Assembly: GCF_000376385.1 (NCBI RefSeq) | Contig: NZ_AQWN01000002.1 | Coordinates: 62,115 to 126,114 of the forward strand | Length of the DNA stretch: 64,000 bases | Direction: 5' to 3' | DNA from: Desulfurispora thermophila DSM 16022 | GTDB taxonomy: Bacteria > Bacillota > Desulfotomaculia > Desulfotomaculales > Desulfurisporaceae | Part shown: one piece after another, positions 1-64,000 of the stretch | Position numbering within the stretch: the first letter of the stretch is position 1 | Layout: each line of letters opens with the position of its first letter | Position numbers and translations under genes: made by a program | The notes under the pieces: generated by a model | Seen by the model: the letters and a program-made list of their open reading frames with translations, nothing else | The model's database searches: none | Told to the model about the DNA's origin: nothing

Positions 1-95
1 TTATGCCCGTACTGGGCGATGTGCGGGTAATATCCGAGGCGCTGGATTTGACTTACCAGAAATTAAAAGAAGCCATGGCCGCGACAGACATGTAA
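1..95 (+). CDS. C-terminal end of an unidentified protein (partial)
   Basis: The third frame is open from the window edge to a TAA at 93-95 and encodes about 30 residues ending in EAMAATDM. The next gene's Shine-Dalgarno lies about 30 nt further on, so the two may form one transcript. The fragment is too short and too generic (a mostly helical tail) for me to assign a family. The frame choice rests only on the stop position and the tight spacing to the next gene. Confidence 0.4.
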   Translation, partial: MPVLGDVRVISEALDLTYQKLKEAMAATDM

Positions 96-141
96 TGTGC
101 ATCTGGGGAGAAAGGCCGGCCTCTCCGGGGAGGAAAAAAGC

Positions 142-1326
142 ATGTCCCTGCCTTTAGACGGCACTTTGGTGCTGGACCTGTCGCGTTTGCTGCCCGGCCC
201 GCTCTGCTCCATGTGGCTGGCTGATTTTGGTGCGGAAGTGATCAAAATAGAGCAGCCGGGCCAGGGGGACTACACCCGCTGGATGCCCCCTTTGTGTGGT
301 GACACCAGCGGGCTCTTCTTGCTATTGAACCGGAACAAAAAGAGTGTGACTCTGGATCTCAAACAGCCCCGGGGCAGGGAAGTCTTTTTGCGCCTGGTGC
401 GCGAAGCCGACGTCCTGCTGGAGGGGTTCCGTCCGGGTGTCATGGATCGTTTGGGTTTGGGTTACCGGCAACTGTCCGAGGTAAACCCGCGTCTGATCTA
501 CTGTGCCATTACAGGATACGGACAGGATGGACCGTATGCCCGGGAAGCCGGTCATGATATCAATTATATCGGGCTGGCCGGAATACTGGGGCAAACAGGT
601 ACACCCGGTGCTGACGGTGCTCCCGTGTTGCCGGCCGTGCAAATTGCCGATATCGGCGGTGGGGCCCTGCCGGCCCTGGCCGGTATCTTGCTGGGCCTGC
701 TGGCCAGGCAGCGCAGCGGGCGGGGACAGATGGTGGATGTGGCCATGCTGGACGGTGTGGTCAGCTGGTTGCCGGTGCTGCTCTGGCCTCTGGTGGCCGG
801 ACAAAAGGAGGCTCCTGGTCGGGGGAGCGGGCAATTAAACGGCGGGCTAGCCTGCTATAATGTCTACCGCTGCCGGGACGGTTCTTTTCTGGCCGTGGGA
901 GCGCTGGAACCCCAGTTTTGGCGGGAGGTGTGCCGCTGTCTGCAGCGGGAGGATTTAATTCCCCTGCAGTTTGTGTGGGAAAAGCAGGAGTGGTTGAAAA
1001 AAACGCTGCAGGAGATTTTTGCCGAACAGGACCGGAGCCATTGGCTAAGCCTGTTTCATGGGCGCGATGCCTGTGTGACACCGGTTCATGATTTAACCGA
1101 AGTACCTGCCGATCCCCAGGTGCAACACCGCGGCATGCTGTGGCAATTGGTGCACCCGCGCCTGGGGTCACTGCTTCAGCTGGGCTTGCCGCTGCAAATG
1201 CCCGCATTGCCCCGGGCGGCAGTCCAGCCGCCGCCCGATTTGGGACAACACACGGATGAGGTGCTGTCACGCTTTGGCTATACCCTCAGCGAGATAGAGC
1301 AATTCCGGAGTGAGCGCATTATTTAG
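142..1326 (+). CDS. CaiB/BaiF family CoA-transferase, alpha-methylacyl-CoA racemase-like
   Basis: This is a family III CoA-transferase/racemase of 394 aa, close to the usual length of about 400. Seen in the sequence: an N-terminal Rossmann segment with DFGAEVIKIEQP, the NRNKKSVTLDLK block, and a GHDINY motif whose Asp is residue 139. In this family the Asp at that place is catalytic, and the GHDINY form is typical of the racemase branch. The ATG at 142 is chosen over an upstream in-frame ATG at 97 because GGGGAGGAAAA lies just before it and the family begins near LPLDGTLVLDLS. A strong hairpin terminator follows directly. The substrate cannot be read from sequence; a branched acyl-CoA or an organic-acid CoA ester is possible. 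Confidence 0.85.
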   Translation: MSLPLDGTLVLDLSRLLPGPLCSMWLADFGAEVIKIEQPGQGDYTRWMPPLCGDTSGLFLLLNRNKKSVTLDLKQPRGREVFLRLVREADVLLEGFRPGVMDRLGLGYRQLSEVNPRLIYCAITGYGQDGPYAREAGHDINYIGLAGILGQTGTPGADGAPVLPAVQIADIGGGALPALAGILLGLLARQRSGRGQMVDVAMLDGVVSWLPVLLWPLVAGQKEAPGRGSGQLNGGLACYNVYRCRDGSFLAVGALEPQFWREVCRCLQREDLIPLQFVWEKQEWLKKTLQEIFAEQDRSHWLSLFHGRDACVTPVHDLTEVPADPQVQHRGMLWQLVHPRLGSLLQLGLPLQMPALPRAAVQPPPDLGQHTDEVLSRFGYTLSEIEQFRSERII

Positions 1327-1397
1327 CAGTCTGTTGTCCGGCTGGCCGGTTCCCCCGCCGGGAGAACCGGTCAGCCGTTTGGCAGACTGCTTTTTTA
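1326..1397 (+). terminator. Rho-independent terminator after the CaiB-family gene
   Basis: The outer arms GCAGTCTG (1326-1333) and CAGACTGC (1383-1390) enclose a second stem with GGCTGGCCGGTTC pairing to GAACCGGTCAGCC. A T-run follows at 1391. Confidence 0.85.
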
Positions 1398-1410
1398 TGG
1401 GGTAAAACAA

Positions 1411-1439
1411 TTGACAAAAATTTATTTTGCGGTTAAAGT
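1411..1439 (+). promoter_or_regulatory. Sigma-A promoter of the marR-RND operon
   Basis: A perfect -35 TTGACA (1411-1416) is followed after 17 bp by TAAAGT (1434-1439), a 4/6 match to the -10 consensus. AT-rich imperfect dyads (TTAAAGTTAA and ACTTAAACTTT, about 1433-1472) overlie and follow the -10. They are the natural place for MarR autoregulation, which is inference. Confidence 0.6.
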
Positions 1440-1488
1440 TAACATATCTAATTATTTATTACTTAAACTTTTATTTGAGGGATGGGCA

Positions 1489-1965
1489 GTGGAGAATAAA
1501 CAGCACCTGGAGAAAGATTTTGCACAAATGATTGACAGGCTGGATCAAGATGTGCCGGTTCTGTTTCGCAATTTTGCCGCTTACCTGTTTCCCAATTCTA
1601 AAGACGGGCTGACACATGTGCAGACGGTTATGCTCAAGTTGCTTTATTATGAAGGTTCGCAGACGGTATCCGAAATTGCTGATTTCATGGGGGTGACCAT
1701 GGCGGCGGTATCCAGCTTGACCGACCGCCTGCTGAAAAACAAATTGATTACCAGGGAAAGGAGTGAAAAAGACCGCCGGGTGGTAATTATATCCCTTACG
1801 GCCGAGGGCCGGGAGCTGATCCAGCTTTTCTTGCAGGAGAGACGGCGCAAGTTGCAAAGGTTGCTGGAGGAGCTGGGTTGGGAAAAGTCCGAGCAATTGC
1901 TTGCGGTGGTTGCCGACCTGCGGGCGGCGCTGGAAAAGCTGCAGGGGGCGGCGGGGTTGAAGTAA
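1489..1965 (+). CDS. MarR family transcriptional regulator
   Basis: A 158-aa winged-helix regulator. Typical MarR features are the HTH stretch TVSEIADFMGVTMAAVSSLTDRLL and the wing KNKLITRERSEKDRRVVIISLT, then C-terminal dimerisation helices. The start is the GTG at 1489, preceded by GAGGG at 1476-1480. The longer frame back to a TTG at 1411 is rejected because that TTG belongs to a good -35 box and the extra 26 residues are atypical. It is the first gene of an operon with the RND adaptor and pump, so it is very likely their local repressor, relieved by a hydrophobic ligand. The ligand is unknown. Confidence 0.85.
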   Translation: MENKQHLEKDFAQMIDRLDQDVPVLFRNFAAYLFPNSKDGLTHVQTVMLKLLYYEGSQTVSEIADFMGVTMAAVSSLTDRLLKNKLITRERSEKDRRVVIISLTAEGRELIQLFLQERRRKLQRLLEELGWEKSEQLLAVVADLRAALEKLQGAAGLK

Positions 1966-2052
1966 CCGTGGCCAAGGCAGTGAAGCGGTGCGTCCGGGAG
2001 GGCGAATATTTGTAAAATATTAATGCTGGCAAGGAAGGTGAGCTGTTTTTCC

Positions 2053-3294
2053 ATGGAAAACAAGGCAGACAAAAATACCAGCCCGGTGCCGGAAAACTCT
2101 GCCGGTAGGGCTGGTGGCAGGAGTGGCAAAAAGCGCTGGTTGATCGGAGCAGGTATTCTGGTGCTGCTATTGCTGGTGGGGTTGCCTCTCCTGCGCATGT
2201 CCGGCAAGTCCAAACCGGGCGGCTCGGAATCAGTGGAGCAGGCTTTGCCGGTGGAAGTGGCGGAGGCCAAAGTGATGCCGCTGGGCGAAGCGGTGAGCAT
2301 AGCCGGTACGGTGGCCCCTTTTAAAGAAGTGGCGGTGATTCCCAAAACGCCGGGCCGGGTGGCCGCGGTACCGGTTAGTGTGGGGCAGAAAGTGCAGGCC
2401 GGTCAGGTGCTGGTGGAGCTGGATAAAGTGGACATGGAAATTGCCCTGCAACAGCAAGAAGCGGCTCTGGCCAATGCGGTGGCCAACCAGCTACAGGCCC
2501 AGACCAACTACGATAATGCTGTGGCCAATTTTGACCGGATGCAAAAGCTTTATGCTGAAGGGGCCATTTCCCAGAGCCAGTTGGAACAGGCCAAGGCGCA
2601 GCTCTCGGCCGCAACCAGTGCAAAAAACAGCATTGCTGCGCAAATACGGCAGATGCAGGCGGCGGTGGCCAGTATGCGCCAGAAGTTGGCCGACACCACG
2701 GTAACTTCGCCCATCAGCGGTGTGGTGAGCAAGGTAAATGTAGAGCCGGGCGAAATGGCTTCCCAGCAAGCGCCGGTGGTAGTGGTAATCCAGGAACAAC
2801 CGTTGCTGGTCAAAGCCAACCTGCCGGAAAATGTGGTGGGTGGCGTGCAAATCAATCAGTCGGTTGATGTGTTTGTTTCCGCTACGAACAAGACTTATCA
2901 GGGACAAGTGTATACCCTGGCACCCCAGGCCGATGCAGTGAGCAAGGCGTACCCGGTGGAAGTGAAGCTGGAACAAGCAGAAGATGTCAAGCCGGGTATG
3001 GCTGCCGAGTTGCGCATCAGCACCCGGCAACTGGCCAACGCCCTGGCTGTGCCTGCCGATGCCGTGCTGGAACAGGACGGCACCAGCGTGCTCTTTGTGG
3101 TGGAAAATAATGTCGCCCGGCAGCGCAAGGTGAAGATCGGTCTGGTGGGCAGCGGCTACATGCAGGTTGTCAGCGGGCTAAAAGAAGGTGAAACCGTGGT
3201 GGTGAAAGGTAACCGCCTGCTGGTGGATGGGGCGCGGGTGAAAATTGAAGGCCATTATCAGCAGCCTGCGTCCGGCGGGGGTGGCCGTGATTGA
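2053..3294 (+). CDS. RND efflux periplasmic-adaptor-type subunit (HlyD/AcrA family)
   Basis: A 413-aa membrane-fusion protein. There is one N-terminal membrane anchor (LIGAGILVLLLLVGLPLL), then a lipoyl half-motif (VAAVPVSVGQKVQAGQVLVE), an Ala/Gln-rich coiled-coil hairpin at roughly residues 125-205, the second lipoyl half (DTTVTSPISGVVSKVNVEPG), and beta-barrel and membrane-proximal domains. The ATG at 2053 follows AAGGAAGGTGAG. The stop overlaps the start of the pump gene, so the two are translationally coupled. No outer-membrane channel gene is nearby, which fits a single-membrane cell in which adaptor and pump act at the cytoplasmic membrane. Confidence 0.85.
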   Translation: MENKADKNTSPVPENSAGRAGGRSGKKRWLIGAGILVLLLLVGLPLLRMSGKSKPGGSESVEQALPVEVAEAKVMPLGEAVSIAGTVAPFKEVAVIPKTPGRVAAVPVSVGQKVQAGQVLVELDKVDMEIALQQQEAALANAVANQLQAQTNYDNAVANFDRMQKLYAEGAISQSQLEQAKAQLSAATSAKNSIAAQIRQMQAAVASMRQKLADTTVTSPISGVVSKVNVEPGEMASQQAPVVVVIQEQPLLVKANLPENVVGGVQINQSVDVFVSATNKTYQGQVYTLAPQADAVSKAYPVEVKLEQAEDVKPGMAAELRISTRQLANALAVPADAVLEQDGTSVLFVVENNVARQRKVKIGLVGSGYMQVVSGLKEGETVVVKGNRLLVDGARVKIEGHYQQPASGGGGRD

Positions 3295-6200
3295 AAATAG
3301 CCGACTTTTCCGTGCAGCGCCCCGTGGCCATTTCCATGGTGATTATTGCTTTGGTGCTGGTAGGCCTGGTGGCGCTGCCCATGCTGCGGGTGGATCTCTA
3401 TCCCGATATGGAGCTGCCGGTGGCCCTGGTGACAACCAGCTATGAAGGTGCGGCACCGGCCGAGGTGGAAAAATTGGTTACCCGTCCGCTGGAGTCGGCA
3501 CTGGCGACTGTGAACAATGTAAAGGAAATCGTTTCATATTCCCAGTCCGGGGTTTCCCAGGTGGTCATTCGCTTCAACTGGGGGACGGACATGGATCAGG
3601 CTGCCCTGGATATGCGGGACAAGGTGGACCTGGTGCGCGGTGTTCTGCCTTCCGAGGTCAAGTCTCCCCGGGTGCTCAAACTGGATCCCAACAGTTTCCC
3701 CATTCTACAGTACGCCCTTACCGGGCCCGACATTGAGGAAGTCAAGCGGGTAGCCGAGGATATTGTCAAGCCCCGCCTGGAGCGCGTATCGGGCGTGGCT
3801 TCGGTCACGGTAAGCGGTGGTAAAACGCGGGAAATCAAGGTGGTTCTGGACCCGGCCCGCCTGGAAAGCTATGGCCTGACCGTTAGCCAGGTCAGCCAGT
3901 TGCTGGCGGCGGAGAATATATCGGGCAGTGCCGGAACCACGGTGCGGGGCAGTACCGACCTGGCCATCCGGGTGGTGGGTGAGTACAAAAAGGCCAGGGA
4001 CCTGGCCGGGCTGCCGCTCAATTTGCCCGGTGGCGGCACTGTGCGCCTGGGGGACATTGCCACCATCCAGGATGACTTCAAAAAACAGACCCAGCTCAGC
4101 TATGTGAATGGCCGTCCTTCCGTGGCCCTGGATGTACTTAAAGTGTCGGGCAGCAATACGGTGCAGGTGGCCGGCCGGGTGAAAGAACGGGTGGCCCAGA
4201 TTAACAAGGAAATGCCGCCCGGCATCAAGCTGGTCATGGTCATGGACCTGTCCAAATTCATCAGCGACTCCATCAACAACGTTACCCGGCACGCAGTTTT
4301 GGGTGGTTTGCTGGCCGTGGTAGTGCTGTATCTTTTTTTGCGCAGTTTTCGCAGCACGCTGGTGGTGGCGCTGGTTATCCCCATTTCTATCATTGCCACC
4401 TTCAGTATGATGTATTTCGGCGGCCAGACCATCAATTTGCTCTCCCTGGGTGGCCTGGCGCTGGGCCTGGGCTCGCTGGTGGACTTCTCCGTGGTGGTGT
4501 TGGAGAGTATATATCGTTACCGGCAAAACGGTTATGGGGTGATTGATGCGGCCCGGCAGGGCACGGCCGAAGTGGGCAATGCCGTGTTTGCTTCGGCGCT
4601 GGCCCAGGTGGTGGTATTTTTGCCCATTGTCTTTGTCCAGGGGTTGGCCGGAATTTTGTTCGGCCCGCTGGCCCTGACAGTGAGCTTTTCCCACCTGGCG
4701 GCGCTGTTTGCTGCCTTGACTCTGGTGCCCATGTTGGCCTCCCGCCTGCTGCGCCGGGTGGCGCCGGTTGACGAAGAACCGGCTTCTGTTCCTCCGCCGT
4801 CGTCCGGCCGGCAACGGATTATCTACTGGCTACACCTGCCCTCCTGGCATTTCACCCGTGTTTTTGCCAGTTTATCCCGCCACTACGGTCGCCTGTTGGC
4901 CTGGTGTTTGGGACACCGCAAGCGGGTAGTGCTGACGGCATTAGCTTTGCTGGTGGGGGCGCTGGCCCTGTTGCCGCTGGTGGGCATGGAGTTCATGCCC
5001 GTCATGGATCAGGGCGAAATACAAGTTACTATAGAATTGCCGCCCGGATCACAACTGGCGGAAACCGGGCGCATAGCCAGCCGGGTGGAGGATATTGTGA
5101 GCGACCTGCCGGAAACCGAAACGGTATTCACCCGTTTGGGCAGCGGTGGCAGTTTTGCCATGCTGGGCGGGGGCAACACCGACCAGGCTATGTTGATAGT
5201 GAAATTAAAGCCCCGCGTACAGCGGAAGCTGAGCACGGAGCAGGTAGTGGATTTGATAAGAGGCAAAACTGCGCGCATTGCCGGGGCGGAGATTACCGTA
5301 AAAGTGAATGATACCAATGGCGGGCGTCAGGGCAAACCCATCAGCATCATGGTGCGGGGCGACGATATGGAAACGTTGCGCCAGCTGGGCGCTGTTCTGC
5401 AGAGCCGGGTAGCGGCCATTGAGGGCACGCGAAATGTGACCACCAATATGGAAAAGGCCGTGCCGGAAATAAACGTAACTGTAGACCGCCAGCGGGCCGG
5501 ATTGTACGGACTGTCTGCCGGACAGGTGCTGGCGGCGGTGCGTACAGCGTTTGATGGTCAGGTGGTTTCCCGCCTGCGCACGGGTGAGGATGAAGTGGAC
5601 ATCCGCCTGATGTTTCCGGCTCAGTATCGCCTTGACCCCAATCGCCTGGCCGGGCTGATGCTCAATACGCCCACCGGTGCCAAAGTGGCGGTGGGGGAGG
5701 TGGCCGACATCTCGGTACAGGACGCGCCCCAGACCATCATGCGCTACAACCAGTCCCGCCTTTTAAACGTGGAGGCCGAGATTGCCGGCCGGCCTCTGGG
5801 TGATGTCAACCGCGATGTGCAGGCGCTGATGAAAGGAATTAAACTGCCGCCCGGTTATACCTATGAGATCAGCGGGGAAGCCCAGGAGATGCAGGAATCA
5901 TTTGGTAATCTATTCCTGGCCCTGCTCTTATCCGTAGTGCTGGTCTATATGGTGATGGCCTTTTTGTTTGAGTCGCTTTTCTATCCCTTTGTGATTATGT
6001 TTTCCTTGCCACCGACCATTGTGGGGGTGGTGGTGGGCCTGCTGCTCACCGGGTACCATTTGAGCGTGGTGGCACTGATTGGCTTAATCATGCTGGTTGG
6101 TATTGTGGTTAACAATGCCATTGTGCTGGTGGATTATATTAACAAGCTGCGCCGGCAGGGAATGGAGCGCAACCAGGCCATAATGCAGGCCGGTCCGGTG

Positions 6201-6455
6201 CGCCTGAGGCCCATATTGATGACCACACTGTCCACCGTGCTGGCTCTCTTACCCATGGCCTTTGGTGGCGGCGAGGGCTCGGAGGGGCGGGCCCCCCTGG
6301 CCGTGGTGGTGGCCTTCGGTTTGACCTTTTCCACTTTGATTACTCTGGTGTTGGTGCCCGTGGTCTACACCATCTTTGACGACCTGGGCGCCGGAATTCG
6401 CCGCCGCTTGGGCGGCACCCGGGCAGTGGAGCAAACGGCTAATACTACAGCGTAA
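3291..6455 (+). CDS. RND multidrug/lipophile efflux transporter (AcrB/SwrC-like)
   Basis: A full-length 1054-aa RND pump with the canonical N-terminus FSVQRPVAISM, 12 predicted membrane helices in two repeated halves and two large extracytoplasmic loops. It starts with TTG inside the adaptor stop codon (ATTGA overlap). In the proton-relay helix the sequence is LGSLVDFSVVVLESIYR: the first Asp (residue 398) is present but the second acidic position of AcrB is Phe. Related Gram-positive pumps often have Asn there, so function is plausible with altered coupling. The other family block GIVVNNAIVLVDYIN is intact. Substrates are likely hydrophobic compounds, and control is likely by the upstream MarR protein. 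Confidence 0.9.
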   Translation: MKIADFSVQRPVAISMVIIALVLVGLVALPMLRVDLYPDMELPVALVTTSYEGAAPAEVEKLVTRPLESALATVNNVKEIVSYSQSGVSQVVIRFNWGTDMDQAALDMRDKVDLVRGVLPSEVKSPRVLKLDPNSFPILQYALTGPDIEEVKRVAEDIVKPRLERVSGVASVTVSGGKTREIKVVLDPARLESYGLTVSQVSQLLAAENISGSAGTTVRGSTDLAIRVVGEYKKARDLAGLPLNLPGGGTVRLGDIATIQDDFKKQTQLSYVNGRPSVALDVLKVSGSNTVQVAGRVKERVAQINKEMPPGIKLVMVMDLSKFISDSINNVTRHAVLGGLLAVVVLYLFLRSFRSTLVVALVIPISIIATFSMMYFGGQTINLLSLGGLALGLGSLVDFSVVVLESIYRYRQNGYGVIDAARQGTAEVGNAVFASALAQVVVFLPIVFVQGLAGILFGPLALTVSFSHLAALFAALTLVPMLASRLLRRVAPVDEEPASVPPPSSGRQRIIYWLHLPSWHFTRVFASLSRHYGRLLAWCLGHRKRVVLTALALLVGALALLPLVGMEFMPVMDQGEIQVTIELPPGSQLAETGRIASRVEDIVSDLPETETVFTRLGSGGSFAMLGGGNTDQAMLIVKLKPRVQRKLSTEQVVDLIRGKTARIAGAEITVKVNDTNGGRQGKPISIMVRGDDMETLRQLGAVLQSRVAAIEGTRNVTTNMEKAVPEINVTVDRQRAGLYGLSAGQVLAAVRTAFDGQVVSRLRTGEDEVDIRLMFPAQYRLDPNRLAGLMLNTPTGAKVAVGEVADISVQDAPQTIMRYNQSRLLNVEAEIAGRPLGDVNRDVQALMKGIKLPPGYTYEISGEAQEMQESFGNLFLALLLSVVLVYMVMAFLFESLFYPFVIMFSLPPTIVGVVVGLLLTGYHLSVVALIGLIMLVGIVVNNAIVLVDYINKLRRQGMERNQAIMQAGPVRLRPILMTTLSTVLALLPMAFGGGEGSEGRAPLAVVVAFGLTFSTLITLVLVPVVYTIFDDLGAGIRRRLGGTRAVEQTANTTA

Positions 6456-6538
6456 ACTAGCGGGTGTGCTTTTCCTGAGCGAGCCCGTCTGTAGACAAGT
6501 TGCAAAAATTAAGCAGTAGTATTAAAAACGCCAAAAAA

Positions 6539-6573
6539 AGCGGTGCCCTGCTTGTGCAGGGTGCCGCTTTTTT
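6539..6573. terminator. Bidirectional terminator between convergent genes
   Basis: The stem AGCGGTGCCCTGC / GCAGGGTGCCGCT has a 4-nt loop. A-run on the left and T-run on the right let it work for both the RND operon and the minus-strand ATPase gene. Confidence 0.8.
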
Positions 6574-6587
6574 GTATCCGGGATAAC

Positions 6588-7151
6588 TTAGTGCCGTTTA
6601 ATTTCAAAGCCGATCTTTTCCTTGACCACCTTCACCCGGGTGGCCAGGTCGCCCCTGACCACCACATAGGGCACGTTCATAATGTCCAGGAAGTTTTTAA
6701 TCTTCTGATCCAGCAGCACGGCGAAATCCTCATCCTGGTAGCGTACGCCGTCCTTTTCCAGGGCGAATTCGCGCGGCACATAAAAAATTTCGTAACCGGG
6801 CAGGTCCTTCATGGCCCATTCATACAACTTCATCAGGGCGTAGACCTCTTTGGGGTCTTTGAAATTGCAACTGATCAAGCCGTAAACATAGTTTAATATG
6901 GTGGCGTTGTCACAGAAAATGATATCGCAATGGGAGAGCTCTTCTTCCCGTTGCTTTTGCCCTTCGTAGAGCAAGAATTGCTCAAAAATGCTGCTGGGTA
7001 CGCCGTAGCGCACAATGTAGCTGCGGGCGAATTCCAAACAAACATCCGAGATGTAGCCAGCCAGGCTGTACTCAACGTCCAGTTGCTTGACCAAAGTGGT
7101 CTTGCCGGTGCCCGGACCGCCGACAATAGCTATTTTTTTCGGGGGTGCCAT
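6588..7151 (-). CDS. AAA_28-type P-loop ATPase/kinase (NadR-like nucleotide-binding fold)
   Basis: A 187-aa protein with a Walker A motif near the N-terminus (VGGPGTGKTT). A second acidic motif (CDIIFCDNA) is probably Walker B. The rest resembles the small kinase-like ATPases related to the ribosylnicotinamide kinase domain of NadR. The ATG at 7151 is preceded on the minus strand by GAGGTGATCC. It lies 31 nt downstream of the FMN dehydrogenase gene and is probably cotranscribed with it. The substrate is unknown: a nucleoside or small-molecule kinase role is family-level inference. Confidence 0.7.
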   Translation of the reverse strand: MAPPKKIAIVGGPGTGKTTLVKQLDVEYSLAGYISDVCLEFARSYIVRYGVPSSIFEQFLLYEGQKQREEELSHCDIIFCDNATILNYVYGLISCNFKDPKEVYALMKLYEWAMKDLPGYEIFYVPREFALEKDGVRYQDEDFAVLLDQKIKNFLDIMNVPYVVVRGDLATRVKVVKEKIGFEIKRH

Positions 7152-7182
7152 TGGATCACCTCATGGTTATGAATGTCCAGTT

Positions 7183-8196
7183 TTAAGCCAGGACGTGCGG
7201 GCTGATGTCGCTTAAGCTGGCACATCCGGTCAAAATCATGGCCTGCTTGAGTTCTGCGGTGTACTTTTCCAGATAAAGGCGCACGCCCTCTGTGCCGCCG
7301 CCTACAGCAGCCACGGCCAGCGGTCTGCCCACCAATACGGCCTTTGCTCCCAGGGCCAGCAGTTTTAACACATCCACCCCGCTGCGCACGCCGCCGTCGG
7401 CCAGCACAGTGATGCTGTGGCCCACGGCTTCCACTATGGCCGGTAAGACTTCGGCTGCTCCCGGGGTGTGGTCCAGGATGCGACCACCGTGGTTGGAAAC
7501 CACAATGGCAGCGGCACCGGCCTCGGCAGCCAGCCGCGCTTCGTCCACTGTCATAATTCCTTTGATGATGAAGGGTAGACTTGTGCTTTGCACCAGTTCC
7601 CTAAGTTCGTCCGGTGTTTTGGGGCCCACCGGTTGACCGAAAAGAGCCATGGTTACCAGTCCGGCGCCGTCGATATCAATGCCCACGGCCCGCGCGCCGG
7701 CTTCTTCCGCCAGACGGAGGCGCTTTATTATCTCCTCCTGGGAGCGCGGCTTGATAAAAGCTATGCCGTGGCCACCCTGTTCCCGGATGGCGGCAAGGCC
7801 GGAATCGTAAAACTGCGGGTCGCCGCCGTCACCACAGCATCCTATGCTGCCGGCCTCTCTGGCTCCGGCCATGATATGGCTGATGAACTGGCTTTCCGTC
7901 AGGGCCCCACCCATGTTATAGGAAACGCCGGTCATGGGTGCGGCCAGCACCGGCGTGGCCAGTTCCAGACCCAATATGTGACAGCTTGTCTGCGGGGCGG
8001 TGACGCTGTGTATTGTGCGCATATTTAATCTGTATCTGGCCAGGGCGCTCAAGTTGTTCTGAAAAGCTGCGCCGCTGCCTGTACCACCCATGCCCGGTAC
8101 CTGTCCGGCGCATGCCTTGCCATTGCAGACCGGACAGACTGCGCAATAGCCTTTCATACGCTCGCGGGCCAGTTGCCTGATTTCTTTAATATCCAA
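7183..8196 (-). CDS. FMN-dependent alpha-hydroxy acid dehydrogenase family protein
   Basis: A 337-aa TIM-barrel flavoenzyme related to lactate/glycolate oxidases. Visible motifs are the catalytic SNHGGR, the FMN phosphate-binding ADGGVRSGVDVLKLLALGA and LVGRPLA. It starts with TTG at 8196, preceded by AAGGAGATGA at good spacing. An N-terminal Cys cluster (CAVCPVCNGKAC, about residues 18-29) is absent from classical lactate oxidases and occurs in an anaerobe-associated branch. It could bind metal or an Fe-S cluster. In an anaerobe the likely role is 2-hydroxy acid oxidation with a non-oxygen acceptor; the exact substrate is unknown. Confidence 0.8.
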   Translation of the reverse strand: MDIKEIRQLARERMKGYCAVCPVCNGKACAGQVPGMGGTGSGAAFQNNLSALARYRLNMRTIHSVTAPQTSCHILGLELATPVLAAPMTGVSYNMGGALTESQFISHIMAGAREAGSIGCCGDGGDPQFYDSGLAAIREQGGHGIAFIKPRSQEEIIKRLRLAEEAGARAVGIDIDGAGLVTMALFGQPVGPKTPDELRELVQSTSLPFIIKGIMTVDEARLAAEAGAAAIVVSNHGGRILDHTPGAAEVLPAIVEAVGHSITVLADGGVRSGVDVLKLLALGAKAVLVGRPLAVAAVGGGTEGVRLYLEKYTAELKQAMILTGCASLSDISPHVLA

Positions 8197-8351
8197 GCTG
8201 TCATCTCCTTTGTGTAAAGTAATATTTTATTATTCTGCTTTAGAAACCGCTATTCCTGCTGCTCATTTTGTAAAGCAGATTTTCCGAGGCAGGAATATGG
8301 TGTGGCAGGGCGAATTCTAAACATATTAAAGAATTTTTTGAGGTGACGGCT

Positions 8352-8747
8352 ATGCAGCCGGGGTTGTGCCTGTTTTTGCTCTGTGACCATGTTGCTTTGA
8401 ACCATGGCAAATATAACCTGCAAGGGGTTTTTTACCGGGTGCACGCCAAAAGCTATCCCTGCCGCCATGCCTGCTACGTGGTGCTGGGTTGGTATGGTCG
8501 TCAGGGGCAGCACTTATTTACGCTGCGTTTTTGGGCTCCCGATCAGCAGCACCTATTATTGGAAATAAAATCCTATCCCTTTCATTTTACCGACGACCGG
8601 CCATATGTCTATTTCCCTGTCAGGGCTGAGCTGCCGTTGTTTGGTGATGGTACATACTGGTTTGAAGTATTGCTCAACGACCAGCAGCAGGGGCTTTTTC
8701 CTCTGCTGGTGCAAACTATGCTGCCGGGCGGTTCTTTGCTCCAATAG
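8352..8747 (+). CDS. Hypothetical protein, resembles the DUF6941 group
   Basis: A 131-aa soluble protein. An N-terminal strand-rich segment (CLFLLCDHVALNHGKYNLQGVF) and a C-terminal YWFEVLLNDQQ stretch resemble small phage-like or orphan proteins grouped as DUF6941. The match is from memory of the pattern only. The ATG at 8352 is preferred over an in-frame GTG at 8343 because GAGGTGA at 8340-8346 serves the ATG. It ends 3 nt before the convergent stop of the aldehyde oxidoreductase gene. No function can be stated. Confidence 0.6.
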   Translation: MQPGLCLFLLCDHVALNHGKYNLQGVFYRVHAKSYPCRHACYVVLGWYGRQGQHLFTLRFWAPDQQHLLLEIKSYPFHFTDDRPYVYFPVRAELPLFGDGTYWFEVLLNDQQQGLFPLLVQTMLPGGSLLQ

Positions 8748-8750
8748 CCT

Positions 8751-10685
8751 TTAATGTTCAGGGTCGAGGAGATCCAGCTCACGCAGTTTCTGCTGACTGG
8801 GAATACCGCTCCGGGGATCCCAGCCCCGGCAGGCGTAGTATTCCTGCAGGGCTTGTTGGACCCGGGCCCGGTCCAGTATCTTGCCCTGGTTTGGACCGCC
8901 CATAAGCGGTTGTCTGTAAAAGCGGGGCGGAAAGTCGCTGTCCGCCGGTTTTTCTCCCCTGGCCAGGTTGAACAGCTTTTGGGCATTGTAAACTCTCTCA
9001 CCGGCTCGCATTATCTCGGCCGGTGTTACAGGCAGACCGGTCAGGGCGCTGTACAGTTCGGCCAGCAGGGTGGGCCCCACGGTATGCAGGACGGGCGGCC
9101 TGATACACATGCCCAGGCAGTTGTAAACCGAGATTAAGTTTTCCGACCAGGCGGCCATCTGCGGTATCAAGACATCATCCCGCTCCCTGTTGAACAGCTG
9201 GCTTTTTAAAGCCGGATCCATATCCAGGTTTTCCAGCATAGCGGGCGGAAAACCAAACCTTTCACTGCGGTAGGGCAGGGGGTTTTGATTGTAGCGCAGG
9301 TTCTCCACCGGGTTGCGGGTGCGCAGGTGGTCGCCGCCCCGGATGTTGGTGAGATAGCCCACGGTCCAGGTGGACCAGCGGCCGCGCGGGTCGGCCAGCA
9401 CGCACTCCAGCCCCTTCACATGGATGGCAAATTCCCGGCTGCCTGGGAAGTGCTCTGCTGCCCGTTTGACGCCCCGGGCCAGAATGTCGCCTATGCCCTG
9501 CCGGAAGGCGATTTGTTCAAGTAAGCGCTGGGCGCCGGTTGTATCGCCCCAAAGTGGTGCAGGTCCGGCCTCGGCCGGCCACATACCGCGCTGGGCCAGT
9601 TCCATGGCAAAGGCCAGACAGCCGGCGGCCGAGACCATATCCAGACCCAGCTTTTGGCAGGATGCTGTCAGCGCGGCGATGGCGTCCAGACTGCCGATGT
9701 CACAGGCGGCGCCGAAGCCAATTACCGGTGTCACTTCCATGTCCTTGAGCTGGAGGCCCCGGTAGGGGCCTTCTTTTATTTCCACCCAGTGGGCACAGGC
9801 GATATTACAGGCCTGGCAGGCAACGCTGCGGTGGGTGTAACGGTGCATGACCTTGCGGCTGCGGGTCTCGATCCAGTTGGCCAGCTGGCCGCATTGATAG
9901 TTGCGCCCGGGTAATATGCCAAATTCGTGATAGGGCAGGGTGATCAGCATGGTACCGTATTTGCAAAAAGGCTGGTAAAACGGCGAGGCTTCAATGACCT
10001 GACGGGTCTTGCTCACCAGGCGGGAAAGTTCCCGGGGCCGGGCTGCTTTTACTCCCCTGTTGCCCTTGACGGCAATGGCTTTCAGGTTTTTGCTGCCCAT
10101 AACCGCACCCAGTCCGGTGCGGGCCCACGCGTCAAAGGGACCGTTTTCAATGCTGGCATAGACTACCAGGTTTTCTCCTGCCGGGCCGATGGCGGCTACC
10201 TGCAGGCCGGGATCATGATGCTTCTGGCGTAAAAGGTTGATGGTTTCCCAGGTATCTTTACCCCATAGCTGCTCCGCCGGCATTATTTTTACCTCACCGT
10301 CAGCGATTAGCAGGTAAACCGGTTTTTCTGCCCTACCTTCCAGCACCAGACTGTCATACCCGGCCGCTTTTAGCTCGCCACCCCAGTAGTGGCCCGAATT
10401 GCTGGTGCCCAAAAGTCCGGTGGCGGGGGAGAGGGCCGAGGCTTCGGTACGGCAGGCCGTGGGGATGGTGGTGCCCACAAAAGGGCCGGTGCTGAACACC
10501 AGCACATTGTCCGGGCTGAAAGCGTGGCAATCCGGTTTTAATAGCTGGCGCAGCAGGAAAATGTTAAAGCCCGCTCCGCCTAGATATTGTAAGGCCATCT
10601 TCTGTTCTGGCTCTTCTGTTTTACAGTGCCCGCTGCTCAGATTTACATGCAGGATTTTACCTGTGTAACCTCCGCTGTAAGTCAT
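8751..10685 (-). CDS. Aldehyde:ferredoxin oxidoreductase family protein (tungsten-type)
   Basis: A 644-aa enzyme with all three AOR domains. The N-terminal pterin-binding region shows YLGGAGFN and AIGPAGENLVVYASI, followed by RTGLGAVMGSKNLKAIAVKG. The 4Fe-4S ligands appear as CQACNIAC, with a further Cys near NCLGMC. These enzymes oxidise aldehydes to acids, reducing ferredoxin, with a tungsten bis-pterin. The gene follows a ferredoxin gene with an ATGA overlap, so the ferredoxin is its likely redox partner or small subunit. It is longer and more divergent than the second AOR at 33838, so its substrate probably differs. Confidence 0.85.
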   Translation of the reverse strand: MTYSGGYTGKILHVNLSSGHCKTEEPEQKMALQYLGGAGFNIFLLRQLLKPDCHAFSPDNVLVFSTGPFVGTTIPTACRTEASALSPATGLLGTSNSGHYWGGELKAAGYDSLVLEGRAEKPVYLLIADGEVKIMPAEQLWGKDTWETINLLRQKHHDPGLQVAAIGPAGENLVVYASIENGPFDAWARTGLGAVMGSKNLKAIAVKGNRGVKAARPRELSRLVSKTRQVIEASPFYQPFCKYGTMLITLPYHEFGILPGRNYQCGQLANWIETRSRKVMHRYTHRSVACQACNIACAHWVEIKEGPYRGLQLKDMEVTPVIGFGAACDIGSLDAIAALTASCQKLGLDMVSAAGCLAFAMELAQRGMWPAEAGPAPLWGDTTGAQRLLEQIAFRQGIGDILARGVKRAAEHFPGSREFAIHVKGLECVLADPRGRWSTWTVGYLTNIRGGDHLRTRNPVENLRYNQNPLPYRSERFGFPPAMLENLDMDPALKSQLFNRERDDVLIPQMAAWSENLISVYNCLGMCIRPPVLHTVGPTLLAELYSALTGLPVTPAEIMRAGERVYNAQKLFNLARGEKPADSDFPPRFYRQPLMGGPNQGKILDRARVQQALQEYYACRGWDPRSGIPSQQKLRELDLLDPEH

Positions 10686-10957
10686 TGACCGCGGCCGCTT
10701 TCAGCAGCCTCCCCGCCCTTCGCTGTTTGTTTGGCCTGCCGGCTGAGCGCTCCGGTGGGGCAACTGGCCGCGCACAGGCCACAGTCACGGCAGGTGGAAG
10801 CAAGGCAGATCTGATAACAACCATTAAACTCATCAATAATGATTTTAATGTGGGCTCTCTGCCGGTTGAACTCGCCCGTGTGATGCAGGGAGCAGGTTAA
10901 AACACATGTGGAACAGCCGATGCACAGGGTGGGTCTGACTGTAAGTCCCTGGCTCAT
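10682..10957 (-). CDS. 4Fe-4S dicluster ferredoxin, AOR partner
   Basis: A 91-aa protein with two ferredoxin-type Cys sets: C12-x2-C15-x2-C18-x3-C22 and, near residues 56-66, CxxCxxCxxxCP, plus extra Cys at 47 and 51. The layout fits two 4Fe-4S clusters. The ATG follows AGGGGAGAT. Its stop overlaps the AOR start by 4 nt, so coupled expression is expected. It probably carries electrons from the oxidoreductase to other acceptors. The last 20 residues are a polar tail without motif. Confidence 0.85.
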   Translation of the reverse strand: MSQGLTVRPTLCIGCSTCVLTCSLHHTGEFNRQRAHIKIIIDEFNGCYQICLASTCRDCGLCAASCPTGALSRQAKQTAKGGEAAESGRGQ

Positions 10958-11074
10958 GGCGGATCTCCCCTTTGTTTGTCGGTTAATTTAAAATATTCTA
11001 TCTAAGCGAGTAAACCCCTTCATTAAGGTCTGACAAATATTTCAACAATAAAAACATAAACTGGAGGGATAAAA

Positions 11075-12034
11075 ATGAAGTTGCCCGCGCTCAAAATAGG
11101 TTCTTTGCGCCCCTGTCTGCCCATTGTGCAGGGAGGAATGGCCCTGCGCGTTTCCACCGCTCCTCTGGCCGCGGCGGTGGCTGAAGCTGGTGGTATAGGT
11201 GTGATTGGGGCTACCGGCATGATATTGGAGGAGCTGAGGGAGGAAATCCGCCAGGCCAAACGTCTGACCACCGGCATTGTGGGCGTGAACATCATGTTTG
11301 CCGCCAGGAACTTTGCGCAGATGGTCAAGGTGGCCCTGGAAGAGAAGATTGACGTAATTTTCAGCGGGGCGGGTTTTTCGCGGGATATTTTTCAATGGGC
11401 CAGACAGGCCGGGGTGCCGGTGGTTTCCATTGTTTCTTCTGCGCGTCTGGCCGCTTTGGCTGAAAAATTCGGGGCGGCGGCCGTGGTGGCCGAGGGCAAC
11501 GAAGCGGGTGGCCATTTGGGGACAGACCGGTCCTTATGGGATATTTTGCCCGAGATTTGCCGGGCGGTGAAAATCCCCGTTCTGGCGGCGGGAGGCATAG
11601 TGGACGGGGCCGGTTTGTTACGTGCTTTGCGGGCGGGGGCCAGCGGTGTACAGATGGCTACGCGGTTTGTTTTGAGCAAGGAATGCCCGGTGGCTGATTC
11701 CTTCAAACAGGCTTACCTGCAGGCTGAAGCGGAAGATGTGGTGGTTATCCCCAGTCCGGTGGGCTTGCCCGGTCGGGCCATAAAAAACCAGTTTGCCGGT
11801 CGCCTGCTGGCGGGCGAAAGCCAGCGGCCGACCAGTTGCAGCGGATGTTTGAAATCCTGCACCGGCCAGTATTGCATTATGGAAGCGCTGGAGAATTCCC
11901 GCTGTGGACGGGTGGAAGAAGGAGTGGTCTTTGCCGGGCAGAATGTGTATCAAATTAAAGACATTTTACCCGTCCAAACTATTGTGGAAAACCTGTGTTA
12001 TCAGGCCAGACAGGGCGATCAGGTCAAAGGATAA
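11075..12034 (+). CDS. Nitronate monooxygenase/FabK-like FMN enzyme
   Basis: A 319-aa flavin TIM-barrel enzyme of the 2-nitropropane dioxygenase/enoyl-ACP reductase II superfamily. Motifs: PIVQGGMALRVS at the N-terminus, EGNEAGGHLG at the His-containing active site, and AAGGIVDGAGLLRALRAGASGVQMATRF binding FMN. A C-terminal Cys cluster (CSGCLKSCTGQYC, about residues 263-275) is typical of a clostridial subgroup and may bind metal. RBS: CTGGAGGGA before ATG 11075. It is divergent from the AOR/ferredoxin operon. Whether it acts on nitronates, enoyl-ACP or another substrate cannot be decided from sequence. Confidence 0.8.
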   Translation: MKLPALKIGSLRPCLPIVQGGMALRVSTAPLAAAVAEAGGIGVIGATGMILEELREEIRQAKRLTTGIVGVNIMFAARNFAQMVKVALEEKIDVIFSGAGFSRDIFQWARQAGVPVVSIVSSARLAALAEKFGAAAVVAEGNEAGGHLGTDRSLWDILPEICRAVKIPVLAAGGIVDGAGLLRALRAGASGVQMATRFVLSKECPVADSFKQAYLQAEAEDVVVIPSPVGLPGRAIKNQFAGRLLAGESQRPTSCSGCLKSCTGQYCIMEALENSRCGRVEEGVVFAGQNVYQIKDILPVQTIVENLCYQARQGDQVKG

Positions 12035-12074
12035 ACCGCTGCCGGTCGACTTTGGTCTACTGCCCCGCTGACAC

Positions 12075-12108
12075 TTGACATGGTCAAAATTTTGTCGCTA
12101 TAATGACA
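12075..12108 (+). promoter_or_regulatory. ctaB promoter with overlapping TGTC-N8-GACA operator
   Basis: TTGACA (12075-12080), 18 bp, TATAAT (12099-12104): both hexamers are perfect. A dyad TTTTGTC-GCTATAAT-GACAAAA (core TGTC 12093-12096, GACA 12105-12108) encloses the -10 box. The core has the same TGTC-N8-GACA shape as the arrays at 13917 and 18939. A factor bound here would block polymerase, so repression is the natural reading. Confidence 0.75.
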
Positions 12109-12137
12109 AAAGTATTTTGCCGCGGTGGGTGAAGCGG

Positions 12138-13058
12138 ATGGTGGGTAAATCCGGACAGATTACCGGTGTATCCGGACCGGCCCGTCAAGAATTAGTTGAC
12201 AAAATAAAGAGTTATGTCGAGGTGACCAAACCCCGTTCTGTTTTTCTGCTGGTTTTTACCGCCCTGGCTACCATGATCGTAGCGTTGCCACCCCAGCCCC
12301 TGTCATTGCTCCACTGGACCAAGGCTGTTCTGGCTATTATACTGGCCTGCTCCGGTGTAAACGCCGTCAGTTGTTATGTGGACCGGGACATTGACGCCGT
12401 GATGGAGCGGACGCGCCACCGCCCCATTCCTTCCGGGCGGATTGCTCCACCGTACAAGGCTTTGTATTGGGGTCTGCTGCAATTTGCCCTGGCCCTGGCC
12501 CTGGCCGCCTGGATCAACTGGCTGGCCTTTACCTGTATTTTGCTTGGTATGCTGGGTTATGTGGGCGTTTACAGCCTGTGGCTGAAGCGTCGCAGCAGCT
12601 GGAACATTATCCTGGGCGGTTTTAGTGGCGGTCTGCCGGTTCTTTTCGGCTGGGCGGCGGTGCGGGGGGAAATCTCTTGGCTGGCAGTGTTGCTGGCACT
12701 TTTAGTGGTGTTCTGGATTCCCAACCATATCTGGAATTTGGCCATCTTTTTCCGCGAAGACTACCGCCGGGTGGGCGTACCCATGCTGCCGGTCGTCTGC
12801 GCCGTGCGGCGGACGCTGTTCTTCATACTGCTCACAGTTGTGGCCATGCTGGTTCTTTCCCTGGCTGTTTACCGGGTGGGAGGTATGGGGCCGGTGTATT
12901 ATTGGACGGCTCTGATCAGCGGCCTGGCTGTTCTGGCTGGTAATTTGTACCTGTACTTTAACTGTGACAATAAATCGGCCTGGTGGCTGTACAAGCTTTC
13001 CAGTCCCTATCTTTTTCTGCTTTTCCTGGCATTAATCATTGACAAATGGGTAAGGTAA
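12138..13058 (+). CDS. ctaB: Protoheme IX farnesyltransferase (heme O synthase)-like UbiA prenyltransferase
   Basis: A 306-aa integral membrane protein with eight or nine hydrophobic segments. The first prenyl-diphosphate motif is NAVSCYVDRDIDAVMERT, followed by RHRPIPSGRI, and the heme O synthase signature REDYRRVGVPMLPVV is present. The enzyme adds a farnesyl group to heme B. The ATG at 12138 follows GGTGGGTGAAGCG and lies just downstream of a perfect promoter; the in-frame extension to TTG 12075 runs through the -35 box and is rejected. No terminal-oxidase or ctaA gene is in the window, so its use in an anaerobe is unexplained. The downstream crp/fnr gene may be cotranscribed. Confidence 0.85.
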   Translation: MVGKSGQITGVSGPARQELVDKIKSYVEVTKPRSVFLLVFTALATMIVALPPQPLSLLHWTKAVLAIILACSGVNAVSCYVDRDIDAVMERTRHRPIPSGRIAPPYKALYWGLLQFALALALAAWINWLAFTCILLGMLGYVGVYSLWLKRRSSWNIILGGFSGGLPVLFGWAAVRGEISWLAVLLALLVVFWIPNHIWNLAIFFREDYRRVGVPMLPVVCAVRRTLFFILLTVVAMLVLSLAVYRVGGMGPVYYWTALISGLAVLAGNLYLYFNCDNKSAWWLYKLSSPYLFLLFLALIIDKWVR

Positions 13059-13212
13059 GGGTAAACTTTCTCGGTGTATTTCTCTTAGGGGTTGGCATTT
13101 ATGTTCAGCAAACAGCTGGGCACTTTTCCCTGGACAGCCCGAAACTATTGCACATACTGTGCGCTGCAGGGCCAGCGGGCAGGTATAACTTGGGGCGGGG
13201 AGGTTAAATGGC

Positions 13213-13878
13213 GTGACAGTGCAATTTGACATACCGGTAGTGAACGATGTGGAAAAAATGCTGATCCGGCAAGCCGGATCCACAGTGCATTACCCCAGGA
13301 ATCACATCATTTTTGCTGCCGGTGACCTGGCGGACAGGATATTTTTAATCGAGAGCGGTTATGTGAAAATATACCGCCTGTCCACTGATGGGCGACGGGT
13401 GACGGTGGGCAGCATCCGCAGCCCGGGGGAACTGATGGGGTTGGCGGAGACGCTGCTGGGCACCGAGCGCACCTGTTTTGCCGGAGCGATCACCGATGTG
13501 TCGCTGGTGATCGTACGCAAAAACAAATTTGAGGAGCTTTTGGCCGTACAGCCCGTGCTGGCCATTAAAGTGGCCAAATTGCTGGGGGCGCGCATGCGCG
13601 AGGCGGAAGCCATTATTCACGAAATGGTCTGCTGGCAGGCACCCGGTCGTCTGGCCTTGATGCTGCTCAAAATGGGCGAGCGCTGCGGGCGGGAAAGCGC
13701 CAGCGGCATTAAAATCGGCCTGCAATTAACCCATGAAGAGCTGGCCAACATGGTAGGCACATCCCGCCAGACTGTCACTTCGCTGCTGAATACTTTCAAG
13801 CAGGAAAAAAGCATTGCTTACGAGGGGCGGGAAATCAAAATTCTCGATCCCGACAAACTGGCCAAATGGATAATGTGA
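13213..13878 (+). CDS. Crp/Fnr family transcriptional regulator
   Basis: A 221-aa regulator with an N-terminal cyclic-nucleotide-type beta-roll (FLIESGYVKIYRLS, RSPGELMGLAETLLG), a dimerisation helix, and a C-terminal winged HTH at residues 172-200 (LTHEELANMVGTSRQTVTSLL). Recognition-helix residues R185 and Q186 stand where E. coli CRP has Arg-Glu, which fits a half-site other than TGTGA. No FNR-type N-terminal Cys cluster is seen, and no Cys-x-His pair where CooA binds heme. Start GTG 13213 (or 13219) follows GGGGAGG. TGTC-N8-GACA dyads flank this gene on both sides, making it the best candidate to bind them. The ligand is unknown. Confidence 0.85.
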   Translation: MTVQFDIPVVNDVEKMLIRQAGSTVHYPRNHIIFAAGDLADRIFLIESGYVKIYRLSTDGRRVTVGSIRSPGELMGLAETLLGTERTCFAGAITDVSLVIVRKNKFEELLAVQPVLAIKVAKLLGARMREAEAIIHEMVCWQAPGRLALMLLKMGERCGRESASGIKIGLQLTHEELANMVGTSRQTVTSLLNTFKQEKSIAYEGREIKILDPDKLAKWIM

Positions 13879-13881
13879 AAA

Positions 13882-13917
13882 GCTGCTGCCAGGTGTGGCG
13901 GCAGTTTTTGTTTTTTT
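13882..13917 (+). terminator. Rho-independent terminator after the crp/fnr gene
   Basis: CTGCTGCC pairs with GGCGGCAG (one wobble) around AGGTGT, followed by a T-rich tract to 13917. The first operator of the following array begins at the end of this T-run. Confidence 0.8.
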
Positions 13918-14001
13918 GTCGCCGGTGCGACATATAAGATGTCGGCAATAAGACAATGATAGTGTCGGAAGCAGGACAAAAAAAATGTCCGGTTTCTGAT
14001 A
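13917..14001 (+). promoter_or_regulatory. Array A: tandem TGTC-N8-GACA operators, 23-bp period
   Basis: Three complete 16-bp units, TGTCGCCGGTGCGACA (13917-13932), TGTCGGCAATAAGACA (13940-13955) and TGTCGGAAGCAGGACA (13963-13978), are followed by a degenerate TGTCCGGTTTCTGATA (13986-14001). Each pair is separated by exactly 7 bp. The 16-bp dyad size matches Crp/Fnr sites. GATAAT at 13998-14003 can serve as a -10. This would put unit 3 about 40 bp upstream of the start, the class II activator position. Binding by the adjacent Crp/Fnr protein is inference. Confidence 0.75.
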
Positions 14002-14049
14002 ATTTTTTATGTGAAATCCGGATGATTAAATGAGAGGGAGGTGAGGGGG

Positions 14050-14511
14050 ATTAGTAAGCCGGCTGCGCTTTCCAGGTGGGTTTTCCCAGGGAGAGGGTTT
14101 AGGTCAGGTTTTAATTTCTTGTTTTGGCACAGAGAGAAACAAAAACAGCTCATGCAGCGCATTGGTGAGTTGCGTGAACTGTCCGGGCTGGCTGCCGAGG
14201 CCGGAGCACCGGCGGTTTACCAATCACTACAGAAAGAGGCCAATGAATTGCTCATGGAATACCTGGCCCTCTGTTTCATCGACGGAATTTATTTTTTATT
14301 ACCCCATGTGCTGGTACTGGCTGTATTAAGCCATTTCTGGCCGGCGGTGATTTTGCCGGCCGGGGCGCCGTTTTATGGATGGAAAGTGAGCAGCGTGGTC
14401 TGGTACCCTGTGCTGGTGATTATGTACTACCTGGGAAAAAACTTTATCCGGCATACTTTAGAGAAACAAAAACAAAAGCGCGCGGTTCCGGAAATTTTGC
14501 CAAAAATCTGA
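14050..14511 (+). CDS. Small membrane protein of unknown function, upstream of the TauE/SafE exporter
   Basis: The frame is open from 14026. A strong GAGGGAGGTGA (14034-14044) sits 5 nt before an ATT at 14050. The only standard in-frame start, GTG 14041, lies inside this Shine-Dalgarno. I therefore give the ATT start (153 aa), with GTG 14041 as the alternative. The protein has a basic N-terminus, an amphipathic helix (KQKQLMQRIGELRELSG), two membrane spans (about residues 80-97 and 115-130) and a Lys-rich tail. I do not recognise the family. It lies 65 nt before the exporter gene behind array A and probably works with it. Confidence 0.65.
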   Translation: MSKPAALSRWVFPGRGFRSGFNFLFWHREKQKQLMQRIGELRELSGLAAEAGAPAVYQSLQKEANELLMEYLALCFIDGIYFLLPHVLVLAVLSHFWPAVILPAGAPFYGWKVSSVVWYPVLVIMYYLGKNFIRHTLEKQKQKRAVPEILPKI

Positions 14512-14576
14512 ACTGTATGTGTTATTTGGAGTGCTTATGGGGGTTTCATAACTAATTTGCGGAGGTGTGTTAATCC

Positions 14577-15536
14577 ATGGAATTTCACGTGGCGGGAGTG
14601 ACGGTCAGCCCGATTGCGCTCATCCTCTGGTCTATTTTTGTGGGTTATGTCTTTTCCACCATTGGGGCGGCCGGCGGTATTCTGGCCGGCGTAGGCCATA
14701 TTTCAATTTTTGGTATGAAAAAAGCCAATATAGTCAAGCCCATGAACCAGATGCTCACCCTGGTCAGCCCGGTGATTGCGGCGCCGCTGTACTTCCGGGA
14801 GCGCCGCCTGGTGGTGCCGGCGGCCATTGCCCTGGGCCTGGGTGGTATTATCGGCGCTTTGCTGGGCTCCTGGCTTTCCCACACTTACCTGCCCGATATG
14901 AAGTCGTACAAGCCGTTTTTCGGGGCCATCACGCTGTTTATTGCCGGGCGTATGTGGTATGAAATGCTGCCCTCGGTAAAAGAAAAGCAAAAGGCCGTCA
15001 AAAAGGCCAACAAGGCTTTTGAAGACAAGGTGAAGGAGCTGAAGGCGGCCGGCAAGCTCAATGAGCTGAAGGAAATCGGCGTGCAGTTCCAGCAGATGGG
15101 TCTGGGCAACAACGTGTTTACCTTTGGCGGGGAGACCTTCCGCTACAATGCCATTTCTCCCTTCCTGGCCGGATTGATTGTGGCGGTGATCTCGGCCGCT
15201 CTGGGCGTGGGCGGCGGTTTTCTGCTGGTGCCCTACCTGACCAGCATCCTGGGCTTCCCCATGTTTGTGGTGGCCGGTACGTCGGTGCTGTCCATCCTGG
15301 TTTCTTCCGCCACCAGTATCGCCAACTATATTAAAATGGGCAGCAATCTGGATTGGGCCATGCTCAGCTTTGAACTGGCCGGTGTAATCATCGGTTCTTA
15401 CCTGGGTCCCGTGCTTTCCAAATATGTGAAAGCCGAGTACCTGAAAGGCTTCCTGGCGGTTGTGCTCACTTACATCGGCATTGGTTACACCTTCGGGGCG
15501 ATTATTCTCAAAGCTACCGGGGTTAAGATCATTTAG
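14577..15536 (+). CDS. TauE/SafE family sulfite/sulfonate-type exporter
   Basis: A 319-aa membrane permease with two homologous halves carrying the Gly-rich family repeats (STIGAAGGILAGVGH at the N-terminus and ISAALGVGGGFLLVPYL in the second half). Between the halves is an unusually long, charged cytoplasmic insert of about 60 residues (KEKQKAVKKANKAFEDK and onward). Family members export sulfite, sulfoacetate or related anions. ATG 14577 follows GCGGAGGTG. It is the second gene behind the array A operators. In a sulfur-respiring organism export of sulfite or thiosulfate-like anions is reasonable but unproven. Confidence 0.85.
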   Translation: MEFHVAGVTVSPIALILWSIFVGYVFSTIGAAGGILAGVGHISIFGMKKANIVKPMNQMLTLVSPVIAAPLYFRERRLVVPAAIALGLGGIIGALLGSWLSHTYLPDMKSYKPFFGAITLFIAGRMWYEMLPSVKEKQKAVKKANKAFEDKVKELKAAGKLNELKEIGVQFQQMGLGNNVFTFGGETFRYNAISPFLAGLIVAVISAALGVGGGFLLVPYLTSILGFPMFVVAGTSVLSILVSSATSIANYIKMGSNLDWAMLSFELAGVIIGSYLGPVLSKYVKAEYLKGFLAVVLTYIGIGYTFGAIILKATGVKII

Positions 15537-15598
15537 GATTGCGTACCGCTGGGCAAGGTAGAAAAAGCGGTAAAAACAACATTACGTTGTGGTATTAA

Positions 15599-15630
15599 AG
15601 AGCGGGATGTTGGGTTTAACATCCCGCTCT
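15599..15630 (+). terminator. Hairpin after the TauE/SafE gene
   Basis: A perfect 13-bp stem AGAGCGGGATGTT / AACATCCCGCTCT has a 6-nt loop. The T-run directly after it is poor, but a TTTTTT follows at about 15644, near the convergent gene. Confidence 0.65.
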
Positions 15631-15647
15631 GCTTGCCTGGGGCTTTT

Positions 15648-16505
15648 TTAAGGTGTACCGGAATCCAGCCAACCCAGCAGGCGCTGGGCACGCCGCACCA
15701 CGGGGTACTCAATCAGCCTGCCGTCCAGCTGGATAACCGCCAGTCCGCTTGCTTCGGCCTGCTCAAAGGCTTCCACCACCCGGCGGGCAAAGTCTATTTC
15801 CGCTGCAGTGGGAGAAAAAGCCTGGTTAACCGGGTCAATCTGGGCGGGGTGGATGATCAACTTGCCGCCAAAACCCAGGCGGCGGGCCAACCGGGCTTCT
15901 TCTGCCAGCCCGGCGCTGTCTTTAATGTGGGGCCAGACGGTGTCCAGAGGGGGAAGCAGTCCGGCCGCGGCGCAGGCCGTCACCAGCGCACCGCGGGCAA
16001 AAAGCAGCCCGGCACTTTCCGGTGGGTAATTCAGGCCCATTTCCTGGGACAGATCCACGCCGCCCAGAGCCAGGGTGAGCACCCTTCTGTCTGCGGCCGC
16101 TATTTCCCGGGCCTGGCTAATCCCGGCGCTGGTTTCCAGAAAGGGGAGCAGCGGAATGGTGCCCGGTGTTATGCCGGCCGCTTCTTCCAGCAAGCCCATC
16201 AGCCAGGAAACTCTGCCCACTTGTTCGGCACTGCTGGTCTTGGCCAGCATCAGGCCGCGCACCGGCAGGTCGATTACGGCCTGCAGGTCGCTCAGGATGA
16301 AGGGAGAGTCGGCGGCATTGATGCGGATGAAGACCGGGCGGGCAGGTTTTGTCTCCAGGATGCGGCGCACGGTTTGGCGGGCCTGCTCCTTGCAGTGATA
16401 TGCTACAGCGTCTTCCAGATCCAGTGTAACTGCATCGGCAGGTGAGGTCAGGGCTTTGGCAGCTTTTTTTTCGTCATTACCGGGGACAAAGAGTACCGAG
16501 CGCAT
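15648..16505 (-). CDS. HpcH/HpaI aldolase/CitE-like lyase
   Basis: A 285-aa TIM-barrel C-C lyase of the citrate lyase beta-subunit family. Seen: MRSVLFVPGND at the start, the DAVTLDLEDAV block with metal-binding acidic residues, FIRIN, LPFLETSAGI with a second metal-ligand Glu, and GGKLIIHPAQI near the C-terminus. Relatives cleave citramalyl-, malyl- or citryl-CoA. I place the start at the ATG of MRSVLF (16505) as in the family; an in-frame GTG at 16547 would add 14 residues, and neither has a strong RBS. No CitD or CitF is nearby, so it is a stand-alone enzyme such as a malyl/citramalyl-CoA lyase. Confidence 0.75.
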   Translation of the reverse strand: MRSVLFVPGNDEKKAAKALTSPADAVTLDLEDAVAYHCKEQARQTVRRILETKPARPVFIRINAADSPFILSDLQAVIDLPVRGLMLAKTSSAEQVGRVSWLMGLLEEAAGITPGTIPLLPFLETSAGISQAREIAAADRRVLTLALGGVDLSQEMGLNYPPESAGLLFARGALVTACAAAGLLPPLDTVWPHIKDSAGLAEEARLARRLGFGGKLIIHPAQIDPVNQAFSPTAAEIDFARRVVEAFEQAEASGLAVIQLDGRLIEYPVVRRAQRLLGWLDSGTP

Positions 16506-16567
16506 CAACACGGGTGGTTCACCAGCCTTTTTTACTAAATATACCACATTCTCTGGGCATTTTTTAC

Positions 16568-16596
16568 TGGACTTTTTTCTGTTAAGTTTATATTAT
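16568..16596 (+). promoter_or_regulatory. Sigma-A-type promoter of the hypothetical gene at 16645
   Basis: TGGACT (16568-16573), 17 bp, TATTAT (16591-16596, 5/6 match). It lies in the divergent gap and about 45 nt before the start codon. Confidence 0.55.
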
Positions 16597-16644
16597 ATTG
16601 GCACAGTGATATGTGTTGTACAGGGGTTGGGGGGAGGAAGAAAA

Positions 16645-17148
16645 ATGGCCGAGATATTCTTTCCCGATTTTGTTGGCGAATGGGATTACGGAATGGTTTT
16701 TATGGTGTCCGGATTGAATGAGCAGTTGCGGAATTTGTATGAAAGGTTTTGTACTGGTGAAGACATTAACTACTGGTATGGTTGGGATCTGGTCGACCTG
16801 GGGGAGGACGAGTATCTGGTGACGTTGAGTGTCAGCTGGGAAGACGGCCGGACGGTGCTCATTGGCCTGACTACGGAGATGTGGGATTTAATCCCGCACC
16901 TGATTGAGAAACAGGACCTGGCCGTATTTACCGACTGGTCGCAGAACTGCCTGAGCTGTTCCAGCAGCGCGGCGGAGGAAGACCAGGACCTGCTGCCACA
17001 TGCCCTCTTTATTCGTCAGGCGCACCGCGGATTGGATGACCTGGCTATTTCCGTCATGCATGCCCTGGAAAAAAAGCCGCAGGACGAAAAATTACAGAGG
17101 TTGCAAAATATTCTCATCAGCGGAGTGGTGCCGGGCCTTGTACATTAA
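16645..17148 (+). CDS. Hypothetical acidic protein
   Basis: A 167-aa soluble, acidic protein. ATG 16645 follows GGGGGGAGGAAG; longer in-frame extensions run through the promoter. It is rich in Trp, Asp and Glu (EDINYWYGWDLVDLGEDEY) and has a CLSC pair near residue 94, no membrane segment and no domain I recognise. It has its own promoter and a terminator behind it, so it is a monocistronic unit. No function is proposed. Confidence 0.7.
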   Translation: MAEIFFPDFVGEWDYGMVFMVSGLNEQLRNLYERFCTGEDINYWYGWDLVDLGEDEYLVTLSVSWEDGRTVLIGLTTEMWDLIPHLIEKQDLAVFTDWSQNCLSCSSSAAEEDQDLLPHALFIRQAHRGLDDLAISVMHALEKKPQDEKLQRLQNILISGVVPGLVH

Positions 17149-17167
17149 CATTAATAAATCGATTGCT

Positions 17168-17191
17168 GAGCCAGTTTGCTGGCTCTTTTTT
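17168..17191 (+). terminator. Rho-independent terminator
   Basis: GAGCCAG (17168-17174) pairs with CTGGCTC (17179-17185), followed by TTTTTT. Confidence 0.85.
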
Positions 17192-17295
17192 ATTGCGCAG
17201 CAACAACCCCAGCCGGTGCGGGCATATTGCTCGCAGTACCATACATTCTGTTTTAAAGGCCAGGCCGGGGGGAGAATAATTAGCGGTGATGGCTT

Positions 17296-17970
17296 ATGTG
17301 GCAAACAATCTGGCGTACTTTGCTGGTATACATCATTGTACTGGTCATTGTCCGCATTATTGGCAAGCGGGGTATCGGCCAACTTTCGCCCTTTGATTTT
17401 GTCGTGGCCATTATTCTGGCTGAACTGGCCACCATGCCCATGCAGTATCCCGATTTGCCGCTCTGGCACAGCATCCTGCCGCTGCTGGTACTGGCCCTGC
17501 TGGAAATCATGCTTTCTTTTGCTGCCCTGCACAGCTACCGGTTACGCCAGTTGCTGGATGGACAGCCCCAGATAGTAATCAAAGAAGGGCGAATTTTGAA
17601 AAGAGAATTGCGCAAGGCCCGTTATAACCTGGACGATTTAATGGCGCAGCTGCGGGAAAAGGGTTATCCCGATGTGGCTGACGTAGAAACCGGGGTGCTG
17701 GAAACTTCCGGCCGGCTCAGTGTGGTACCCCGGTCACACCGCCGGCCGCTCACACCGGCTGATTTGGGCATTATGCCGCCCAAAGAGGGACTTCCGGTGG
17801 TGCTGGTAATGGATGGGACGGTAATCAAGGAAAACTTGCGCCAGGCCGGTCGTGACCTAATGTGGTTGGAGCGGGAACTGGCGGGGTTGGGCCTTTCCCC
17901 CGGCCGGGTGTTTCTGGCCACCATGAACTGTGCCGGGCAGCTATTTATCAATGAGCTGGAGCGGGAGTAG
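17296..17970 (+). CDS. DUF421 (YetF/YdfR-type) membrane protein
   Basis: A 224-aa protein with three N-terminal membrane helices containing the family signature KRGIGQLSPFDFVVAIILAELA. A cytoplasmic DUF421 domain follows (LLDGQPQIVIKEGRIL, then LRKARYNLDDLMAQLREKGY). Bacillus members are spore or cell-envelope associated but lack a firm biochemical role. ATG 17296 lies 10-25 nt after GGGGGGAG and GCGGTGATG. It stands alone between terminators and the comEA promoter. Confidence 0.85.
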   Translation: MWQTIWRTLLVYIIVLVIVRIIGKRGIGQLSPFDFVVAIILAELATMPMQYPDLPLWHSILPLLVLALLEIMLSFAALHSYRLRQLLDGQPQIVIKEGRILKRELRKARYNLDDLMAQLREKGYPDVADVETGVLETSGRLSVVPRSHRRPLTPADLGIMPPKEGLPVVLVMDGTVIKENLRQAGRDLMWLERELAGLGLSPGRVFLATMNCAGQLFINELERE

Positions 17971-18013
17971 TACATTCAATTATATTTTGCTGTGGTGCTT
18001 GATAGGGATCATT

Positions 18014-18022
18014 TGCTATAAT
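18014..18022 (+). promoter_or_regulatory. Extended -10 promoter of comEA
   Basis: TGCTATAAT is an extended -10 with a perfect TATAAT at 18017-18022. No good -35 is visible, as is common for extended -10 promoters. It predicts transcription from about 18030, excluding the in-frame TTG at 18025 as a start. Confidence 0.55.
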
Positions 18023-18054
18023 ATTTGACAAAAAATTCATGCCGGGTGAGAGTG

Positions 18055-18804
18055 GTGTTTTCTTTCACGCGTAAGCAGCAGGTGGCCATATTGGCTATTG
18101 CCGCTGTGCTGGTATTTATTGGTGGTTTTAAGTATGCGTCCTGGCGGCAGGAAAAAAATTTGGACATGGGAAAAGGGTGGCCAGCAGCCGGGCAGCAGGG
18201 AGTTGCGCTTCCGGCCGGGGATGGTGCAGCGAACGGCAGCGAGGTGGTGGTGCATGTGAGCGGTGCGGTGCAAAAGCCGGGTCTGTACCGCCTGCCGGCC
18301 GGCAGCCGGGTGGATGATCTATTGCAGAAGGCCGGTCTCCTGCCCGATGCCGATGTGGATAGCCTGAATCTGGCAGCGCGGCTCAAAGATGAACAGCGCT
18401 TGCTGGTGCCGCGGCGAAATGCCGGAACAGAAATGGAGAAGAGCAGCGGTGGGAGCCAGTTGCGCAATCCTTTCACTGCAGCGACAGGGGCCGCTGCCGG
18501 GCAACCGGGCACTACGGTCGGGGGCAGTTCGACTGGTAAACTTTTGGCCAGCAGTGGCATTAATGCTGGTGGACAGCAATTGCCGGCAGTGTTATCGGGT
18601 AGACAGAGCGGGCGGATAAATATTAACACTGCTACTGCTGCCGAACTGGAATCTCTACCCGGTATCGGGCCCGCCCTGGCGCAACGCATAATTGATTACC
18701 GCACCAGCAACGGACCATTTGCCAGTGTGCAAGACATTATGAAGGTTTCGGGTATTGGTGAAAAAAAATTTGCCCAGATTTGCGAGCTAATTTGTGTTAA
18801 TTGA
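18055..18804 (+). CDS. comEA: ComEA family DNA-binding competence protein
   Basis: 249 aa: one N-terminal membrane anchor (VAILAIAAVLVFIGGF), a SLBB domain at roughly residues 65-125 (VVVHVSGAVQKPGLYRLPAG, LLPDADVDSLNLAARLKD), a low-complexity Gly/Ala/Thr linker, and a C-terminal double helix-hairpin-helix (RININTATAAELESLPGIG, then VSGIGEKKFAQI). ComEA binds extracellular DNA for uptake through ComEC, which is encoded 1 kb away on the opposite strand. GTG 18055 (or 18052) is chosen because it follows GGTGAG and the promoter. A terminator follows at once. Confidence 0.85.
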   Translation: MFSFTRKQQVAILAIAAVLVFIGGFKYASWRQEKNLDMGKGWPAAGQQGVALPAGDGAANGSEVVVHVSGAVQKPGLYRLPAGSRVDDLLQKAGLLPDADVDSLNLAARLKDEQRLLVPRRNAGTEMEKSSGGSQLRNPFTAATGAAAGQPGTTVGGSSTGKLLASSGINAGGQQLPAVLSGRQSGRININTATAAELESLPGIGPALAQRIIDYRTSNGPFASVQDIMKVSGIGEKKFAQICELICVN

Positions 18805-18811
18805 GATCTGC

Positions 18812-18861
18812 ATCCTGTTTTTCACTTTCTCTTAGCAGGGGAAGTGGAACAGGATTTTTTT
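18812..18861 (+). terminator. Terminator after comEA
   Basis: ATCCTGTT pairs with AACAGGAT, with inner CACTT/AAGTG pairing, followed by TTTTTTT. Confidence 0.8.
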
Positions 18862-18938
18862 ATTGGCCGGTGGTGTCTTGGAGGAGACATAAACCATGTC
18901 ATATGTTTGTGCCATTTATTGGGGAAGCGAGCGGTCAA

Positions 18939-19023
18939 TGTCAGATATGCGACATATTAAATGTCGCAAGCAAGACATGGTTGATGTCTTTCCTGTGACA
19001 CCAGGGATGTCGTGCATCTGATA
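18939..19023 (+). promoter_or_regulatory. Array B: tandem TGTC-N8-GACA operators, 23-bp period
   Basis: The units are TGTCAGATATGCGACA (18939-18954), TGTCGCAAGCAAGACA (18962-18977), TGTCTTTCCTGTGACA (18985-19000) and a degenerate TGTCGTGCATCTGATA (19008-19023). All are separated by exactly 7 bp. The layout, including the final GATA variant, repeats array A although spacer bases differ. A GATATG -10-like hexamer starts in the last GATA. The DUF169 start codon lies 49 nt from it, against 52 nt to the start in array A. Confidence 0.75.
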
Positions 19024-19068
19024 TGCTGTGATTAAATAAAAATTTTTTTACCGGGGGAGGAGTATGCC

Positions 19069-19875
19069 ATGTTGTTGAATATCAGTGCACTGGCGCAAAA
19101 AGAAGAGCTGACTTATGCCGAAATGGCGGATGCTCTGGAGTACCTTTACAAGCTGGATTACCATCCCGTAGCTGTAAAGTTTTTCTGGGACGAGCAAGAA
19201 TATGATAATTTTCCGGCGGAAAAGGTGCCGGGGGCAAAGATGACGCTTTGTCAGATAGCCCTGGCTTCCAGGATGAATAACCATATAGTTAAGGCCAGGG
19301 AAGATCACTTGTTGTGTGGCAATGCCAAAACCTGTCTGGGTATGCGCCAGGCCAGCGATGAGGAAGTGGAGGGGCATGTCAAATACACCGCGGACTGGGA
19401 TCTGGCCAAGGAGTGCTTGCTGGCCAAACCCATGTTGCCGCTGGGCAAGCTCAAAGGTTTTATGACCGCACCGCTGGGCCGCACGCCTGTCGCTCCCGAT
19501 GTGGTTTTCATGGTGGTCAATCCACTGCAGGCTTACCATATTTTAAATGACTATATCGGTGCCAAAAGGGTGCCCAGCTTGCAGTTCAATCACACTATCA
19601 ACTCGGCGGTTTGCGGGGGCATGGTCTGGTGTTATAATGAGCAAAAGCCCAACATGAACACCATGTGTGCTGGCAGTTACACTTCGGGTAAGACCGAAAA
19701 GGGCGAAGTAAACCTGTTTATCCCCGGTGGGGACATGGGAGCCCTGGTCAAACAACTGCTCAGGCGCACCGCCCAATATGGTGGTTCTTCCATGCTGGGG
19801 TCTCCCGGTCAGGAATGGCCCGGCCTGCATGTATGTAAAAAGTGTCCCATGGTCAGATTTAAGGATGTTGAATAA
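19069..19875 (+). CDS. DUF169 family protein, cysteine-rich
   Basis: A 268-aa soluble protein matching the uncharacterised DUF169 family. Conserved-looking pieces include YHPVAVKFF, LCGNAKTCLGM, PDVVFMVVNPLQAYHIL and a C-terminal HVCKKCPMVRF. It has about ten Cys, several in pairs, suggesting metal or cluster binding, which is inference. ATG 19069 follows GGGGGAGGAG. The gene sits alone behind array B and its end overlaps the convergent comEC end by 17 bp. Shared control with the TauE exporter hints at a role in sulfur or redox metabolism. Confidence 0.75.
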   Translation: MLLNISALAQKEELTYAEMADALEYLYKLDYHPVAVKFFWDEQEYDNFPAEKVPGAKMTLCQIALASRMNNHIVKAREDHLLCGNAKTCLGMRQASDEEVEGHVKYTADWDLAKECLLAKPMLPLGKLKGFMTAPLGRTPVAPDVVFMVVNPLQAYHILNDYIGAKRVPSLQFNHTINSAVCGGMVWCYNEQKPNMNTMCAGSYTSGKTEKGEVNLFIPGGDMGALVKQLLRRTAQYGGSSMLGSPGQEWPGLHVCKKCPMVRFKDVE

Positions 19876-22249
19876 AGCCAAAGCGCCCGGTTTTGATTTG
19901 CCAGCGATCGTGCCGGTACTGTACAATAACCGCTCCATCCCGGTCGGTGCGGTATACGGTGCTGTTTTGAGATTGCAAAATTTGGATGGTCTGCCCGGCC
20001 GGGTGGCCAAAAGGGTTGTGCCGGCCGACCGGGATGATGGCCGCTGCGGGGTGGACAGCCTGGAGAAAGGCTTCCTCCTGATAGCGGCTGCCGTGGTGGG
20101 GTACTTTGAGCAGAGTGGCGGACAATAAATGCTCCGCGTATTGCTCCCGCAAGGCACGCTGGGCTTCTATTTCAATATCGCCGGTGAGCAGGGCGGAAAG
20201 CCCGTGCCAGGAAAGGCGCAGGACAATAGACATATTGTTGGCATCCGAGCGGGTGCCGGTAAGCAGCGCCGGCCCGGGGAACAGTACGGTCATCTCCCCG
20301 GCCGGCGTTTTGTATAGCCACTGTCCCGGATGGGCGGTATAGAGGGGCAGGCGGGCTTTTTTTATTTGGGCCAGAAGTTGGGTAAAACCCGGCTCCAGGT
20401 CGTTCATTGCGGGTGGTAGAGGGGGTATCAGCACTGCCCTGATGGGGAAATTGCGCAATACCTCGGCAGCCCCGCCGTAGTGGTCGGCATGGGGGTGGGA
20501 GAGCACCAACCAGTCCAGGCGGCTCACGCCCAGACGGCGGATGTAGGCGGTTAGTTCCCGGCCGGCCTGTTCCGGTCCAGTGTCCACCAGTATAGTCTGG
20601 CCCGGGAGAGTGATCAGACAGGCATCGCCCTGCCCCACGTCCAGGAAATGCAGGGCCGGGGTGGGGCTGACCAGCAGTTGCCCGGCCAATAGCAGAGCCA
20701 GCAGCAGGCCGCTGGCACAGGGAAGCAGTCTCAAGAGCCGGTTGGGCCGGTCAGAGGATTTCATGGCCAGCAGCAGTCCCAGCCAGACATACCAGCCGGC
20801 GAGGCCGGCAATACCGGGGGATGGCACGGAAAAATAGGCCAGTGGTAAAGTGCGGCCCAGATTGATCAGGCCAATCAGCAAATCCAGCTGCAGGGCGGTA
20901 AAAATGTGCAGCAGTCGGGCCAGGGGCAGGTAAACCAGCCCCAGCAGGTTGACGGCCATCCCCCAGGGGACCAGCAGGCCGGTGAGGGGTACTGCCGCCA
21001 GGTTGAGCAGCACCGCCAGCGGTGTGAAAAGGTTGAAATACCAGGCCACCAGCGGCCAGGTGGCCAGCTGGCAGGCCAGGGAAACGGCCAGGGATATGGC
21101 CACCGGGGAAGGGAGGTATTGCTCCAGCGGCTTTTGGATGACTGGAGTAAAGGCCAGCAGCCCCCAGGTGGCGGTAACCGTGAGGAGAAAGCCGGGGTCG
21201 ACCAGGGCTTGGGGGGAAAGCAGCAGGATCAGCCAGGTGGCGGCTGCCAGCGCGCTGGGCCAATCGGCCGGGCGGTGGGAAGCGCGGGCGCCCAGCAGGA
21301 CGGCGGCCATGATGGAGGCCCGGATGACCGGGGCGGAGAGGCCGGTCAGCAGGCAGTACAGAAACAACAGGGGCAGGGAGACCAGCAACTGTCCCCGGCG
21401 GCTTATGCCCAGCCACTGAAAAAATACCAGGCAGGGGGCCAGGAGCAGGGCTACATTCAATCCGCTGACGGCCAGCAAATGGGAAAGGCCGGTTTGTTGA
21501 AAGCCCAGGTTTAACTCGGCATCAATCTGGGCCCGGCTGCCCAGCAGGATGCCGTTTAAAAGAGCGGACTGTTGCTCGGACAGGCACTGCCTGTTTACTT
21601 GTTGCAGGGCTTGCTTGATTTGCAAGAGCTGGCGGCCGGCCCGCCGGGCAGGGGAGTTGCCGGTGGCCAGCAGGTGCGGTGGGAGGGATTTGCCTGCTTT
21701 AATCACACCGCCGATGCCCTGGCGTTGCAGATAAGCGGCATAGTCAAACCCGCCCGGATTGCCCGGCGGGAGGGGGTGGTAGAGAAAACCGGTCAGCTCA
21801 ATCAAGTCGCCGTAAGCCGGCACTGGCTCCTTGGCTTCCTGCCGCACCAGCAATTTGCCCCGGTTGTGCGGCAGCAGAGAGCCGCCCGGCTGCTGTAGAC
21901 CTCTGACTTGCAGCAGGTAAACGGTTTGTCCGTTTTTACAGACGACCTCTCCAGCTACAATTCCGGTAACCCGGTACTGTTCCGCCGGCAGGGCAAGCAG
22001 GGCGGGGTCGGGTCGGGGAGTAAAGTAGCTGCCCCAGACTGTGCCCAGCAAAAAGAATAGCGCTAAAAATACAGCAACCGTTGCCCGGCGGCGCTGATAT
22101 AAAAACAGCCCTGCCAGCAGCAGGGCGGCCAGGGCCAGTGGCCAGTAATAAAGGAGTAATTTGCCGGTCAGGGCGGGCCGGTGCAGAGCCAGAGCATCTC
22201 CGGCGGCAAAAAAGGCGGCCAGCCAGGGCAGCGGGCGGTGTTTGGGCAT
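19859..22249 (-). CDS. comEC: ComEC/Rec2 DNA-uptake channel with metallo-beta-lactamase domain
   Basis: A 796-aa protein with an N-terminal soluble DUF4131-type region (OB-like, about residues 60-190), a competence-domain membrane core (RASIMAAVLLGAR within many helices) and a C-terminal metallo-hydrolase domain (DVGQGDACLITLP, SHPHADHYGG, KVPHHGSRYQ). It would pass single-stranded DNA across the membrane during transformation; the hydrolase may degrade the other strand. ATG 22249 is chosen over GTG 22261 because GGTGGTGA precedes it. It follows the lytic transglycosylase gene by 15 nt in the same direction. The pair with comEA suggests natural competence. Confidence 0.9.
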   Translation of the reverse strand: MPKHRPLPWLAAFFAAGDALALHRPALTGKLLLYYWPLALAALLLAGLFLYQRRRATVAVFLALFFLLGTVWGSYFTPRPDPALLALPAEQYRVTGIVAGEVVCKNGQTVYLLQVRGLQQPGGSLLPHNRGKLLVRQEAKEPVPAYGDLIELTGFLYHPLPPGNPGGFDYAAYLQRQGIGGVIKAGKSLPPHLLATGNSPARRAGRQLLQIKQALQQVNRQCLSEQQSALLNGILLGSRAQIDAELNLGFQQTGLSHLLAVSGLNVALLLAPCLVFFQWLGISRRGQLLVSLPLLFLYCLLTGLSAPVIRASIMAAVLLGARASHRPADWPSALAAATWLILLLSPQALVDPGFLLTVTATWGLLAFTPVIQKPLEQYLPSPVAISLAVSLACQLATWPLVAWYFNLFTPLAVLLNLAAVPLTGLLVPWGMAVNLLGLVYLPLARLLHIFTALQLDLLIGLINLGRTLPLAYFSVPSPGIAGLAGWYVWLGLLLAMKSSDRPNRLLRLLPCASGLLLALLLAGQLLVSPTPALHFLDVGQGDACLITLPGQTILVDTGPEQAGRELTAYIRRLGVSRLDWLVLSHPHADHYGGAAEVLRNFPIRAVLIPPLPPAMNDLEPGFTQLLAQIKKARLPLYTAHPGQWLYKTPAGEMTVLFPGPALLTGTRSDANNMSIVLRLSWHGLSALLTGDIEIEAQRALREQYAEHLLSATLLKVPHHGSRYQEEAFLQAVHPAAAIIPVGRHNPFGHPAGQTIQILQSQNSTVYRTDRDGAVIVQYRHDRWQIKTGRFGFIQHP

Positions 22250-22264
22250 ATTTATCACCACCGG

Positions 22265-23020
22265 TCAGGCAAATAACTGGCGAAACCTCAGCACCCGGCT
22301 GATATACTGTCTGGTTTCCCGGTAGGGGGGGATGCCGCCGTGCTCTTCCACGGCCCGGGGACCGGCGTTGTAGGCAGCCAGGGCCAGTTCCAGATTGCCG
22401 GCAAACCTGTCCAGCAGCTGGCGCAGGTAGCGGGCACCGGCCATAATGTTCTGGCGCGGGTCAAATACATTTTCCACTCCCAGGGCGCGGGCCGTGGCGG
22501 GCATGAGCTGCATAACGCCAGCCGCACCAGCCGGGGAAACCGCGCGCGGATTGAAGGCCGACTCGGCCCGGGCCACGGCCTTGAGCAGAGCGGGATCCAG
22601 ATTGTACTTTGCCGCCGCTTCCCGAAACAGATCTTCTAACCGGCTTGCGCCGGCAACGGGAGATTTTGTTTGTGTATCGTTGATTGCGGTTTCGCGTGCT
22701 GTGTCCTTGTCTCCGGTTTGTCCAGAAGATCGGCCGGTTTGGCCGGAGGTGGCTTGGTCCGGCAGGTAGGGAGCAGAGGCGAAGAATATGGGGGGCGGGG
22801 CGGCCACAGCGGCGGTAGCCCGCAACAGGGCACTGCCCACCAGGTGAGAAAGAGAACTGTTTTCCTCGCTGTCTGCCATTAGTAGAGACAATAGAGCGGC
22901 AAACTCTGCCGCTGAGCGGCCGGTTTCACCAGTTTTGGGTTCCCGGGCTGCCAGCGGGTTGTTGTTGATCAGATCCGGCCGTGCCAACATTAAGGGAAGA
23001 AGGTTGAGGTAACCTGACAC
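22265..23020 (-). CDS. Lytic transglycosylase (SLT/Slt70-like) with N-terminal linker
   Basis: 251 aa. The C-terminal half (about residues 128-248) is an SLT domain with the catalytic Glu in ARAESAFNPRAVS, then GAAGVMQLMPATA, NIMAGARYL and ALAAYNAGP. The N-terminal half is a Ser/Thr/Gln/Ala-rich, probably disordered stretch without a clear signal peptide. It cleaves peptidoglycan between MurNAc and GlcNAc. GTG 23020 directly abuts the stop of the deacetylase gene. The neighbours suggest a cell-wall remodelling group next to the uptake channel. Confidence 0.85.
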   Translation of the reverse strand: MSGYLNLLPLMLARPDLINNNPLAAREPKTGETGRSAAEFAALLSLLMADSEENSSLSHLVGSALLRATAAVAAPPPIFFASAPYLPDQATSGQTGRSSGQTGDKDTARETAINDTQTKSPVAGASRLEDLFREAAAKYNLDPALLKAVARAESAFNPRAVSPAGAAGVMQLMPATARALGVENVFDPRQNIMAGARYLRQLLDRFAGNLELALAAYNAGPRAVEEHGGIPPYRETRQYISRVLRFRQLFA

Positions 23021-23911
23021 TTAAGACACCTGCCTGTTTACAATGGCCTGAAACTGCTGCCGGGTGAGCAGGCTGCTGACAGTGAAACGGTTTAACAACA
23101 GGGGATTTTGGCCGGGGCGGATGTAACCCGGCGTTACAGTAAAACCGAGCTTGTAACCCTGCCGCTCAATTTCCTGCAGCAGTGTCGGGCTGTACTGCCC
23201 GAAAGGATAGGCAATAGCTCTGCACTGGGGTAAGCCCAACCCGTAAATCATTTGTTGAAAGTTTTGCAGGTCCTGTTGCAACTCTTGCGCTGGCAAATTG
23301 AGTAAAACAGATTTGCCTTTTTCCTGGTAATGGTGGTTATATGTATGGTAGCCGAACTCCCAGTATCCCGACTGGTACAGCCGCTTCAGCTGCAGGCTGG
23401 TGAGGTGGGGCAGAGCGTTAAGGCCGGTGACCGGGTTAATAACGGGCGGCTGGCCAATCAAGAAAATCACGCCATGCATTTTATAACGGGCCATTACCGG
23501 GGCGGCGTATAAGTAATTGGATTCGTAACCATCGTCGAACGTGATCAACACACTTGGTTCGGGCAGCTCTATTTCTCCTTGCAGGAATGCTTGCAATTGA
23601 CTTAAAGTGATGGACCGAAAACCATTTTGGTGCAAGTAACCCATTTGCCAGGCGAACTCGCTTACCGGCAGGGCCATGGGGTTGGGGTTGAGTGGATCGG
23701 CGGCCAGAACCAGGTGATGATATGTCAGTACTACTACCCGGTTGTCCCTGGGTACTATTCTGCTGGCATGGTTACCGGTTTGTAGATTCTGATTTGAATC
23801 GGGCAAAGGAAGCAGGCGACCGGCCAGGCCGGGTGCTGGCACACCAAGCCAGAGGCAGAGGAAAAGAATAATAATCAAAAACCTGTGATGCGGCAGAGTA
23901 AATTTTCTCAA
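23021..23911 (-). CDS. Polysaccharide deacetylase (NodB domain), exported
   Basis: 296 aa with an N-terminal signal segment (FLIIILFLCLWLGVPAPGLAG) and a NodB fold. It shows VVVLTYHHL, the metal-binding TFDDGY, the second metal motif H-x3-H in HTYNHH, and AYPFGQY. It probably deacetylates N-acetylglucosamine polymers such as peptidoglycan. TTG 23911 is preferred: GGGGTGA precedes it by 7-8 nt and the signal peptide then has a normal MRKFTL start. An in-frame GTG at 23941, overlapping the upstream stop, is the alternative. Confidence 0.85.
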   Translation of the reverse strand: MRKFTLPHHRFLIIILFLCLWLGVPAPGLAGRLLPLPDSNQNLQTGNHASRIVPRDNRVVVLTYHHLVLAADPLNPNPMALPVSEFAWQMGYLHQNGFRSITLSQLQAFLQGEIELPEPSVLITFDDGYESNYLYAAPVMARYKMHGVIFLIGQPPVINPVTGLNALPHLTSLQLKRLYQSGYWEFGYHTYNHHYQEKGKSVLLNLPAQELQQDLQNFQQMIYGLGLPQCRAIAYPFGQYSPTLLQEIERQGYKLGFTVTPGYIRPGQNPLLLNRFTVSSLLTRQQFQAIVNRQVS

Positions 23912-23937
23912 AAATTGTTCACCCCAGTTATGGCAAA

Positions 23938-24432
23938 TCACTTGCCCAGCAGTGCTTCCAGGCGGCGTGCGCTTTCGGCCAGCTTATATTCCAAATCCAA
24001 CAGGTCGCGGGGGATATTCAGGATATACTGGTTGATGTCCACGCTGGCATCGGGGTTGGTGTTGCGGTAATCCAGGTCTTTTTTTATGTCTTCCAGATAC
24101 TTTAAAGTGAGTTTTTCCCGCTCTCTGGCCAGTGTTAAAAAGGTTGCAAGCTCCTCAGCTTGTTTTGGGTCTTTGATCTGGGTGGAGTATTCTTGCAATC
24201 GGGTTAGTTGGTTCTGGGCGGTTTCCAGTTGGGCCAGATAGTCGTTAACCGTGACCGGCAGGGCGGCGCTGTCTTCCAGGCTTTTGATCTGGTAATAGGT
24301 GATCATGGACTGGCGGTAGGCGCCCAGCAAATTGCGCACGTCACTGGTGGCGGTGCTTTTGCTGCTGCAGCCGAAACCGCTGCTGCCCAGGAAAACGGTG
24401 CAAAGTAACAGGAGTAAAGGCAGTTTTCTCAT
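23938..24432 (-). CDS. Predicted lipoprotein, helical, unknown function
   Basis: 164 aa with a short lipoprotein signal: MRKLP, a Leu-rich core, and lipobox-like GFGC with Cys at residue 22. The mature part is a charged helical domain (TAQNQLTRLQEYSTQI, AREREKLTLKYLEDIKK), probably coiled coil. No known domain recognised. ATG 24432 follows AGAGGATTACC. It lies 28 nt downstream of the next lipoprotein gene and runs into the deacetylase gene, so the cluster is likely one envelope operon. Confidence 0.7.
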   Translation of the reverse strand: MRKLPLLLLLCTVFLGSSGFGCSSKSTATSDVRNLLGAYRQSMITYYQIKSLEDSAALPVTVNDYLAQLETAQNQLTRLQEYSTQIKDPKQAEELATFLTLAREREKLTLKYLEDIKKDLDYRNTNPDASVDINQYILNIPRDLLDLEYKLAESARRLEALLGK

Positions 24433-24460
24433 AGCGGTAATCCTCTTCGGAGATTTTTGT

Positions 24461-25411
24461 TCAACTGGTCAAATCACAATAGATGGTGGAATTATATTCG
24501 GTTTTTTTCCCCCATTTGTTAATGGCCTGCACGCTGATCACATTCAAGCCCTCCTGTAGCTGCAGTGTGGCGCTGAACTGGCCGCTTTGCTGGTTTATTT
24601 CACTGCGGCTGTCATTTACATAAAGAACCAGCACGGCGTTTTCATCCGTGATGCCGCTGATGGTGACCTGTTTGCTCCTGGTTTCCGATGGGACGATTAC
24701 CGCCAGACGAGGCGGAGGCGGGTTGAAAAGGACCTTTTTTTTGACTTCACTGTGCCCGCCCGCGGGGGATACGGCCAGGACTGTTATTTCATTTTGACCC
24801 GGCTTGAGTCTGACCGGGGCGGAAAAACGTCCCTCTTTATCGGCTCTGGTTGGTGTACTGTTCACGTAAAGAATGTCTTCCGGTGAAGCCTGACCACTGA
24901 TAGTTACAGTTTCCGCGTCAGCTGTGGCCGGTGCCACCACCAGCAGGTGAGGTGGTGGTGGCTGGTAGGTGATGGCCAGTTTTTGCTCTTCTTTAAAACC
25001 CGCTTTGCCCAGCGTGTTGATCTGGAGCTGGTTGGTACCCGGTTTTAGTTCCAACGAGGTGGTAAATGTGCCATTTGCTTCTACCGGCACAGGCAGGTTA
25101 TTAATAAACACCTGTAGTCCGGGTTTGGTCTTGCCGCGCACCTCCAGTTGTTGCTGGGCGGTTACCGCGGGCAGAGGCTCCAGCACGGTGGCTGCCGGCT
25201 TGGGACGGGGGAGCGCTGTGGCGGCAGCGGCAGCGACAGCGGGGCGCACTGTTTTGGCCGGTGCGGCGGCCGGGGCTGTCTCGTTCTGATTGGCCGGTGC
25301 GGCCTGCTTTTCCGGTGTTTTTTTCTGCCAGGGCAGGGTGCAGCCGGCCAGAAGTATAAAGCAAATAAAAACCAGCAAAAAAGCTGCGGGGCGGCATTTG
25401 GTAAACAGCAT
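24461..25411 (-). CDS. Lipoprotein with three tandem Ig-like (glucodextranase B-type) domains
   Basis: 316 aa with lipobox LLAGC (Cys 24). An Ala/Pro-rich linker runs to about residue 75. Three related beta-sandwich repeats of about 78 residues follow. Each has the pattern V-x-I-x-G-x-(T/A)-x-x-x-x-x-(L/V)-x-(V/I)-N, then G-x-F-(T/S), (L/V)-x-L-(K/Q)-x-G-x-N. The repeats are joined by PPPPHL and PPPPRL proline hinges. Such domains bind surface polymers or act as spacers. It is the first gene of the minus-strand envelope group. Confidence 0.8.
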   Translation of the reverse strand: MLFTKCRPAAFLLVFICFILLAGCTLPWQKKTPEKQAAPANQNETAPAAAPAKTVRPAVAAAAATALPRPKPAATVLEPLPAVTAQQQLEVRGKTKPGLQVFINNLPVPVEANGTFTTSLELKPGTNQLQINTLGKAGFKEEQKLAITYQPPPPHLLVVAPATADAETVTISGQASPEDILYVNSTPTRADKEGRFSAPVRLKPGQNEITVLAVSPAGGHSEVKKKVLFNPPPPRLAVIVPSETRSKQVTISGITDENAVLVLYVNDSRSEINQQSGQFSATLQLQEGLNVISVQAINKWGKKTEYNSTIYCDLTS

Positions 25412-25550
25412 AACTGATGGACTCCCCAGCGAGGTATTGAAGGTTTGCCTATTGCTTTTTTCGCCAAAACAGGCAAATATTCCTGCTGCTGGCTACCTGC
25501 CGGACCCATTTCGCGGTGCGGATTTTTTTATCCAACAACAATACGGTATA

Positions 25551-26909
25551 TTAATTGTTCAGGCTGTGGATGGGAGCGGGGATGCGGCCGCCCCGCCGGA
25601 CAAACTCTGCCGCACTGATTTTATGGACGGGGATGATGGGAGCCCGGCCCAGCAACCCGCCGAATTCCACCCAGTCCCCCACCTGTTTGCCCGGGGCGGG
25701 GATCAGGCGCACGGCGGTGGTTTTGCGGTTGATGACGCCAATGGCCACCTCGTCGGCAATAATGGCGGCGATGGTTTCGGCCGGTGTATCGCCGGGTATG
25801 GCAATCATATCCAGACCCACCGAACAAACGCAGGTCATGGCCTCCAATTTGTCCATGCTCAAAGCGCCCTCGGCCGCCGCCCGGATCATGCCGGCGTCCT
25901 CGCTGACCGGTATAAAGGCGCCGGAAAGGCCGCCCACATAGGAGGAGGCCATGGCCCCGCCTTTTTTGACGGCATCGTTGAGCAGGGCCAGCGCAGCTGT
26001 AGTGCCGTGTGTGCCGCAGCGCTCCAGGCCCATTTCCTCCAGAATCTCGGCCACGCTGTCGCCCACGGCCGGCGTGGGGGCCAGGGAAATGTCCACAATG
26101 CCGAAGGGCACACCCAATTTTTCCGCTGCCACCCGGCCCACCAGTTCACCCATGCGGGTGATTTTGAAGGCTGTTTTTTTAATTGTTTCGGCCAGCGTGC
26201 CGAAATCCGCGCCGCGCACCTTTTCCAGGGCTTTCTTGACCACGCCGGGCCCGGAAACCCCCACGTTGATCACGCATTCCGGTTCGCCGATGCCGTGGAA
26301 GGCGCCGGCCATGAAGGGGTTGTCTTCGGGCACATTGGCAAACACCACCAGTTTGGCGCAGCCCAGACCGTCCTGGCCGGCCGTGCGCTCGGCCGTGTCT
26401 TTAATCACCCGGCCCATCAGGTAGACGGCATCCATATTGATACCCGCTTTGGTACTGGCCACGTTGACACTGGCGCAGACTCTTTCTGTGCCGGCCAGGG
26501 CGGCGGGAATGGAGTGCACCAGGGCGTGGTCGCCCCGGGTGAAGCCTTTGTGCACCAGGGCGGAAAAACCGCCGATGAAGTTAATACCTACCTCCCGGGC
26601 TGCCCGGTCCAGAGTTTGGGCAAATAAAAGATAATCTTCCTCCCGGCTGCTTTCGGCCACCAGGGCGATGGGTGTGACCGATATGCGCTTGTTGACAATG
26701 GGAATGCCATATGTCTGGGCGATCTCCTCCCCGACCTCTACCAGGTTGGCGGCCAGACGGGTAATTTTGTCATAGATTTTCTGGCAGGCCACTCTGGCCT
26801 CCGGATGGGCGCAGTCGCGCAGTGATATGCCCATGGTAATGGTACGGATGTCCAGATTTTCCTGTTGCACCATTTTAATGGTTTCTAGAATTTCTTCTAT
26901 TGTCAGCAT
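25551..26909 (-). CDS. PFL/DUF711 (UPF0210) family protein
   Basis: A 452-aa conserved protein of the UPF0210/DUF711 family. It shares a fold relation with pyruvate formate-lyase-like barrels but has no glycyl-radical motif. Blocks visible are [46 protein letters not shown] and [16 protein letters not shown]. The function is not established. ATG 26909 lies 51 nt after the ACT-domain gene, the standard partner across Firmicutes, so the two form an operon. Length is typical. Confidence 0.9.
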
Positions 26910-26960
26910 TTTTTAATCCCCTTTACTGTGTTTGATACGACAGTGATAAATCACGCAGTG

Positions 26961-27239
26961 CTAAATGCGGTGCATGTAGTTGAAGGCGTCTTCGTGCTGG
27001 GCGCTGATGGACACGCCCAGTTCCTCCCCTTTGGCTGTGAGCAACTCTTTCAGCTCCTGCAGCGAAATTGTGCTCCGGCCCATGTCGGCAATCATGATCA
27101 TGGCAAAAAATTCTTGTAAAATAGTCTGGCTGATATCCAGGATGTTGATATTGTGGTCGGCCAGGATACCGGCCACACCGGCAATGATGCCCACCCGGTC
27201 GGGGCCGATGATGGAAATGATGATGCGCTTGCTGGACAT
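26961..27239 (-). CDS. ACT domain-containing protein (UPF0237)
   Basis: A 92-aa single ACT domain: IIISIIGPDRVGIIAGVAG with the ligand-binding turn, then NINILDISQTIL and a C-terminal SISAQHEDAFNYMHRI. ACT domains bind amino acids or similar ligands, probably to control the DUF711 partner encoded next. ATG 27239 follows AAGGAGCTG. A 13-bp dyad ATCAA-TTC-TTGAT (27276-27288) lies in the divergent control region. Confidence 0.9.
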   Translation of the reverse strand: MSSKRIIISIIGPDRVGIIAGVAGILADHNINILDISQTILQEFFAMIMIADMGRSTISLQELKELLTAKGEELGVSISAQHEDAFNYMHRI

Positions 27240-27449
27240 AGTATGACAGCTCCTTTGTTTTTTGGTATAAACTCAATCAATTCTTGATCGATTTAAATTT
27301 CTCCTTGTATAAATTTTGCAATTATTATGGTCTGCGGTAAGAAACAATCCGGCTGTTGCAATGTCTGGTAATTTATACATGTGTCAAAATGGAACAAGGA
27401 AAAGGTCTCGCTGGAGGCGAATTAAATTGACTAAAGGTGGTTGGTGTCA

Positions 27450-28610
27450 ATGAATATCAGCAAGTTTGTAGCACCAGAAATAATCTTTGGTCTGGGAGCA
27501 CTCAACCAGGTGGGAGAAAGTGCCCTGCGCCTGGGCGCAACCCGTGTCTTTGTGGTTACCGACCGGGGGGTTTTAGAAAGCGGCTGGGTGGAAAAAACGG
27601 TTTTTTTCCTGCGCCAGGCCAAGGTTTCCTGGGAAATCTGGTACAACATTACCAGTAACCCAAAGGATACCGAGGTAATGGACGGGTTACACCACTACCA
27701 GCAGTCGGAGTGTGATGCCATTTTAGCGGTAGGGGGAGGCAGTCCCATTGATGTGGCCAAAGCTATCGCCATGCTGGCCACCAACGGTGGGGTGGTGCAG
27801 GACTACGAAGGGGTGAACAAAATCACCCGTCCCCTGCCGCCGCTGCTCATTGTACCCAGCACGGCCGGCTCGGGCTCCGAGGTTTCCCAGTTTGCCATTA
27901 TTGTGGACCAGAAACGTAAAATTAAAATGGCCATTATTTCCAAATCATTGGTGCCCGATATTGCTATAGTGGATCCGCAACTGTTGCAGACCAAGGATGC
28001 GCGACTCACGGCGGCCACGGGCGTAGACGCTTTGAGTCACGCTATTGAGTCCTATGTTTCATTGGCGGCCACGCCACTCACCGATGTGCAGGCGATAAAC
28101 GCTGTGCGGCTGATCGCCGGCAACCTGCGCGAATCAGTAGCCTGCAGCACCAATCTGGAAGCCAAGAGCGCTATGGCCATGGCCAGTTTGCAGGCCGGCC
28201 TGGCTTTTTCCAACGCCATATTGGGGGCAACCCACGCCATGACCCACCAGTTGGACGCCCGTTTGGGGTTGCATCACGGTGAAACCAATGCCGTGCTGTT
28301 GCCCTATGTGATGGAGTTCAATCGCATTGCCTGCGCGGCCAAATACGCGCGGGTGGCCGAGGCCTTTGGCATAGATACGGCGCGTCTTTCCGTATGGGCG
28401 GCCGCCGACGCAGCCATCCGGGCGGTGCGACGTTTGGTGCGGGATATCGGTATTCCCGAGACTCTGGCCGGGATGGGTTTGAGTGATGAACTCATCCCCG
28501 TGCTCAGCCACAACGCTTTGAAAGATGCCTGTATTGTGACCAACCCGCGCGACTGCACGGCCGAGGATATCGCCGCCATATTTCGCCGTGCCTTGCGGGG
28601 TGGACGGTAA
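27450..28610 (+). CDS. Iron-containing alcohol dehydrogenase (group III)
   Basis: 386 aa. The NAD-binding half shows VGGGSPIDVAKAIAML and the GGGS loop; the PSTAGSGSEVSQFAII segment is family-typical. The C-terminal metal site has Asp (TGVDALSHAIESY) and His residues in the GATHAMTHQLDAR and LHHGETNA stretches. It interconverts an alcohol and an aldehyde with NAD(H). ATG 27450 follows AAAGGTGG. The histidine kinase gene begins 20 nt after its stop, so the dehydrogenase, kinase and sigma-54 activator may be cotranscribed. It is clearly different from the second dehydrogenase at 32224. Confidence 0.9.
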   Translation: MNISKFVAPEIIFGLGALNQVGESALRLGATRVFVVTDRGVLESGWVEKTVFFLRQAKVSWEIWYNITSNPKDTEVMDGLHHYQQSECDAILAVGGGSPIDVAKAIAMLATNGGVVQDYEGVNKITRPLPPLLIVPSTAGSGSEVSQFAIIVDQKRKIKMAIISKSLVPDIAIVDPQLLQTKDARLTAATGVDALSHAIESYVSLAATPLTDVQAINAVRLIAGNLRESVACSTNLEAKSAMAMASLQAGLAFSNAILGATHAMTHQLDARLGLHHGETNAVLLPYVMEFNRIACAAKYARVAEAFGIDTARLSVWAAADAAIRAVRRLVRDIGIPETLAGMGLSDELIPVLSHNALKDACIVTNPRDCTAEDIAAIFRRALRGGR

Positions 28611-28629
28611 AGGCTGGGGAGGGATAAAT

Positions 28630-30300
28630 GTGGACAGGCCAAGCAGATTAATCAGCGACAAATTGCGGTTGATTGAAAACCTGACCGGTGTTAACTCCTC
28701 CAAACTGAATTATTACCTGGAATATAAACAGCGCAGCCGGCAGATGGAAAAGAAGAACCACAGCCTGGAGATCATTCACCAGCTGGTGCGGGATATCAAT
28801 ATTGATACGCCCATTCCCGACATGATCACCCGCGCCTACCAGCGCCTGCCCCTGGTGTTGGATTGTGACTTTCTGGGCCTGTTTTTGTTGCGCCAGGATG
28901 CCCTCTGGCTCATGGCTTCCGTACCTGCCTGTCCCGAATTGACCGCTCCCATACCTGATGACTCACTTCTTTGGTCGGTGCTGAAGAGCAAACAGGGCGG
29001 TTATTATTACCTGCCCCGGCACGCTGACCTGTGGGAGTGTTATCTGGTGCGCACTTTCAGCCTGGGCAGTGTGGCCTTGATGCCCCTGCTGGTAAAAAAC
29101 CGGGTCATCGGGGTGTTGATGGTGGGTAGCCAGCACCAGCAAGCTTATCAGGACAGTGAGCTCAATTTTGTGCAGCAGTTGGCCGACCAGCTGGCCATTT
29201 GTATAGAGAACGCCAGGCTGTATGAAGAAGTGTTGCGGGGCAAAAATGAATGGGAGGAAACCTTTCGGGCGGTAATTGACCCCATTTTTTTGATCGACTT
29301 AAACTTCAACATCCTGCGTTCCAACGAGCGCCTGGAGGGTGCCTGCTGCCTGTCGTCCGACAAACGGCGGGGCCAGAAGTGTTACGAACTGCTCTGGGGA
29401 AGGCAGGAAAAGTGCGATGTCTGCCTGCTGGATGAAGTCTGCCGCACGCAAAACGATGCCTACCGGCGGATGCAGCTGGACAACGGCCAGGTGTGGGATG
29501 TCTACTATTATCCGGTATTTAATCAGCAGGGACGCATTTACGCTGTTATTCATCACATCAAGGATGTGACGGAAAAAGTAAAAATGGAGGCGGGACTTTT
29601 GCAGTCGGCCAAGCTGGCGGCTATCGGCGAGATGGCGGCCGGGGTGGCACATGAACTGAACAGTCCGCTGACGGTGATTATCGGCAATGCCCAGATGCTG
29701 CTGCGCGACCTGCCGTCCGCCCATCCGGCGGTGGAACTGATTCAGGATATTTTGAACTGTGGTTTGCGCTGTAAAAAAATTATCCAGAACCTGCTTACTT
29801 TTGCCCGTCAGGATCAGCAACCTCTGGCACCTACCCAGCTCAATCAGGTGGTGGAAAGGGTCTTGAGCTTGCTTAAGTATCAGCTCAGCCGCGGCGGCAT
29901 TACTGTCACTTGCCAGCTGGCCAATGATTTGCCTCCGGTGTTAGCCAATGGTCAGCAACTGGATCAGGTCTTGATCAATTTTCTGCTCAACGCCCGCGAT
30001 GCGCTGGAAAATACACCCAAGCCACGCCTGATCACCATCAAGACCGCCCGGCGCTGTGGTGCGCCCGGGGCGCTTACTTTGACCGTGACCGATAATGGCG
30101 AGGGAATTGAGCCCAACAACCTGCAAAAAATATTCAACCCCTTTTATACCAGCAAGGAAGCCAGCAAAGGTACCGGGCTGGGACTTTCGGTGAGCCTGGG
30201 TATAGCCCAGGCGCACGGCGGCACCATTGAGGTGGAAAGCCAGCCCGGCGCGGGGAGTTCTTTTACTCTGGTATTGCCACTGCGAGGTGAAGGTAATTGA
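28630..30300 (+). CDS. Sensor histidine kinase (GAF-PAS-HisKA-HATPase)
   Basis: 556 aa, no membrane segment, so a cytosolic sensor. Order: N-terminal coiled coil, GAF domain (about 50-195), PAS domain (about 205-310), HisKA with phospho-acceptor His341 (AGVAHELNSPL), and HATPase_c (INFLLNARDAL, DNGEGI, GTGLGLSVSLG). The PAS region holds a Cys set (KCYELLWGRQEKCDVCLLDEVC region, about 250-271) that could bind a cluster or sense redox state. GTG 28630 follows GGGGAGGGA. The stop overlaps the activator's start (TTGA), so the two form a two-component pair. The signal is unknown; alcohol or redox state is suggested by context. Confidence 0.9.
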   Translation: MDRPSRLISDKLRLIENLTGVNSSKLNYYLEYKQRSRQMEKKNHSLEIIHQLVRDINIDTPIPDMITRAYQRLPLVLDCDFLGLFLLRQDALWLMASVPACPELTAPIPDDSLLWSVLKSKQGGYYYLPRHADLWECYLVRTFSLGSVALMPLLVKNRVIGVLMVGSQHQQAYQDSELNFVQQLADQLAICIENARLYEEVLRGKNEWEETFRAVIDPIFLIDLNFNILRSNERLEGACCLSSDKRRGQKCYELLWGRQEKCDVCLLDEVCRTQNDAYRRMQLDNGQVWDVYYYPVFNQQGRIYAVIHHIKDVTEKVKMEAGLLQSAKLAAIGEMAAGVAHELNSPLTVIIGNAQMLLRDLPSAHPAVELIQDILNCGLRCKKIIQNLLTFARQDQQPLAPTQLNQVVERVLSLLKYQLSRGGITVTCQLANDLPPVLANGQQLDQVLINFLLNARDALENTPKPRLITIKTARRCGAPGALTLTVTDNGEGIEPNNLQKIFNPFYTSKEASKGTGLGLSVSLGIAQAHGGTIEVESQPGAGSSFTLVLPLRGEGN

Positions 30301-31841
30301 CAGAGAGAGCGCGCATACTGGTAATTGATGACGAGTTGGCCGTGGGAGTATTTTTCCGCCGTTTGCTGGAGCGCAAAAATTTGCGGGCAGTTCTGGCTGA
30401 GAACGGGGAGCAGGCACGCCGGGCCTGGGAGAGGGAGGATTTTGCCGTGGCTCTGGTGGATATCCGGCTGCCCGATGTCAGCGGCCTGGACCTTTTGCGG
30501 GAGTTAAAGAGCCGGCAGCCCGGCTGTGAGGTAATAATGATGACCGGTTACAGCACTACCCGTACGGCCGTCAAGGCCATACAACTGGGCGCTTTTGATT
30601 ATCTGGAAAAGCCATTTGAAGATATTGCCGAACTGGAGAATATTGTTGAGAGGGCTTTACAAGCCGGTCAGTGCCGGCAAGAAGAGCACGGGCGGCGTTT
30701 TGGCTGGGAAGAGTTGGCTCAAAAGGTCGGCTTTGTGGTGGGAAAGACTCCTGGTATGCGGCAACTGGCTGATGTAGCATACAAAATCGCCCGAAAAAAT
30801 ATCAATGTGCTGATTCACGGGGAAACCGGTACGGGTAAAGAAGTGCTGGCCAGATTCGTCCATGCGGCCAGCCCGCGGGCGGGTAACATGTTCATACCCG
30901 TCAACTGCGGGGCGTTTCCTGAGAGCCTGCTGGAAAGCGAGCTTTTTGGTCACGAGAAAGGAGCCTTTACCGGGGCAGCGGCGCAGCGCAAGGGAATTTT
31001 TGAGCTGGCGCACCGCGGTACGCTTTTTCTGGATGAAGTGGGGGAGGCCAGCCCGGCCATTCAGGTGAAGCTGCTGCGGGTGCTGGAGACGGGCGAGTTT
31101 TTGCGGGTGGGCGGCGAAAAACCCATTCAGACCGATGTACGGATTATTGCCGCCACCAATGTTGACCTGGAAAGGGCGGTGCAGGAAAAGAACTTCCGGG
31201 AAGATCTGTTTTATCGCCTGGATGTGGTGCGGCTCATCCTGCCGCCCTTGCGCGACAGGAGGGAGGATATTCCTCTGTTGGCCGGTCATCTGGTGCAGCG
31301 TTGCGCGGCCCGCGGGGGGCGGCCGGTGCCGGCCATTTCGCCCGAGGCCATGGTGCTTTTGCAAAATTACTACTGGCCGGGCAATATTCGCGAGTTGTCC
31401 AATGTGCTGGAAAAGGCGGTGGCACTTTGCGAGGGGCAGGTGATCTTGCCTCACCATCTGGGGGATAAATTTTTTCAGCCTGCCAGCCAAAACGATATCA
31501 TGCCGCGGTTGGCCGCGCAAAATGTTGGAGATCCCGTGCCGCTTGAGCCGGCTCAGCATCTGGCCACCTATGTGGGGGAGAATTTTGCCTGGGAACAGCT
31601 GCCGGCTGAGCAAATCCTTACATCGTACCGCCTGACCCGGGCACTTCTGAGGCGGCTGTCCCGGGCTATGGATAACCTGGGCCTGCCCCGGGAGCAGCCT
31701 GCCAGCCTGCAGGAATTGGAAAAACAGGCCATTGCCGATGCTCTGGCCTACTACAAAAATAATATATCTTCCGCCGCCCGGGCGCTGGGCATCGGGCGCA
31801 ACACCATGTACCGCAAGATGAAAGAATATGGCCTGTCCTGA
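30297..31841 (+). CDS. Sigma-54-dependent response regulator (NtrC family)
   Basis: 514 aa: receiver domain with phospho-acceptor Asp55 (VALVDIRLPD) and conserved Lys in YLEKPFED; AAA+ domain with Walker A GETGTGKE, the sigma-54 contact loop GAFTGA and RVGGEKPIQTDVRIIAATN; and a C-terminal Fis-type HTH (NNISSAARALGIGRNTMYRKM). It opens sigma-54 promoters by ATP hydrolysis. It starts with TTG overlapping the kinase stop, with GAGGTGAAGG before it. Two strong sigma-54 promoters lie immediately downstream, before an alcohol dehydrogenase and an aldehyde oxidoreductase. These are its likely targets. Confidence 0.92.
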   Translation: MTERARILVIDDELAVGVFFRRLLERKNLRAVLAENGEQARRAWEREDFAVALVDIRLPDVSGLDLLRELKSRQPGCEVIMMTGYSTTRTAVKAIQLGAFDYLEKPFEDIAELENIVERALQAGQCRQEEHGRRFGWEELAQKVGFVVGKTPGMRQLADVAYKIARKNINVLIHGETGTGKEVLARFVHAASPRAGNMFIPVNCGAFPESLLESELFGHEKGAFTGAAAQRKGIFELAHRGTLFLDEVGEASPAIQVKLLRVLETGEFLRVGGEKPIQTDVRIIAATNVDLERAVQEKNFREDLFYRLDVVRLILPPLRDRREDIPLLAGHLVQRCAARGGRPVPAISPEAMVLLQNYYWPGNIRELSNVLEKAVALCEGQVILPHHLGDKFFQPASQNDIMPRLAAQNVGDPVPLEPAQHLATYVGENFAWEQLPAEQILTSYRLTRALLRRLSRAMDNLGLPREQPASLQELEKQAIADALAYYKNNISSAARALGIGRNTMYRKMKEYGLS

Positions 31842-31863
31842 AGAGGACAGGCTGTGTTGTTTT
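31831..31863 (+). terminator. Hairpin at the end of the activator gene
   Basis: GCCTGTCC / GGACAGGC with a 6-nt loop overlaps the stop codon. The following TGTGTTGTTTT is only moderately T-rich. Confidence 0.55.
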
Positions 31864-31878
31864 GGAGCGTCTTTTGCT

Positions 31879-31901
31879 GTTTGATTATGTCATAATCAAA
31901 C
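31879..31901 (+). promoter_or_regulatory. Perfect 23-bp palindrome, probable activator-binding site
   Basis: GTTTGATTATG (31879-31889), one central T, CATAATCAAAC (31891-31901): 11-bp arms without mismatch. It lies about 200 bp upstream of the predicted start of the sigma-54 promoter at 32065, a normal distance for an NtrC-type enhancer site. The rest of the 382-nt gap holds AT-rich DNA with no other gene. Confidence 0.7.
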
Positions 31902-32064
31902 AAGTCACACAATTCACTATTGATAAAAATTTTGAGTCTCTATCGAGCTGGACAGGTACTAAAAATTTTTACAGATTAATTTAATTAAAAAATTCAATAA
32001 AATCAGGCTTTGTGTTTTTTGTAACTATCATTGGCAATTGTTTCGCTGCCATTTGTGCTTCCTC

Positions 32065-32080
32065 TGGCACACAGGTTGCT
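32065..32080 (+). promoter_or_regulatory. Sigma-54 promoter of the alcohol dehydrogenase gene
   Basis: TGGCAC (32065-32070), 5 bp, TTGCT (32076-32080). The invariant GG and GC are exactly 10 bp apart, matching the -24/-12 consensus. Transcription would begin near 32091, giving a leader of about 130 nt with an AT-rich hairpin at 32119-32143. Confidence 0.85.
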
Positions 32081-32223
32081 TTTACATCTGGGCAGATAAG
32101 GCAATGGGAGGGTTTGGAAGGTGAAATAATAAAATTATTACCTGATATTGTTGTTTTTGGTTGTTTATCTTGTGTATTAGGAGTTTAAAAACAGTAAAAT
32201 AATAATTCAGGAGGTATGTTGAG

Positions 32224-33387
32224 ATGGCTCTTGGTGAACAAGTATTTGGTTACTACATTCCCACTGTCAACCTGATGGGGATAGGGGCGCACAAAGAAGT
32301 GGGCAACCAGGTGAAAGTGCTGGGGGGCAAAAAAGCCCTGATCGTTACCGATGCTTATCTGGCCAAATGTGGCATGGCCGAACAAATTAAAGCCATGGTG
32401 GAAGATGCCGGAGCGCAGGCAGTGATTTTTGACGGCGCCGAGCCCAACCCCACGGACAAAAATGTGCACGACGGGCTGAAAGTTTTTCAGGACAACGCCT
32501 GCGATATGATCATATCGCTGGGCGGCGGCAGCTCCCACGACTGTGCCAAGGGTATTGGTATTGTGGCCAGCAACGGTGGCAACATTCGTGATTATGAAGG
32601 AATCGATAAATCAAGCCAGCCCATGCCGCCCTTTATTGCCATCAACACCACGGCCGGTACAGCATCCGAAATGACCCGCTTCTGCATTATTACCGATACC
32701 GACCGCCACGTCAAAATGGCCATTGTGGACTGGCGCTGTACGCCCAATGTAGCTATTAACGACCCCTTGCTGATGGTGGGTATGCCGCCGGCCTTGACCG
32801 CCGCTACCGGTATGGATGCTCTGACCCACGCGGTGGAGGCCTATGTTTCCATTGCGGCTACTCCGGTGACCGACTCGGCCGCCCTGATGGCCATCAAGCT
32901 GATTTCGCAAAACCTGCGCCAGGCCGTGGCCAATGGTCAGAACATGGTGGCCCGGGACAAGATGGCCTATGCCGAGTTCCTGGCCGGTATGGCCTTCAAC
33001 AACGCCAGCCTGGGTTATGTGCACGCCATGGCTCACCAGTTGGGCGGTTTCTACAACCTGCCGCACGGTGTTTGCAACGCCATCCTGCTGCCCCATGTTT
33101 GCCGTTTCAACCTGATTGCCTGCCCTGAGCGCTTTGCTGATATCGCTGTAGCCATGGGTGAAAATATCGCCGGGCTGAGCGTGCGGGATGCGGCCGAGGT
33201 GGCCATCGCCGCTATTCAAAAGCTGTCCCAGGATGTGGGTATTCCCTCCGGTCTCACCCAGTTGGGTGTGAAAGAGGGCGATCTGAAGATCATGGCCGAA
33301 AATGCCATGAAGGATGCCTGCAGCCTGACCAACCCGCGCCTGGCTACTCTGGACGATGTGATCGGTATCTACAAGGCAGCCATGTAG
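32224..33387 (+). CDS. NAD-dependent methanol/ethanol dehydrogenase-like iron-type alcohol dehydrogenase
   Basis: 387 aa, strongly resembling the Bacillus methanolicus methanol dehydrogenase pattern: AEPNPTDKNV, LGGGSSHDCAKG, INTTAGTASEMTRFCIITDT, LTAATGMDALTHAVEAYVS, GYVHAMAHQLGGFYNLPHG and NAMKDACSLTNPR. Metal ligands are one Asp and three His in the C-terminal half. It would oxidise methanol, ethanol or short primary alcohols to aldehydes with NAD+. ATG 32224 follows CAGGAGGTATG. It is monocistronic: sigma-54 promoter upstream, 11-bp hairpin downstream. The aldehyde product would be the substrate of the next enzyme. Confidence 0.92.
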   Translation: MALGEQVFGYYIPTVNLMGIGAHKEVGNQVKVLGGKKALIVTDAYLAKCGMAEQIKAMVEDAGAQAVIFDGAEPNPTDKNVHDGLKVFQDNACDMIISLGGGSSHDCAKGIGIVASNGGNIRDYEGIDKSSQPMPPFIAINTTAGTASEMTRFCIITDTDRHVKMAIVDWRCTPNVAINDPLLMVGMPPALTAATGMDALTHAVEAYVSIAATPVTDSAALMAIKLISQNLRQAVANGQNMVARDKMAYAEFLAGMAFNNASLGYVHAMAHQLGGFYNLPHGVCNAILLPHVCRFNLIACPERFADIAVAMGENIAGLSVRDAAEVAIAAIQKLSQDVGIPSGLTQLGVKEGDLKIMAENAMKDACSLTNPRLATLDDVIGIYKAAM

Positions 33388-33444
33388 CATGGATGAGCAT
33401 TGATAAACCTCCCCACCCTTCAATAATAAACATATACTTGGACC

Positions 33445-33471
33445 AGGAGGAGAGAGTGCTTCTCTCCTCCT
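33445..33471 (+). terminator. Hairpin after the alcohol dehydrogenase gene
   Basis: A perfect 11-bp stem AGGAGGAGAGA / TCTCTCCTCCT with a 5-nt loop. T-rich DNA follows at 33479 rather than directly. It lies in a 450-nt gap that otherwise holds the AOR promoter. Confidence 0.6.
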
Positions 33472-33718
33472 TTGGCTGTACTTTTGTTTTTGAGCATGTT
33501 TATGAGTTGCTGACCCAAATCTGCTCTGCGCAATGAGTCGGCGCATTTTAGAGCGGGCGGATGAGTGGTTGTTGTGCCAAAATGATACACTGTGTCGTTA
33601 TTGAGCAATTTGGTTGAGATGCTTTGTGGCAGTGAGTAATCTTTTGCCCTGCGGGTGGGCCGGCAATATGCCTCTGGCCGCCGTGTAAAAGGGTTCGCTC
33701 TGCCACAGTGTCGCTTTA

Positions 33719-33734
33719 TGGCATAAATATTGCA
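33719..33734 (+). promoter_or_regulatory. Sigma-54 promoter of the aldehyde oxidoreductase gene
   Basis: TGGCAT (33719-33724), 5 bp, TTGCA (33730-33734), with GG and GC spaced by 10 bp as required. The predicted start is about 33745, 93 nt before the start codon. A weak dyad CAAAATGATACA-CTG-TGTCGTTATTG lies at about 33578-33604 as a possible upstream activator site. Confidence 0.8.
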
Positions 33735-33837
33735 AATTCGATAAAGATAAGTTTGTTTTGCAATTTACAGGCAGGATTGCCCGGGAGAAGAGCGAATTAT
33801 TTACACTGAGTTTGTTCAAAACAAGGAGGGAGTTTGG

Positions 33838-35565
33838 ATGCCGAAAATTTTGCGTGTGAATGTATCAACCAGAGAAGTAAAAATGGAAGAAGCGCCCGAG
33901 AAGTATCTGGGCCTGGGTGGCCGGGCGCTGACCTCGCAGATCGTCTTTGACGAAGTGCCGCCCACCTGTGACCCGCTGGGCGAGTATAACAAACTGGTGA
34001 TTGCTCCCGGACTTTTAAGTGGTACCAGTGCACCCTCTTCCGGACGCCTGTCGGTAGGGGGCAAAAGCCCGCTCACGGGCACAATCAAGGAAGCCAATGC
34101 CGGTGGTATTACATCGCAAAAGTTGGCCAACCTGGACATCAAGGCTGTGGTGTTGGAAGGCAAGCCGGCCGATGACAAGTGGTACGGTGTAAAGATAGAC
34201 AAAAACGGTGCCGAACTGTTTGATGCCTCTGACCTGGCCGGCAAGGGGACTTATGAAGTGACGGCCATTTGCCGGCAGCGTTTTGGCGAAAAAGTTGGGG
34301 TAATCACCATTGGTCCGGCCGGGGAAATGCTCATGCTGGCCGCCGGTGTGACCAACAACGACGGTGAGGGCAATTCTTCCCGCTATGCCGGCCGCGGTGG
34401 CCTGGGTGCGGTAATGGGCTCCAAGCGCATCAAGGCTATTGTGGTGGACAGCCCCACCACCTTTGACGTACCGGTGAAAGATCCGGAAAGATTCAAAGCT
34501 GCGGCGAGAAAATTTTCCAAAATCCTGCTGGACCACCCGGTTTGCGGTCAGGGTCTGCCCTCCTACGGCACCAACGTGTTGATGAACATCATCAACGAAG
34601 CCGGTGCGCTGCCTGTGCGTAACTTCCGTTTTGGTCGTTTCGAGCAGGCGGCCAATGTGTCGGGCGAGAAGCTGGCCGAAGTGGCCGTGGCCCGCGGCGG
34701 TAAAGCTACCCACGCCTGCCATCCCGGCTGTGTCATGCGCTGCTCCAATGTCTACCCGCTGCCCGACGGTAAAGTGTGTGCTCCAATAGAATACGAAACG
34801 GCCTGGGGCTTTGGTCCCAACCTGGAAATCGGCGACCTGGATGTGGTGGCCCGTCTCAACTACATTTGCAATGACGTGGGTCTGGATACCATTGAAACCG
34901 CCTGCACCCTGGGCGTATTGATGGAAGCCGGTGTGATTCCCTTTGGTGATGGTCAGGCCGCCATTGCCGCTCTGGAAGAAGTGGCCAAGGGCACGGCGCT
35001 GGGCCGTATTATCGGTTCGGGTGCCGCCGTGGCCGGCAAGGTGTTCGGTGTGACCCGGGTGCCGGTGGTCAAAGGCCAGGGTATTCCGGCTTACGACCCG
35101 CGGGCCTGCAAGGGTAACGGCGTAACCTATGCCACCACCCCCATGGGTGCCGACCACACGGCCGGTTATGCTGTGACGGCCAACATTTTGAAAGTGGGCG
35201 GCTTTGTTGATCCCTTAAGTAAAGACGGCCAGGTGGATCTTTCCCGCAATTTGCAAATAGCCACCGCGGCGGTGGACGCCACCGGGCTGTGCCTGTTTGT
35301 AGCTTTTGCCGTGCTGGACAACCCCGATGGAGTGCCCACCATTTGTGAAATGCTCAATGCTCAGTACGGACTCAGTCTCACCCCCGATGATGTGGTTAAG
35401 TTGGGCCAGAGCATCCTGAAAGTGGAGCGCGAGTTCAACAGACTGGCTGGCTTTACCAGCAAAGATGATCGCCTGCCCGAGTTCTTCTACAGTGAGCCCA
35501 TTGAATCGCACAATGTCAAGTTCGATGTAACTGACGAGGAACTGGACAGTGTATTCAACTTCTAG
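33838..35565 (+). CDS. aor: Aldehyde:ferredoxin oxidoreductase (tungsten-type)
   Basis: A 575-aa enzyme, shorter and closer to classical AORs than the one at 8751. Seen: LGGRALTSQIVFDEV, the pterin-binding TIGPAGEMLMLAAGVTNN, RGGLGAVMGSKRIKAIVV, and the 4Fe-4S ligands in ACHPGCVMRC (about residues 293-303). A further Cys near the C-terminus lies in ATGLCLFVAF. It oxidises aldehydes to carboxylic acids and reduces ferredoxin. [13 protein letters not shown] before ATG 33838. Its sigma-54 promoter, alcohol dehydrogenase neighbour and downstream pterin genes all fit an alcohol-to-acid pathway. Confidence 0.92.
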   Translation: MPKILRVNVSTREVKMEEAPEKYLGLGGRALTSQIVFDEVPPTCDPLGEYNKLVIAPGLLSGTSAPSSGRLSVGGKSPLTGTIKEANAGGITSQKLANLDIKAVVLEGKPADDKWYGVKIDKNGAELFDASDLAGKGTYEVTAICRQRFGEKVGVITIGPAGEMLMLAAGVTNNDGEGNSSRYAGRGGLGAVMGSKRIKAIVVDSPTTFDVPVKDPERFKAAARKFSKILLDHPVCGQGLPSYGTNVLMNIINEAGALPVRNFRFGRFEQAANVSGEKLAEVAVARGGKATHACHPGCVMRCSNVYPLPDGKVCAPIEYETAWGFGPNLEIGDLDVVARLNYICNDVGLDTIETACTLGVLMEAGVIPFGDGQAAIAALEEVAKGTALGRIIGSGAAVAGKVFGVTRVPVVKGQGIPAYDPRACKGNGVTYATTPMGADHTAGYAVTANILKVGGFVDPLSKDGQVDLSRNLQIATAAVDATGLCLFVAFAVLDNPDGVPTICEMLNAQYGLSLTPDDVVKLGQSILKVEREFNRLAGFTSKDDRLPEFFYSEPIESHNVKFDVTDEELDSVFNF

Positions 35566-35597
35566 AAATATAAGGATAATTGCAAGTGTCTTCAATG

Positions 35598-35628
35598 GCG
35601 GGAGCTGGCGTGGAGCGGCAGTTCCCGC
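35598..35628 (+). terminator. Hairpin after the aldehyde oxidoreductase gene
   Basis: GCGGGAGCT pairs with AGTTCCCGC (one wobble). There is no clear T-run, so it may only be partial or mRNA-stabilising. Confidence 0.45.
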
Positions 35629-35684
35629 TCCCTTTATGGGGGTTTCTCCGGGTGAGATTTTTTACTTCCCGGGATGTTATTTTG

Positions 35685-35693
35685 TGATATAAT
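35685..35693 (+). promoter_or_regulatory. Extended -10 promoter of the pterin-cofactor operon
   Basis: TGATATAAT contains a perfect TATAAT at 35688-35693 with the TGn extension. Start about 35700. This excludes the in-frame TTG/ATG codons at 35674 and nearby as moaD starts. Confidence 0.55.
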
Positions 35694-35745
35694 GACAGTG
35701 CCGGTGATAGTGGTGCCTGGAACAAATAAGCTGCGGGTGATGCTC

Positions 35746-35985
35746 ATGCGGATTGAGGTGCGTGTTTTCAGCGGTCTGGAAAAATATCTCCCCGGGGTGG
35801 CTTTTGGTCAGGCTTTTTCAGTGGAGTTGCCCGAAGGCAGCACACCGCGCGATTTGTTGAGCCGGTTGGGCATTCCGGAAGAACAGGTTTTTACCGTGCT
35901 GAAAAACGGGCGCCACTTGTCCTGGGATGGGATTTTGCAGGACGGCGACCGGATCGGGTTGTTTCCTCCGGTAGGTGGTGGCTAA
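35746..35985 (+). CDS. MoaD/ThiS family sulfur-carrier protein
   Basis: A 79-aa beta-grasp protein ending in VGGG, so the terminal Gly-Gly needed for thiocarboxylation is present. IEVRVFSGLEKYL and GDRIGLFPPVGGG are family-typical. It would supply sulfur for molybdopterin dithiolene formation after activation by a MoeB-type enzyme, one of which is encoded at 38902. ATG 35746 follows GGGTGATG. Its stop shares a base with the next start (TAATG). As the first gene after aor, it may serve the tungsten cofactor specifically. Confidence 0.85.
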   Translation: MRIEVRVFSGLEKYLPGVAFGQAFSVELPEGSTPRDLLSRLGIPEEQVFTVLKNGRHLSWDGILQDGDRIGLFPPVGGG

Positions 35986-36335
35986 TGACGGTTACCGGCT
36001 TTAATCCGGGTTGCAAGTTCTGGTTGGAGAAAGGCGGCCGGGTTTACGGCGACGGCCTTTTCAATCTGCTCCTGCTGGTACGGGAAAAGGGGTCAATCAG
36101 CGCTGCGGCGAGCGAATTGGGCATGTCCTACCGGGCGGCCTGGGGTAAAATAAAGCAGGCGGAAAGAAGTTGGGGCTTAAAACTTGTGGAAACCAGAGTC
36201 GGTGGCGAGTGTGGCGGCGGCGCTGCTCTCACCCGGGAAGCGCAGGATCTGCTGCACCGCTATGAGCAATACCGGCAGGAAGCAGCCCGGGCCGTCAGGC
36301 GGGTTTTTCATCAGTTGTTTGAATGGAAGACTTAA
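35985..36335 (+). CDS. ModE-like winged-helix regulator without molbindin domain
   Basis: A 116-aa LysR/ModE-type winged HTH: GDGLFNLLLLVREKGSISAAASELGMSYRAAWGKI is the DNA-binding unit, followed by VETRVGGECGGGAALT as the wing. The C-terminal oxyanion-binding domain of full ModE is missing. It probably regulates molybdate/tungstate uptake or cofactor genes, perhaps sensing through another partner. It overlaps moaD by one base, so translation is coupled. The nearby gap before moaA (83 nt) has no clear promoter. Confidence 0.8.
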   Translation: MTVTGFNPGCKFWLEKGGRVYGDGLFNLLLLVREKGSISAAASELGMSYRAAWGKIKQAERSWGLKLVETRVGGECGGGAALTREAQDLLHRYEQYRQEAARAVRRVFHQLFEWKT

Positions 36336-36418
36336 GAGTGATCTTTTTTATCAATGCGATATGTTTGGGTATTCATAACGAGGGCCAACCTGGACGGCGG
36401 CGGAAGAGAGGGTTTTTT

Positions 36419-37399
36419 ATGCAAGATTGCCAGGCAAGAGAAATTAATTATTTACGCATTTCGGTGACCGATCGTTGCAACCTGCGCTGCACTTACTGTA
36501 TGCCGCCGGAAGGTGTGCGTCCGTTGGGGCATGATCAGGTACTGCGCAACGAGGAAATTATTGCACTGGTGCGGGCAGCGGCGGCAGTAGGGATTAAGAA
36601 AATCCGCCTGACCGGTGGAGAACCGCTGGTCCGGCGGGGAATTACCGAACTGGTACAGGAACTGGCGGCCATACCGGAAATTGATGACCTGGCCTTAACC
36701 ACCAATGGTGTATTGTTGCCGGCCTTTGCAGCACAACTGAAAGAGGCTGGTTTGCAGCGTGTCAATATCAGCCTGGATACACTACAAAGCTTTCGTTATA
36801 CGCTGATAACCCGTCTGGGTAAACTAGAACAGGCTCTGGCCGGCATCGAGGCCGCCCTGGAATATGGTTTCCACCCGGTGAAAATAAATACAGTGGCTAT
36901 TCGCGGCTTTAACGACGATGAAATAAATGACCTGGTGGCCATGACGCTGGACAAGCCCTTGCACCTGCGTTTTATCGAGCTGATGCCGGTGGGTGTGGCA
37001 GACGGCTGGGCCAAGAGCCGGCACCTGGCCGTGGCCGAGATCAGGGAAATTATCGAGCGGCAATTTGGACCACTATCGCCCGTGCACAAGCCGACCGGGC
37101 ACGGGCCGGCCCGCTATTACACTATTGCCGGGGCCAGGGGTACGGTGGGCTTCATCAGCCCTTTAAGCGATCACTTTTGCCACCAGTGCAACCGTTTGCG
37201 CCTGACGGCGGACGGCCGGTTGCGCCCCTGCCTTTACGACACGCGGGAAATCGATTTAAAAACACCACTGCGCCGGGGCGCCGGTCCGGAAGAGTTGGCC
37301 GCTCTTTTCCGCCGTGCGGTTTTGCTCAAGCCGGCCGGGCACAGTTTTGCCGCCGGCTGGCAGGACGACCGGCGCGTGATGTCACAGATTGGGGGATAG
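36419..37399 (+). CDS. moaA: GTP 3',8-cyclase MoaA
   Basis: A 326-aa radical SAM enzyme. N-terminal cluster CNLRCTYC (SAM 4Fe-4S), LTGGEPLVRRG for SAM binding, and a C-terminal second cluster set FCHQCNRLRL with a later Cys in RPCLYD. The arginine-rich region around 250-270 matches the GTP site. It performs the first step of molybdopterin synthesis from GTP. ATG 36419 is chosen because AGAGAGGG precedes it and the family starts near REINYLRISVTDRC. moaC follows 3 nt after its stop. Confidence 0.93.
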   Translation: MQDCQAREINYLRISVTDRCNLRCTYCMPPEGVRPLGHDQVLRNEEIIALVRAAAAVGIKKIRLTGGEPLVRRGITELVQELAAIPEIDDLALTTNGVLLPAFAAQLKEAGLQRVNISLDTLQSFRYTLITRLGKLEQALAGIEAALEYGFHPVKINTVAIRGFNDDEINDLVAMTLDKPLHLRFIELMPVGVADGWAKSRHLAVAEIREIIERQFGPLSPVHKPTGHGPARYYTIAGARGTVGFISPLSDHFCHQCNRLRLTADGRLRPCLYDTREIDLKTPLRRGAGPEELAALFRRAVLLKPAGHSFAAGWQDDRRVMSQIGG

Positions 37400-37402
37400 A
37401 TT

Positions 37403-37879
37403 ATGGAGCTGACTCACTTTGACGCCCGCGGTCGGGCCCGCATGGTGGAAGTGGGAGAAAAGCAGGAGACACGGCGTGAGGCGGTGGCGCAGGGCGAGGT
37501 GGTGATGCAACCGGCCACGCTGGAACTGATTGCCTCGGGCGGTCACAAGAAGGGCGACGTCCTGGGAGTGGCCCGGGTGGCGGCCATTATGGCGGCCAAA
37601 AACACCGCCGCACTTATTCCCATGGCCCACCCCATTATGATCACGGGTGTGGATGTGGACTTTACCATTGCACCCCCCGATCGGGTGCTCATCCAGGCCA
37701 GTGTGCGCTCAACCGGCCGGACCGGCGTGGAGATGGAGGCTCTGACGGCGGTGTCTGTGGCGGCGTTGACCATTTATGACATGTGCAAGGCTGTGGACCG
37801 GGGTATGGTGCTGGGCAACATCCGCCTGTTGCGCAAGAGTGGCGGTAAAAGCGGCACTTTTGTGCGGGAAGGTGAATAA
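37403..37879 (+). CDS. moaC: Cyclic pyranopterin monophosphate synthase MoaC
   Basis: 158 aa, typical length. [18 protein letters not shown] at the N-terminus, [34 protein letters not shown] and [23 protein letters not shown] are all family blocks with the active-site Lys, His and Asp/Glu residues. It converts the MoaA product to cyclic pyranopterin monophosphate. It directly follows moaA. Confidence 0.95.
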
Positions 37880-37911
37880 TTGGGGGAAAGCTGGAAAGGA
37901 GTTGCTTGCTT

Positions 37912-38346
37912 GTGGGTAAAATTGTTGCGGTATGTACAAGCCCGCAAAAAGGGATGCGCAAGAAAAACGTCGGGAAAGGGTTGCTGGTGCCCGAGCATGG
38001 TTTGGAAGGGGACGCTCACACCGGTAACTGGCACCGCCAGGTGAGCCTTCTGGCACTGGAAAGCATTGAAAAGATGCGCCAGCAAGGTTTGGACGTACAC
38101 CCGGGGGATTTTGCCGAAAACCTCACCACCCAGGGCATTGATTTGGTCAGCCTGCCGGTGGGGACGAAACTGAAGATTGGCAGCCAGGCGGTGGGCGAAG
38201 TAACCCAGATTGGCAAAGAATGTCATCACCGTTGTGCGATATACTACCAGGCCGGGGACTGCGTGATGCCCCGCGAGGGTATTTTTATTCGGGTGCTGGC
38301 GGGCGGTCCGGTCAAGGTGGGGGACACAATTGAAGTGCTTGACTGA
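37912..38346 (+). CDS. MOSC domain-containing protein
   Basis: A 144-aa single MOSC domain: KGLLVPEHGLEGDAHTG, VSLLALESIEKM, LTTQGIDLVSLPVGTKLKIG, and the conserved Cys in GKECHHRCAIY. MOSC domains carry sulfur or bind pterin cofactor during maturation. GTG 37912 is set from AAAGGAG at 37895-37901; TTG 37906 is possible. Position inside the moa genes supports a cofactor-finishing role, for example in a tungsto- or molybdoenzyme. Confidence 0.85.
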   Translation: MGKIVAVCTSPQKGMRKKNVGKGLLVPEHGLEGDAHTGNWHRQVSLLALESIEKMRQQGLDVHPGDFAENLTTQGIDLVSLPVGTKLKIGSQAVGEVTQIGKECHHRCAIYYQAGDCVMPREGIFIRVLAGGPVKVGDTIEVLD

Positions 38347-38908
38347 AGAAAGGGGCGGCTTGCCGCCTTTTCTTTGCATTACCGCGGCCTGTTCGGGTCT
38401 GGGAAAAACCACTCTGTTGGAGAATATTGTCAGGAGATTTACTGCCCGGGGACTCAAGGTGGCGGTGATCAAGCACCACCACGGCAACCTGCCTCCCGAT
38501 GAGCCCGGTAAAGACACCTGGCGCTACCAGCGGGCGGGCGCTGCCTGGACAGTGCTGGCCGGTGCCGGCGGCCTGGTGTTGCATTGCGGGACCTGCCGGG
38601 GCAGTGCTGGCCAGTATGAAATTGATCCTGTAAAGTTGGTGGCTGCGCTCAGCATTTTAGAGCCCGAACTGGACCTGGTTCTGCTGGAGGGCTATAAACA
38701 CCATGCCGGCCTGCCCAAGCTGGAAGTGGTGCGACCGGCGGCCGGAGGCAGAGCAGGGCCGGTTACGCCGGTTGAGCAACTCCTGGCCGTGGTGGCGGAC
38801 GGGCCGCCGGATGCTGGCGTGCCGGTGTTTGGCTGGGGGCAACTGGAGGAACTGGTGGAATACCTGGGCAGGATACTCGGGTTAAAGTGGAGGGATACAC
38901 CATGTTGA
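38330..38908 (+). CDS. mobB: Molybdopterin-guanine dinucleotide biosynthesis adaptor MobB
   Basis: 192 aa with a P-loop (ACSGLGKTTLLE), VIKHHHG, DTWRYQRAGA and LDLVLLEGYKHH, all MobB blocks. It binds GTP and helps dinucleotide formation on the pterin. TTG 38330 follows GGTGGGGG, overlapping the MOSC gene end by 17 nt; TTG 38339 is an alternative. MobA is not in this window. Confidence 0.85.
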   Translation: MKCLTEERGGLPPFLCITAACSGLGKTTLLENIVRRFTARGLKVAVIKHHHGNLPPDEPGKDTWRYQRAGAAWTVLAGAGGLVLHCGTCRGSAGQYEIDPVKLVAALSILEPELDLVLLEGYKHHAGLPKLEVVRPAAGGRAGPVTPVEQLLAVVADGPPDAGVPVFGWGQLEELVEYLGRILGLKWRDTPC

Positions 38909-39657
38909 CAGAAGAACAGCGCCGGCGCTATCAGCGTCACCTGGTGCTCAGTGGATTGGGACCGGCCGGTCAGGTCCGGTTGCTGGGTTCGTCGGTGCTG
39001 GTGGTGGGTACCGGCGGTCTGGGGTCGCCAGTAGCTTATTACCTGGCGGCGGCGGGTGTGGGGCGGATCACTCTGGCCGATCCGGACACAGTGGATCTGT
39101 CCAATTTACAGCGGCAAATTTTGCACAGCACCGCCGATTTGGGCCGGCGCAAGGTGGAGTCGGCGGCGGAAAAGCTGCAGGCCTTGAACCCGGAGTTGCA
39201 TATAGCTATTTGCCCGGAAGGTCTGACGGAGCAAAATGCTGCGCAACTTGTGGGCGCGCACGACCTGGTGGTGGATTGTCTGGATAATTTCCCCGCCCGC
39301 TACCTGCTTAACCAGACCTGCCGTAGGCTGAACCGTCCCTTGATCTATGGCGGTGTGCTGGCCTACAGCGGGCAGCTGATGACCATCTTGCCTGACCGGG
39401 GGCCGTGTCTGGCTTGCCTTTACCGGAATGAGCCGCGGGAGGGTGCCCCGGACTGCGCGCGGCACGGCATATTGGCACCCGTGCCGGGCGTGATTGGCAC
39501 CCTGCAGGCCGTTGAGGCCATCAAGTACCTGACCGGTGCTGGCGATTTGTTGGTGGGACGTCTGCTGGTTTATGATGCCCTGCTGGGTTCCTTTATGGAG
39601 GTTAAAATCCAACCCGACCCGGAATGTCCGGTTTGCGGCAGTCAAAGCCGCAGTTAA
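38902..39657 (+). CDS. HesA/MoeB/ThiF family adenylyltransferase
   Basis: A 251-aa E1-like enzyme. VVGTGGLGSPVAYYLAAAGVG binds ATP, followed by DLSNLQRQIL, VDCLDNFPARYLLN and Zn-binding CxxC pairs in CLACLY and CPVCGS. It adenylates the C-terminal Gly of a MoaD/ThiS protein, most likely the MoaD at 35746. ATG 38902 follows GTGGAGGGA and overlaps the mobB end by 7 nt. It ends 4 nt inside the convergent holA gene, closing the operon. Confidence 0.88.
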   Translation: MLTEEQRRRYQRHLVLSGLGPAGQVRLLGSSVLVVGTGGLGSPVAYYLAAAGVGRITLADPDTVDLSNLQRQILHSTADLGRRKVESAAEKLQALNPELHIAICPEGLTEQNAAQLVGAHDLVVDCLDNFPARYLLNQTCRRLNRPLIYGGVLAYSGQLMTILPDRGPCLACLYRNEPREGAPDCARHGILAPVPGVIGTLQAVEAIKYLTGAGDLLVGRLLVYDALLGSFMEVKIQPDPECPVCGSQSRS

Positions 39658-40739
39658 GCACTGTTGCAAAAGCGCAGGATAAAGAGTTCGGCCGCGGCGG
39701 CAAAGTCGACCCGGCCGTCTTTTATGGCTACATCCAGACGGTGCAGTTCTTTCATGCCGCTGAAGAGCTGTTCCTCGGTAAAATTATGGCTTTGCTGGCG
39801 CATCTTTTGCGCCACAAAGGGATGAATGGCCAGCCTGTCCGCCAGATCAGTGTCCCGTATGCCCTGCCGGCGGGCGATGGTTATTTGCCAGATCAGGCGG
39901 ATCTGCCGGCTCAACATGGTCAGTATTACCTGCGGGGGGTGGCGCATGAGCAGTAAATTTCTCAGCCCGTCGATGGCCTGCGCGGGCTGTCTTTTGCCCA
40001 TGAGGTCCACAACGGCAAAAATGTCTTCCTCCAGAGAAGGGGGCGAGAGGGCTTGTACGGCCGTCCGGTCAATAAGCGGTCGCCCCTGGCAGTAGCAGAT
40101 CAGCTTTTGCATCTCGTTGTGCAGCAAAGCCAGACTGCGCCCGCAGCGCAGCAGCAATTCCTCGGCTGCTGCCGGGTCGATGGCCAGGCCGGCCAGGGCA
40201 GCTTGTTTGCCCAGCCAGCGTTTTATATCGACCGGGTTCAGCCAGGTAAACTCTATGGTCCGACCGGACTTTTCTATTTGGCGGTAGAGGCTGCGTCGCC
40301 GGTCGGGCGGGTAGGAAATGTCAAAAACCAGACAGGTGGCCGGGAGCGGGGTTTGCAGGTAGGTCAGAAGGGCTTTTACCGTATCTTCCTCCGGGCTTCT
40401 TTGTTTTTTGACCTCTTGCCCTGACGGGATGGGTTGAACGCTTGCGTCACTTCGCGCGTTGGTGGCAAAATAAGGGGCTTCCCGCACTATTACCAGGCGT
40501 TTACGGGCTCCCCAGGGCGGGGTGGTGGCAGCGGCCAAAATCTCTGCTACACTGGTCAGACTGCCGTCCAGTTGAGTCAAGTTAAAGTCCATCTGTCCGG
40601 TTCGGGGAAAAAGGTGTTCTTTCAGGCGGACCAGCGCCTGCCGGCGCAAGTACTCTTCCGGCCCGTGGAACAGATAAACCGGGGCTAATTGACCGCTTTT
40701 TATCTCCTCCAGCAATTGTAGGTAGTAGCGCAAATCCAA
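39654..40739 (-). CDS. holA: DNA polymerase III subunit delta
   Basis: 361 aa, standard length. VYLFHGPEEYLRRQALVRLKE at the N-terminus, a AAA+-like fold without a functional P-loop, LLHNEMQKLICY, FAVVDLMGKRQPAQAI and MLSRQIRLIWQI as in HolA. It opens the beta clamp as part of the clamp loader. TTG 40739 is the start; the upstream G-run is a weak Shine-Dalgarno. Its position next to rpsT is the usual one in Firmicutes. Confidence 0.9.
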   Translation of the reverse strand: MDLRYYLQLLEEIKSGQLAPVYLFHGPEEYLRRQALVRLKEHLFPRTGQMDFNLTQLDGSLTSVAEILAAATTPPWGARKRLVIVREAPYFATNARSDASVQPIPSGQEVKKQRSPEEDTVKALLTYLQTPLPATCLVFDISYPPDRRRSLYRQIEKSGRTIEFTWLNPVDIKRWLGKQAALAGLAIDPAAAEELLLRCGRSLALLHNEMQKLICYCQGRPLIDRTAVQALSPPSLEEDIFAVVDLMGKRQPAQAIDGLRNLLLMRHPPQVILTMLSRQIRLIWQITIARRQGIRDTDLADRLAIHPFVAQKMRQQSHNFTEEQLFSGMKELHRLDVAIKDGRVDFAAAAELFILRFCNSA

Positions 40740-40751
40740 CCCCCCAGTAAA

Positions 40752-40779
40752 GCAAAAACCACCCGGTATGAGCAGGTGG
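40752..40779 (-). terminator. Terminator of rpsT
   Basis: On the minus strand CCACCTG pairs with CGGGTGG (one wobble) around a 7-nt loop, followed by TTTTTGCTTT. It separates rpsT from holA. Confidence 0.75.
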
Positions 40780-40811
40780 CTGTCTTTCTACATTAGTGGC
40801 CACAATAGCTG

Positions 40812-41081
40812 TTAACTGGCCATGAACTTGTTGAAACGCCGGGTCAGGCGAGACTTTTTCCGGGCGGCGGTGTTCTTGTGCAGTATACCCTTGGTCACCG
40901 CTTTGTCGATGGCGCGCAAAGCCCTTCTCAGTTTGATCTGGGCTTCCTCCCGGTTGGCACCGGCCATGGCTTCTTCAAAACGGCGGATATAGGTACGCAG
41001 AGCCGAGCGCAGGCTGGCATTGCGCAGGGTACGCTTCTTGATTACTTTGACTCTTTTGGCCGCGGACTTGACATTAGGCAT
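40812..41081 (-). CDS. rpsT: 30S ribosomal protein S20
   Basis: 89 aa, basic and helical: MPNVKSAAKRVKVIKKR at the start, LRSALRTYIRRFEEA, and GILHKNTAARKKSRLTRRFN at the end are S20 hallmarks. It binds 16S rRNA early in 30S assembly. ATG 41081 follows GGGAGGTGAG; an in-frame extension of 11 residues is rejected. It has its own promoter and terminator. Confidence 0.95.
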   Translation of the reverse strand: MPNVKSAAKRVKVIKKRTLRNASLRSALRTYIRRFEEAMAGANREEAQIKLRRALRAIDKAVTKGILHKNTAARKKSRLTRRFNKFMAS

Positions 41082-41104
41082 TTTCTCACCTCCCAACAGG
41101 CACA

Positions 41105-41133
41105 ATTCTATCATGTGCCGGTAAAAAAAGCAA
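41105..41133 (-). promoter_or_regulatory. Sigma-A promoter of rpsT
   Basis: On the minus strand TTGCTT (41133-41128), 17 bp, TAGAAT (41110-41105). Confidence 0.6.
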
Positions 41134-41206
41134 GGTTTAAGATGGTATTAAGTGTGGAAAATTAGTAAATGCTTTATGTAAAGATATTGCAAAGGAGGTG
41201 GAGCGG

Positions 41207-41545
41207 ATGGGTCTGGCGGCAGGAGTAATTCGTTTTATTATATCGGCGCTGGTTTTAATTGCTGTCAGCTGGCTCTCCCCCGGCTTCAGTGTCAGGGGAG
41301 GCGTGGTGGGCGCCCTGATCGCAGCGGCCGTGATCGCGGTTTTGGGTTATTTAGCGGAACTGCTTTTGGGCGAACGGGTTTCCCCGCGCTCGCGCGGCGT
41401 GGTGGGCTTTGTCACGGCGGTTGTGGTGATCTATCTGGCCCAGTTTATTATTCCCGGCGTGGTCAGCGTGAACATACTGGGTGCCATTATCGCCGCTTTT
41501 ATCATCGGGCTGATTGATGCGGTAGTGCCGACCATGTTGCGGTGA
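41207..41545 (+). CDS. Phage holin family (YvlD-like) membrane protein
   Basis: A 112-aa protein with four hydrophobic segments (FIISALVLIAVSWL, VVGALIAAAVIAVLGYLAEL, VVGFVTAVVVIYLAQFII, NILGAIIAAFIIGLIDAVV). The pattern matches the mycobacterial-type IV holin/YvlD group of cell-envelope proteins. It is not evidence of a prophage. ATG 41207 follows AAAGGAGGTGGAG. It occupies the place between rpsT and spoIIP where the spore protease gene gpr is commonly found. Confidence 0.75.
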   Translation: MGLAAGVIRFIISALVLIAVSWLSPGFSVRGGVVGALIAAAVIAVLGYLAELLLGERVSPRSRGVVGFVTAVVVIYLAQFIIPGVVSVNILGAIIAAFIIGLIDAVVPTMLR

Positions 41546-41571
41546 GTGAGTGTATCAAGGGCTTAACTTTG

Positions 41572-41602
41572 GCGGAGCGCGGGAAACGCACCCGCGCTCC
41601 GC
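41572..41602 (+). terminator. Strong GC-rich hairpin after the holin-family gene
   Basis: A perfect 12-bp stem GCGGAGCGCGGG / CCCGCGCTCCGC with a 7-nt loop. It lacks a T-run, so termination efficiency is uncertain. Confidence 0.6.
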
Positions 41603-41842
41603 TATTATGTCCCTGGGCTTAATTTTTAGTACTATCCTCGCCGGGTGCTAAAGCCGGTACTCCAGACGGGTTTGTTCAGGAAAAACACACCCGCAAGTTT
41701 ACGCTGTAGCATTAGGTAATTTTAATAAAGCTCAGTAAACGCTCCGGCTTGTACTAATTGACTGATTTATGGCATAGTATTTTACTACGCTTGTACCTGC
41801 GGCCAAAGCCGGGCTGCAGTTTGGAGGGCGGGGCTTTAAATC

Positions 41843-42925
41843 ATGCGCCGGTTTTTGTTGAGCCGTGCTTTTGGTTTGAACAGGAGCGGGCTGGTATATG
41901 GAAAACATCCGGGTGGTGGGCGGGTGCTGCGAGCACTTGTCTTTGCCTTATTGCCGGTGCTCATCATGGCGGCGGTGACCGGGCTTTCATATAAAATGTG
42001 GTCCAATGCCAGCCAGTCCTGGTTACCGTTGACGCTTTTCAGGCTGACCATGCCCGGCTGGCTGATCTCTGCCGACACGGTGGAAGAGGAAGGGGAAATT
42101 TTAGGCGATTACGCCGGGCTGATAAAACTACTACCATTGCTGGGTTTAAGTGATTTTTCTCCCCTGGGGATAATCAGCAGTCAGCTGTGGCCGGTAAGCC
42201 TGGACAGGCAGAACCAAACGCCGGCTGTTGGGCGGGGCCAGTTAGAAAAGGAAACAGCCGGGGAAGATCTGGTTCTGCTGGATACAGGAGCGCCTGCTAT
42301 GCAAAAAGAAGATGTAAAGGTAGCCATATACCATACTCATACCGGGGAAACCTATCGCCCGGATGATGGGGTGGAGAGACTGAGCGGGCAACCCGGCGGG
42401 GTGGTGGCGGTAGGGGCGGCTCTGGCCCGGCGGTTGCATGAAGAGTACGGTATTGGTGTGGTGCACGTGGCGCGCATTAATGATGCAGTTTACAGCCGTT
42501 CCTACCTGGAATCAGAAAAAGTGGTGCGAGGTCTTATGCAAAATTACCCCAACCTGATGATACTGGTGGATTTGCACCGGGATGCGGCCGGTTCTGCCGC
42601 GGTGAGCACAGTGGACATTGCTGGCCAAAAGGCGGCAAGGCTGCTGCTGGTGGTGGGTTCGGACGCCCGGGCGCCTTTTCCCGGCTGGCGGCAAAATTAC
42701 CAGCTGGCTCTGGAACTGGCGGCGCTGGGCGGGAAAAAATACCGGGGGCTGTTCAAGGGGGTGCAGGTGAAAAGCGGGCGCTACAACCAGTTTTTACATC
42801 CCGGGGCAATTTTGCTGGAAGTGGGTGGCACAGGCAATAGCCGGGCGGAAGCCATTTATGCGGGAGAACTTTTTGCCGATATCCTGGCCGAATATCTGCA
42901 AAAAAATACCAAAAATCGACGATAG
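41843..42925 (+). CDS. spoIIP: Stage II sporulation protein P
   Basis: A 360-aa protein with one N-terminal membrane anchor (ALVFALLPVLIMAAVTGLSY) and a C-terminal amidase/endopeptidase domain. Zn and catalytic residues lie in HTHTGETY, LVDLHRDAAG and LLEVGGTGNSRAEA. SpoIIP cuts septal peptidoglycan during engulfment with SpoIID and SpoIIM. ATG 41843 follows GGAGGGCGGGG at slightly long spacing. The 297-nt gap upstream may carry a sigma-E promoter (a CATAGTAT-like -10 at about 41771), but this is weak. Presence shows an endospore former. Confidence 0.92.
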   Translation: MRRFLLSRAFGLNRSGLVYGKHPGGGRVLRALVFALLPVLIMAAVTGLSYKMWSNASQSWLPLTLFRLTMPGWLISADTVEEEGEILGDYAGLIKLLPLLGLSDFSPLGIISSQLWPVSLDRQNQTPAVGRGQLEKETAGEDLVLLDTGAPAMQKEDVKVAIYHTHTGETYRPDDGVERLSGQPGGVVAVGAALARRLHEEYGIGVVHVARINDAVYSRSYLESEKVVRGLMQNYPNLMILVDLHRDAAGSAAVSTVDIAGQKAARLLLVVGSDARAPFPGWRQNYQLALELAALGGKKYRGLFKGVQVKSGRYNQFLHPGAILLEVGGTGNSRAEAIYAGELFADILAEYLQKNTKNRR

Positions 42926-43055
42926 TTTCAGGTATGTTTGGCCTGTAATGGAATAAATTATCTGCTCGTCGGGCAGGACAAAAGGCGCGGGACGGCGTAT
43001 TATATACCAGCTGAACATAACCTGCCGGAAAAGAAAAACAAGCGGGGTATGGTCT

Positions 43056-43136
43056 ATGTTGAACTTTATCTTGCGCCGTCCAGCTCTGGCTATTTTAATC
43101 TGGAATGTGTTGAAGGTCTGGCGCGGGCGCCGTTAG
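43056..43136 (+). CDS. Possible 26-residue hydrophobic peptide
   Basis: A short frame, ATG 43056 to TAG 43136, preceded by GCGGGGTATGG. It encodes MLNFILRRPALAILIWNVLK followed by a basic tail. A positively flanked hydrophobic helix like this is typical of tiny membrane peptides. No homolog is recognised and chance cannot be excluded. It sits in the 291-nt gap between spoIIP and the next small gene, which otherwise shows nothing clear. Confidence 0.25.
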   Translation: MLNFILRRPALAILIWNVLKVWRGRR

Positions 43137-43216
43137 GGTCGGGTGGTGTTTAAAGAAAGCCTTTTTTGCCTACAATACTTTAATATCAATTCTAAGTAAG
43201 AAGGCGGGAAAGGCTT

Positions 43217-43432
43217 TTGCTGACTAAAAATCACGACTGGCTCCTGGCTGTGCTGGGAGGAATATTTCTGGGCTTGACCCTGTTGGGTATCACTCTGGTG
43301 TATTGCCGCTTGATGGACCTGTTGCCTGTCCAAAAGGGACTGGATAGCTTTAGCGCAGCACACTGGCAGAGATTGTGGCAGAATATGCCGGGTTGGACAG
43401 ATTGGCAAAGCCATGCGCGCAAACTCTGGTGA
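43217..43432 (+). CDS. Small membrane protein between spoIIP and lepA
   Basis: 71 aa starting with TTG 43217 after GGCGGGAAAGG. It has one membrane helix (WLLAVLGGIFLGLTLLGITLVY) and a Trp-rich C-terminus. The position is that of Bacillus yqxA (spoIIP-yqxA-lepA), but sequence similarity is not evident to me. A perfect 13-bp hairpin (43432-43462) starts at its stop codon. Function unknown; a sporulation-linked role is only positional inference. Confidence 0.55.
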   Translation: MLTKNHDWLLAVLGGIFLGLTLLGITLVYCRLMDLLPVQKGLDSFSAAHWQRLWQNMPGWTDWQSHARKLW

Positions 43433-43462
43433 ATAACCGGCTTTCTTATAAAGCCGGTTATT
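43432..43462 (+). terminator. Hairpin before lepA
   Basis: AATAACCGGCTTT / AAAGCCGGTTATT, 13 bp perfect, 5-nt loop, but followed by CCTGTG rather than a T-run. Confidence 0.55.
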
Positions 43463-43497
43463 CCTGTGATCAGGCACTATGCTTTTGAGAACGGTGA

Positions 43498-43506
43498 TGT
43501 TATAAT
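43498..43506 (+). promoter_or_regulatory. Extended -10 promoter of lepA
   Basis: TGTTATAAT with perfect TATAAT at 43501-43506, about 65 nt before the start codon. No good -35 seen. Confidence 0.5.
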
Positions 43507-43570
43507 CCTGTAATGATAATAATTTCTGGTTATTTAAATCATCCGGGCAGAGAGTAAGGAGAGGGATGTT

Positions 43571-45376
43571 TTGACGCAGGAATATATCCGTAATTTTTGT
43601 ATTATAGCGCACATTGACCATGGCAAATCCACTCTGGCCGATCGCCTGCTGGAAATGACCGGTGCATTGAGCCAGCGCGAGATGACCGAGCAGGTGCTGG
43701 ATAAAATGGATCTGGAACGCGAGCGGGGTATAACCATTAAAATGCAGGCCGTGCGTCTCAAGTACCGGGCCCGGGATGGCCGGGAGTATCAACTCAACCT
43801 GATTGATACCCCGGGGCATGTGGATTTCACTTATGAGGTGTCCCGCTCCCTGGCCGCCTGCGAAGGAGCGCTGCTGGTGGTGGATGCGGCACAGGGCATT
43901 GAGGCCCAGACCCTGGCCAATGTGTACATGGCCATCGAGAACAACCTGGAAATCATTCCGGTGATCAATAAAATAGACCTGCCCAGTGCCGACCCGGAAA
44001 GGGTCAAAAAGGAGATCGAGGACGTGATCGGCCTGGATGCCTCGGATGCCGTGCTGGTTTCGGCCAAGACCGGCCAGGGTGTGGATGAGGTTCTGGAATA
44101 TATTGTAAAACGCATTCCCCCCCCCGGCGGAAAGGCAGAGGCTCCGCTGCAGGCGCTGATATTTGACTCGCATTATGATTCATATAAAGGGGTAATTGCT
44201 TATGTGCGGGTGGTGCAGGGCGTATTGCGGCGAGGCATGCGCATCCGCATGATGTATACGGGCAAGGAATTTGAAGTGAACGAAGTGGGCGTTTTTCTGC
44301 CCGACATGGCGGCGGTGGATGAACTGAAAACCGGCGAAGTGGGTTTCCTGGCTGCCAGCATCAAAAATGTCAAAGACACCCGGGTGGGCGATACGGTGAC
44401 CGATGCGGAAAATCCGGCCCCCGAGCCGTTGCCCGGCTACCGCCAGGTCAAGCCCATGGTTTACTGCGGCCTGTACCCTGTGGACAACGTGGACTACGGC
44501 GACCTGCGGGACGCTTTGGACAAGCTCAAGCTCAATGACGCTTCCTTGATTTACGAGCCCGAGACCAGCGAGGCGCTGGGCTTTGGCTTTCGCTGCGGCT
44601 TTCTGGGCCTGCTGCACATGGAGATCATTCAGGAAAGATTGGAACGGGAATACAACCTGAACCTGATTGCCACAGCGCCCAGCGTGGTGTACCGGGTCAC
44701 CACCACTGCGGGTGAGGTGCTGGAAATTGATAACCCCACCAAAATGCCGCCGCCCGGCAAGATTGAGCGCATGGAAGAGCCCTATGTGACGGCTACCATT
44801 ATGGTGCCCAAGGAGTATGTGGGTACGATCATGGAACTGGTGCAGGAACGGCGCGGTATTTTTAAAAATATGGAATACATGGGGGAAAACAGGGTAATGC
44901 TCAGTTATGAGTTGCCCCTGGCCGAAATAATTTTTGATTTTTTTGACCAGCTCAAGTCGCGTACCAGAGGTTATGCCTCCCTGGATTACGAATGGCTGGG
45001 CTACAAGGAGAGTGACCTGGTCAAGCTGGATATACTGATCAACGGCGAGGTGGTGGACGCCCTGACCTGCATTGTACACCGGGACAAGGCTTACTATCGC
45101 GGCCGGGCGCTGGTGGAAAAGTTGCGCGGTCTAATCCCCCGCCAGCTCTTTGATGTACCCGTGCAGGCCGCCATCGGCAACCGGGTGATTGCCCGGGAAA
45201 CCATCAAAGCCCGGCGCAAGGATGTGCTGGCCAAATGCTATGGCGGCGATGTAACGCGCAAACGCAAATTGCTGGAAAAACAAAAAGAAGGTAAGAAACG
45301 CTTAAAACAGGTGGGCAGCGTGGAAATACCACAGGAAGCCTTCATGGCGGTGCTCAGCATTGACGATGAAAAGTGA
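43571..45376 (+). CDS. lepA: Elongation factor 4 (LepA)
   Basis: A 601-aa translational GTPase of standard length. G1 [10 protein letters not shown]3 DTPGHVDF, G4 NKIDLP, then the LepA-specific C-terminal domain ([21 protein letters not shown]). It acts on stalled ribosomes. TTG 43571 follows GGAGAGGG. The end overlaps hemW, the normal order in Firmicutes. Confidence 0.96.
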
Positions 45377-46508
45377 ACTGGCCCTTTATATCCACGTTCC
45401 CTTTTGCCTGGCCAAATGCCACTATTGCGATTTTATATCCTATACTTTCAGTTATGTAGCAGCCGGGCGCTGGGCCGCCGCTTTACAGCAGGAGTTGGCT
45501 CTGTGGGCCCGGTTGCCCGTTTGTAGCGGGCGCACTCTGGCTAACATATATATAGGAGGAGGAACACCTTCCCTTCTGCCGCCCGGGCTGCTGGGCGAGG
45601 TATTAGCTGCCGTGCGGAGCAATTTTACGGTTCCCCCTGCGGCCGAGATCACTCTGGAGGCCAATCCGGGCACTGTGGAGCAGAGCAAGCTGCAGCTATG
45701 GCGGCGTCTGGGTGTAAACCGCCTGAGTGTGGGAGTGCAAAGCCTGCAGGAAGATCACCTGCGTTTCCTGGGCCGCCGGCACACGGCCCGGCAGGCGGAG
45801 GAAGCTGTCTTTTCAGCCCGAGCGGCCGGTTTTGAGCATATAAGCGTGGACCTGATTTACGGCATACCGGGGCTTTCGTACCGGGAATGGGAGGAGACGT
45901 TGCGCATTGTAACCGGCTGGCCGGTGGTTCACCTTTCCGCTTATGCGCTGACAGTGGAGGAAACTACGCCACTCGGGCGCATGATTGCCGCCGGCCAGGT
46001 TCCTGCTCCCGACGAGGACGAGATGGCAGACCAGTATGAAATGCTACTGGATATGGCGGAGGCGTCTGGACTGGTACAATATGAAATATCCAATTTTGCC
46101 CGGCCGGGGTGGGAGTGCCGGCATAACCTGAACTACTGGCTGGGCGGTGAATATCTGGGCGTGGGACCGGCGGCCTGGTCGTATCTGGACGGACGCCGCT
46201 TTGCCAACCCGACTGGCTTAGAAGAGTATTGCCATATGGTTGCTGAAGGTAAAACAGCATTCGAGCAAGCTCAGCCCCTGTCCGAGCGGGAGGAGGTGAC
46301 CGAGGCGCTGCTGATGGGCCTGCGGCTACGCCGCGGGATAGATCTGGCTGATTTCCAGCAACGCTATGGTGTCGACCTGCTGGAACAGTACCGTACAGTA
46401 ATCCAAAGATATGTTCAGCAGGGGTTGCTGGAACTGGCGGGGGAGAATCTGCGCCTGACCAGGCGGGGACTATTGCTGTCCAACGTGGTGCTGCGGGAAT
46501 TTGTCTAA
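45366..46508 (+). CDS. hemW: Heme chaperone HemW (radical SAM)
   Basis: 380 aa with the HemW-type cluster [10 protein letters not shown] (CxxxCxxC-D-F), [16 protein letters not shown] and [10 protein letters not shown]. The extra C-terminal domain has [22 protein letters not shown]. HemW inserts or carries heme; it is often misannotated as coproporphyrinogen dehydrogenase HemN, from which the cluster spacing distinguishes it. ATG 45366 overlaps the lepA end by 11 nt. The heat-shock operon promoter begins right after its stop. Confidence 0.9.
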
Positions 46509-46522
46509 CGGACCGGCAACGC

Positions 46523-46551
46523 TTGACAATTGAGCGTGGCGGTGATATTTT
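46523..46551 (+). promoter_or_regulatory. Sigma-A promoter of the heat-shock operon
   Basis: TTGACA (46523-46528), 17 bp, TATTTT (46546-46551). The predicted start near 46558 puts the CIRCE element in the 5' leader. Confidence 0.75.
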
Positions 46552-46564
46552 TTAACCAGGAGGT

Positions 46565-46591
46565 TTAGCACTCGCCTTGCCAGAGTGCTAA
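46565..46591 (+). promoter_or_regulatory. CIRCE operator (HrcA binding site)
   Basis: A perfect CIRCE: TTAGCACTC (46565-46573), 9 bp, GAGTGCTAA (46583-46591). It lies between promoter and hrcA, so HrcA represses the whole chaperone operon. Confidence 0.97.
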
Positions 46592-46606
46592 CAGGAGGTG
46601 TCTGCA

Positions 46607-47653
46607 GTGAAAATGGACGCCCGCAAACAGCAAATCCTGATGGCCATTATTACAGATTATATCGCTACTGCCGAACCGGTGGGTTCGCGCACAATTGCTA
46701 AAAAATATCAGCTGGGGGTAAGCCCGGCCACCATCCGCAACGAGATGTCGGACCTGGAGGAAATGGGTTATATTGAACAGCCCCACACTTCGGCCGGGCG
46801 TATCCCCTCGCAGCGGGGCTATCGCTATTATGTGGACTTTCTAATGCAGCGTCAGGAGCTCACGCCGGAAGAAGAGAATATCATTCGCCGGGGTTACGAA
46901 ACCAAAGTGCGTGATGTGGGCCAGGTGTTGCAGATTACCGGGCAGCTTCTGTCCCAGATCACCAACTACGCTGCGGTGGTGGTGATGCCCCGCCTGGAGG
47001 CAGGCCGTTTCAAGCATATTCAAATGGTGCTGCTGGATCCGGGCAAGGCGCTGGTGATTGTTGTCCAGAGTACCGGAACGGTTTTGCACCGCATCTTTGA
47101 CGTGCCGCTGGGTATTACCCGGGCCGATCTGGATTTGATCAGCCAGGTGCTCAATGCCAAGCTGGCCGGGCAAACCATGGATAGCATCAAGATGACTTTG
47201 ATTCGGGAAATATACTTCGAGTTGTCCAAACACAAAAATATACTGGATCTGGCCATGTACCTGGTGCAGGAGAGCCTGACGCCGGGCCGGGAGGATAAGA
47301 TCTACCTGGGCGGGGTATTCAACATTTTGAACCAGCCCGAGTTTCACAATGTGGAACGGGTGAAAACCCTGCTCAGCCTGCTGGAGCAGGAAGAATTGCT
47401 TTGCAACCTGCTGGAGAGCCAGAAGCCCGAGCATGGCGTGGCCGTGCGCATAGGTAACGAGTTGGCCCGGCAGGAGATGTCCGACTGCAGCATTGTGCTG
47501 GGCACTTACCAGGCGGGGGGCCAGGCGCTGGGTACCCTGGGAGTGATTGGTCCCACGCGCATGGAATACAGCCGGGTGGTCAGCGTGATGGAGTGTATGA
47601 CCCGCTCGCTTTCCGAAGCGCTAGATAGAATCCTGAATAATAGAAAAAACTAA
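46607..47653 (+). CDS. hrcA: Heat-inducible transcription repressor HrcA
   Basis: 348 aa: N-terminal winged helix ([25 protein letters not shown]), GAF-like ligand domain and dimerisation part ([18 protein letters not shown]). It binds CIRCE and is kept active by a chaperonin in other bacteria; here GroEL is replaced by a group III chaperonin, so the feedback partner may differ. GTG 46607 follows AGGAGGTG at 7 nt; ATG 46613 is the alternative. Confidence 0.95.
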
Positions 47654-47670
47654 TTTGAGGGGGCTGTGCC

Positions 47671-49230
47671 TTGAGTCTGAAACAGCAAGCCAGTGCCGGG
47701 GCCGAAGTCAATGAGTCCATGGCTGCACTGGTGAATAATGCCAATGCGGTGCGGGCTATTGCTGCGGCCGTGGAAGGTACTCTGGGCCCGCGGGGTCTGG
47801 ATACCATGCTGGTGGATAAATTTGGCGAAGTAGTGATCACCAACGACGGGGTAACCATCCTGACTATGATGGAAGCCAATCACCCGGCCGCCCGCATGGT
47901 GATCAATATTGCCCGGGCTCAGCAGGAGGAAGTGGGTGACGGCACCACTACCGCTACGGTAATGGCCGGGGCTATGGTGGCGGCCGGGGTGGAGCAGGTG
48001 GCGCGCGGTGTACCCGTAGCGCGGGTGATTGAGGGCTTGCGGGCCGGTGTGCAGGAAGCTCTGCAGTATATCAGCCAGAAAGCGCGCCCGTTGAGCGATT
48101 TGGATGATCCCGCTCTCTTGCAGGTGGCGCTGATTGCCGGCCGGGAACACCAGGACATTGCCGAGCTGGTAGTGCAGGCGGCCCGCCTGGTGGGGCGGGA
48201 AAAGTTGCTGGAGCGGGGTTACAAGTTTTCCGATAATATTACCGCCCGGGAAGGGGCGGAAAACCAGGTCCTGACCGGCGTAATTATTGACAAGGAACCG
48301 GTTAACCGCCAGATGCCGCGCGAGCTGCGGGACTGCGGCGTGCTGGTCATTGACGACGCCCTGCAGCCCGAGGAGATGGAAGAGGAAGCCCTGGCCACCG
48401 AGGCCGGATTTGCCCGCTATATGGAACTTTTACAGCAGCACCGGGCGGCGGTGCAGAAAATTATCGACCTGGGCGTGGGCCTGGTGCTGGTGGACCGGGG
48501 GATTGACGACACGGCCGAGGAAATGCTCACCGATGCGGGCATCATGGTTGTGCAGCGAGTGGCGGCCCGCGAGTTGCGCCGGGCGGCCGAGCACACGGGA
48601 GCGCGCATGATTAAACGCACCGGCCTGAAAAAGGATCTGGCGGTGCTGCGCGGCTGGCTGGGGCGGGCCCGCCGCGTGTACCATGACGAAAAATTGGAAC
48701 AGGTGTGGATTGAGGAGGGTGCCGGTAAGCCGGCGGCCACCGTGCTGGTGGGAGCGGCCACGGCCGAGGTGGTGGGCGAGCGGGAGCGCATCGCCCGGGA
48801 TGCGGCCTCGGCGGTGCAGGCGGCGGTGCGGGGTGGCATAGTGCCGGGCGGCGGGGCCATTGAACTGGCGGCTTCCCGCCAGGTGGAAAAAATGCGCGCC
48901 CGCTTAAAGGGCATGGCCGCCTACGGAGTGGACTGCGTGGTGGAAGCGCTGCGCCGCCCCTTGGCCCAAATTGTGGCCAATGCCGGCTTCAACCCGCTGG
49001 AAAAAATGGGTGATGTGCTTTCGGCCCAGGCCGAGCAGGACAGTGACAGCCTGGCCATAGATTGCGACAGCGGTCAGGTGGCCGATATGCTGGCCATGGG
49101 TGTGCTGGACCCGGCGCCGGTCAAGCTGCACGCCCTGCGGGCGGCGGGCGAGATCGCCGGGGCTATTTTGCGCATTGATACCATCATCAAGAAACGTGAG
49201 GATAAACCCGCCCAACACAAGGAGGGGTAG
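47671..49230 (+). CDS. Group III (archaeal-like, thermosome-type) chaperonin
   Basis: A 519-aa chaperonin that resembles thermosome/CCT rather than Gro[53 protein letters not shown] with the catalytic Asp90, and [13 protein letters not shown]. The helical-protrusion region of the apical domain (roughly 200-300) should close the cage without a GroES partner. Such genes inside the dnaK operon are known from Carboxydothermus hydrogenoformans and a few relatives. TTG 47671 follows GAGGGGG, 17 nt after hrcA. The order hrcA-cpn-grpE-dnaK-dnaJ puts it under CIRCE control. It lacks the GGM tail of GroEL. Confidence 0.92.
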
Positions 49231-49232
49231 CA

Positions 49233-49928
49233 GTGGCCGAACAAAATATTTCCCCAGATACTTCTGCCGGGCCGGATGTGGCGGGCAGTGGGAATACGTT
49301 GGACGATGTGGGGCTAGAGCAACAAAGCGGCAGAGAAGCTGACCTGTCCGGCTCCGGGCGTGGACAGGAGGAAAGCAAGCCCGGGACGGAGGAGCAGGTC
49401 GGGGAGCCGGAAGGAGAGAAAGAGGACCATTCTCCGGCAGGTGATGCACCGCCGGAACAGGTTGACCTGGCCGGCCTGCAGGCCGAACTGGCCCAAAAAA
49501 CAGCTCTGGCGGAAGAGTATTTCCAGCGGCTGGCCCGCTTGCAGGCCGACTTTGACAACTACCGCAAGCGCACGCTGCGGGAAAAAGAAGAATTGCTCAA
49601 GTTTGCCGCCGAAAAGCTGATCGGGCAGCTCCTGCCCGTGCTGGACAACTTTGAGCGGGCGCTGGCCGCGCCCGAAGGTGATGGGGCGGCTTTTCGCTCG
49701 GGTGTGGAAATGATTTACCGCCAGCTGATGGACATATTAAACCGGGAAGGCTTGGAACCTTTGCAGTGTGTGGGGCAGCCTTTCGATCCCGCCCGGCACG
49801 AGGCCGTCATGCGGCAGCCTGCGGGCGAGCGGCCCGAGAACACGGTGCTGGCGGAATTGCAGAAAGGTTACATCCTGCATGGCAAGGTCATTCGGCCGGC
49901 CATGGTTTGTGTGGCTTGTCAGGAATAA
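49233..49928 (+). CDS. grpE: Nucleotide exchange factor GrpE
   Basis: 231 aa. A long, acidic, low-complexity N-terminal part (to about residue 85) precedes the GrpE coiled coil (LARLQADFDNYRKRTLREKEE) and the C-terminal beta-wing (QPFDPARHEAVMRQPAGERP). It exchanges ADP on DnaK. GTG 49233 lies 3 nt after the chaperonin stop, with AAGGAGGGG before it. The extended N-terminus is longer than in most GrpE proteins. Confidence 0.93.
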   Translation: MAEQNISPDTSAGPDVAGSGNTLDDVGLEQQSGREADLSGSGRGQEESKPGTEEQVGEPEGEKEDHSPAGDAPPEQVDLAGLQAELAQKTALAEEYFQRLARLQADFDNYRKRTLREKEELLKFAAEKLIGQLLPVLDNFERALAAPEGDGAAFRSGVEMIYRQLMDILNREGLEPLQCVGQPFDPARHEAVMRQPAGERPENTVLAELQKGYILHGKVIRPAMVCVACQE

Positions 49929-49966
49929 TATAAATAATTGCTTGTGCGGAGGAGATGAACTCTAAG

Positions 49967-51814
49967 ATGAGCAAGATTTTGGGTATTGACCTGGGTACTA
50001 CCAACTCCTGCATGGCCGTCATGGAAGGTGGCGAGGTTGTTGTAATTCCCAACGCGGAGGGCGGCAGAACCACTCCTTCTGTGGTGGGCTTTTCCAAGAC
50101 GGGCGAACGTTTGGTGGGCCAGGTGGCCAAACGCCAGGCTGTGAGCAACCCGGACCGCACCGTCATTTCCATCAAGCGCCACATGGGTACCAACTATAAA
50201 GTGAACATTGACGGTAAAGAATATACTCCCCAGGAAATCTCGGCCATGATCCTGCAAAAGTTGAAAGCCGATGCCGAGGCTTATCTGGGCACCAAAATCG
50301 AAAAGGCCGTCATTACCGTGCCGGCCTATTTTACCGACTCCCAGCGCCAGGCCACCAAAGACGCCGGCCGTATTGCCGGGCTGGAGGTGCTGCGCATCAT
50401 CAACGAGCCCACCGCAGCGGCGCTGGCCTACGGTCTGGACAAGGAAGAGGATCAGACCATCTTGGTCTATGACCTGGGCGGCGGCACTTTTGACGTTTCC
50501 ATCCTGGAGCTGGGCGATGGTGTTTTTGAAGTAAAGGCTACCAGCGGCAACAACCGGCTGGGCGGTGACGACTTCGACCAGCGCATTATCGACTGGATGG
50601 TCAGCGAGTTCAAAAAAGAAACCGGCATTGATTTGAGCAAGGACCGCATGGCCATGCAGCGCCTGAAAGAGGCGGCGGAAAAGGCCAAGATCGAGCTTTC
50701 CGGTGTGGTGAGCACCAATATCAACCTGCCCTTCATCACCGCCGATGCCGATGGTCCTAAACACCTGGATCTGACCCTGACCCGGGCCAAGTTTGAAGAG
50801 ATGACGGCCGACCTGGTGGAAATGACCATGGGACCCACCCGGCAGGCTCTGGCCGATGCCGGCCTGGAACCCAAAGATATTGACAAGGTACTGCTGGTGG
50901 GCGGTTCCACCCGTATCCCGGCCGTACAGGAGGCCATCCGCAAGTTCCTGGGCAAGGAGCCACACAAAGGGATCAACCCGGACGAGTGTGTGGCTATCGG
51001 GGCGGCCATCCAGGCCGGTGTGCTGGGCGGTGAGGTCAAGGATGTGCTGCTTTTGGACGTGACACCTCTATCCCTGGGCATTGAAACGCTGGGTGGCGTT
51101 TTTACCAAACTGATCGAACGCAACACCACCATTCCCACTTCCAAGAGCCAGATCTTCTCCACAGCGGCCGACGGGCAGACCCAGGTGGAGATCCACGTGC
51201 TGCAGGGCGAGCGGCCCATGGCTGCCGACAACAAGACACTGGGCCGCTTCATGCTCACCGGTATCCCGCCGGCACCGCGAGGCGTGCCGCAAATCGAGGT
51301 CAAGTTTGATATTGACGTGAACGGTATTGTGCATGTTTCCGCCAAGGACCTGGGTACCGGAAAAGAGCAGAGCATTACCATCAGCGGCAATACCGGCCTT
51401 TCCGAGGAGGAAATCCAGCGTATGGTGCGGGAGGCCGAGGCCAACGCCGAAGCCGACCGGCGGCGCAAGGAGGAAGCCGAACTGCGCAACCAGGCCGACA
51501 GCCTGATTTACCAGACCGAGAAGACCATTAAGGATCTGGGCGACAAGGCGGATCAAAGCAAAGTGGATGCCGTGAACAGGGCCGTAGATGAATTGAAAGA
51601 GGCCCTGCAGGGCAACGACCTGGATAAGATCAAGCAAAAGCTGGAGGCGGTCAGCGGGCCGTTGTTCGAGCTGACCACCTTGCTCTACCAGCAAAAGGGG
51701 CAGCAGGAGCAGACCGGCGGCTCAGGAGCAGGTGGCTGCGGTACCGGCGGGCAAGAGGAGAAAAAAGAAAATGTGGTGGACGCCGACTTCGAAGTAAAAG
51801 ACGGCGACCGCTAA
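49967..51814 (+). CDS. dnaK: Molecular chaperone DnaK (Hsp70)
   Basis: 615 aa: [59 protein letters not shown] and the linker-plus-substrate domain [19 protein letters not shown]. The C-terminus is a Gly-rich tail ending EVKDGDR. ATG 49967 is chosen because the ATG at 49955 lies within the Shine-Dalgarno GGAGGAG. Confidence 0.97.
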
Positions 51815-51830
51815 CAGGTGGTGGTAAAGC

Positions 51831-52967
51831 TTGGCCAAGCGCGATTATTACGAGGTACTGGGGGTCTCTCGCCAGGCCTCTGCGGAGGAGATCAAAAAAG
51901 CTTACCGCAAGCTGGCTCGCCAGTACCACCCGGATGCCAATCCCAATGACAAGGATGCCGAGGCCAAGTTTAAAGAAATTGCCGAAGCTTATGAAGTCCT
52001 GAGCGACCCGGAAAAAAGAGCCCGGTATGACCGTTTCGGTCATGCCGGGTTTGACGGGCAGGGGTTTGGCGGACAGGGGTTCGGCGGTTTTGAAGGTTTT
52101 GGGGCCGATTTCGGCGGTCTGGGCGACATTTTCGATATGTTTTTCGGCGGCGGCACCAGGCGGCGGCGCGGCCCGGAGAAAGGGGCCGACCTGCGGGTGG
52201 ATCTGGAATTAACCCTGGAGGAAGCCGCCTTTGGTGTGGAAAGGGACATCAAAGTGCCGCGGGAGGAGGAATGCACCACCTGTGGCGGCAGCGGTGCGGC
52301 GCCGGGGACCAAAGCGCAGGTCTGTCCGGCCTGCAATGGCAGCGGGCAGATCCAGTACGCCCAGAGCACGCCTTTTGGCCGTATTGTGCAGACGCGTACC
52401 TGTGATCGCTGCCGGGGGGCCGGACGGGTTCTGGAAAAGCCTTGCCCCACCTGTCACGGGGCAGGCCGGGTGCGCCGTACCCGCAGTATTCACGTCAAGG
52501 TGCCGCCTGGAGTGGACAGTGGTACGCGCCTGCGCGTAGCCGGTGAAGGCGAGCCGGGCCTGCGTGGTGGTCCGCGCGGCGACCTGTACGTGTTCATCCA
52601 CGTCCGGCCCCACAAGGTCTTTGTGCGCGATGGCAACGATGTGATCTGCGAAGTCAAGATCAGCTTTGCTCAGGCGGCTCTGGGAGATGAAATTGAAGTC
52701 CCCACCCTGGAGGGTACGGCCAAAATGAAGGTGCCCGAGGGTACCCAGAGCGGCACTGTCTTCCGCCTGAAAGGCAAGGGTATACCCGATGTGCACGGCT
52801 ACGGGCGGGGCGACCAGCATGTGCGGGTGCAGGTGGTCACCCCGACCAAACTGTCCGAAAAGCAGAAAGAGCTCTTGCGTGAATTTGCCCGGTTGAGTGG
52901 GGAAAATGTGCCCGGTGGGGTGGAAAAGGGTTTTTTCGAGAAGGTCAGGGACGCCTTTATCGGGTAA
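51831..52967 (+). CDS. dnaJ: Chaperone protein DnaJ
   Basis: 378 aa, complete type I DnaJ: J domain with HPD (YHPDAN), Gly/Phe region (about 70-105), four CxxCxGxG zinc repeats ([32 protein letters not shown]) and C-terminal substrate domains. It starts with TTG after AGGTGGTGG. Last chaperone gene of the operon; prmA follows after 21-30 nt. Confidence 0.97.
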
Positions 52968-52997
52968 AGTGACCGGTAGGAACAGGAGATGTTGTTA

Positions 52998-53948
52998 TTG
53001 CAATATCTGGAAATATCGATCAGCGTGCCGCCCGAACTGGTGGAAGAGGTGGCCGACATTTGCATAGCCTGCGGCAGTGGCGGGGTCAGTATAGAAGACC
53101 CCGCCTTAATTCAATCTTACCTGGCCCAGGGTCAGCCGGATACCGTGGCGCCCGGTCTTTATGAGCAAATGGCCGCTCTGTCCGGACAGCCTCAGGTTAA
53201 AGCCTATCTGCCCTGTAATGCTCAGTTGCCAGAAAGGCTTCACCACCTGCGCCAATCCCTGGCGGAGCTGTTGCCGCCCGGGGCGGGGGAGGTGCAGGTG
53301 CGGGAAGTGGCCGACAGCGACTGGGCCCGGGAATGGCGCAAGCACTACCACGCCTTTCCGGTGGGGCGGCGCCTGCTGGTCAAGCCCGCGTGGGAAGAGC
53401 TACTTCCCGAGCATGCCGGGCGCCTGGTGCTGGAACTGGATCCCGGCATGGCCTTTGGCTGCGGTACGCACGCCAGCACATCCATGTGTCTGGAATTGCT
53501 GGAAGAAGTAATTAAAGGCGGGGAAACAGTTTATGATGTGGGTACCGGTTCCGGCATTCTGGCCATAGCGGCGGCCAGGCTGGGGGCGGTGCAGGTGGTG
53601 GCCTGTGATCTGGAACAGACCGCGGTGCAGGTGGCGCAGGAAAACGTAGCCCGGAACCGGTTGGCGGAAAAAGTGCAGGTGCGGCAGGGAGACTTGCTCA
53701 GCTGGGCTGACCGGCCCGCCCAGGTGATTGTGGCCAATATTGTGGCCGGCGTCATTTTGGCCCTGCTGCCCCAGGTGGGGAGCCTGCTCCTGCCGGGAGG
53801 GCATTTTATAGCTTCGGGCATTATTGAGGGACGCCAGATGGAAGTCTTGCAAGCGGTAAAGGAATGCGGTTTGGCTGTGCACAAGCTGCTGGGCCGAGAA
53901 GAGTGGTATGCTTTGTGGGCGGTCAAGCCGGGAAAAGAGTGGAGCTAG
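52998..53948 (+). CDS. prmA: Ribosomal protein L11 methyltransferase
   Basis: A 316-aa SAM methyltransferase. N-terminal substrate domain, LELDPGMAFGCGTHAST, SAM motif DVGTGSGILAIAAARLGA and the catalytic-pocket ANIVAGVIL. It trimethylates L11. TTG 52998 has AGGAG at 9 nt; ATG 52989 would directly touch the AGGAG, so it is less likely. Confidence 0.93.
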   Translation: MQYLEISISVPPELVEEVADICIACGSGGVSIEDPALIQSYLAQGQPDTVAPGLYEQMAALSGQPQVKAYLPCNAQLPERLHHLRQSLAELLPPGAGEVQVREVADSDWAREWRKHYHAFPVGRRLLVKPAWEELLPEHAGRLVLELDPGMAFGCGTHASTSMCLELLEEVIKGGETVYDVGTGSGILAIAAARLGAVQVVACDLEQTAVQVAQENVARNRLAEKVQVRQGDLLSWADRPAQVIVANIVAGVILALLPQVGSLLLPGGHFIASGIIEGRQMEVLQAVKECGLAVHKLLGREEWYALWAVKPGKEWS

Positions 53949-53962
53949 GAGGCGGCCGGAAA

Positions 53963-54700
53963 ATGCACCGTTTTTTTGTGGCGCCGCAGCAATTGGATGG
54001 TCCGCTGGTACATATAGAGGGCAGTGATGCCAAGCATATCAGCCGGGTGCTGCGCCTGGGTCCGGGCGACCAAATAATGTTGCTGGACGGGAACGGCCGG
54101 GCAGCCCGCGCCCGCATTGTTGCCGTACATAAAGACACCGTGACCTGCAGCATATTAGAATACACTGCAGCTACAGGAGAACCGCCCTTGCGGGTAATTT
54201 TGTTACAGGCTTTGCCCAAGGGGGACAAGCTGGAGCAAATTATCCAGAAGGCTGTGGAACTGGGCGTCCATGAAGTCTGGCCCGTGCAAACCAGGCGCTG
54301 TGTGGTGCAACTGGCCGGGGAAAAGGCGACCGCCCGGCAAAACCGCTGGCAGCGGGTGGCCTATGAGGCGGCCAAACAGTGCCGCCGCCCGGCGGTGCCG
54401 CAGGTGAGAATGCTGCTGGCCTGGGCAGATGCGCTGGCCGCTCTGCCCCCTTCCACCCTGTTGATTCTGCCCTGGGAAGAGGAAGCCGGCACCGGCTTGA
54501 AAAGTGTGCTTAACCAACCGGTTCCCGCTACTGTGGCTGTTGCCGTGGGACCGGAGGGGGGCTGGGCGCCGGAAGAGGTGGAACTGGCCAGGCGTCACGG
54601 CGCCAGAACAGTGTCGCTGGGGCCGCGCATTCTGCGCACGGAAACCGCGGGACCGGCCGTGCTGGCCGCGCTCATGTTTCACTGGGGTGACCTGGGATAA
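53963..54700 (+). CDS. rsmE: 16S rRNA (uracil1498-N3)-methyltransferase
   Basis: A 245-aa SPOUT enzyme: MHRFFVAPQQ at the start, a PUA-like N-terminal domain, and knot motifs VAVGPEGGWAPEEVE and LGPRILRTETA. ATG 53963 follows TAGGAGGCGG. Sits between prmA and mtaB as usual in Firmicutes. Confidence 0.93.
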   Translation: MHRFFVAPQQLDGPLVHIEGSDAKHISRVLRLGPGDQIMLLDGNGRAARARIVAVHKDTVTCSILEYTAATGEPPLRVILLQALPKGDKLEQIIQKAVELGVHEVWPVQTRRCVVQLAGEKATARQNRWQRVAYEAAKQCRRPAVPQVRMLLAWADALAALPPSTLLILPWEEEAGTGLKSVLNQPVPATVAVAVGPEGGWAPEEVELARRHGARTVSLGPRILRTETAGPAVLAALMFHWGDLG

Positions 54701-54722
54701 TATCAGATAAGGGGGTGACGCT

Positions 54723-56078
54723 GTGCAGCCGAACAGGCCCAGAGTGGCCATTGCCACCCTGGGGTGCAAAGTCAATCAGTATGAGTCGGCCGCTCTGGCC
54801 GCCGCTTTTGCCCGCGGCGGTTTTGAAGTGGTGAATTTTGACCGGGAGGCCGAGGTTTATGTGATCAATACCTGCACCGTTACCCACCTGGGTGACCGTA
54901 AGTCCCGCCAGCTCATCAGGCGGGCTGTGCGGCAAAACCCGGCCGCACTGGTGGTGGCTACGGGGTGTTATGCCCAGGTTTCCCCGCAGGAGGTGCGGGA
55001 GATACCCGGCGTGCATCTGGTGCTGGGCAACCAGGAAAAAGCCGACCTGGTGGAACAGGTACAGAAAGCCCTGGAAGTGAGGGGGGCGGTGCGGTCATCC
55101 GGGCCGGATTCAGCCACAGTACAGGTGGGGGATATTATGCACAGCCATCTTTTTCAGGAACTGCCGGCAGTGGCCGCTCCGGAGCGCACCAGGGCCTTTA
55201 TTAAAGTGCAGGAAGGCTGCAATAACTTTTGTGCCTATTGTATCATCCCTTACGCCCGCGGACCGGTGCGCAGCCGGCCGCTGGACAGCGTGCTGGAGGA
55301 GGCCCATCGTTTGGTGGAACAGGGCTATCCCGAACTGGTGATTACAGGTATACACATCGGGGCCTACGGGCAGGATTTTTCTGATGGTACAGATCTGGCC
55401 CGGTTGGTGGCCAAGTTACGGCAAATTAGAGGTATAAAGCGCCTGCGCCTGGGCTCGGTGGAGCCGCTGGACTTTTCCCCCCGGCTGGTGGAAGTGCTGG
55501 CCGCCGGGCCGCCTGTCTGCCGGCACCTGCACATCCCCCTGCAGAGCGGGGATGACACCGTTTTGCACAATATGCGCCGCCGTTACACTACGGCTGATTA
55601 CGCCAGGCTGGTTAACCAACTACGGCGGGCTGTACCGCAACTGGCCATAACCACCGACCTGATCACGGGTTTTCCGGGGGAGACTGACGAGCAGCACCGG
55701 CGAACTATGAGTTTTGTGCGCGAGATGGCTTTTGCCCGCCTGCACGTATTTAAATTCTCCCCCCGCCGGGGTACTCCTGCGGCCAGCTTGCCGGACCGGG
55801 TGCCGGCACAGGAAATTGAGGAGCGCAGCCGGCAGCTCATAGAGTTGGGCAACCACCTGGCCGGGCAGTTTGCCGCCGGTTTCATTGGCGAGCAGGTGGA
55901 AGTGCTGGTGGAAGAGGTGGCTGATGAGCCGGGTTGTGTTAAAGGATATACGGATCAATACCTGCCGGTGGTTTTTCCCGGCTCTTCCGAACTGCGCGGC
56001 CGGATTGTTCCGGTGCGTGGGCGTGAAGTACGGAGTGACATCCTGCTGGGTATTCCGGCGGGCGGGATAATTTTTTAA
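54723..56078 (+). CDS. mtaB: tRNA t6A37 methylthiotransferase MtaB
   Basis: 451 aa: UPF0004 domain with Cys in TLGCKVNQYES, NTCTVTH and GCYAQ; radical SAM cluster CNNFCAYC; C-terminal TRAM-like domain. It forms ms2t6A at position 37 of ANN-decoding tRNAs. The sequence TLGCKVNQYE separates MtaB from MiaB and RimO. GTG 54723 follows GGGGGTGAC. Confidence 0.93.
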   Translation: MQPNRPRVAIATLGCKVNQYESAALAAAFARGGFEVVNFDREAEVYVINTCTVTHLGDRKSRQLIRRAVRQNPAALVVATGCYAQVSPQEVREIPGVHLVLGNQEKADLVEQVQKALEVRGAVRSSGPDSATVQVGDIMHSHLFQELPAVAAPERTRAFIKVQEGCNNFCAYCIIPYARGPVRSRPLDSVLEEAHRLVEQGYPELVITGIHIGAYGQDFSDGTDLARLVAKLRQIRGIKRLRLGSVEPLDFSPRLVEVLAAGPPVCRHLHIPLQSGDDTVLHNMRRRYTTADYARLVNQLRRAVPQLAITTDLITGFPGETDEQHRRTMSFVREMAFARLHVFKFSPRRGTPAASLPDRVPAQEIEERSRQLIELGNHLAGQFAAGFIGEQVEVLVEEVADEPGCVKGYTDQYLPVVFPGSSELRGRIVPVRGREVRSDILLGIPAGGIIF

Positions 56079-56177
56079 AAAATGTGGCAGGTGCTACAAG
56101 GAATTCCCCGCTAAACGTGGAATAAACATTATGCTAAGCAGCAAAAAGCTATGCGGAAAGGGGAGGAGGTGCAACGG

Positions 56178-56519
56178 ATGCAGGACTGTATTTTTTGCAA
56201 GATTATCAACAGGGAAATCCCGGCGGAAATTGTTTACGAAACCGACAGCGTACTGGTTTTTAAAGATATCCGCCCGGCAGCTCCTGTCCACCTCTTGCTT
56301 ATCCCCAAAAAGCATATCCCGACTTTCTTCGACTTGGAGCCAGCGGATGCTGCCCTGATGGGAGAATTACAAATGGCGGCTACTGAGGTAGCCCGCCGGT
56401 TGGGCTTGCAAAATGGTTTTCGTCTGGTCAGCAACACTGGCCGGGATGCCGGTCAATTGGTATTTCACATCCATTACCACCTGCTGGCCGGCCGGGAGTT
56501 GAAGTGGCCGCCGGGCTAG
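56178..56519 (+). CDS. Histidine triad (HIT/HINT) nucleotide-binding protein
   Basis: A 113-aa HINT-type protein: DCIFCKIINREIPAEIVYE and the triad HIHYHLLAG near the C-terminus. It hydrolyses AMP-linked phosphoramidates in related organisms. ATG 56178 follows GGGGAGGAGGTG. Upstream of rpsU as in many Firmicutes. Confidence 0.92.
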   Translation: MQDCIFCKIINREIPAEIVYETDSVLVFKDIRPAAPVHLLLIPKKHIPTFFDLEPADAALMGELQMAATEVARRLGLQNGFRLVSNTGRDAGQLVFHIHYHLLAGRELKWPPG

Positions 56520-56548
56520 TTGACTTATATGACTACTGGCGGTATAAT
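56520..56548 (+). promoter_or_regulatory. Sigma-A promoter of rpsU
   Basis: TTGACT (56520-56525), 17 bp, TATAAT (56543-56548), starting right at the end of the HIT gene. Confidence 0.8.
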
Positions 56549-56633
56549 AAAAGGGTGCTTTTAATCAGGTAATTAAGGTGTGGTTTGTGGTGAATGCAGG
56601 CAGGTTTGTTTGCGCGGAGGGAGGGATAATAGA

Positions 56634-56810
56634 ATGGCAGAGGTACGTGTCGGTAAGAACGAGACACTGGATAGTGCCCTCCGGCGCTTTAAGCGTAGCT
56701 GCCAGAAGGCAGGCGTGCTGGCGGAGGCCAGAAAGCATGAACACTACGAGAAGCCCAGCGTAAGGCGCAAGAAAAAGTCCGAAGCCGCCAGGAAACGCAG
56801 ATACCGTTAA
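56634..56810 (+). CDS. rpsU: 30S ribosomal protein S21
   Basis: 58 aa, very basic: [20 protein letters not shown] and a C-terminal [20 protein letters not shown] 56634 follows GGGAGGGA. It has its own promoter and a strong terminator, so it can be made in excess. Confidence 0.96.
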
Positions 56811-56817
56811 GGGGAAT

Positions 56818-56856
56818 AATACCCGGTGCTGTCCATCAGCGCCGGGTATTTTATTT
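56818..56856 (+). terminator. Terminator of rpsU
   Basis: AATACCCGGTGCTG pairs with CAGCGCCGGGTATT (one wobble), 5-nt loop, followed by TTATTT. Confidence 0.85.
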
Positions 56857-56921
56857 ACATTTTTGCTGGAATAGGATAATATGGTAGGCGATAACAAATA
56901 AAGCAGAAGGGGGCGGGGGCT

Positions 56922-57416
56922 GTGAGCCAGCAAATGTTGACCGGTCTGGCCGTACTGGCTTTTGTCAGCGGCATCGCGGCACTGGTACTGGAAATTTTCA
57001 TTATTCCCGGCTTCGGGGTGGCCGGGCTGGCGGGCATCATGGCCCTGGCCTGGGGAGTGCTTCTGCTGACGGTTGATTTCACCCAGGCCACGGCAGCTCT
57101 GGTGCTGGCTCTTGTGGCTTCGCTGGTCATTTTTGCTGCCGGTGTAGTCGTACTGCGCCGCACCAATCTTTGGAGCAGGCTCTTTTTGCACACCCGCCAG
57201 TACAAAGAAGCGGGCTATGTTTCCAGCAGCACCAGTCCGCTGTTGACAGTGGGCTGTACGGGCAGGGCGGTGACGCCGCTGCGGCCTGCGGGTATCATGG
57301 AACTGGGCGGGCAGCGCTTTGATGTGGTAACCGGAGGGGAATATATACCGGTGGGCAGTCAGGTGCAGGTGGTTTCTCTGACCGGTGGTAAAATTGTGGT
57401 TCGCCGGGCGGAGTGA
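56922..57416 (+). CDS. NfeD family membrane protein (short form)
   Basis: 164 aa: two or three N-terminal membrane segments (LAVLAFVSGIAALVLEIFIIPGFGVAGLAG) and a C-terminal OB-fold NfeD domain (GCTGRAVTPLRPAGIMELGGQRFDVV). The serine-protease domain of long NfeD is missing. GTG 56922 follows GGGGGCGGGGG. It is the standard partner of the flotillin-like FloA encoded next. Confidence 0.9.
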   Translation: MSQQMLTGLAVLAFVSGIAALVLEIFIIPGFGVAGLAGIMALAWGVLLLTVDFTQATAALVLALVASLVIFAAGVVVLRRTNLWSRLFLHTRQYKEAGYVSSSTSPLLTVGCTGRAVTPLRPAGIMELGGQRFDVVTGGEYIPVGSQVQVVSLTGGKIVVRRAE

Positions 57417-57449
57417 TTATAATAATTAATTATTAAGGAGGGAAAGCTT

Positions 57450-58454
57450 ATTATTTCGTTTGCTTTTGTATCTTCAATTTTGTTTTTCATTATCATTTTA
57501 GTGGCAGTGATGGTTGTTTTCAGCTTTATACCGGTGGGGCTGTGGATATCCGCCCTGGCGGCCGGGGTGAAAATCGGTATTTTTACGCTGATTGGTATGC
57601 GCCTGCGCCGCGTGCCTCCGGCCCAGATCGTTGGCCCGCTGATCAAAGCGGACAAGGCCGGCCTGGATATTTCGGTCAACCAGCTGGAGGCCCATTACCT
57701 GGCGGGCGGCAATGTGGACCGGGTGGTCAACGCTCTGATTGCCGCCGAACGGGCCAATATTCCCCTGCCTTTTGAACGGGCGGCGGCCATTGACCTGGCG
57801 GGGCGGGACGTGCTGGAAGCGGTGCAAATGAGTGTCAATCCCAAAGTTATTCAAACGCCCTGGGTTTCCGCTGTGGCCAAGGACGGTATTGAGGTCAAGG
57901 TGGTGGCCCGGGTGACGGTGCGGGCCAACATCGACCGTCTGGTGGGTGGTGCCGGAGAGGAGACCATCCTGGCCCGGGTGGGCGAAGGAGTGGTAACCAC
58001 GGTGGGCAGCAGCGAAACCCACAAACATGTGCTGGAGAATCCGGATTCCATTTCGCGCACGGTGTTGGAAAAAGGATTGGACGCCGGTACGGCTTTTGAG
58101 ATTCTGTCCATTGACATTGCTGATGTGGATGTGGGGCGCAATATCGGTGCCCAGCTGCAGACCGATCAGGCGGAAGCCGACAAGCGCATTGCTCAGGCCA
58201 AGGCCGAGGAGCGGCGAGCCATGGCGGTGGCCCGCGAGCAGGAAATGAAGGCAGCTGTGGAAGAAATGCGGGCCCGCGTGGTGGAAGCCGAGGCGGAAGT
58301 TCCCCGGGCTATGGCGGAAGCACTGCGCAGTGGCAAACTCGGTGTGCTGGATTATTACAACCTGCAAAATCTGCTGGCCGACACACGGATGCGGGAAAGT
58401 ATTTCTGGCCTGGGGGGCGAGCCGGCCGGCAGGCCGGGGCGCCAGCAACAATAA
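57450..58454 (+). CDS. floA: Flotillin-like protein FloA
   Basis: About 334 aa, very close to Bacillus Flo[60 protein letters not shown] and a Glu/Ala-rich coiled coil ([20 protein letters not shown]). It organises membrane microdomains. The start is odd: AAGGAGGG (57435-57442) is 7 nt before an in-frame ATT at 57450. The next standard start, TTG 57480, has no Shine-Dalgarno. The frame closes upstream at 57423 without ATG, GTG or TTG. An ATT start gives 28 residues before PVGLWIS, close to the 27 of Bacillus FloA. Confidence 0.88.
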
Positions 58455-58481
58455 GGGCCGTAAAGGTGGCGCGGGCGGAAA

Positions 58482-58943
58482 ATGAAACTGATATGGCTGT
58501 TCTTGTTTTTTTACCTGCTTTACAAAGCCCTGACCAGGGGAAAAACCCTGCCGCCCTGGGAGAACCGGGGTGGCAGGTTGCCCGAACCGGTGGCGGAAGG
58601 CCGGCCGGATGGCTATGTGGCCGGGCCCTGGTCAAGGCCTGTCCCGGTGGAATTGTCAGCGGAGAGAAAGACTGGGGAGGATTCTTCCCAACTGGAGCAA
58701 ACTCCCGGGGAAATCGACCCGGTAACAAACCCGCCGCTGTCCACAAGCCACGAGTTGGCAGAACCACAACCATCTCCCCGGATGGAATGTAATAGACTCG
58801 ACCAGAGGCAATGCCGGGACAGTTGTGCCCCCGCCCGTGGTTTTTTCACCGCGCAGGCGCTTAAATACGCTATTGTCTGGTCGGTTGTTCTGCAAGGACG
58901 CGGAGGTCGTTGGGCTGGCAGTAACTTATTAAACAGGAAGTGA
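58482..58943 (+). CDS. Hypothetical protein with N-terminal membrane segment
   Basis: 153 aa: an N-terminal hydrophobic anchor (LIWLFLFFYLLYKAL), a polar Pro/Glu-rich middle, and a C-terminal helix ALKYAIVWSVVLQGRGGR. Similar small proteins with an anchor and a closing short helix plus Gly/Arg tail follow floA in related genomes, as far as I recall. ATG 58482 has the weak RBS GCGGGCGG. Function unknown; a membrane-microdomain role is only suggested by position. Confidence 0.55.
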   Translation: MKLIWLFLFFYLLYKALTRGKTLPPWENRGGRLPEPVAEGRPDGYVAGPWSRPVPVELSAERKTGEDSSQLEQTPGEIDPVTNPPLSTSHELAEPQPSPRMECNRLDQRQCRDSCAPARGFFTAQALKYAIVWSVVLQGRGGRWAGSNLLNRK

Positions 58944-58949
58944 TTGGTT

Positions 58950-59849
58950 TTGTCTAAAAGAGAGCTGGTAACTGTTGGTATCTGCCAGCTGGATGTGCTG
59001 GAAGACAAACAGGCCAACATAGAAAAAGCGGTGAAAATGATCGACCGGGCAGCTGATGCCGGAGCCGAGCTGGTGGTATTGCCCGAGATGTTCAACTGCC
59101 CCTATCACACGGCCAAATTCAAAGCCTATGCCGAGAGCTGGCCGGAAGGGGAAACTCTGCGGGCGCTGGCCACTGCAGCCAGGGACAGCGGGGTATACCT
59201 GGTTGGGGGGTCAATTGCCGAGCAGGACGGCGACAATCTATATAACACCTCTTTTATTTTTGCTCCGGATGGTAAGCTGCTCAGCCGCCACCGCAAAGTG
59301 CACCTGTTTGATGTAGACCTGCCGGGCGGGATTTCCGTAAAGGAATCCGCCACTTTGGGTTATGGTAATCAGGTAACCGTGGTACCTGCCTCTTTCGGTT
59401 CTTTCGGGGTGGCCATCTGCTATGATATTCGTTTTCCCGAACTGGCCCGCCTGATGGTGCTGCGGGGTGCTCAAATAATTGTGGTGCCGGCCGCCTTCAA
59501 TATGACTACGGGGCCGGCGCACTGGCACCTGCTGTACCGGATGCGGGCCGTGGACAATCAGGTGTTTATGGTGGCTGCTTCGCCGGCCCGCAATGTGGAT
59601 GCTTCTTATGTAGCTTATGGCCACTCTCTGGTGGTGGACCCCTGGGGGGAAATTGTGGCTGAGGCCGGTACGGGTGAGCAATTACTGATTGCCCGGATGG
59701 ATCTGGACCGCCTTAGAAAGGTGCGCGCCCAGCTGCCACTTTTGCGGCACAGGCGTACAGACATTTACACATTGCAGGAGACCGGCGGGCCAGTAGCTCC
59801 TGTTGTGTTCAGGCAGCGGCACCCGGATGTTTATAGCGGGAAGGAGTAG
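58950..59849 (+). CDS. Carbon-nitrogen hydrolase, omega-amidase/Nit2-like
   Basis: 299 aa with the nitrilase triad: Glu in VVLPEMFNCPY, Lys in HRKVHLFD and Cys in AICYDIRFPE. The pattern is closest to Nit2/omega-amidase, which hydrolyses 2-oxoglutaramate or similar omega-amides. TTG 58950 follows AGGAAGTG at 7 nt; TTG 58944 is too close. Downstream is the ychF gene, 7 nt away. Confidence 0.88.
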   Translation: MSKRELVTVGICQLDVLEDKQANIEKAVKMIDRAADAGAELVVLPEMFNCPYHTAKFKAYAESWPEGETLRALATAARDSGVYLVGGSIAEQDGDNLYNTSFIFAPDGKLLSRHRKVHLFDVDLPGGISVKESATLGYGNQVTVVPASFGSFGVAICYDIRFPELARLMVLRGAQIIVVPAAFNMTTGPAHWHLLYRMRAVDNQVFMVAASPARNVDASYVAYGHSLVVDPWGEIVAEAGTGEQLLIARMDLDRLRKVRAQLPLLRHRRTDIYTLQETGGPVAPVVFRQRHPDVYSGKE

Positions 59850-59856
59850 ACCAATC

Positions 59857-60948
59857 TTGTTGACAGCGGGAATTATCGGCCTGCCCATGGTGGGCAAAAC
59901 GACAATATTTAACCTGATGACCAATGCCGGAGCGGAAACATCAAAATTTTTCAGCGGCCGCACCGAAACCAATACCGGTATGGCCACTGTCCCCGACCGG
60001 CGGGTGGATTTTTTGAGTGCGTTGTACCGGCCGCGCCGGACAATATATGCGCAGGTGCAGTGCAGTGATGTGCCCGGTCTGGTGCGCGGTGCGGCGCAGG
60101 GAGCCGGTGTGGGCAATCAGTTTTTGGATGGTATACGCCAGGTGGATTTGCTGGTGCATGTGCTGCGGGCCTTTGCCAACCCTGATGTGCTGCATGTGGA
60201 CGGCAGCATCGACCTGTTGCGCGATGTGGAAACAGTGGAACTGGAACTGCTGCTTGCCGATATGGATCTGCTGGAAAAGCGCATTTCCCGCATCAAGGGT
60301 GGCAAAAAAATCACCAAGGAGAATGCGGCCGAACTGGCAGTGCTGGAAAAGTGTCTGGGGGCGCTGGAACAGGAAGTACCCCTGCACCGGCTGGATTTGA
60401 CCGATCAGGAACGGGCGGTTTTACGCAATTACAACTTTTTTACTGAAAAGCCCGTGCTGTGGGTGGTGAACACCGACGAGCAACAGTTTAAAAGCGGGAA
60501 TTACCCGGGCTGTGCGGAACTGAAGCAACTGGCGGCACAGCGGGGCATATTGCTGCTGGAAGTATGTGGTCAGCTGGAAATGGAAATTGCCCAGCTGAGT
60601 GCAGAAGACCGGGAGCTTTTTATGGCCGATCTGGGACTGGAGGAATTGGGCACAGCCCGCCTGGCCCGGGCTATTTACCACGCTCTGGGGCTGATCTCAT
60701 TTTTCACCGTGGGCGAAGATGAAGTGAAAGCCTGGACAATCAAGCGGGGGACGGTAGCCCAGAAAGCGGCGGGAAAAATCCACTCGGATATTGAGCGTGG
60801 CTTTATCCGGGCGGAAGTGGTGGCTTATGCCGACCTGGAGCGCCTGGGCAGTATGGCCGGAGTAAAAGATGCCGGACTCTCCCGCCTGGAAGGGCGCGAT
60901 TACATTGTGCAGGATGGGGATATAATCAACTTCCGCTTCAATGTTTGA
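59857..60948 (+). CDS. ychF: Redox-responsive P-loop NTPase YchF (Obg family)
   Basis: 363 aa: G1 GLPMVGKTT, DVPGLVRGAAQGAGVGNQFL (G3), VVNTDEQ (G4 region, variant of NVDE), and a C-terminal TGS domain (LISFFTVGEDEVKAWTIKRG, YIVQDGDIINFRFN). YchF prefers ATP and is linked to ribosomes and oxidative stress. TTG 59857 (or 59860) follows GGGAAGGAG. Length is standard. Confidence 0.92.
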   Translation: MLTAGIIGLPMVGKTTIFNLMTNAGAETSKFFSGRTETNTGMATVPDRRVDFLSALYRPRRTIYAQVQCSDVPGLVRGAAQGAGVGNQFLDGIRQVDLLVHVLRAFANPDVLHVDGSIDLLRDVETVELELLLADMDLLEKRISRIKGGKKITKENAAELAVLEKCLGALEQEVPLHRLDLTDQERAVLRNYNFFTEKPVLWVVNTDEQQFKSGNYPGCAELKQLAAQRGILLLEVCGQLEMEIAQLSAEDRELFMADLGLEELGTARLARAIYHALGLISFFTVGEDEVKAWTIKRGTVAQKAAGKIHSDIERGFIRAEVVAYADLERLGSMAGVKDAGLSRLEGRDYIVQDGDIINFRFNV

Positions 60949-60977
60949 GGAAAAATGTTCGGGAGGGAGGGCTGGTA

Positions 60978-61826
60978 TTGACCAGAGTGGCCATTGTTAC
61001 CGACAGCACGGCCGATCTGCCAGCGCATCTTTACAAAGAGCACAACATAACTGTGGTACCGCTGAAAGTGATTTTTGGGCAGGAAATGTTGCTGGACGGG
61101 GTGGAAATTACGCCCGACCGCTTTTTTTACCGTCAGGCGGTTTTGAAAGAATATTCCACCACTTCACAGCCCTCCCCGGCTGAATTTGTGGCGGCTTACC
61201 GTCCGCTGCTGGAAGCGGGCGGGGAGGTTATTTCCCTGCACATTTCTTCCCGTATGAGCGGGACGCTGCAGTCGGCGCGTTTGGCCCAGAGTATGCTCTC
61301 GTCTGGTCATATAGAGATAATTGATTCCACCCGGGTGAGCGCCGCCCTGGGACTGGTGGTACTCAATGCGGCGCGGGCGGCCCAGAGGGGAGCTGGCCGG
61401 AGCGAAATAATGGAACTGATTTCCCGCCAGATCAGGAACCTGGAAGTATTTTTTGCCGTGGATACACTGGAGTACCTGCAGCGGGGCGGGCGAATCGGCC
61501 GGGCGCAGGCTTTTTTGGGCACGCTGCTCAATGTCAAACCTATACTGACCATGCGGGACGGGTATATTCACCCTTTTGAAAAGGTGCGGGGCAAGCAAAA
61601 GGCACTGCAGCGCATGATTACGGCCATGCAGGACAGGTATGGCCCGGGGACAAGTCTCCAGTGCGTGCTGGTGCACGGTCAGGATCCCCAGGGGCTGGAG
61701 GAACTTCGCCAGTTGGTCAGCCAGCAGCTCAATTGCGTGGAGATAATTGATTGTCAGCTGGGCTGTGTGGTGGGCAGCCATGTCGGTCCCGGCGTGCTGG
61801 GACTGGTGTGTTTGCCACTGGAATAA
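60978..61826 (+). CDS. DegV family fatty-acid-binding protein (FakB-type)
   Basis: 282 aa: VAIVTDSTADLPAHL at the N-terminus, YSTTSQPSPAEF, HISSRMSGTLQSARLA with the fatty-acid carboxylate-binding Ser/Thr region, and DTLEYLQRGGRIGRAQAFLG. These proteins present fatty acids to the FakA kinase, encoded next. TTG 60978 follows GGGAGGGAGGG. Terminator directly after. Confidence 0.92.
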   Translation: MTRVAIVTDSTADLPAHLYKEHNITVVPLKVIFGQEMLLDGVEITPDRFFYRQAVLKEYSTTSQPSPAEFVAAYRPLLEAGGEVISLHISSRMSGTLQSARLAQSMLSSGHIEIIDSTRVSAALGLVVLNAARAAQRGAGRSEIMELISRQIRNLEVFFAVDTLEYLQRGGRIGRAQAFLGTLLNVKPILTMRDGYIHPFEKVRGKQKALQRMITAMQDRYGPGTSLQCVLVHGQDPQGLEELRQLVSQQLNCVEIIDCQLGCVVGSHVGPGVLGLVCLPLE

Positions 61827-61840
61827 GTGGTTGTTACTAA

Positions 61841-61873
61841 TTGCCGGGAGAAAATTCCCGGCAAAACTTTTTT
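61841..61873 (+). terminator. Rho-independent terminator after degV
   Basis: TTGCCGGGA / TCCCGGCAA with a 6-nt loop, followed by AACTTTTTT. Confidence 0.88.
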
Positions 61874-61940
61874 GACGAAAGGTTTTCCCCCGTAGCAGCA
61901 AGAATTAATGTGCTGAAGTGTTTTTTATGGAGGAATAAGT

Positions 61941-63566
61941 ATGCGTTTTGAGTACCTGCAGGGCGAGGATTTTCGCCATTTGTTAACAGGCAGCCTGCAC
62001 ATGCTGGGCAGGCACAAGGCCGAGATAGATGCACTCAACGTCTTTCCCGTACCCGACGGAGATACAGGAACCAATATGTACCTGACTTTGCTGGCCGGGT
62101 TGCAGGAGGCCGAAGAACTATCTACCAGCAGTATGGGAGAGATTGCCGCTGCCATTGCCCGGGGAGCGCTGCTGGGGGCGCGGGGTAATTCCGGTGTGAT
62201 ATTGTCTCAGATCTGGCAGGGATTTGCCAGGTCGCTGGCGGGTTGTCAGCAGGCAGGAGTAAACGAACTGGCGCAGGCTTTCGCGGCCGGGGCGCAGGCC
62301 GCCTATCAGGCCGTCAGCAATCCGGTGGAGGGAACCATTCTCACGGTGATCAAGGCGGCGGCCGATGCCTTTGCCGAAGCGGCGGGCCGTGACTACGATC
62401 TGCTGCGTTCCATGGTGCATGTGCTGCGCCGCAGCCGGGAGGCGCTGGCCCGTACTCCGGAACTTTTGCCCGTATTGCGCGAAGCCAGCGTGGTGGATGC
62501 CGGGGGCCGGGGACTGGTGGTTATTCTGGAAGGGATAGTTTACGCATTGAAGATGGCGGCCGCCCGTTCCCAGTTGGAGCTTTTCGATTTAGCGGCCAAT
62601 CAGCAGAAGGAGTTTATCGGCCGGGTGCAAGACGCTTCCGCACTGCTCAATTACACTTATTGTACAGAATTTATTTTGCGCGGTCAGAATTTGCCCCTGG
62701 AAACCATGCGCCGGGAACTGGCCCCTTATGGCGATTGCCTGTTGGTGGTGGGGGACGGCGCTGTGGCCAAGGTGCACATCCATTCCAACCATCCCGGTCT
62801 GGTGCTGGAGTGTTGCTTAAAATACGGTTCGGTGCACCAGGTGCACATCAACAATATGGAAGAGCAGGTAAAAGAGAAAAATGGGGAAAAACCGGTCGCC
62901 CCGGTGGAAAAGCCCGTGGGTGTGGTTGCCATAGCGGTGGGAGAAGGACTGAGCCAGATTCTGGAGAGCATGGGCGTGGATATTGTTTTACCCGGCGGGC
63001 AGACCATGAATCCCAGTGCGGAGGAAATTCTGGACGCGGTACGGGCTGTGCCGGCACGCACTGTACTGGTGTTGCCCAATAACAAAAATGTGCTGCTGGC
63101 GGCCCGGCAGGCGGCTAGCCTGACCGACAAACAGGTGCTGGTAGTGCCGACACACAGTATTGTCCAGGGAATGGCGGCCATGTTGGCTTTTAACCCTTAC
63201 CACGAACCGGTTGAACTGCTGGCGGGCATGGAGAAGGCCGCCAGTCAGGTAATTGACGGGGAAGTTACTAAAGCGGTGCGCACTACCAGACTGGACGGGC
63301 GAGAAATTAAGGCTGGCGATTATCTGGGGCTGGCAGGCGATCATATACTGGCCAGCGGTCCGGATTTGCCACAGGTGCTGGCAGGTTTGCTGGACGCGCT
63401 GGTGCGGGAAGAGCACGGCCTGCTCACCCTTTATTACGGGGCTGAGGTGACGGACGATCAGGCCGGGCAATGTGTGCAGTTTTTGCAAACGCGTTTTCCT
63501 TCCCTGGATATCGAGCTGCATTACGGTGGCCAACCCCTGTACCAGTATTATCTGAGCCTGGAATAA
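61941..63566 (+). CDS. fakA: DAK2 domain fatty acid kinase (FakA-like)
   Basis: 541 aa: N-terminal Dak2/DhaL ATP-binding domain (ALNVFPVPDGDTGTNMYLTL, GALLGARGNSGVILSQ), a middle domain with CTEFILRG and VHIHSNHPG, and a C-terminal DegV-like domain. With FakB it phosphorylates exogenous fatty acids for phospholipid synthesis. ATG 61941 follows ATGGAGGA. The usual upstream Asp23-family gene is not adjacent. Confidence 0.93.
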   Translation: MRFEYLQGEDFRHLLTGSLHMLGRHKAEIDALNVFPVPDGDTGTNMYLTLLAGLQEAEELSTSSMGEIAAAIARGALLGARGNSGVILSQIWQGFARSLAGCQQAGVNELAQAFAAGAQAAYQAVSNPVEGTILTVIKAAADAFAEAAGRDYDLLRSMVHVLRRSREALARTPELLPVLREASVVDAGGRGLVVILEGIVYALKMAAARSQLELFDLAANQQKEFIGRVQDASALLNYTYCTEFILRGQNLPLETMRRELAPYGDCLLVVGDGAVAKVHIHSNHPGLVLECCLKYGSVHQVHINNMEEQVKEKNGEKPVAPVEKPVGVVAIAVGEGLSQILESMGVDIVLPGGQTMNPSAEEILDAVRAVPARTVLVLPNNKNVLLAARQAASLTDKQVLVVPTHSIVQGMAAMLAFNPYHEPVELLAGMEKAASQVIDGEVTKAVRTTRLDGREIKAGDYLGLAGDHILASGPDLPQVLAGLLDALVREEHGLLTLYYGAEVTDDQAGQCVQFLQTRFPSLDIELHYGGQPLYQYYLSLE

Positions 63567-63583
63567 TTTAAAGGTGATGGAAT

Positions 63584-64000
63584 TTGTTTATTGACATACA
63601 CTCCCACATTTTGCCCGGGTTGGACGATGGGGCCAGTACTACGGATGAGGCTCTGGCCATGGCCTCGCTGGCTGTGGCGGACGGAGTGGCAGCAATGATC
63701 GCTACACCCCATGTTTATCCGGGATTGTACGAAAACAGCCGGCAGACTGTAGAAGATGCAGTCTTCCGCCTGAGAGCCGAGATGAACAACGCGGGCCTGG
63801 CACTGGAGTTGCTGGCCGGTGCGGAGTATTTTCTGGAACCCGGCCTGCTCGGGCGGCTGACCTCGGGTGACTTGCTCTTTTTGCATAGAGACAGCCGCTC
63901 TTTGCTGGTGGAGTTCCCCGCCCTGCAAGTTCCTGCTTATGCGGAAAGCGTTTTGCATGAACTTTTCTTGGGTGGCATCAGGCCTGTGATCGCTCATCCC
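63584..64000 (+). CDS. CpsB/YwqE-type tyrosine-protein phosphatase, PHP domain (partial)
   Basis: Open to the window edge: 139 codons from TTG 63584, which follows AAGGTGATGG. The N-terminus has the PHP metal motif DIHSHILPGLDDG, then AMIATPHVYPG and GAEYFL, and ends in RPVIAHP. These match the manganese-dependent capsule-regulating phosphatases (CpsB, YwqE). It probably heads a surface-polysaccharide cluster beyond the window. The C-terminal part is missing because of the edge. Confidence 0.85.
   Translation, partial: MFIDIHSHILPGLDDGASTTDEALAMASLAVADGVAAMIATPHVYPGLYENSRQTVEDAVFRLRAEMNNAGLALELLAGAEYFLEPGLLGRLTSGDLLFLHRDSRSLLVEFPALQVPAYAESVLHELFLGGIRPVIAHP

Follow-up and report, generated by a model that had tools for sequence, protein, structure and literature searches.

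A phased array of TGTC-N8-GACA units in fixed register with an extended -10 element marks a probable Crp/Fnr regulon in the order Desulfotomaculales

Introduction

Ahead of an operon for a TauE/SafE-family permease in Desulfurispora thermophila DSM 16022, perfect copies of the inverted repeat TGTC-N8-GACA follow one another in strict phase. What is such an array for, and which protein reads it? An earlier note on this DNA had proposed that the units are Crp/Fnr-type dimer sites linked to the protein encoded next to them, here called 13213 after the first position of its gene. We followed up this proposal in the window (the whole 64,000-nucleotide stretch of contig NZ_AQWN01000002.1 that was analysed), in the rest of the genome, and in relatives. 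At a probability of roughly 0.8, we read the array as the control region of an activator-dependent promoter, at which tandem dimers of 13213-type proteins would drive a small regulon; the case is built from sequence comparison.

Results

Arrays in the window and the genome

Direct reading and a pattern search both confirmed three exact units and a degenerate fourth, as the earlier note had described, with every step between the units at 13917, 13940, 13963, and 13986 equal to 23 bp (Table 1). The 64-kb window holds 10 exact matches to TGTC-N8-GACA where 0.47 are expected, and none of 100 shuffled windows reached that count. Two-unit pairs at 23 bp with at most three mismatches occur seven times, against 0.13 expected. 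The shuffles and pair counts rule out a chance repeat as the origin of the array. Backward-pattern controls in the array searches gave counts near zero.

A second array (18939-19000), absent from the earlier note and identical in geometry and period, precedes a DUF169 gene at 19069-19875. An extra exact unit, TGTCTTGGAGGAGACA at 18874-18889, lies 65 bp 5' of this array, out of the 23-bp phase. Searching the whole genome revealed a further perfect pair at C4:243466, where the gene that follows encodes a dCache-type chemoreceptor. It also turned up weaker arrays at C10:61872, ahead of a molybdopterin oxidoreductase, and at C1:165397, ahead of a protein with heterodisulfide-reductase-type cysteine-rich and iron-sulfur domains. 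As read from the printed sequences, an extended -10 element begins 18 nt past the last GACA of the C10 array, with a TGTC in the spacer, and one base farther at the C4 array. A near-palindromic pair, GGTCATGCAAATGACA and TGTCATTTGCATGACT, was also seen 5' of a histidine kinase gene (L015:3978-4037; G000 C1:106298), with a third weak unit another 23 bp along.

A single exact site at 12093 encloses the TATAAT (12099) of a TTGACA(12075)-N18-TATAAT promoter ahead of the heme O synthase and regulator genes, which are possibly cotranscribed. Since the listed heme O synthase reading frame begins within this promoter, its true start lies later. Lying on the -10, the site could serve negative autoregulation of the regulator. 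Among the relatives checked, no such site was found at the heme O synthase promoter; it is limited to this genome, and conserved negative autoregulation there was therefore dropped. A CtaB-type heme O synthase gene adjoins the regulator gene on its 5' side in several relatives as well, which is odd for presumed strict anaerobes.

Table 1. Coordinates of the array units, promoter elements, and genes in the window
Feature	Position	Strand	Remarks
Heme O synthase (UbiA family)	12075..13058	+	NCBIfam PRK04375.1-2 and cyoE_ctaB above cut-off
Single site before heme O synthase/regulator genes	12093..12108	.	TGTCGCTATAATGACA; exact; contains -10
Crp/Fnr-family regulator, SRQTVT recognition helix	13213..13878	+	Pfam HTH_Crp_2 and cNMP_binding; proposed array binder
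Operator unit 1	13917..13932	.	TGTCGCCGGTGCGACA; exact TGTC-N8-GACA; centre -87.5 from predicted start
Operator unit 2	13940..13955	.	TGTCGGCAATAAGACA; exact TGTC-N8-GACA; centre -64.5 from predicted start
Operator unit 3	13963..13978	.	TGTCGGAAGCAGGACA; exact TGTC-N8-GACA; centre -41.5, class II position
Fourth unit of the earlier note	13986-14001		TGTCCGGTTTCTGATA; TGTC-N8-GATA; one mismatch
TGTC half-site in promoter spacer	13986..13989	+	keeps the 23-bp phase of the array; makes up the left half of "unit 4"
Extended -10, TG-A-TAATTT	13997..14005	+	fixed +18 offset across regulon; predicted start near 14012
Small membrane protein, first gene 3' of array	14041..14511	+	recurs behind arrays in relatives, cluster CL2
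TauE/SafE-family permease, target operon	14577..15536	+	Pfam TauE 2.3e-34; CL1 recurs behind arrays
Second array unit 1	18939..18954	.	TGTCAGATATGCGACA; exact match; centre -87.5
Second array unit 2	18962..18977	.	TGTCGCAAGCAAGACA; exact match; centre -64.5
Second array unit 3	18985..19000	.	TGTCTTTCCTGTGACA; exact match; centre -41.5
TGTC half-site, spacer of DUF169 promoter	19008..19011	+	left half of TGTC-N8-GATA at 19008
Extended -10, TG-A-TATGCT, DUF169 promoter	19019..19027	+	offset +18; predicted start near 19034
DUF169 (COG2043) protein, target gene	19069..19875	+	Pfam DUF169 1.9e-50; orthologs behind arrays in many relatives

Conservation of the phasing and co-inheritance with the regulator

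Across the order, 113 genomes were searched for arrays of two exact units with a free spacing of 0-30 bp, and 44 contain one. Orthologs of 13213 (E<=1e-40) are carried by 62 of the 113. Arrays occur in 43 of these 62 genomes versus 1 of the 51 without an ortholog (Fisher p 5e-15, a value uncorrected for kinship and, because the genomes are related, an overstatement). That lone genome is 80% complete, with its array at a contig end. Of 383 genomes sampled from other orders of the phylum, two contain a pair that matches. Within one genus, G036, G055, and G057 have the regulator, TauE, DUF169, and arrays, and G026, G053, G054, and G056 lack all four. Arrays adjoin the regulator gene in many genomes and genera. 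This co-occurrence in relatives supports the proposed link between the dimer sites and the 13213 protein.

Perfect units lying up to 80 bp apart in the fetched loci are separated by 22 bp (13 cases), 23 bp (43), 44-46 bp (32), or 65-69 bp (4), and by nothing else, where 0.07 cases are expected per distance. Since only 22 bp, 23 bp, or multiples occur, the 23-bp phase is conserved, relaxed at some steps to 22. The earlier note had named missing 23-bp phasing in relatives as an outcome that would speak against its claim; the phasing was found, with steps of 22 or 23 bp, and the claim was not refuted. The 19 genomes with an ortholog and no strict array include diverged lineages in which the recognition helix is unchanged. 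One family, which includes G023, G071, and G074, has units that match the pattern less well at an unchanged step of 23 bp, as read from the printed sequences; the strict pattern therefore undercounts arrays.

A fixed register to the promoter

For 67 array-gene pairs, we counted offsets from the last GACA on the side of the gene and sought the extended -10 element TGN-TAnnnT at each of them. It lies at +18 in 39 of the 67 pairs and at any other offset in 0-2, an excess with p about 1e-86 under independence. The 39 promoters in this register belong to TauE operons, DUF169 genes, chemoreceptors, molybdopterin oxidoreductases, the regulator itself, and others, and many of the non-matching pairs represent the second gene of a divergent pair. 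At L088, L091, L097, and L100, molybdopterin-oxidoreductase arrays stand in a divergent region, opposite a YtxC-family gene (PF08812, as tested for L088); the +18 extended -10 is found only on the oxidoreductase side.

If the -10 hexamer is counted as -12 to -7, the +18 offset puts the centre of the promoter-proximal unit at -41.5, where CRP is reported to sit as a class II activator (PMC5957442). The best -35 matches at 16-18 bp spacers reach at most 4/6 and usually at most 2/6. A site at -41.5, a -10, and a weak -35 together define a class II activator promoter, here with the start predicted from sequence. At the first array, the TG occupies 13997-13998 and the hexamer TAATTT 14000-14005; at the DUF169 promoter, the hexamer TATGCT occupies 19022-19027. 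The plain -10 that had been placed on GATAAT at 13998 is thereby superseded by the extended element TG-A-TAATTT in its +18 register. The accompanying idea that unit 3 sits near -40, in a class II position, was supported, its predicted centre being exactly -41.5.

The same register changes the meaning of the fourth unit. Its letters are indeed TGTC-N8-GATA, but the right half, GATA, coincides with the extended -10, and an ordinary dimer site was therefore rejected: what remains is an extended -10 plus a spacer TGTC. An exact TGTC at +7 is enriched: of the 39 promoters in the +18 register, 11 have it, in several target classes, which makes it a recurring feature and perhaps a weak extra half-site. 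A bolder idea, which we regard as doubtful, is that a weak fourth dimer site (TGTC-N8-GNTA) arises from the spacer TGTC combined with the extended -10 and makes the array a band-pass switch. Moderate amounts of active regulator would then activate from -41.5, and high amounts would fill unit 4 and shut the promoter.

Two genomes without a close ortholog, G010 and G073, keep a diverged 23-bp-phased array and the extended -10 at DUF169, with a class II unit resembling TGTG-N8-CACA; another regulator may thus use such arrays. Four DUF169 loci of one family (L209, L210, L212, and L214), including those of two genomes without a close ortholog, have a TGTG-N8-CACA-like class II unit (TGTT-N8-CACA in L214) and retain the 23-bp phase, the extended -10, and the spacer TGTC.

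The regulator and the target genes

The 13213 protein has the two domains of the Crp/Fnr superfamily, an N-terminal cNMP-binding-type domain (cNMP_binding, 4.9e-18) and a C-terminal Crp winged helix-turn-helix (HTH_Crp_2, 5.5e-19), both above the Pfam cut-off. Three proteins of the genome exceed the cut-off for the Crp helix-turn-helix; SRQTVT is the helix of 13213 alone, the other two having SRVMVT and ARPSLS. The RQTVT stretch is kept in 60-61 of 61 aligned rows, some of which repeat a genome. The nearest named relatives of the regulator come from Desulfovirgula, Desulfofundulus, Desulfotomaculum, and allies, and the nearest solved structures by sequence are actinobacterial Crp, NtcA, and CooA (4cyd, 4byy, and 3r6s among them).

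The familiar ligand determinants are missing from this protein. CooA ligates heme through a His (and Cys/Pro) of its sensor domain; 13213 has no His in residues 32-135 and no Cys before residue 88, and no CooA model appears among its NCBIfam matches. Of the Glu and Thr-Ser/Asn contacts to cAMP, alignment to actinobacterial Crp shows the Glu of GEL replaced by L77 and the Thr-Asn by A131-E132; at least 95% of the 61 rows share L77, A131, and E132. The four cysteines of an FNR 4Fe-4S cluster, three of which lie close to the N terminus of FNR, are absent, the only cysteines being C88, C140, and C158, none of them N-terminal. The NtcA NCBIfam equivalog model scores 78 bits against a cut-off of 245. 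These residues suggest that the signal is not cAMP, heme-bound CO, or an FNR-type cluster, and the regulator is best read as a Crp/Fnr activator of none of these types. Cys88, present in 60 of 61 rows (some repeating a genome), adjoins the conserved Arg86-Thr87 of the ligand pocket; we might guess at a thiol or reactive-sulfur sensor.

Recurrent targets behind the arrays are the small membrane protein with the TauE/SafE permease, DUF169, chemoreceptors, DUF1847, the regulator itself, and a molybdopterin oxidoreductase with iron-sulfur and pyridine-nucleotide partners. A Pfam search with the small membrane protein gave no match. Its listed start, GTG 14041, is without a spaced ribosome site; an alternative ATT at 14050 has GGAGGTG at a suitable distance and apparently lines up with the start ATG in the L105 homolog. 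In Desulfovibrio alaskensis, a DUF169 gene and a TauE-type gene are adjacent in a cluster whose disruption confers nitrate resistance (PMC4001038). By analogy with this pairing, anion transport linked to electron-acceptor use is a plausible theme for the regulon.

Discussion

The mechanism that we propose would work as follows. Dimers of 13213 would occupy TGTC-N8-GACA units 22-23 bp, or about 2.1-2.2 helical turns, apart. The dimer at -41.5 would contact RNA polymerase in the class II manner, the promoter offering an extended -10 and no usable -35. Those at -64.5 and -87.5 would stabilise the proximal dimer or touch the alpha subunits, and thus steepen the response; such cooperativity among the units is suggested by their spacing. 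One protein could in this way govern the TauE operon together with genes for DUF169, a chemoreceptor, and a molybdopterin oxidoreductase; the gene that encodes the regulator would often be included. Although binding by 13213 and activation are what we infer, the array, its phasing, the fixed register to the extended -10, their conservation, and the co-inheritance with the regulator are direct observations.

The same arrangement might instead serve repression, with 13213 or another protein coating units 1-3 and the spacer half-site and excluding RNA polymerase. The units overlap the -35 region, the spacer TGTC extends into the core promoter, polymerase would likewise be blocked by a protein bound at -41.5, and the single 12093 site, of the same sequence, sits on a consensus -10, as a repressor site would. 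What makes repression unlikely in our view is that an extended -10 lacking a -35 is the makeup of activator-dependent promoters, and that the register is exactly the class II -41.5 (PMC5957442), whereas occluding positions would be expected to scatter. Activation from the array is also preferred over a different kind of owner, some other TGTC/GACA-binding protein beside which the Crp/Fnr gene would be a mere passenger. The diverged arrays kept by G010 and G073 without a close ortholog speak for such a protein; it is nevertheless highly improbable, given the co-occurrence and repeated adjacency to the regulator in many genera, the arrays ahead of the regulator's own gene, and a class II register typical of Crp/Fnr proteins. 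The helix of 13213 also matches that of the TGTC-binding member CooA, which has Arg-Gln at the same place.

That resemblance raises the further question of whether the CO sensor CooA itself owns the sites and the window is an ordinary CooA regulon. The earlier note had remarked on a CooA-like half-site beside a protein without the CooA ligands, and both remarks hold: the sites are identical to the published CooA consensus TGTC-N8-GACA (PMC7306483; PMC545781), and the ligand His and Cys are absent from 13213. In the sequenced part of the genome, all but 0.4% of it, the other two Crp/Fnr proteins have unrelated recognition helices, and the observed targets are not CODH genes. CooA was rejected as the binder on the strength of the helices and the missing heme His, and a CooA regulon here is barely credible. 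This leaves activation by 13213 as the preferred reading.

Tandem Crp/Fnr sites are already known, and an extended -10 is also a feature of activator-dependent promoters at which E. coli CRP acts. Actinobacterial Crp (Mtb Crp, GlxR type) and NtcA are the closest solved structures, yet they are distant homologs whose ligand residues differ and whose DNA half-sites are different from TGTC/GACA. The class II and tandem promoters of E. coli CRP likewise have a dimer site at -41.5 (PMC5957442) and more dimers upstream. Their upstream sites are at -61.5 or -93.5, however, rather than at -64.5 and -87.5; the cAMP contact residues of CRP are missing in 13213, and promoters throughout the present regulon typically carry two to four adjoining units in steps of 22-23 bp. 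CooA differs in having heme ligands, and its regulons, so far as the available text of the cited papers describes them, have single sites before CODH/hydrogenase genes instead of phased arrays before other targets. HcpR resembles 13213 as a Crp/Fnr regulator of energy-metabolism genes in sulfate reducers, but the available excerpt of its description (PMC545781) gives a TTGTGA-N6-TCACAA site and Hcp and sulfate-reduction targets, with no phased arrays.

In the open-licence literature, we found no prior description of this motif, of tandem Crp/Fnr arrays, or of a Desulfotomaculum Crp regulon. What appears new is a regulon that spans the order, a class II register kept exactly, and arrays that are the norm instead of an occasional finding. 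From sequence alone, a regulon shared across an order would be defined, together with its regulator, in a Gram-positive sulfate-reducing lineage, and two poorly understood families, the TauE-type permease and DUF169, would be tied to one signal. Overall, an arrangement of adjoining dimers at a constant distance from an extended -10 may offer a test bed for whether homotypic arrays sharpen Crp/Fnr responses.
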